In this document: piece after piece, positions 1-21,484 of the stretch
How positions within the stretch are numbered: position 1 is the first letter of the stretch
How the letters are laid out: each line of letters starts with the position of its first letter
Assembly (NCBI GenBank): GCA_003598085.1
Contig: QZKU01000003.1
Coordinates: forward strand, 1 to 21,484
Direction: 5' to 3'
Origin: Candidatus Abyssobacteria bacterium SURF_5
GTDB lineage: Bacteria > Abyssobacteria > SURF-5
DNA: 21,484 bases
Made by a program: the position numbers and the translations under genes
The notes under the pieces: generated by a model
Told to the model about the DNA's origin: nothing
Seen by the model: only the letters and a program-made list of their open reading frames with translations
Database searches by the model: none

Positions 1-82
1 TTGCCGAAAGGTTGCTTTCACAACTCCTTTCTAGCAGAAGAGTTCGAAGATGTCCATTCATTTTTACTAAAGATCACCAACT

Positions 83-112
83 AATTTGGAGAAGAACCTC
101 TTTTTCCAAATT
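83..112 (+). repeat. Hairpin in the region upstream of the GH116 gene
   Basis: Arms AATTTGG and CCAAATT close a stem that extends inward through A-T and G-T pairs to about 12 bp with a small loop. No T-run follows on the plus strand, so it does not read as an intrinsic terminator there. It lies just before a TATAAT-like -10 element. It may be the trailing hairpin of a gene left of the window or an operator-like palindrome. Nothing else is seen in bases 1-147. Confidence 0.4.
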
Positions 113-147
113 GAGCCGGCCGCTGGTATGCTTGGTGACTGTAATTG

Positions 148-153
148 TATAAT
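148..153 (+). promoter_or_regulatory. Possible -10 element for the GH116-MFS operon
   Basis: A perfect TATAAT lies 41 bases before the GTG start of the glycosidase gene. No good -35 hexamer is found 16-18 bases upstream, so this would need an activator or be a chance match. Confidence 0.3.
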
Positions 154-194
154 CATGGAGTTCGGGAAACGAGGTCTTCAGATCAAGGTGAAGC

Positions 195-2804
195 GTGAGC
201 GCGAAGAAAAGGGGCTTCTCGTATTCAGGAGAACACTTGCGGGCATTCAATTTTCCGTTGGGCGGCATCGGCGCCGGTCATGTAGTATTAAGCGGAGACG
301 GCGGCCTGAGGCAATGGCAGATATTCAACAACATCAATCATTGCGCCCACGTTCCCTTCTCTTTCTTTGCTGTCTCCGTTCAGGAGGAAACGCGGGAGCG
401 AATCTCAAAGCTCCTTCAATCAAACCGTCTCTACGATGTTCCATTCGAAGTCGCGCCTTCGGTATCCGACCATGTCGTTCCGCGCGAATCGCGCGCACTG
501 CTTGAGAAGCTTCCGTCAATCGACCGGTTGGAGATGCATGCCGAATATCCCGTCGTCGCGGTGAAATACTCCATCGACAATTCTCCGATCCATCTGGAGC
601 TCGAAGCCTATTCCCCCTTCGTTCCGCCCGATCCCGATGATTCCGGTCTGCCAGCCGTTATCTTCCACTTCCAGGTTCGAAACGTGGTGCGGCGCCCCGT
701 CTCGGTATCGCTCCTCATGTGCCAGCAGAATGCGGTAGGCTGGGATGACTCAACCGAGATTTCCGGCATCTCCCATCCTTCTTTCGGAGGCAATCGGAAT
801 GCGGTCGTTCGGCGGCGGAATTACACAGCCATTGTGATGGATAATGGGAGTCTTTCGGAGAATGACAGCCGTTCCGGCGAGATGGCAACAGCCGTTCTGG
901 ACGGATCTGCCGCAGCACGCGCGCAATGGGCATCTCTTGACGATCTATGGGATGACTTTGCCAGCGACGGTTGGCTGGATTCATCGACTGAAGGCGAGCC
1001 AAGTCCGGCCGGTCAAACCATAAACGCCGCGCTCGCCTCTCGAGTTCTTTTGGGGCCGGGCGAAGAAACGAGAATCACTTTTCTGCTTTCCTGGCGTTTC
1101 CCGAACCGGGTGGCAGATTGGGTTCAGCCGACACTCGATGTCGGGCAGGAGCCATCGAAGACGGCTCCATGGCTGGGGAACCGTTATGCCGCTCGGTTCT
1201 CATCGGTCCTGGAGGTTATCGAGTATGTGAACGGAAAGCTGGATATTTTTGACCGTGTTGCGGACAGGTTCCGCGCGGCGATGTATGAGACGACTTTGCC
1301 TGCTCCGCTGATCGATGCGGTCTCTTCACAAGTCGCTGTGATCAGATCTCCCACCTGCTTTCGCGGAGCCGACGAGGCCTTTTACGCATTCGAAGGATGT
1401 TGCGGGGCAAGCACTGAAATGATTGGCGAGCGCGGCGGATGCTGTCCTCTGAACTGCACTCACGTGTGGAACTATGCGATGACGATGGCTCGTCTTTTCC
1501 CGCAACTGGAGCGGTCGATGAGAGAGACGGAATGGCTTCACCAGCAGCACGAGAGCGGGTACTTGCCGCACCGCGTCGTGGTTCCGCTCTCATTGCCGAG
1601 GCCGTGGGACCGGTGGATAGGCGGGCCGCCTTTTCCGGCGGTGGACGGTCTGTTGGGGGCGGTCCTGAAGACGTACCGCGAATACAGGGCGGGTGGCGGC
1701 AGGGAATGGCTCCTGGATCTCTGGGAGCATGTGCGTCTTGCGATGGAGCACGTCATGAAGCGGTACGACAGCGGAGAGGGCGTAATCTCCGGCCCGCAGC
1801 CATGCACATACGATGTCGAAATTCATGGGCCGAACAGTTTCATCACATCCTTGTATCTTGCTGCGTTGCGAGCCGCGGAAGAGATGGCGAAGGCGGCCGG
1901 CGATCGAGAGAGCAGCGAGCGATATCGCAACCGATTTCGATTGGGCAGAAAAAATGCAGATGAGCTGTTGTGGAACCGGCACTATTACATTCACAAGCAT
2001 GATGCCTCGGAATCGGTGCAATCATACGGGGCCGGCTGTCATTCGGATCAGTTATTTGGGCAGTGGTGGGCGAATAATGCGGGTCTGGGGTATGTGCTTC
2101 CGCGCAATCGTGTGCGAAAGGCGCTGCAGTCGATTTTCAAGCACAATTACCGGAAGGATTTTTCGGGGCATCAGCAGTTTCCGCGAGCTTACGTGAAAGA
2201 TGACGAGGCTGGCCTGCTCAATTGCACCTGGCCGCTTGGCGGAAAACCGGAGACCCCGTTATTATATTCGGATGAAGTGTGGACCGGCATCGAATATGAA
2301 GTTGCCGGCGCGCTGCTTTTCGAGGGCATGATTGAAGAGGCTCTGGAAATCCTTGCGGCGGTACGGAAACGACACGACGGCCGCCTGCGGAGTCCCTGGA
2401 ATGAGGTGGAATGCGGCGACCATTATGTTCGGCCGATGAGCAGTTGGGCCCTGCTTGAGGCCGCGGCGGGATATTCCTATGATGCTGCAAAGGGAAGCAT
2501 TGGATTTCGCCCGCGCTTTCAGCCGGAGAAATTCTCCTCATTTTTTGGCGCCGGCGGAGGATGGGGCCGCTATTCCCAGCGAATCACGGGCGGCAGTTTT
2601 TCGGGTCGTCTCCTGGTTCTTTTCGGAGCGATCGAAGTGCGGGAAGTGCGTCTTGCATTTGCGCATACGAAGGCAGCAAGAGCAAAAAAGGGAAGCCGGG
2701 AGTTAGACTGCACGACCCGGAAAATCGGGAACGAGGTCTGTTTCCGTTTTCGTAATCCCATTGAGATCAGGACAGATGAAACCCTCCGGATCAGTATTGG
2801 TTGA
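195..2804 (+). CDS. GH116 family glycosidase (GBA2-like beta-glucosidase/glucosylceramidase fold)
   Basis: An 869-residue protein starting at GTG 195, preceded by AAGGTG at a suitable distance. The N-terminus (RAFNFPLGGIGAG, then GLRQWQIFNN) is the hallmark opening of the GH116 N-terminal beta-sandwich domain. The C-terminal (alpha/alpha)6 catalytic domain (DUF608) contains FEGC (Glu400), GCCPLNCTHVWNY around residue 423 and TYDVEIHGPN (Asp540). By family analogy Glu400 is the likely nucleophile and Asp540 the likely acid/base; this is inferred, not aligned. The length fits bacterial GH116 enzymes of roughly 800-950 residues. No signal peptide is visible, so it probably acts in the cytoplasm on an imported beta-glucoside or related glycoside; GH116 also contains beta-xylosidases and N-acetylglucosaminidases, so the substrate is open. 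The end overlaps the following transporter gene, suggesting translational coupling. Confidence 0.88.
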   Translation: MSAKKRGFSYSGEHLRAFNFPLGGIGAGHVVLSGDGGLRQWQIFNNINHCAHVPFSFFAVSVQEETRERISKLLQSNRLYDVPFEVAPSVSDHVVPRESRALLEKLPSIDRLEMHAEYPVVAVKYSIDNSPIHLELEAYSPFVPPDPDDSGLPAVIFHFQVRNVVRRPVSVSLLMCQQNAVGWDDSTEISGISHPSFGGNRNAVVRRRNYTAIVMDNGSLSENDSRSGEMATAVLDGSAAARAQWASLDDLWDDFASDGWLDSSTEGEPSPAGQTINAALASRVLLGPGEETRITFLLSWRFPNRVADWVQPTLDVGQEPSKTAPWLGNRYAARFSSVLEVIEYVNGKLDIFDRVADRFRAAMYETTLPAPLIDAVSSQVAVIRSPTCFRGADEAFYAFEGCCGASTEMIGERGGCCPLNCTHVWNYAMTMARLFPQLERSMRETEWLHQQHESGYLPHRVVVPLSLPRPWDRWIGGPPFPAVDGLLGAVLKTYREYRAGGGREWLLDLWEHVRLAMEHVMKRYDSGEGVISGPQPCTYDVEIHGPNSFITSLYLAALRAAEEMAKAAGDRESSERYRNRFRLGRKNADELLWNRHYYIHKHDASESVQSYGAGCHSDQLFGQWWANNAGLGYVLPRNRVRKALQSIFKHNYRKDFSGHQQFPRAYVKDDEAGLLNCTWPLGGKPETPLLYSDEVWTGIEYEVAGALLFEGMIEEALEILAAVRKRHDGRLRSPWNEVECGDHYVRPMSSWALLEAAAGYSYDAAKGSIGFRPRFQPEKFSSFFGAGGGWGRYSQRITGGSFSGRLLVLFGAIEVREVRLAFAHTKAARAKKGSRELDCTTRKIGNEVCFRFRNPIEIRTDETLRISIG

Positions 2805-3987
2805 TACGACCGCCGTCGAACAGCCCATTCATTCCAGCGTGAAGGCTTTAGGGTGGGTCAGTTTTCTGACGGATGTGCACAGCGAGGCGATACTGTCGCT
2901 GCTTCCGCTCTTCATCACCCAGGTGCTGGGGTTGAGTGCGACGTTTCTTGGGCTTGTCGAGGGAATCGCCGACGGCACAGCGAGCCTGCTGAAGGTATTT
3001 TCCGGCTGGTACTCCGACAGTATCGGCCGGAGGAAAGCGCCGGCTGCGGCGGGATACATGATTTCGACCGCCGTAAAACCGCTGCTCGCGATCAGTGGAG
3101 CCGGCGGGTTGGTTCTGGCCGTTCGTTTTTTTGACCGGATCGGTAAGGGGATACGCACTGCACCGCGGGATGCGATAATCGCGGATTCCACCGCCCCATC
3201 CGGCTTGGGGAAGGCATATGGTTTCCACCGGATGATGGATACGCTTGGAGCCGTGGCGGGCACGGCGTTGGCCTTTCTCCTCTTTCGTTTCCTGGGTGGA
3301 GACGAAAGCCTCAAAATGCGGTCGATTTTCCTTATATCCACGGTATTCGGGATGGCGGCGGTCGTTGTGCTCCTTGTTTTCGTCCGCGAGAAAGAGCGGG
3401 CCGCAGCATCTCACGGGGACCGGTTTAGCCGATTTCTTCCCGCTCACAAGCGCCTACTGGCTTTTGTCGCCCTGAACGTCTTTTTTTATCTCGGGATGTT
3501 CAGCTATGCGTTTTTTCTTCTTCGCGCGCGCAGTCTGGGAATCGCAACGGGTCTTGTGCCTCTCCTTTATCTCCTGTACAACATGATATATGCGCTGGCA
3601 GCTCTGCCGATGGGCAGCCTCTCCGACAGGATCGGGCGCAAACCGATCATCCTGATTTCGTACCTCTCGTATGCGGTTGTGTGCCTGACCGCCGCCTTCG
3701 CCTGGAGCGGGTGGCAGGCATGGGTGCTCTTTGCGCTCTATGGCGTCCATTCGGCGACGGTGAATCCGGCTTCGCGCGCGCTGGTGGCCGAACTTTCGCA
3801 TTATGAAGTGAAAGCGACGGCCCTCGGAATATATCATGCATCTGTCGGAGTGGCCGTTTTACCGGCAAGTCTTGTGGCGGGCATGCTATGGGATAATTAC
3901 GGGCCGGCGACGCCGTTTCTTGTGGCTGCGGTCCTCTCCTCCTGCTCGTTCCTGCTTCTTCTGCCGCTCCCCCTCGACGAACGATAA
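2776..3987 (+). CDS. MFS transporter, 12-TM type
   Basis: A 403-residue polytopic membrane protein. ATG 2776 is preferred over the in-frame TTG at 2761; it overlaps the end of the GH116 gene by 29 bases. The major facilitator signature appears twice: GWYSDSIGRRK (around residue 77) after the second membrane segment and GSLSDRIGRKP (around 280) in the second half, marking the two six-helix bundles. Between them is RFFDRIGKGIRTAPRDAIIAD (about 117-137), typical of a widespread, poorly characterised bacterial MFS group often labelled as sugar-efflux or multidrug transporters. About 12 hydrophobic segments can be traced. The coupling with a cytoplasmic glycosidase suggests it moves the glycoside or its product, but direction and substrate cannot be read from the sequence. 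Confidence 0.85.
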   Translation: MKPSGSVLVDTTAVEQPIHSSVKALGWVSFLTDVHSEAILSLLPLFITQVLGLSATFLGLVEGIADGTASLLKVFSGWYSDSIGRRKAPAAAGYMISTAVKPLLAISGAGGLVLAVRFFDRIGKGIRTAPRDAIIADSTAPSGLGKAYGFHRMMDTLGAVAGTALAFLLFRFLGGDESLKMRSIFLISTVFGMAAVVVLLVFVREKERAAASHGDRFSRFLPAHKRLLAFVALNVFFYLGMFSYAFFLLRARSLGIATGLVPLLYLLYNMIYALAALPMGSLSDRIGRKPIILISYLSYAVVCLTAAFAWSGWQAWVLFALYGVHSATVNPASRALVAELSHYEVKATALGIYHASVGVAVLPASLVAGMLWDNYGPATPFLVAAVLSSCSFLLLLPLPLDER

Positions 3988-4086
3988 ATTTCTTTTCTTT
4001 TCGATGGCGCGAACCACATGGAAATGACATAGTTTTTCGAGATTTAAATTTTTGGTCTGCAGATAACCGCATTCAAAGAAGGACTT

Positions 4087-5508
4087 ATGAGAAAAGAATC
4101 GGTCAGGCTGCTGCTCATTGAAGAAAACGGGACTTCTTTTTCCGCTTTGAGCGAGATTCTGCTGCGGGAGAAAGAATTTACGGTCGGGCTGGAGCGCCTC
4201 GGTGTCGCCCTGGCCCTCGGAAAAGTGAGAAGCAGACAATATGACATCTGCCTCTTGAACTGCAGCGACGCCTCGATAAAACTGCTGAACGATTTTCTGG
4301 CCCAGCACTGCACACCCTCCATCATCATCATGACGAATCTGGGTGAGACGTTGTCCACGGAAACGGACGATGCCCAGGAACAAGAAGAAGAACCGCAACC
4401 GCATTTGCTTGAAAGCGTCGTTCGTAAGACTGTCGCTTATATGAAGGAATGCGAACAGACCCAGCGAAATGACATCGGTTTCTGGACGAAGTTCCTGGAG
4501 GATTCGACTGCCATAGCTTTTCTGGATTCAGAAGGGCGTTTCCTGGTTGAGAATCGGGCGTTTCAGAAATTATTCGGTTATAGTCATCGGGAAATTGCAT
4601 GCCTGATATTAAATGACCTGGTGCATCCCGAAGAGGTTCAGGAACAGGATCGCCTCTTTCAACAGTTATTGAATGGAGCGGAAACACAGTATCGACTGGA
4701 AGGCAGATTTCTCCTCAAGAGCGGCGCGTATGCACAGGTTCGGCAGACCGCAATGAAATTAGTCGATCGCGAGAACTCGAAACAGTTTGTTTTACTGGCG
4801 CTCGAGGACGTGGTCACGCAAGAACCGGCCCTTGAGCAGGAACGCGAGGCCGGCGTGACCGGTAATGTTTCTTCACAGCTTTTCTACGCGCACGAGTCTG
4901 AAAGAAAACTGGTTGCTCAAGAGCTTCATGACAGTCTGGGAGCCTCACTCGCGGCGATCAAGTACACCCTGGAAAAGAATCTGATGCAACTGGAAAAGAA
5001 GAGGGGGCGCGCGGAAGTGTCGCTTGCGGAAGTGATACCGCTGGTACAGAGCGCGATGGAAGAAGCTCGGAGGATATCGACGAATTTATGGCCGTCGGTT
5101 CTCGACGATCTCGGGATTATTGCAACTATTAATTCTTTCTGTTCCGAATTCCAGAAGACGTATTCTTCGATAAAGGTGGAAAAACATCTGGATGCCCTGG
5201 AACAGGAAATTCCATTGTCGCTGAAAGTGGTGGTGTACAGAATAATTCAAGAAGCACTGAACAATGTGGCCAAACACAGCGGCGCAAAGCGGGTGAGACT
5301 CTCTCTGTTGAAAACGAAGGAATTTCTGGAGTTACTCGTGCAAGATGACGGACGAGGCTTCGATGTCAAGGACGAGGCGAGGAGCGGCATCGGCAAGATG
5401 GGCCTGATGAGCATGAAGAACCGAGCTGAAGCATCCGGGGGCATGTTTCTTCTTGAATCCGGGTCGGGAGAGGGGACGCGGGTGAGGACTGTATGGCCGA
5501 GGCAATGA
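4087..5508 (+). CDS. Soluble sensor histidine kinase: degenerate receiver - PAS - HisKA_3 - HATPase (NarL/DegS type)
   Basis: A 473-residue protein starting at ATG 4087 after AAGGA. Residues 5-85 look like a receiver domain (LLLIEEN, QYDICLLN, PSIIIMT), but the phospho-acceptor position is Asn58 where YDxxLLD is normal, so it probably cannot be phosphorylated. Residues 131-243 form a PAS domain (FLDSEGRFLVENRAFQKLFG). A HisKA_3 dimerisation region follows with ESERKLVAQELHDSLG, His281 being the phospho-acceptor. The C-terminal HATPase has the N box EALNNVAKHS (389-398), DDGRGFD (420) and GIGKMGL (434). No membrane segment is seen, so it senses a cytoplasmic or small-molecule signal. The obvious partner is the response regulator encoded convergently just downstream. 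Confidence 0.9.
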   Translation: MRKESVRLLLIEENGTSFSALSEILLREKEFTVGLERLGVALALGKVRSRQYDICLLNCSDASIKLLNDFLAQHCTPSIIIMTNLGETLSTETDDAQEQEEEPQPHLLESVVRKTVAYMKECEQTQRNDIGFWTKFLEDSTAIAFLDSEGRFLVENRAFQKLFGYSHREIACLILNDLVHPEEVQEQDRLFQQLLNGAETQYRLEGRFLLKSGAYAQVRQTAMKLVDRENSKQFVLLALEDVVTQEPALEQEREAGVTGNVSSQLFYAHESERKLVAQELHDSLGASLAAIKYTLEKNLMQLEKKRGRAEVSLAEVIPLVQSAMEEARRISTNLWPSVLDDLGIIATINSFCSEFQKTYSSIKVEKHLDALEQEIPLSLKVVVYRIIQEALNNVAKHSGAKRVRLSLLKTKEFLELLVQDDGRGFDVKDEARSGIGKMGLMSMKNRAEASGGMFLLESGSGEGTRVRTVWPRQ

Positions 5509-5510
5509 CC

Positions 5511-6164
5511 TCACCGGGCAATGAGTCCTTTCTCTATCGCGTACGCGGTGAGGGAGGAGGCATTATGAAGGTCGAGCTTCTTCATGAGATTCGAGCGATG
5601 TTTCTCCACCGTCTTTACGCTGATGCATAAATAGTTGGAGATCTCCTTATTCATGTAACCTTCGCCGATCAGCTTCAATACTTCCTTCTCCCGCTCGGTC
5701 AGCAAGCTCCAGGGCGAGCACCCTTCCGCGGGCGGTTTTCTTCCTTGCAGGAACCACTCGCAGATTTTTGTCGATATTCCCGGACTCAGATAGGACTTCC
5801 CTCCGAGAATGCTGCGCATGGCCGACATCAATTCTGCGTGAGTTGCGTCCTTGAGGCAGTATCCGTCGACTCCTGATTGCAGGGCCTCGAGGATATATTC
5901 TTCCGATTTATGGATGGTCAACACCAGGATCTTGATTTCCGGCCAGCGGCGCTTAAGTTCCTTGATGACGGGAATGCCGTTCATGCGGGGCATGACAAGG
6001 TCGAGCAGGATCAGGTCGGGCTTATTTTTCTCGAGGCACCTCATCGCCTGTAATCCGTCTTCCGCCTCATCAATCACTTCAAAATCTTCGCTGGCGTTCA
6101 AGAGCGCGCGCAGACCTTCCCGCAGAATCGTATGATCCTCCACCAGGACGACTTTTTTCTTCAT
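5511..6164 (-). CDS. NarL/LuxR-family response regulator
   Basis: A 217-residue protein. ATG at 6164 (MKKKVVLVEDH) is chosen over an upstream in-frame TTG at 6200 because the receiver domain begins there and AAAGG precedes it. The receiver domain spans residues 3-120 with acidic residues Glu9-Asp10, phospho-acceptor Asp55 (LILLDLVMP), Thr83 and Lys105. A LuxR-type helix-turn-helix follows at about 152-217 (LTEREKEVLKLIGEG, then ISVKTVEKHRSNLMKKL). It matches the HisKA_3 kinase class next door and should be its partner. The genes converge with two bases between stop codons, so the pair is not co-transcribed, which is unusual for cognate partners. The gene is divergent from the PRC-barrel gene, a natural first candidate target. 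Confidence 0.92.
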   Translation of the reverse strand: MKKKVVLVEDHTILREGLRALLNASEDFEVIDEAEDGLQAMRCLEKNKPDLILLDLVMPRMNGIPVIKELKRRWPEIKILVLTIHKSEEYILEALQSGVDGYCLKDATHAELMSAMRSILGGKSYLSPGISTKICEWFLQGRKPPAEGCSPWSLLTEREKEVLKLIGEGYMNKEISNYLCISVKTVEKHRSNLMKKLDLHNASSLTAYAIEKGLIAR

Positions 6165-6481
6165 ATTCAAAATAACCTTTCGCCGAACAGAATTCTGCAA
6201 AAAAAGCCAACCACAGCGAACTGCCGAAACAGGATGCCGGCTCTTTTACTAAACCTTTATTATTTCCAATGTTAACACGCATGTTTTTCCGAAGCAAGAC
6301 ATTGTGTCCCGGCGGCATGATTTTTCCTGGCGCGGTAATGATGTCCGGTGTCGTCGCGAACGCGGGAATGGGTCTTTTCGCAAAAATTACAACGTACACC
6401 CCATATACCGCCTGTTGTTCGGGTGGTATGTTGGTACTAGGAATTCTGTAGGACGTGTGCGAAAAACAAGGAGGAACACAA
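6165..6481. promoter_or_regulatory. Divergent control region between the response regulator and the PRC-barrel gene
   Basis: About 317 bases without a gene. The perfect palindrome CAGAATTCTG lies at 6188-6197, 24 bases before the regulator start. The same GAATTCTGT core occurs on the plus strand at 6441-6449, about 32 bases before the PRC-barrel start, so each gene has one copy reading towards it. A weak promoter-like pair for the plus strand is TTGTTC (6415-6420) and TAGGAA (6438-6443) with 17 bases between. A strong ribosome binding site, AAGGAGG, is at 6468-6474. No convincing minus-strand promoter was found. Confidence 0.45.
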
Positions 6482-8227
6482 ATGAGGAAGTTTTGGATAA
6501 CGGCAGGGGTGGCGCTCACGAGTTTCGTTTTCCTGGCGGCTCCGTCTTTTGCGGCCGGGGGAGATATTGGAGGCGCATCACCATCGGCCATGAAGGGATC
6601 ATCGCAAGATTCCTTCGTCATGAGCAATCTGGTGGGCAAGAGCGTCACGAACCAACAAAACGAACAATTGGGAACGGTGGAGAACCTGGTGATTGGCGAG
6701 AATGGGCGCGTCAGCTATATCATCATGTCTCCCGCGCAGGGCATCGCTGAAAAGGATCAGTTCGTTGCCATACCCTGGAGCGCCGCCAATCCTCGTATGC
6801 AACAGGACAAAGTTTTTCTGAATCTCAGCCAGAGTCAATTACGGAACGCCCCGACGTTCGCGCGCAGCGACTGGAGTCAACTTCAAAATCCACAATGGCA
6901 GCAGCGCGTAAATGCATATTTCCGGCAGAACCAAAGACAAAGAGAGATTGAACCCGGCATGCGTGAGCAGGAACTCGAGCGGGGAACGATGGATTCGCAG
7001 AAGAGCGGGTCCAGAACCAACTTTCACATGCGCAACATTGCCGCAAGCCCCCGGGCCGGGCGCGGCGATTTCACCCGAATTCCTTCCAGTGAAAACGCGC
7101 GGCTTGAAGATTTAATCGGACAGCGAGTGGTGAGCCAGCAGGGCCAGAATCTTGGGACAGTCGAAGATCTTGTGTTGAGCGAGAACGGCCAAATCAGGTA
7201 TATCATTCTTTCCCGCAGCATGATTCAGGGCTTTGAAGACAAAGTTGCGGCAATCCCATGGAATGCGGCTCAGCCAAGCATTCAACCAAACGCTCTAATG
7301 GTCAACATCAGTCAGTCAAAGTTGAACAGCGCCCCGCACTTCTCCCAGAATCAGTTGTCCAATCTTGAAAGCCCGCAGATGCAGCATAGGATTAACAGCT
7401 ACTATGGCGTCGGCTCGATGAGAGAGATGCGCGGTGGCGGCATGATGACCGGCATGAGAGCCAATGCGCTTATTGGAGAATTGATGACGAACACGCAGGG
7501 CCAACAGTTAGGAGTGGTCAAGGATCTATTCACCAACGAAATGGGTTGCATCAAGTACGTGATCCTTTCTCCTGCGGAAGAAATGGAAATGGGCAACCGA
7601 CTGGTCGCGATTCCGTTCAATGTGGTGCAATCGGATATTGAACGTGAGACTTTAACAGCCGACATCTCTCAGAGCAAGCTGAGAGATGCACCCACCTTCA
7701 CCAGTCAGAACTGGCGCGACTATATCAACAATCCGCAGTTTGACCAGCGTGTGCACAGCTATTTTGGAGTGGAGCCCGCGGGGATGGATTCTTCGATGAT
7801 GCGGGAATACTATCCTGAACGCGTGAGCATTTTTCGCGCCACTGAAATGGTCGATCAAAACGTGATGAACCGGCAAAACCAGGAACTGGGAACGCTCGAG
7901 GATCTGGTGACCGATGACAGCGGCCGCATCAAATATCTGCTGATATCATCTGCACAGAGACCGAACCAGATCATCGCGATTCCATGGCAGGCGGCCAATC
8001 CCAGCCTCCGGGAGGATCAACTGGTGATTGACGTCTCTCAGCAGCAGTTCTTCAGCGCTCCTTCGCTGACACGGAACAATCTGCAGCAACTGGATAATCC
8101 TCAATGGGAAAGAAGGATCCACAGCTATTTTGAAGCTCCGTCGCAATACCGGCAGCGGCAGCAACGGATGCGTCCCGAATACGGCGAGGAATATGAGCAG
8201 GATTTCAGGGGCGGCTACGGCAGGTAG
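6482..8227 (+). CDS. Secreted protein with four tandem PRC-barrel repeats
   Basis: A 581-residue protein starting at ATG 6482 after a consensus AAGGAGG; an upstream in-frame start at 6455 lacks such a site. Residues 1-24 form a Sec signal peptide (KFW, hydrophobic core, SFAA). The mature part has four related units of about 100 residues at roughly 46-148, 207-308, 327-428 and 453-550. Each begins VGKSVTNQQNEQLGTVENLV-like (LxGxxVxNxQGQxLGTVEDLV), continues with YIILS, VAIPW, a DISQSKL-like strand and NAPTF, and closes with NPQWxxRVxSYF. Gln/Met/Arg-rich linkers join them. This is the PRC-barrel fold, known as single domains in photosynthetic reaction centre subunit H and RimM and in many exported stress proteins. 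The function is unknown; a periplasmic binding or scaffold role is possible. The tail is rich in Arg, Gln, Glu and Gly. Confidence 0.85.
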   Translation: MRKFWITAGVALTSFVFLAAPSFAAGGDIGGASPSAMKGSSQDSFVMSNLVGKSVTNQQNEQLGTVENLVIGENGRVSYIIMSPAQGIAEKDQFVAIPWSAANPRMQQDKVFLNLSQSQLRNAPTFARSDWSQLQNPQWQQRVNAYFRQNQRQREIEPGMREQELERGTMDSQKSGSRTNFHMRNIAASPRAGRGDFTRIPSSENARLEDLIGQRVVSQQGQNLGTVEDLVLSENGQIRYIILSRSMIQGFEDKVAAIPWNAAQPSIQPNALMVNISQSKLNSAPHFSQNQLSNLESPQMQHRINSYYGVGSMREMRGGGMMTGMRANALIGELMTNTQGQQLGVVKDLFTNEMGCIKYVILSPAEEMEMGNRLVAIPFNVVQSDIERETLTADISQSKLRDAPTFTSQNWRDYINNPQFDQRVHSYFGVEPAGMDSSMMREYYPERVSIFRATEMVDQNVMNRQNQELGTLEDLVTDDSGRIKYLLISSAQRPNQIIAIPWQAANPSLREDQLVIDVSQQQFFSAPSLTRNNLQQLDNPQWERRIHSYFEAPSQYRQRQQRMRPEYGEEYEQDFRGGYGR

Positions 8228-8270
8228 GGCCATAAAGGAAGTAAGAGACGTCGAGAGATATGCGCAATAA

Positions 8271-8313
8271 AAGAAGGCTTGGCGGATGAAGCTCCGTCAA
8301 GCCTTCTTCTTTT
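8271..8313. terminator. Bidirectional intrinsic terminator
   Basis: Arms AAGAAGGCTTGGCGGA (8271-8286) and TCCGTCAAGCCTTCTT (8293-8308) form a 16-bp stem with one G-U pair and the 6-base loop TGAAGC. CTTTT follows on the plus strand and TTATT on the minus strand. It ends the PRC-barrel transcript and the oppositely transcribed peptidase-like gene, whose stop codon is four bases beyond. Confidence 0.92.
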
Positions 8314-8316
8314 GGA

Positions 8317-9744
8317 TCAGATCAAGTTTTCCTCGCCATTTCGAAGCGCAAGAGCGTCCTCCATCCTGTCGCGCAGGAAGAGACGGGTCCTCTGGGCGAT
8401 GGGGTTTGATTCGCCCTCCTGCGAAACGGATTCAAGCAAAATCCTGATGCCGCGCAGGTATTCATCCAGAACGATTCTGCGTTCCGCGGCTGACAAGCGG
8501 CGCCTGGCGCCGCTGATTTTCACCGGCTTGTCAAGATTTTTTTGGAGACGATCCATGAAAATGAGCGAGTGGAAGAAAGAGGCGAACAATTCCTCCATGT
8601 TTTTCTGTGAATGTCCGCCCTTCATATTCTCAAGAAAATTTTTCTCATTGATGAAGCTGAAGAAGACATTGTTATTGGATTCCGTCTCGTCCGAAAGGGC
8701 ATTCCCGGTCAGGGTAAGCATGAAGCGCTCGTAAGAAAAATCGTCAAACCCCTTCAGATCGGCAAAATACTCTCGAAAGCCGGGGCTCGCGGTGCATTGG
8801 ATCCTGTCGCCCAAAATATGTAATGTTTCATGAGCCGCGATCGTTCTCAATTCATCGAGGGGTTCCTCTCGAAGCGTTCGCACGTAAAACCAGATGTCAC
8901 TGCCTTCATCGCACGTGACCGCATTGTAAATTTCCTCATAGTCTATGATGGTGACTTCATCAACGAGGTTTACGCCGAGCGTGGATTCCACGTAATCAAT
9001 TCCCTCGGTTATAGCGTACAGTCTTTGCTCGAAATCGTCTGTTTCTTGTTTCAGTCCATCAAGATCGTTTCCGATGTACTGGAATGTGATATCGTCTCTT
9101 TCCTTTGGTTCCACCGAAACGGTTTGGACGGTGGTCAACTCTCTCTGCCTGATCGGGATCGTGTACGTCTTTCCTGCCGATGAGAAGTTCAAATTGAATT
9201 CGCTTTCCTGATCCAAAGCGGTGCCGTTCACCCTTGGAAAGAGCGAATATCCGCCGCCGAGAAACGAATTTTCGGCAGTGACGGAACCATTTTTTTCGTA
9301 ATACGCCTGGTCGAGGTCGGGCAATTCCAGATCCTGGGGTTTTAACGTTCCGAAATACTTGAGAGAGTAAGTCCCATCGGAGTTCTTTCGAATCCTGTTC
9401 AGGTCCTTGCCCTCTATATCCACTGCCATATCTTCTTCACATAAGACGACTATACCGCACACATACCCGTCCATTTCGATCCGGGACATCGATTTCAAAT
9501 CTTCCTTCCGGTAAATGATCGGGATCAGTTTGCCGTCGATAACGCTATACAGACGTATCAAGCCCACCTTATCCGCCAAATCTTTTGAATTAGGCGTTCC
9601 TTGATTTGGGGCGGCGGAGGTGTCTTGTGGAGATGGGCGCTGCTGCGCGGATTTCGAATCAGGATCGGGGAAGCCGCGGGCATGGCCGCCGGAAGACATG
9701 AGGATCCCGCAGGATAGACAAACGAGGATTAGCGCCTGTTTCAT
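8317..9744 (-). CDS. Exported HExxH metallopeptidase-like protein
   Basis: A 475-residue protein starting at ATG 9744. An N-terminal signal peptide (residues 1-22, ending GGHARG) is followed by a Pro/Ser/Gln-rich linker to about residue 55. The next 200 residues are not recognised and look mostly beta-stranded. Residues 301-313 read TIAAHETLHILGD, with His305, Glu306 and His309 as zinc ligands and catalytic base of a zincin. The metzincin third ligand is absent (Ile315 where HExxHxxGxxH would place His). A downstream EELFASFF (Glu385) fits the gluzincin or lethal-factor-like third ligand, with Glu325 (REYFADLKG) as an alternative. It probably folds as a secreted or periplasmic peptidase; activity and substrate are unknown. 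No strong ribosome binding site sits directly before the start. It is monocistronic, with its own promoter at 9861-9890 and the shared terminator at 8271-8313. Confidence 0.72.
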   Translation of the reverse strand: MKQALILVCLSCGILMSSGGHARGFPDPDSKSAQQRPSPQDTSAAPNQGTPNSKDLADKVGLIRLYSVIDGKLIPIIYRKEDLKSMSRIEMDGYVCGIVVLCEEDMAVDIEGKDLNRIRKNSDGTYSLKYFGTLKPQDLELPDLDQAYYEKNGSVTAENSFLGGGYSLFPRVNGTALDQESEFNLNFSSAGKTYTIPIRQRELTTVQTVSVEPKERDDITFQYIGNDLDGLKQETDDFEQRLYAITEGIDYVESTLGVNLVDEVTIIDYEEIYNAVTCDEGSDIWFYVRTLREEPLDELRTIAAHETLHILGDRIQCTASPGFREYFADLKGFDDFSYERFMLTLTGNALSDETESNNNVFFSFINEKNFLENMKGGHSQKNMEELFASFFHSLIFMDRLQKNLDKPVKISGARRRLSAAERRIVLDEYLRGIRILLESVSQEGESNPIAQRTRLFLRDRMEDALALRNGEENLI

Positions 9745-9860
9745 AAGCTTAATACCAAAATCGGGGATTTTTATTGATAGACGAAGAGGTCGGGATGATA
9801 AAGATCATCACGATGTTGAAGAGCCGCCCAGCTTCTTCTCCTCCTCTTAGATTTGTGCTT

Positions 9861-9890
9861 ATCTTACAGAAATAACAGGCCGTTTGTCAA
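9861..9890 (-). promoter_or_regulatory. Sigma70-type promoter of the peptidase-like gene
   Basis: Read on the minus strand: a perfect -35 TTGACA (9890-9885), an 18-base spacer, then the -10 TAAGAT (9866-9861). Transcription would start near 9854, giving a leader of about 110 bases before ATG 9744. The leader contains a purine-rich GAGGAGGAGAAGAAG stretch and a short GATGAT/ATCATC hairpin (9794-9809). Confidence 0.7.
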
Positions 9891-10232
9891 CCTTTTTCGT
9901 CCGCACCAAGGTCTTATAACGAAATGGGAGCCAGAAGAAACTGATGATGAATTGCTTATGCGCCGGGGCAACGGCTCCTGCGGGTAAAAATAACGGATAT
10001 AATGCACAAAAAAGGGGATTTTCAGGCGCCGGACTGCTAAGGAAACTAACAAATTTATCATCTGTCCTTGCCGGAACAGACGTGAGAGTGAAGCCAGCGC
10101 GTTTCGGATCCGGGGCGGGCGACCCGCACTGAGTTTATAGCAGATTCTGCGGAACCATGTCATATTTAAAAAAACACAAAGGAGGGCTTGGCTCCTGTTG
10201 AAGAGGGTGCTTTATCTCTGAAGGGGGTTGTT
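9891..10232 (+). promoter_or_regulatory. Upstream region of the ytxH-like gene
   Basis: No credible gene is seen here. A TATAAT at 9998-10003 could be the -10 element for the YtxH gene, though no good -35 lies 16-18 bases before it. A GC-rich hairpin GCGGG-CGA-CCCGC is near 10117-10129, and a palindrome GCAGATTCTGC is at 10140-10150, resembling the one before the response regulator. An AAAGGAGG at 10178-10185 is too close to the TTG at 10188 to serve it well. No known riboswitch class was recognised. Confidence 0.35.
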
Positions 10233-10586
10233 ATGGAAGCTACAAAGGCAACAAAAGCAGGCGTCACAATGGCTTACATTTTGTTAGGAGGTGCTGTGGG
10301 GGCGGCGGTCGGTATGTTAATGGCTCCACAATCCGGCGCCGAAACCCGCGAGCAGATCTCTTCGCGATTGAGAGAGGGCAGAGAATCGCTCGGAAGCGGA
10401 GTGAAAAGTGCAAAGGATCGGTTGCAGAGGACCAGCGAGAAAATCAGCTCTTCAACGCAACAGCTGATCACGAGGGGCAGAACCACGTTCAGCCGAGAAG
10501 GTAGAGACGCGGTTGCCGAAGCGATAGACGCCGCGAAACGCGCATATCTCGAAGAAAAAGACGCCTGGATGCTCAAACGGCAGTAG
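10233..10586 (+). CDS. YtxH domain-containing membrane protein
   Basis: A 117-residue protein. ATG 10233 is chosen because AAGGGGG precedes it by about five bases and the protein then begins just before the membrane segment; an in-frame TTG at 10188 would add 15 residues of no family character. Residues 11-31 form one glycine-rich membrane segment running into the family signature GxxxGxxxGMLMAPQSGAETR. The remainder is a charged amphipathic helix (SSRLREGRESLGSGVKSAKDRLQ), as in YtxH/general-stress proteins. These are small membrane-anchored proteins of unknown biochemical role, often induced by envelope or osmotic stress. The gene precedes a DUF948-like gene by 130 bases; the same pairing is common in Firmicutes and other phyla. 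Confidence 0.85.
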   Translation: MEATKATKAGVTMAYILLGGAVGAAVGMLMAPQSGAETREQISSRLREGRESLGSGVKSAKDRLQRTSEKISSSTQQLITRGRTTFSREGRDAVAEAIDAAKRAYLEEKDAWMLKRQ

Positions 10587-10716
10587 CGCCAGTACGATGT
10601 ATGTGGCGGCGACTGGTCTCCCGTTCTCAGGTCAGCCACCGCGCTGTGGAAAGAATATCGCTTGTCCGCAATCGAAAGCCCACTTACTGGCCAGCTAACG
10701 ACAGAGGAACCGGCTT

Positions 10717-11244
10717 ATGCTAACGACATTCATCATCCTGGACGCCCTCATTGCCTTGCAGACAGCCATAATCATCGCGAGTGCAATAGTGCTCCTGGTT
10801 GTTTTGAGGCGCGCAATCAGCGCGTCTCACGCTGTTCGGCAATCGGTGAACGACCTGTTGCCTCGAGTCAATGAGATTCTTGAACGGGTTAATGAATTCG
10901 TCAAGGCGTCGCAGCCTGTCGGAGGGAGGGCGGCCGACATCAGCGGCGACATCAAGGTAATGGTAGAGTCGGCTCGCGGTTCAGTCGCCGCCATGACCGA
11001 CGTGGTTAATGATGTCAGCACGCGGGTCAAAAACCAGGCCGAGCGGGTGGATGCAGTGTTTACCGAAAATCTGAATAAGTTCGAAAGACTTTCTGATACG
11101 GTTTCGGAAAATCTGCTTGCGCCGATGGCTGAGATATCTGCGTTGCTTCGTGGAGGATATGCTGCGGCAAAGTACCTGCGTCGCCAGAAAGCGTCCGCGC
11201 CAACGGGGGGGGACGGTCACGAGGAGGAAACCCCGATCATTTAG
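10717..11244 (+). CDS. DUF948-like membrane-anchored coiled-coil protein
   Basis: A 175-residue protein starting at ATG 10717 with AGAGGAAC upstream. Residues 4-30 are a single membrane helix. The rest is a long heptad-patterned region rich in Val, Asn, Glu and Arg (VNDLLPRVNEILERVNEFV and further such repeats to about residue 135), then a short polar tail. This is the layout of DUF948 proteins and of methyl-accepting-like helical stalks without a signalling tip. It lies behind the YtxH gene and is probably co-expressed with it. Direct evidence of function is lacking; an envelope-stress or membrane-organising role is a reasonable guess. Confidence 0.75.
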   Translation: MLTTFIILDALIALQTAIIIASAIVLLVVLRRAISASHAVRQSVNDLLPRVNEILERVNEFVKASQPVGGRAADISGDIKVMVESARGSVAAMTDVVNDVSTRVKNQAERVDAVFTENLNKFERLSDTVSENLLAPMAEISALLRGGYAAAKYLRRQKASAPTGGDGHEEETPII

Positions 11245-11286
11245 CAGCGGTCAGGGACGCATTTTCCTGTTCGTATTCAAGGTCGA

Positions 11287-11796
11287 TTAAGTCGCAAGGG
11301 TGCTTTTTATCCAGTTCCACAGGGCGGTAAAGTATTCAATAGCGACGGGATCGCTGGAGTCGGCGGACCATACGTATCTTCCAATTCCCACTTGGGCCAA
11401 AACAAATTTCCCTAATGCCAATTGCCCGATCGCTGTCAGTCCTGTCGCGAGCTGTCCCACCCCAAAGTATCCGCCCAATGCGACCTGTCCTATGGCCAGA
11501 AAGCCGGCGGTAAGCTGTCCGATCCCGAGAAGTAATCCCACGCCGAACTGAGAAATCGTTATTAACCCGACAGCAAATTGGCCGATTGCAATGATTCCTT
11601 TTGCAACCAGCAAGCGCCCGGTTTCACGGTTTCGCCCAATCGCGACGTGTACCAGCGGAAATCCAAAAATCCGGGTTTTGCTCCTCCACTCATAGTGGAA
11701 AACCCGGGTATGGGGCGGCGTGATACTGTAGCCACACCGGGGGCAGACGTAGTTTTTCATTTCGCCGCCGCATTGCGGGCACGACTGAACCTGCAT
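11287..11796 (-). CDS. Zinc-ribbon protein with Gly/Gln repeats
   Basis: A 169-residue protein starting at ATG 11796 with GAAGG upstream. The N-terminus is a treble-clef-type zinc ribbon, CPQC (Cys6, Cys9) and CPRC (Cys18, Cys21). A short linker with FHYEWRSKTRIFGFPLVHV follows. From about residue 66 to 138 there are at least seven repeats of 10-11 residues built on [AG]IGQxxxG (AIGQFAVG, GIGQLTAG, AIGQVALG, GVGQLATG, AIGQLALG). The repeat is hydrophobic and small-residue-rich with Gln at each turn, which could be a beta-solenoid-like stack or close-packed membrane hairpins. Related uncharacterised proteins occur in several environmental phyla. The function is unknown. It faces the DUF948-like gene tail to tail, and no terminator is visible in the 42 bases between them. 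Confidence 0.7.
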   Translation of the reverse strand: MQVQSCPQCGGEMKNYVCPRCGYSITPPHTRVFHYEWRSKTRIFGFPLVHVAIGRNRETGRLLVAKGIIAIGQFAVGLITISQFGVGLLLGIGQLTAGFLAIGQVALGGYFGVGQLATGLTAIGQLALGKFVLAQVGIGRYVWSADSSDPVAIEYFTALWNWIKSTLAT

Positions 11797-11856
11797 GATG
11801 CACCTTCTTTTTACACGCGATTGCGCGATCGGGTGACGTGCGGCCTGTGGGGAGAT

Positions 11857-13359
11857 CTAAGGCCGGTCATTGCCCCGTGCTGCCACCTCGGATTTGACAA
11901 ATTTTTCATCCTTGACGACGTAACTGACATCCGGCAGCCTCTTCAGGTTTTCATTGAAACAACTTTTCACAAGCAGCCTGAAACTGTTCACAGGCGTAAT
12001 TGTATTATACAACTCCTGCCGATAATTTTCGGGGACATAATAAGCGTTCAGGATACCGAGTCGATCCCATTCTTTTGCACGGCCGGAAGTCATATATCCG
12101 CCGCCATGATCTCCCTGAATGATGATGATAGGCGGCGTTGAGGATCTTTTGAGAAGTTGATCGATCAAGAGTTTGGTTCGGTCGTTCATAAAGATCAACT
12201 GGTCGACATAGAGGCTCCTGACATTTTGGGTAGGCACCGTCATCGGCTGGTCATCTCCGATGTAGTTTCCCGAACTATCGAAGATGAAGGGATGATGAGG
12301 CGGAAAGAAATGAGCGAGAGTGAACGTTGGAGCCGAGATGTGGGGGATCTCGCCTGCGTTGTCGAAAAGATACAGCGTATGTTCGGCGAGCAATCGCGTC
12401 GGCCCATATTTTTCCAGTCCGCTCAAGAGCGTGGTCCGCAAGAGAATTCTTGTGAATTCTCTGCCGAGCAGGGGGGTGTAATCATAGGTCACGTCGGCGA
12501 TATCGGATTTTCTCGTTTCCGATGCGAACGTATTAAAATGCACATATCGATAACCTTTTGACTGGAGGTACCGCGCAATGAGCGGTTCGCGAAGCATCTT
12601 GAGCAACTGGTTTTCGTTCATCCCGTCTTTCAGATAGTGCAGGTTCAGGGACGACGACAGCGAGTAAATCGTATTCGGATAATTGCTGAAGCTTTGGTCG
12701 GCGATATAGAACCCCCTGCTCTTCAGGAAGTCGATAAAGGAGGAATTGTCATAGCCGTACAACTGTTTTAAACTGTCCGCGCGACTGTAGGAATCCAGGA
12801 TAATGTAGTAGATATCCGGCATGGGCTCGGCGGCCTTTGGCTGCGCCTGCCTTGGGTCCGCCACAACATTTAACACGGGTTCAACGACTACTTCCGGTTG
12901 CTTTTCATATGTGGCAAGAACCTGAGAGAAAATAGTGACGGGAGAAATGAGCAGGATAACAGCAGGCGCAATGGTGAAGAAGACGGTGAGCTGCTCGATG
13001 TTGCGGGCTCTCCAAACGGCTGCGATCGTTCCTGCAAAAAACACCGCCAGATATATACCCAAGACCAGGTGCGCGACAAACACATTTTGAAAGAAGTTCC
13101 AGCTCCATATCAGCTCGAAAAGATGCCCGTAACCAAAAAAAAGGAGGAGCAGGAGTGAGACGGTGGCGGCGGTTCGAGCCCAGTCTCTGCTTACCAGCCA
13201 GAGCACTCCGAGCAGCAGCGCGCACGCTCCGACAGAAACAAGAGCGGGCAGAAGCAATTCGACAAATTCAACTTTCTGAGAATTGTGAGACCACAGGAAG
13301 ACGATCGGAGCAGCGGCGAAGAGGAAAGGATGGATTGCGGTAATCTTCTTCAAGCTCAC
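11857..13359 (-). CDS. Polytopic membrane protein with periplasmic sulfatase/alkaline-phosphatase-fold domain
   Basis: A 500-residue protein starting at GTG 13359, sharing four bases (GTGA) with the stop of the methyltransferase gene. Five hydrophobic segments fill residues 10-148. The C-terminal part, from about 180, is an alkaline phosphatase superfamily domain: DIYYIILDSYSRAD (Asp189, metal), SNYPNTIYSLSSSLN (Thr230, probable nucleophile), HHPF (His355/356) and IIIIQGDHGGG (Asp417, His418). A Thr nucleophile and the N-terminal membrane bundle recall LtaS and phosphoethanolamine transferases rather than true formylglycine sulfatases, which carry a CxPxR motif not found here. It likely hydrolyses or transfers a phosphate-linked head group on an envelope polymer or lipid. 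It is the last gene of a three-gene operon. Confidence 0.8.
   Translation of the reverse strand: MSLKKITAIHPFLFAAAPIVFLWSHNSQKVEFVELLLPALVSVGACALLLGVLWLVSRDWARTAATVSLLLLLFFGYGHLFELIWSWNFFQNVFVAHLVLGIYLAVFFAGTIAAVWRARNIEQLTVFFTIAPAVILLISPVTIFSQVLATYEKQPEVVVEPVLNVVADPRQAQPKAAEPMPDIYYIILDSYSRADSLKQLYGYDNSSFIDFLKSRGFYIADQSFSNYPNTIYSLSSSLNLHYLKDGMNENQLLKMLREPLIARYLQSKGYRYVHFNTFASETRKSDIADVTYDYTPLLGREFTRILLRTTLLSGLEKYGPTRLLAEHTLYLFDNAGEIPHISAPTFTLAHFFPPHHPFIFDSSGNYIGDDQPMTVPTQNVRSLYVDQLIFMNDRTKLLIDQLLKRSSTPPIIIIQGDHGGGYMTSGRAKEWDRLGILNAYYVPENYRQELYNTITPVNSFRLLVKSCFNENLKRLPDVSYVVKDEKFVKSEVAARGNDRP
12441..12462 (-). repeat. Perfect inverted repeat inside the sulfatase-like gene
   Basis: AGAGAATTC and GAATTCTCT, nine bases each, flank the 4-base loop TTGT. 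It encodes part of REFTRILLR in the gene and would form a stable hairpin in its mRNA. It may be chance, or may affect translation or message decay. Confidence 0.6.
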
Positions 13360-14750
13360 CGAAGTTTCCTCATCAAGTAGAGCGTGCGGGAGGTTTGAGG
13401 GATCGGCTTTTCGGACTCGATGGAAAAAAACTTCCCGAATTCTTCTTTGAAATCCTGTTGCGAATATCGCGGAAAGACGTCGTCCCTCATTGCCAGCAGC
13501 CGCCGGACCTGTGAGTCATCCTTGGGGACAAACTCAACGATTAACCAGTCGCCGAGCTTTTGGAAGAAGGAGGCGATTCGGGAGAGCGGAACGTTGTTCG
13601 CAAGCGCCAGGTGGTGGATGAGCCCGAGCGCAAGAACCGCATCGATGGCTCCTCGATCAGTAAAGGACATTCTCTCGGTATTATCCCAGCCGATGCCCGG
13701 GGTCGGGTTCGTCACGTCCAGCAGCAGCGGCAGGATATTCTTTTCGCCCGCGGTCAGCATCGTCGAGTAATTATGCTCCACGCATGCGGGGTCCAGATCC
13801 CAGGAAACAACATACGAGGCTCTCGTGCAGGCGAGGCGGCTGAACTTGCCGGTATTTGCCCCAATATCCCATACCGTCTGCGGCCGAATGCGATCCAGGA
13901 ATTCGGAGGCAATATTCGCCTTCTGGTCCAGAGCGTCATCTGTATAGTTGTGTTGTCCCTCGTAGTAGTTGATCCAATGGCCGCGATCCCACCGCCAGGT
14001 TAGTTTGTGGATAGCTGTTTCGAGGCTGTCGAGGAGAGCGAAGAAGGAGCGCCTGGTGAAGGTCTTTGTGATCGTCTCCCGTCTGATCGTTGTGCTCTGA
14101 TGTGTTCTCTGACTGCGCGAGTGCATGACGATGTGCAGCCAGATTGACGGATTTAACTTGCTGCCGATCGGTAGTAGTGAGCGGGCAAGATCAAGCGGAA
14201 TGCCCTCGAGGTGGATCCGCAGGAGCTGGCCGAGGCGCACGTCCCTCTTGCACATCAGCGCCAGCGGGGCCAGGAAATGCTCGCAGAATTGCTTATAGGC
14301 AACCCAGGGGCGCCCCTCGACGTAACGCTCAAACGAAAGGATATCAATGAGCACCTGCCTGCTCTCAAGCACCTGGATGTTATACGCGTTCGCGTCCTTC
14401 AGCGACATTCCTTTTTCAAGAGCTTTCTGCTGAATGTGCAGAGTGGCCAGGGCGGCGTTTTTCAAATGACTGAAGCACCACTCATAGGGATAGGAGATGA
14501 AAGGGATAAGGCGCGGTTTCAGGACTTTATATGCGTCAGCGGAGATCCCGAGCGCAGGTCGGACTTCCTCATGCTCGACCAGAAGTCCGCTTTTTGTCAG
14601 CTCGCCATACAGGCCGCTTTGTATCAGATAGTCGAATGCCTGCGCATATCCGCCGTTTACCTGTCGGTACAATGAACCATCGCGCCAAAACAAGAACCCG
14701 CTCGGATCTCGAAAAGACCCGGCGACCAGTGTTGTTTCACCGGTTTTCAT
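13356..14750 (-). CDS. Two-part SAM-dependent methyltransferase (NoeA-like), N-terminal kinase-like region
   Basis: A 464-residue protein starting at ATG 14750, preceded by AGGTGA. The C-terminal half is a class I methyltransferase: TVWDIGANTGKFS (about 292-304) is motif I, VVSWDLDP (314-321) carries the acidic residue of motif II, and ALGLIHHLAL (374-383) is the post-motif loop. The N-terminal half begins with GSFRDPSGFLFWRDGSLYRQV, typical of a family including proteins labelled nodulation NoeA-like. Its middle, LKDANAYNIQ (Asp119, Asn124) followed by VLIDILSFE (Asp136), has the spacing of a kinase/aminoglycoside-phosphotransferase catalytic loop and metal-binding Asp. The target is unknown. 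Operon context with a membrane alkaline-phosphatase-fold protein suggests modification of a surface polymer or lipid-linked intermediate. Confidence 0.75.
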   Translation of the reverse strand: MKTGETTLVAGSFRDPSGFLFWRDGSLYRQVNGGYAQAFDYLIQSGLYGELTKSGLLVEHEEVRPALGISADAYKVLKPRLIPFISYPYEWCFSHLKNAALATLHIQQKALEKGMSLKDANAYNIQVLESRQVLIDILSFERYVEGRPWVAYKQFCEHFLAPLALMCKRDVRLGQLLRIHLEGIPLDLARSLLPIGSKLNPSIWLHIVMHSRSQRTHQSTTIRRETITKTFTRRSFFALLDSLETAIHKLTWRWDRGHWINYYEGQHNYTDDALDQKANIASEFLDRIRPQTVWDIGANTGKFSRLACTRASYVVSWDLDPACVEHNYSTMLTAGEKNILPLLLDVTNPTPGIGWDNTERMSFTDRGAIDAVLALGLIHHLALANNVPLSRIASFFQKLGDWLIVEFVPKDDSQVRRLLAMRDDVFPRYSQQDFKEEFGKFFSIESEKPIPQTSRTLYLMRKLR

Positions 14751-14778
14751 GAGTACTATTCACCTGACGGCTTTTCGG

Positions 14779-15054
14779 CTACTCTGATAGTTCATTTTGC
14801 CGGGGTGTTGGGGATGGCTCATCGGGCTCTGCGGAGGCTTCAATGGGGGGCTTTCGGCTGCGGCCAATCGCCAGGAGCAAATCGAGTATTCTCCTTCGAA
14901 TGGTTCTTACTGCGAATCCAGCTCCAAGCAGCGCCGCAATAAGCAACTGAAAGAGATAGCTTCCGGTTCCGGGGTCAATATAAGCAATAAGGCAGGTATG
15001 GAATAACTGAGCTGCGGTCTGGTTCTGTAGCGCCAGGAATTCCGTTGAGACCAT
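14779..15054 (-). CDS. Small membrane protein of the IDPGTGS family
   Basis: A 91-residue protein. ATG 15054 is chosen since AGGGGGG lies about nine bases upstream; the longer frame starting at ATG 15144 would begin at the promoter itself, before the predicted transcription start. AYIDPGTGSYLFQ is followed by one or two tightly packed membrane segments (LLIAALLGAGFAV), then a basic stretch RTIRRRI and a polar Pro/Glu-rich tail. Small proteins with [YI]IDPGTGS recur next to alkaline-phosphatase-fold membrane proteins and NoeA-like methyltransferases, as I recall the family, which is what is seen here. No function has been shown to my knowledge; a subunit or partner of the membrane transferase is plausible. 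It is the first gene of its operon, 28 bases ahead of the methyltransferase. Confidence 0.7.
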   Translation of the reverse strand: MVSTEFLALQNQTAAQLFHTCLIAYIDPGTGSYLFQLLIAALLGAGFAVRTIRRRILDLLLAIGRSRKPPIEASAEPDEPSPTPRQNELSE

Positions 15055-15134
15055 ATCAATTCCCCCCCTGGGCCAACTTGTGCGATTCATGGCAAAGCGA
15101 TGGTCGCTCACGGTTTTCTCTGTAAGATCTTCAA

Positions 15135-15163
15135 AATATATCATATTATGTGAAATACGTCAA
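15135..15163 (-). promoter_or_regulatory. Sigma70-type promoter of the IDPGTGS-methyltransferase-sulfatase operon
   Basis: Read on the minus strand: -35 TTGACG (15163-15158), exactly 17 bases, then -10 TATATT (15140-15135). The start point would be near 15128, leaving a leader of about 74 bases before ATG 15054. The surrounding bases are AT-rich relative to the genes. This placement argues against the longer reading frame starting at 15144. Confidence 0.78.
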
Positions 15164-15289
15164 GCATTTTGCAATTGAGAAACGGTATAAACGTTCATAT
15201 TCAAGCGAGCAGCGTTGCCGATGCAAAACCCAAAGTAGGCGCAGAAAGTAAAAAGATCGCAAGGTTTACGGTTGTACAAGGCCCGCTTT

Positions 15290-15319
15290 TTGACAATTCT
15301 TCGGCGACTGTGGTATGTT
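15290..15319 (+). promoter_or_regulatory. Sigma70-type promoter of the UroD-family gene
   Basis: A perfect -35 TTGACA (15290-15295), 18 bases, then TATGTT (15314-15319) preceded by TGG, an extended -10. The start near 15326 leaves about 27 bases to ATG 15353, which argues against the in-frame ATG at 15272. The 298-base gap 15055-15352 thus holds two divergent promoters; nothing else is seen in it. Confidence 0.75.
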
Positions 15320-15352
15320 CCTTTGCACGGAGAGGAAAACAGGAAGGTATTC

Positions 15353-16414
15353 ATGATAGATCCGCTGACGAATGCGATGCGCATGTACCAGGCTTTCTCA
15401 GGGCAGGCGCCCGACCAGGTGCCTGTCTTTTTGCCGATCGAGAGCGGGTTCATGGCGGAGTACGGCGCTGTAGCGCAACGGGAATATCATAATGATCCGG
15501 TGAAGATGCTCGAGGCCCAGGCGAAAGTGCAGCTCAGGTTCAACGGCCTCAGTCCGCTCTATACCGATTTTGGGGTTGTGACAGAAGCGGCGGCCTTTTG
15601 CGAGGTGTACTGGCCGGAAGACGATTCGCCGTGGGCAAAGCCCGCTCTTGCAAGCATAGACGAGGTGGAAGACCTTGAAGTGCCCGATGTAGGTCGAGAC
15701 GGGCTGTTTCCTCGTATCCTCGAGTATTTCGAGATGATGAATCACCTTGCGGTGCAACGCGGGCTGCAGGTCGGCATTGGAAATTCTCGCGGGCCGGTCG
15801 GGTTTGGGAGCCTGCGGGGCCCGATCGTTCTTGCAGCGCTGATCCGCGGCATCAGCGAATTCATGATTGACATGTACGATCATCCGGCCAAGTGCCACCG
15901 TCTCCTCGAGATCGCAACGGAGACGCTTTTAGCATATCTTGCAATGCAGAAAAAAGCACTGGGACAGCTGGCGGCGGTATTTCTGTGCGACGACATTTCG
16001 GGATTGCTTTCGCCAGCGCTGTTTCGAGAGTTCTTCCTGCCGTACACGCGGCGTATTTTTCAGGAGCATGCCGATTCACTCACCATCTATCATTGCGATT
16101 CCGCGATGCATAACTTGACGGATCTTGCGCCTGAGACCGGAGCGAAAGCCTTTCATATGGGCTTCATGCACGATTTGGCGACCTTGAAAAAACAAATAGG
16201 AAACCGTATCTGCTTGGTGGGGAACGTAGCGCCCGTGGCGGTTCTGATGCGCGCGGACTCGAACGTTGTCCTCGAAGAATCCCGCCGGTGCATTGAAGCG
16301 GCGGCAGCGGGGGGCGGATTCGTCCTGTCCAGCGGCGGCGTTATCGACCGAGGAACGCCGGCCGAAAATATCGATGCTCTCGTCAAGGCGACCGAACAAT
16401 TCGGTGTATATTGA
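15353..16414 (+). CDS. Uroporphyrinogen decarboxylase superfamily protein (methyltransferase MtaA/MtbA-like)
   Basis: A 353-residue protein starting at ATG 15353 with AGGAAGG upstream. The (beta/alpha)8 UroD-like fold shows in RMYQAFSGQAPDQVPVFLP at the start, FLCDDISGLLSP (about 210-221), REFFLPYTRRIF (225-236), IYHCDSAM (His247, Cys248) and LSSGGVIDRGTPAENIDALV near the C-terminus. Genuine HemE has a different N-terminal arginine motif, so this is more like the corrinoid/coenzyme M methyltransferase or O-demethylase branch found in anaerobes. In zinc-dependent members a Cys sits where Gly328/Gly329 occurs here, so one metal ligand may be missing. No corrinoid protein gene is nearby. The substrate is unknown, and it may be a catabolic demethylase component or an orphan enzyme. 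Confidence 0.78.
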   Translation: MIDPLTNAMRMYQAFSGQAPDQVPVFLPIESGFMAEYGAVAQREYHNDPVKMLEAQAKVQLRFNGLSPLYTDFGVVTEAAAFCEVYWPEDDSPWAKPALASIDEVEDLEVPDVGRDGLFPRILEYFEMMNHLAVQRGLQVGIGNSRGPVGFGSLRGPIVLAALIRGISEFMIDMYDHPAKCHRLLEIATETLLAYLAMQKKALGQLAAVFLCDDISGLLSPALFREFFLPYTRRIFQEHADSLTIYHCDSAMHNLTDLAPETGAKAFHMGFMHDLATLKKQIGNRICLVGNVAPVAVLMRADSNVVLEESRRCIEAAAAGGGFVLSSGGVIDRGTPAENIDALVKATEQFGVY

Positions 16415-16433
16415 GGCATCCTGTCGGCCGGTG

Positions 16434-16535
16434 ATCGAATCTGAAACCGTTACGTCCCTGTCGACGGCCATCATGGTTGGAGCGATCCGGTTTTAGATTG
16501 AATCGCCGCAAACGCCGTCAAAGGGCAGATTCGAT
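16434..16535 (+). repeat. Competing inverted repeats between the UroD-family gene and the HU promoter
   Basis: Segment 16434-16449 (ATCGAATCTGAAACCG) can pair with 16488-16499 (CGGTTTTAGATT, 12 bp with one G-U) or, through its first ten bases, perfectly with 16526-16535 (CAGATTCGAT). The two pairings exclude one another. No T-run follows either 3' arm. It may be the 3' end structure of the UroD transcript or an operator cluster upstream of the HU promoter. Confidence 0.45.
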
Positions 16536-16543
16536 TAAATTTG

Positions 16544-16572
16544 TTGCACGCATTTTAGCTTTCTGGTATAAT
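16544..16572 (+). promoter_or_regulatory. Strong sigma70-type promoter of the HU gene
   Basis: -35 TTGCAC (16544-16549), 17 bases, then a perfect TATAAT (16567-16572) preceded by TGG (extended -10). The start point near 16579 gives an unusually long leader of about 132 bases before ATG 16711. The leader holds a purine-rich stretch and a 6-bp complement, CTTTCA (16661-16666) to TGAAAG (16695-16700), that touches the ribosome binding site. Confidence 0.82.
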
Positions 16573-16710
16573 CACGCCCGAAAAAAATAATTTTCAGCGG
16601 CGGGCGTTTTAGCGGGAAAAGAAAAAAGAGGCGAAAGGGGGATAGTGGCTACAGGATGGGCTTTCAGCAGAACTTTTCCGAAACGGGGAGCAGGTGAAAG
16701 GAGACGGCAA

Positions 16711-16980
16711 ATGAACAAAGGCGATCTCATTGAGGCGGTTGCGAAGGACTTAAAGGCGAGCAAGGCTGCGGCCGAACGGGCGGTGTCTGCCGTAATCGAT
16801 AATATCGCCAGAGGCCTGAAAAAGGATAAGAAGGTTCAGCTTGTCGGCTTCGGCACATTTGATGTACGCAAGAGAAAGCCGCGCAAGGGCAGAAACCCCA
16901 GGACCGGCGAGGCCATCACGATCAAGGCCAGCAAGAGCGTCGGGTTCAAAGCAGGACAGGTTCTCAAGAGCAACGTCTAG
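16711..16980 (+). CDS. HU/IHF-family DNA-binding protein
   Basis: An 89-residue protein of standard HU length, starting MNKGDLIEAVA at ATG 16711 after GAAAGGAG. VQLVGFGTFDVRKRKPRKGRNPRTGEAI carries the GFGxF core and the basic beta-arm with the intercalating Pro (RNPRTG), followed by VGFKAGQVLK. HU proteins form dimers that bend and compact DNA. An in-frame GTG at 16645 with AAAGGGGG just upstream could give a 22-residue longer form, but that extension has no family support and its spacing is short. The gene stands alone between a near-consensus promoter and a perfect terminator, as expected for a highly expressed nucleoid protein. Confidence 0.95.
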   Translation: MNKGDLIEAVAKDLKASKAAAERAVSAVIDNIARGLKKDKKVQLVGFGTFDVRKRKPRKGRNPRTGEAITIKASKSVGFKAGQVLKSNV

Positions 16981-17002
16981 TTTTATATATTTACATGATG
17001 AG

Positions 17003-17039
17003 AATGAAGGCGCCCGGTGAGGGGCGCCTTCATTTTTGA
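17003..17039 (+). terminator. Intrinsic terminator of the HU gene
   Basis: A perfect 13-bp stem, AATGAAGGCGCCC (17003-17015) with GGGCGCCTTCATT (17022-17034), loop GGTGAG, followed by TTTT. No T-run on the minus strand, so it mainly serves the HU transcript. Confidence 0.95.
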
Positions 17040-17163
17040 GTTTGCCGCGGTTGATTCGCCTGACTTGCGAAGAGGACGGAGACTCTTTCACGATTGAGTC
17101 GCATGCTTGCTCCGGGGACAGGCATCATCGTGATCGTTAAACAGATTGGTCCCCTTCGCACTG

Positions 17164-17748
17164 TCAATTCTTCGTCACCCATTCGCCCTTATCATTCTGG
17201 ATGATCCATCCCTTTCGGGCCTTCTCTCGCCAGCTATTGGCGAACAATCTTCTTATTTCGGGCACATTTTCCGGCCCGAGTTCGTTTGCCTTCGCAATTT
17301 CCGAATACAGGTTCTCGCGGTCGGCGTTATCCGCCTTTACCAGCTTGTTTACCTCGGCCTTTTCCTGGAGGCTCAAGCCCTCGAGAGAGCGAATGCTGAG
17401 CAGGCCGTTGTTTCCGATTCCGATGGCTCCTTTCTCATAGAACGGAGCCAATTCTTCGAAGCGCTTCTCAAGAGAGGCGCGAAGTGCGCGGATATTTGGG
17501 GTGGTAATGTTGATATCTGCCTGAGCGAATGCCTGGTTCTGAAAGAACAGTCTCCTGAATTCGCGCCTGAGCATGCTCTGTTCCGGCGGCGCAGTTTGCG
17601 GTGAAGGCGGCACATCGCGGTAGACGTCCTCGACTATCCTGTCGGCCGCCTGTTGGACCTCGGCGGCGGGAAAATATACGTTTACCGTCACGCATGCCAG
17701 CGTCAGCACCACCGCAAGGAACACGATCAACCTGAGAGAGTGTTTCAT
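17164..17748 (-). CDS. ydbL: YdbL-like DUF1318 lipoprotein with YnbE-like N-terminus
   Basis: A 194-residue protein. ATG 17748 is chosen because GGAGG lies seven bases upstream; an in-frame start at 17784 would overlap the ydbH gene. Residues 1-18 are a lipoprotein-like signal with Cys19 as the probable lipidated residue (VVLTLACVTVNVYFP). The stretch VTVNVYFPAAEVQQAADRIVEDV (20-42) resembles the mature part of E. coli YnbE, and the C-terminal part (about 105-194, ending RKGWIIQNDKGEWVTKN) is the DUF1318/YdbL domain. A Pro/Gln-rich linker and a helical region join them. In E. coli, YdbH and the outer-membrane lipoprotein YnbE bridge the periplasm for phospholipid transport and YdbL modulates this. 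The gene is 28 bases downstream of ydbH and surely co-transcribed. Confidence 0.82.
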   Translation of the reverse strand: MKHSLRLIVFLAVVLTLACVTVNVYFPAAEVQQAADRIVEDVYRDVPPSPQTAPPEQSMLRREFRRLFFQNQAFAQADINITTPNIRALRASLEKRFEELAPFYEKGAIGIGNNGLLSIRSLEGLSLQEKAEVNKLVKADNADRENLYSEIAKANELGPENVPEIRRLFANSWREKARKGWIIQNDKGEWVTKN

Positions 17749-17776
17749 GTTATTGCCTCCTTTTTTGAGGTTCTCA

Positions 17777-20700
17777 TCATTCATTTGCGTCTTCCGATTG
17801 TGTTCTCTGAATCCGGCTTATTCTCTCAACCATCGACTTGAAGCTTATGGTCTGGCCCGGATTTCGATTGATGACGTTTATCGATGGACCCAAAAAAATC
17901 CCCTTCACGAAATATTCTGTGTCGTCTCTCACCACCTTCCCCCTGATTCTGAAGTTGTCGTTCTTGAGCGCGGTCTGAAATCCGATCTTATCATAGCGAA
18001 ATTCATCGATAAAGGAAAAAAGGCCCCGGCCGAGCATTGCCTGAAAGCCCCGGCCGGTCCCCAGGATGCTGATGTTTTCGATGGCATCGAAATTGATGAT
18101 TTGAGGGACTCTCCTCGTTTCGACCGTCTCAAAATCGGCGACAAAAGCAGCCGGTTGGCCTTGCGAGACCTCCAATCCGGTTACCGTCCCTTCGATAATG
18201 CCCGTGATCTTGCCGAATTCGAGCACGTCTGTCAAGTGAGCGAGTCGAATATTATCGAAATCGAGATCGGCTTTGAATGTTCGCACCGGCGAAAACGGCT
18301 GCTCGATAGCAATAGAATCGATTGTGATTGTTCCGTTGAAAGTGTAAAGCTTTGCCGTTCCGGTGGTCGTGATACTATCGGGCGAAATCAGCACGACGGG
18401 GAAGAGCGCATTCAAGGTTCCTGGCAGTTCCGGCAGCCCCATAACTCGAGAAAGCGGGGCCAATGCTACACCCTCCGCCATAAAAGATGTCTTCATTTCC
18501 ACAGACGGCCCCAGAAGGTTTTTCGCGCGCACCTCGCCGAGGTTCAGTGTTCCTCCGAGCGTCTCGATAGCGGCCGGCTTTTGCACATACAGTGCGTTTT
18601 CCTGGATGGCAACGGTCAGATCGAGCGCTTCGATTTGTGCCGGGCCGACTTCAATACCTTTAAAACGAACGGAGCCGAAATCAGCGTCTTCAAAAGAATC
18701 GTCCTGCGTCTGTTCCCCGGGCGAATGAAGCGAAAACGGCAGATCCACCTCGATTGTGTCGGCAGCGAAGCCGTCTTGCGGCAGGGAAAAGCGGCCGTCC
18801 GCCAGCTTGACGGCTCCCTCCGCTTTCCATGAACCGCCATTCGAAGTCAGAAGCAGGTCGCCGGAGGCACGGCCGGCAACCTGTGCTTCCTCTAATTCGG
18901 GTGAAGCCTGGGAGAAAACCTGCCGGCCCACCTGATCGTAGAGAGAAGCGAGAATCAGTTCTTCGCTCTGTATCCTCAGCTCCAGGGAAGGCACAGGCTC
19001 AAGCTTTATGTCGCCGCTTACCGCGACTTTGCCCATATCGGCAAGCCCCACGGTCGCTTCCATTTGCTGGATCGCCTTTTGGTCTACGAGATATCTGCCG
19101 GACAGATGAAAAGGAAATTCCGTTTCCTGAAACGATTGATAATATGTTTGGACCAGCAGTTCGAAGCCGCCGAATTTTCCGCTGAAATCGAAGCGCCATG
19201 AGTCTGCCGGGGACTCGCTTTCGTAGGCGCCTTGCGCTTCCACGGCAAGACCGGCGGCCGTCACAAAATCGCCCGACGCCACCTGGCCGTTTTTCAATTC
19301 GAGCGAAAGGTCACCTTTCAGTTCTCTCGGTGATCGCAGCAGACTTCCCTCGACTGTCGCACGAATTCCCGCGATCCCTCCTACGGAAACTCCTTCCGGC
19401 AATTCGTATAGAGCAGGCGAAATGAATTCTTCAACCTGCGCAATTTCCACGTCCTCTGCTTGAAGGGCCACGTTAACGGAGCCTGACGCGAGTGCGACGT
19501 CTCCGGACACCCTGATTTTCCCCAACGCGCCCAGATCAACTGCCGCCACTGCGTTCGTCACTTTGTTCTCTTCAAGCGAATAGGCGCCGGACAAGGAGAA
19601 AGGAAAGTCATTGACTGTGAGGGCCTCTCCCAAGGCAGGATGTTCAAGTAAAAAGCCTGCCACGTTGCCGTCCACATTCGCCATCCAGGGCCCGCCGGCG
19701 TTCCCGCTCGAAATACGTCCTTTCGCCTCGATGTCGAGGCCTGAAAATTCGAAGGATTCCGCAGGCGCGAGGGAACCGTTTTTGAAGGCAAACGCGAAAT
19801 CGAATTTGAGATTGTTCAAGGTATTCTTATAGGCGGCTTCAAAATCGGTGTCGAGAGAAACTGAGCCTGTCATAGAAACATCAGTCAGGGACTCACTGGC
19901 GCCGGAGAGAAATTCCATGGCCGCCGAAGCCGCGGCATCCTTGAGTCGGGCTTTGCCACTCAACCGGCCGGAAGCGAACTCGAATTTGGCTTGTCCTGTG
20001 ACCGTACCGAACGGAGCCACTGCGGTTTCAAGACTCCGTATGTGAGCGGCTGTCGAGTCGACATATAGCTGTGCCTCCATTGCGGAAGCCTCGAGAACCT
20101 GTTTGCCAAACGGCAAGGAGGCTTTTTCCGCAATGAGTTTTCCCGGGCCCATCGTGAATGTTCCTTCTTCGAAAACGACAGGGATCACCGCCTGTATTCC
20201 TTCTCCGGAAAAGCCGTTCCACGTAATTGCTGCTTCTTCGACATTTGCGCTCAGGGAAAGCTTCGGTTGGCGGAATGTCCCCGTCAACTCCCCCTCAAGG
20301 CGCAATTTACCGTTTGCCTGTGCGTGCTCATATTCAGGACGTTGCAACAGCTCCATATATTCAGTCAAACGCTGTAGTTGAGGCAATTCCGCCGTAAAAC
20401 GGAGATTTGGCGCGGGCTCGGAATCCAGGTGTTTTACCGATCCATATGCCTGTGCGTCACGTACCAGCGGGCTACCCATCTTGAGGACCGCATTCTCCAC
20501 GGCATTCTGCCGGGGCAGAAAATCCGCGGTGAGCGAGAGACCGATGGGGAAGTCCGGCGGGAGCGCAAGAAGAGGAGTATCGGCAGTCACCAAAGCATCA
20601 ATATCGGCTCGAATCTCGAATGCCCGCTCCGAAGACGCCACTGAAACTTCGGACCGGATATCCTTCAACAGAATCTGCTGAGGAACTTGAGCCTCCCGCT

Positions 20701-21256
20701 CCACAACAAGTTGCGCCTCTGCGGCATTCAGCGTCAGTATCTGTTTGCCGCCGCTGAGAATTGATTCTCGAAATGTCGCATTCACTTGTGACAAGCGGGC
20801 GGCAACAGGAGGAACGAGAACGGAAACGGATCCGTCAGTTATCCTTATGAGTCCGAACGAAAACCCTTCGCCCGAATCTCTGTCAGCTAATTCCTGTTTT
20901 ATCACGCGCAGCCCTGCTTCCCGTATGGACACATCGGGTGATACCAATTCAAGCAGCAGAAATTGCCCGCGTAAGAGCGCGATCAATGAAGTCCTCAGCC
21001 GCAGCCTTTCCGCAACAAGGATGGGCTCCTCTTCGGGCGGCGAGATGGAAACGGCATCCGCCCATACTTGCGGCGGCCAGCCGAAATGGAGAGAATCCAT
21101 TTGCACTTGCAGTCCTGTAGCCTCCTCGGCTCGGCGCTCGACATATTTCTTCAACTCCCCCGATCTGAGGGCGAGAGAGAGCGCCACAACTGCCAGCCCA
21201 ATGGCAACCAGTAAAGCGGCCGACGTTATGGAAATAATTTTGATACTTCGGTTCAT
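17777..21256 (-). CDS. ydbH: YdbH-family AsmA-like intermembrane lipid-transport protein
   Basis: A 1159-residue protein from ATG 21256; an in-frame TTG at 21307 lies at the promoter -10 and is excluded. Residues 6-30 are a single membrane anchor, the rest a very long, regular beta-rich periplasmic region, as in AsmA-like proteins (YdbH, TamB, YhdP) that form a lipid-conducting groove between the two membranes. The last 180 residues carry the YdbH C-terminal signature: IIEGTVTGLEV, INFDAIENISILGTGRG, FSFIDEFRYDKIGF, then ALKNDNFRIRGKV and INVINRNPGQTISF. E. coli YdbH is 879 residues; much of the extra length here is a tandem duplication (18926-19810). No good ribosome binding site directly precedes the ATG: AGAGGA is about 15 bases away and overlaps a GGAAGC-T-GCTTCC palindrome (21262-21274). 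Confidence 0.88.
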   Translation of the reverse strand: MNRSIKIISITSAALLVAIGLAVVALSLALRSGELKKYVERRAEEATGLQVQMDSLHFGWPPQVWADAVSISPPEEEPILVAERLRLRTSLIALLRGQFLLLELVSPDVSIREAGLRVIKQELADRDSGEGFSFGLIRITDGSVSVLVPPVAARLSQVNATFRESILSGGKQILTLNAAEAQLVVEREAQVPQQILLKDIRSEVSVASSERAFEIRADIDALVTADTPLLALPPDFPIGLSLTADFLPRQNAVENAVLKMGSPLVRDAQAYGSVKHLDSEPAPNLRFTAELPQLQRLTEYMELLQRPEYEHAQANGKLRLEGELTGTFRQPKLSLSANVEEAAITWNGFSGEGIQAVIPVVFEEGTFTMGPGKLIAEKASLPFGKQVLEASAMEAQLYVDSTAAHIRSLETAVAPFGTVTGQAKFEFASGRLSGKARLKDAAASAAMEFLSGASESLTDVSMTGSVSLDTDFEAAYKNTLNNLKFDFAFAFKNGSLAPAESFEFSGLDIEAKGRISSGNAGGPWMANVDGNVAGFLLEHPALGEALTVNDFPFSLSGAYSLEENKVTNAVAAVDLGALGKIRVSGDVALASGSVNVALQAEDVEIAQVEEFISPALYELPEGVSVGGIAGIRATVEGSLLRSPRELKGDLSLELKNGQVASGDFVTAAGLAVEAQGAYESESPADSWRFDFSGKFGGFELLVQTYYQSFQETEFPFHLSGRYLVDQKAIQQMEATVGLADMGKVAVSGDIKLEPVPSLELRIQSEELILASLYDQVGRQVFSQASPELEEAQVAGRASGDLLLTSNGGSWKAEGAVKLADGRFSLPQDGFAADTIEVDLPFSLHSPGEQTQDDSFEDADFGSVRFKGIEVGPAQIEALDLTVAIQENALYVQKPAAIETLGGTLNLGEVRAKNLLGPSVEMKTSFMAEGVALAPLSRVMGLPELPGTLNALFPVVLISPDSITTTGTAKLYTFNGTITIDSIAIEQPFSPVRTFKADLDFDNIRLAHLTDVLEFGKITGIIEGTVTGLEVSQGQPAAFVADFETVETRRVPQIINFDAIENISILGTGRGFQAMLGRGLFSFIDEFRYDKIGFQTALKNDNFRIRGKVVRDDTEYFVKGIFLGPSINVINRNPGQTISFKSMVERISRIQRTQSEDANE
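18926..19810 (-). repeat. Tandem duplication within ydbH
   Basis: Two units of about 130 residues: 19418-19810 (residues about 483-613) and 18926-19321 (646-777). Shared landmarks, in order, are LKFDFAFAFKNGSLA against LKGDLSLELKNGQVA, LDIEAKG against LAVEAQG, DFPFSLSGAYSLEENKV against EFPFHLSGRYLVDQKAI, and DLGALGKIRVSGDVAL against GLADMGKVAVSGDIKL. The DNA has diverged, so this is an old duplication rather than a recent repeat. A partial third unit may follow (KAEGAVKLADGRF). Confidence 0.7.
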
Positions 21257-21307
21257 CGACGGGAAGCTGCTTCCTCTCGCATAAATTAAAATTGTTCTCC
21301 CTCTCAA

Positions 21308-21336
21308 ATCTTAGCACCACAGGTGTGCTCAGTCAA
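21308..21336 (-). promoter_or_regulatory. Sigma70-type promoter of the ydbH-ydbL operon
   Basis: Read on the minus strand: -35 TTGACT (21336-21331), 17 bases, -10 TAAGAT (21313-21308). The spacer holds the inverted repeat AGCAC...GTGCT, placed where a repressor could block polymerase. Start near 21301, about 45 bases before ATG 21256. Confidence 0.75.
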
Positions 21337-21484
21337 AACGATGCTCCCGCGTAACCTGTTGCACAATTCTTATGTTATAATTAAAAGCTCCTCACAAGAA
21401 TTTGTGGGTTAATTCTGGTATAGGGAGATTTCCGAGTACGTGATAAAGGGCCAAAGAAAAAGTTTCGAAGGTGCGGTAGCCGTA
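21337..21484 (+). promoter_or_regulatory. Non-coding right edge, possible divergent promoter
   Basis: No open reading frame begins here. A perfect TATAAT lies at 21376-21381 without a -35 at normal distance, and a 7-bp imperfect palindrome CTCACAA-GAAT-TTGTGGG lies at 21391-21408. Together these suggest the upstream region of a plus-strand gene starting beyond the window. Confidence 0.35.

Follow-up and report, generated by a model that had tools for sequence, protein, structure and literature searches.

Since 1995, noeA and noeB have reportedly been classed among the host-range nodulation genes. Our literature search returned no biochemical role for either of them, and enzymatic activity is known for no member of their families. 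In Sinorhizobium meliloti, they are part of the nodL-noeA-noeB operon (Ardourel 1995, as cited in PMC9758233 and PMC9048898). According to the same papers, flavonoids induce the Sinorhizobium operon, it has an effect on host range, and a modification of the Nod factor has been hypothesized. A second description comes from a 2022 survey of the Legionella pan-kinome, which already describes the NoeA neighbourhood and publishes a kinase plus methyltransferase architecture for the homologue Lani_1194; the adjoining genes are conserved in 65% and 38% of the 816 neighbourhoods surveyed (PMC9758233).

The window analysed here, a stretch of 21,484 nucleotides from Candidatus Abyssobacteria bacterium SURF_5 (contig QZKU01000003.1), carries a comparable cluster, for which the first-pass annotation knew of no named pathway of this composition. 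The nodulation operon and Lani_1193-1195 are named precedents. The three same-strand genes that it had described, with a 28-base gap and a four-base GTGA overlap, were all recovered on the minus strand:

15135..15163, minus strand: candidate extended sigma-70-like promoter, TTGACG-17-TATATT
14779..15054, minus strand: S gene, 91-residue single-pass membrane protein with a YIDPGTGS motif
13356..14750, minus strand: NoeA homologue, 464 residues, predicted kinase-like N-terminal half and C-terminal class I SAM methyltransferase
13356..13359, minus strand: GTGA stop/start overlap of the noeA-like and noeB-like genes
11857..13359, minus strand: NoeB-like gene, 500 residues, five transmembrane helices and a catalytic domain of the alkaline-phosphatase (AlkP) superfamily

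The gap between S and NoeA spans positions 14751-14778. An alternative start of S at 15144 would yield 121 residues and sits within the proposed promoter; the lengths of homologues favour the shorter form, with ATG 15054 as the probable start. The promoter, earlier called clear, is present as a sigma-70-like match (15163-15135; 10/12, extended TG), but it is plausible rather than proven, since the region holds six promoter-like sites against 2.9 +/- 1.8 in shuffled sequence.

We are nearly certain that this operon is S-NoeA-NoeB. The product of the middle gene matches rhizobial NoeA at 34-36% over 96-98% of the length (E about 1e-52 to 5e-66) and is, judged by sequence, a full-length NoeA homologue. 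It is adjoined by a PF00884 gene, and a profile of the window's NoeB family finds rhizobial NoeB at 8.3e-15. In rhizobia, noeB lies immediately downstream of noeA and an ORF with the motif YLDPGTGS directly upstream; in S. meliloti, this little-noticed S ORF is located between nodL and noeA.

The arrangement is widespread. In the 80 loci with room for it, which come from many phyla, S is the immediate upstream neighbour of NoeA 71 times, and it is found within about 6 kb of NoeA in 69/70, while NoeB follows NoeA directly in 46/76 loci. Among the 80 loci, the order S-NoeA-NoeB occurs 34 times and S-NoeA 28 times; some of these 28 loci without an adjoining NoeB are on truncated contigs, and given their number, a nearby NoeB is not obligatory. 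In a sample of 192 genomes across the domain, NoeA was found in six, with S adjacent in five of these and an AlkP-superfamily gene adjacent in all six. Furthermore, the divergence of NoeA is correlated with that of NoeB (Mantel r 0.52, p 2e-4). The window's own phylum comprises three genomes, and the co-occurrence counts come from other phyla. The three families are mostly found together, far beyond chance, and the proposal of one coherent inside-to-outside unit gains from an order that is kept across phyla and a domain topology that fits. The idea of a fixed polysaccharide locus is not supported: the genes right beside the operon vary widely, and glycosyltransferase families turn up in just a few of 117 immediate flanks; because the genes beyond the operon are so varied, its context gives no pointer to the substrate.

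The IDPGTGS motif of the tiny membrane protein S, which had looked invariant in a single sequence, is real and conserved across 67 homologues: Y25, D27 and Q36 are invariant, and P28, G29, G31 and S32 are more than 90% conserved. The motif is followed by a transmembrane helix in 67/67 homologues, the tail has a mean charge of +2.7 (n=67), and 47/67 have a signal-like segment with an AxA end. S itself shows the pattern of the family, [YL/I]DPGTGS, one transmembrane helix and a basic tail, and its predicted topology places the motif outside and the Arg/Lys-rich tail inside. Neither Pfam nor NCBIfam holds a model for this family, and a literature search for the motif returned no match.

In the NoeA homologue (structure model with pLDDT 93.7), the methyltransferase occupies residues 254-464, with the motif D295xGxNxG301. 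The N-terminal half, previously noted as an extra, catalytic-looking part, is a real feature: 70/70 homologues share R29, D119, N124 and D136, which are also present in rhizobial NoeA. This half is most likely a kinase and not a catalytic part of unknown type. This assignment draws on the invariant residues, the order of secondary-structure elements and the published homologue model, as sequence and profile searches of the PDB with this half matched no solved kinase; a uridylate kinase at E 1.9 is a chance match. We rejected a kinship with RIO1 kinases, where one member matched at 0.069, too weak for use, and a defence role, for which the PADLOC match is at the methyltransferase level only. 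Foldseek ranks WbdD first to third. VIA-align with the whole model yielded methyltransferase matches only, as the methyltransferase half fills the fold search, and a methylphosphate capping enzyme is among the tied matches (Z 17.7). Since these matches are tied within about 2 Z and concern the methyltransferase half only, the similarities to WbdD and to methylphosphate capping are not specific proof.

The NoeB-like protein matches PF00884 at 7e-9, above the Pfam cut-off, and its AF2 model (mean pLDDT 85.4) combines five membrane helices with an AlkP domain, in which D189, T230, H350, H355, D417 and H418 are the catalytic-domain residues. T230, which we take from its spacing to be the counterpart of the EptA threonine nucleophile, is invariant in 32/32 homologues. 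Of the initial label 'phosphotransferase/sulfatase', the five helices, the fold and the Thr nucleophile therefore stand, whereas a sulfatase is unlikely given the invariant Thr; the Cys/Ser nucleophile of formylglycine sulfatases is absent. In a Foldseek search, MCR-1, EptA and EptC occupy ranks one to three. The protein shares with these phosphoethanolamine transferases the five membrane helices, the periplasmic AlkP domain and the Thr nucleophile, but it differs from them in the NCBIfam EptA/MCR profile, where its score of 13.2 bits is far below the cut-off of 500. From fold and architecture, we infer that NoeB may work like EptA/MCR, while VIA Z values are tied between hydrolases and transferases and the AlkP domain fits hydrolysis as well as transfer.

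S and NoeB also occur with other partners. Where NoeA is missing, S adjoins NoeB or an AlkP gene (genomes G228, G229, G302 and G002), and in G189 it is fused to PF01663. In phosphonate operons, which carry PepM (TIGR02320, 1.2e-115) and Ppd (TIGR03297), S is adjacent or fused to PF04464, and in two genomes, G227 and G228, the gene right after PF04464 is NoeB. In these operons, the PF04464 phosphotransferase occupies the place of NoeA between S and NoeB. This exchange, and the pairing or fusion of S with PF04464 and with other alkaline-phosphatase enzymes, are new here.

Our preferred reading, in which we place roughly even confidence, is that S-NoeA-NoeB is a modular envelope phospho-decoration system acting on a glycan or glycolipid. 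NoeA would act on the inside of the cytoplasmic membrane, where its kinase-like domain would attach a phosphate to a hydroxyl group on a membrane-bound saccharide and its methyltransferase would O-methylate that phosphate, as WbdD does on the O9a O-antigen. S, as its fusions and gene neighbourhood suggest, may be a single-pass adaptor that presents the DPGTGS loop outward and recruits the cytoplasmic enzyme with its basic tail. On the outer face, NoeB would handle the phospho-substituent, most likely by transferring it to the final acceptor, possibly by trimming it. The cytoplasmic enzyme would be replaceable, with S and NoeB flanking PF04464 and phosphonate biosynthesis genes in some genomes. 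More tentatively, and with considerable doubt, S, an interchangeable cytoplasmic phosphoryl enzyme and NoeB might form one general plug-in machine that places phosphates or phosphonates onto bacterial envelopes, the NoeA version yielding methyl-phosphate surface glycans in many phyla. In it, S with its DPGTGS loop would serve as the common membrane adaptor and NoeB as the common transferase of the outer face, while the cytoplasmic part would be either the kinase-methyltransferase NoeA or a PF04464 transferase with a supply of phosphonate.

Other readings assign the same parts differently. NoeA could be a WbdD-like enzyme that terminates chains with a methyl phosphate cap, with NoeB as a hydrolase that removes or edits the cap and sets chain length or turnover. 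WbdD of E. coli O9a makes a methyl phosphate on a membrane-linked glycan (PMC3482155) and, like NoeA, unites kinase and methyltransferase in one chain; it is the closest PDB entry by Foldseek, and the AlkP superfamily includes hydrolases, with which NoeB fits equally well. However, WbdD is of a different family and has the opposite order, methyltransferase-kinase-coiled coil, whereas the NoeA-like chain stops after its methyltransferase without such an extension; no ABC exporter or polymerase is linked, and neither here in the window nor in most relatives is the operon found with polysaccharide loci. We regard the cap as unlikely. In an arrangement that we find quite unlikely, S and NoeB would be the core, responsible for making a phosphate or phosphonate head group or for transferring it, and NoeA would only modify a lipid donor, for instance by making a methylphospho-lipid, for use by NoeB in the way that EptA uses phosphatidylethanolamine. 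The S-NoeB pairs without NoeA and the full-length EptA/MCR-like architecture of NoeB speak for this, but across the 80 loci, S is found with NoeA more frequently than with NoeB.

The target might also be secreted small signal molecules rather than the envelope. The flavonoid induction, the host-range effect and the authors' Nod factor hypothesis in PMC9048898 and PMC9758233 point this way, but Chloroflexota, Omnitrophota, an Altiarchaeales MAG and many other taxa without nodulation carry the operon too. The Nod factor would therefore be at most a recruited substrate, and we judge this proposal distinctly improbable. A chance adjacency of three unrelated genes has a negligible probability: beyond the small size of S, nothing favours it, and it is already contradicted by the fusions and by an order conserved across many phyla, in dozens of genomes.

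Compared with the preferred reading of envelope phospho-decoration, the described systems each share a part. Phosphonyl tailoring (Pnt) pathways of the cell surface (PMC6697681) resemble it insofar as S and NoeB homologues stand inside such operons elsewhere, but phosphonate genes are missing from the window operon, and NoeA stands where PF04464 would; the NoeA position is open to phosphonate-transfer genes. In Legionella anisa, Lani_1193-1194-1195 likewise place a kinase plus methyltransferase protein beside a neighbour of the alkaline-phosphatase fold, and Lani_1193, the immediate neighbour of Lani_1194 on the side of S, may by its position be S; in contrast to our envelope reading, they were proposed as effectors in PMC9758233. 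The S. meliloti operon, as published, consists of three genes and omits S. The NoeA/NoeB operon, including this overlooked third gene, spans many phyla far from legumes, and if the plug-in machine were true, the host-range effects of noeA and noeB would be an envelope trait and not a Nod factor trait. This offers a testable hypothesis, in which a glycan or lipid of the envelope is decorated with methyl phosphate, with S. meliloti as a genetically tractable model: the window operon is without NodL and has no legume context, but both have an S ORF before noeA, a NoeA homologue, and then a NoeB-like AlkP gene.

The three genes that the first-pass annotation had placed on one strand of the window are present as minus-strand ORFs, the third with a PF00884 domain, and both the gap of 28 nt between the first two and the GTGA overlap between the last two are correct:

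14779-15054, minus strand: S, a 91-aa membrane protein with YIDPGTGS (ORF reading)
13356-14750, minus strand: NoeA-like methyltransferase with an extra N-terminal half, 464 aa (ORF reading)
11857-13359, minus strand: NoeB-like membrane protein with a PF00884 domain, 500 aa (ORF and Pfam)

For S, we prefer the ATG at 15054 because it better matches the family length; an alternative start, giving 121 aa, falls within a promoter-like site (15163-15135; 10/12 match, extended TG) in a region with six such sites, compared with 2.9 +/- 1.8 in shuffles. On the same strand, 60 nt beyond the end of the noeB-like gene, a further gene (11287-11796, minus) encodes a 169-aa protein with N-terminal zinc-ribbon-like CxxC motifs and then hydrophobic Gly-rich repeats (AIGQ...VG); it may be co-transcribed with the noeB-like gene and was not seen among the conserved neighbours. 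Elsewhere, a 590-aa secreted-looking protein (6455-8227, plus) carries about four similar repeats (LVGxxVxNxxxQxLGTVEDLVxxxxGxIxYxIxS), PRC-barrel-like by eye, and a 475-aa protein (8317-9744, minus) that starts with a signal-like sequence gave no hit in Pfam up to E 1.

Searched against plasmids with tblastn, the middle gene proves homologous to rhizobial NoeA over its full length (34-36% over 96-98%); proteins of Singulisphaera (54%) and Gemmatirosa (49%) are nearer to it in the same search. In Ensifer canadensis, the gene order is nodL, a 71-aa ORF, noeA and noeB; since this ORF contains ...AHAYLDPGTGSM..., it is the same small protein as S, and S. meliloti 1021 pSymA likewise carries an S ORF. 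The coordinates of this small gene in two stretches of Sinorhizobium/Ensifer DNA are:

L171, 3718-3966: YLDPGTGS small gene, nodL/noeA interval
L010, 7754-7969: YLDPGTGS small gene, nodL/noeA interval

By contrast, the nod box n5 operon as published comprises three genes, nodL, noeA and noeB, without the small YLDPGTGS gene (PMC9048898; PMC9758233, citing Ardourel 1995). In Legionella anisa, the NoeA homologue Lani_1194 has been described as a kinase plus methyltransferase whose neighbours Lani_1193 (65%) and Lani_1195 (38%; with an alkaline-phosphatase fold) are conserved (PMC9758233). Lani_1193 lies across the kinase-methyltransferase gene from the alkaline-phosphatase (AlkP) gene, the side where S lies, and we infer that it is S.

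When 84,980 species genomes were scanned, at least 529 relatives were retrieved, the best 80 of which were analysed; these include members of Chloroflexota, Zixibacteria, Omnitrophota, Planctomycetota, Armatimonadota, Acidobacteriota, Bacillota and Krumholzibacteriota and an Altiarchaeales MAG, among others. Linkage was counted over these 80 genome loci, the window and five plasmid loci. S lies on the same strand directly upstream of NoeA in 71 of 80 loci with room and within about 6 kb of it in 69 of 70, NoeB directly downstream in 46 of 76, and all three are contiguous in 40 of 70; S-NoeA-NoeB (34) and S-NoeA (28) are the commonest orders among the 80 genome loci. Because these 80 loci hold the window gene's nearest relatives, we used a second sample of 192 genomes across the domain, chosen without regard to the operon. 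Six of them contain full-length NoeA, adjoined by S in five and by an AlkP-superfamily gene in all six; in genome G006, the latter is convergent and just under the Pfam cut-off. Divergence is correlated between NoeA and NoeB (r 0.52, p 2e-4) and between NoeA and S (r 0.38, p 2e-4). Phyla are intermixed in the NoeA tree (28 changes, minimum 16; modest support), which is compatible with horizontal spread without proving it. Three stretches (L072, L075, L078) have a tandem pair of NoeB-like genes after NoeA. In stretch L129 (4832-4948; genome G002, of the window's own family), a NoeA homologue reduced to its last 39 residues (38% identity) overlaps the start of a PF00884 gene, downstream of nucleotidyltransferase/HEPN-like genes; this looks like a truncated operon.

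Within NoeA (AF2 model, pLDDT 93.7), four residues in the N-terminal half (R29, D119, N124, D136) and the SAM site D295-x-G-x-N-x-G301 are identical in 70/70 homologues. In the model, a long helix (93-112) leads into the LKDANAYN loop, after which come a hairpin (125-134) and ID136; a kinase would show this order for its catalytic loop, beta7-beta8 and the Asp that binds metal. A sequence search of solved structures with this half found no kinase; the putative kinase fold rests on the homologue Lani_1194 (PMC9758233). The first Foldseek match of the whole model is WbdD, and the methyltransferase half is effectively tied between NodS, ChlM, the methylphosphate capping enzyme and WbdD (Z about 17-19, VIA-align). 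NoeB (pLDDT 85.4) is modelled with membrane helices at 10-25, 33-57, 60-86, 93-117 and 121-153 plus the AlkP domain, and Foldseek ranks the full-length structures of MCR-1 and EptA and the domain of EptC highest. D189 (31/32), T230, H350, H355 and D417 (each 32/32) and H418 (26/32) are conserved with a spacing that matches the E-T-H-D-H pattern of EptA/MCR; the invariant Thr speaks against NoeB being a formylglycine sulfatase.

All 67 S homologues have a single TM helix after the motif (mean tail charge +2.7); in 47 of them, the motif itself comes after a signal-like stretch with AxA at its end. The motif is therefore predicted to lie outside and the tail inside. Among 32 confident S loci, NoeA stands beside S in 20. 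Where NoeA is missing, S directly precedes NoeB (G228, G229, second locus of G302), adjoins a PF00884 gene (G002; 1.8e-31) or forms the N-terminus of a PF01663 phosphodiesterase (G189); in G247, S is at a contig end with an AlkP gene adjoining, and in three loci (G006, G007, G265) none of such partners was seen. S-like YIDPGT/YIGPGAGF membrane segments are N-terminal in PF01663 phosphodiesterases of L130 (1539-3680), L118 (1438-3147) and L117, the assignment having been tested for the first two.

Other loci involve PF04464, a family that transfers phospho-alditols. G120 has a same-strand run of S, PF04464, cytidylyltransferase:PEP mutase, phosphonopyruvate decarboxylase, Fe-ADH and NoeB; S and PF04464 form one fusion protein next to phosphonate genes in G211 (PepM, Ppd, PhnW) and G212 (Ppd-like); and PF04464 is directly upstream of NoeB in G227 and another locus of G228. 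In the 2-aminoethylphosphonate operon of L165 (1328-9647) and L166, the gene after the S-PF04464 fusion encodes a 913-aa protein bearing a YidC-like (60KD_IMP) domain. Thus, PF04464 can occupy the NoeA position in phosphonate-making operons, and this exchange is the strongest pointer to the role of NoeA, phosphonates being mostly destined for cell surfaces (PMC6697681).

Beyond the gene order, families, conserved residues, predicted folds, replacements and fusions shown here, NoeA may phosphorylate a membrane-bound saccharide and then methylate that phosphate, as WbdD does (PMC3482155). S would anchor the cytoplasmic enzyme and present the DPGTGS loop of S at the outer face, where NoeB would move or trim the substituent. 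Chloroflexota and archaea are not known to make LPS, and the operon's presence in Chloroflexota and an archaeal MAG argues against an LPS-specific substrate.

In our incomplete coverage of the literature, we found no earlier account of a DPGTGS family as such, of S as part of the classic nod operon, of proteins that join S to AlkP or PF04464 enzymes, or of phosphonate-transfer genes in the place of NoeA, and we claim no priority. That NoeA is linked with two neighbours and has a kinase-methyltransferase architecture was published in 2022 (PMC9758233), and the window operon belongs to this known, biochemically uncharacterised kind.
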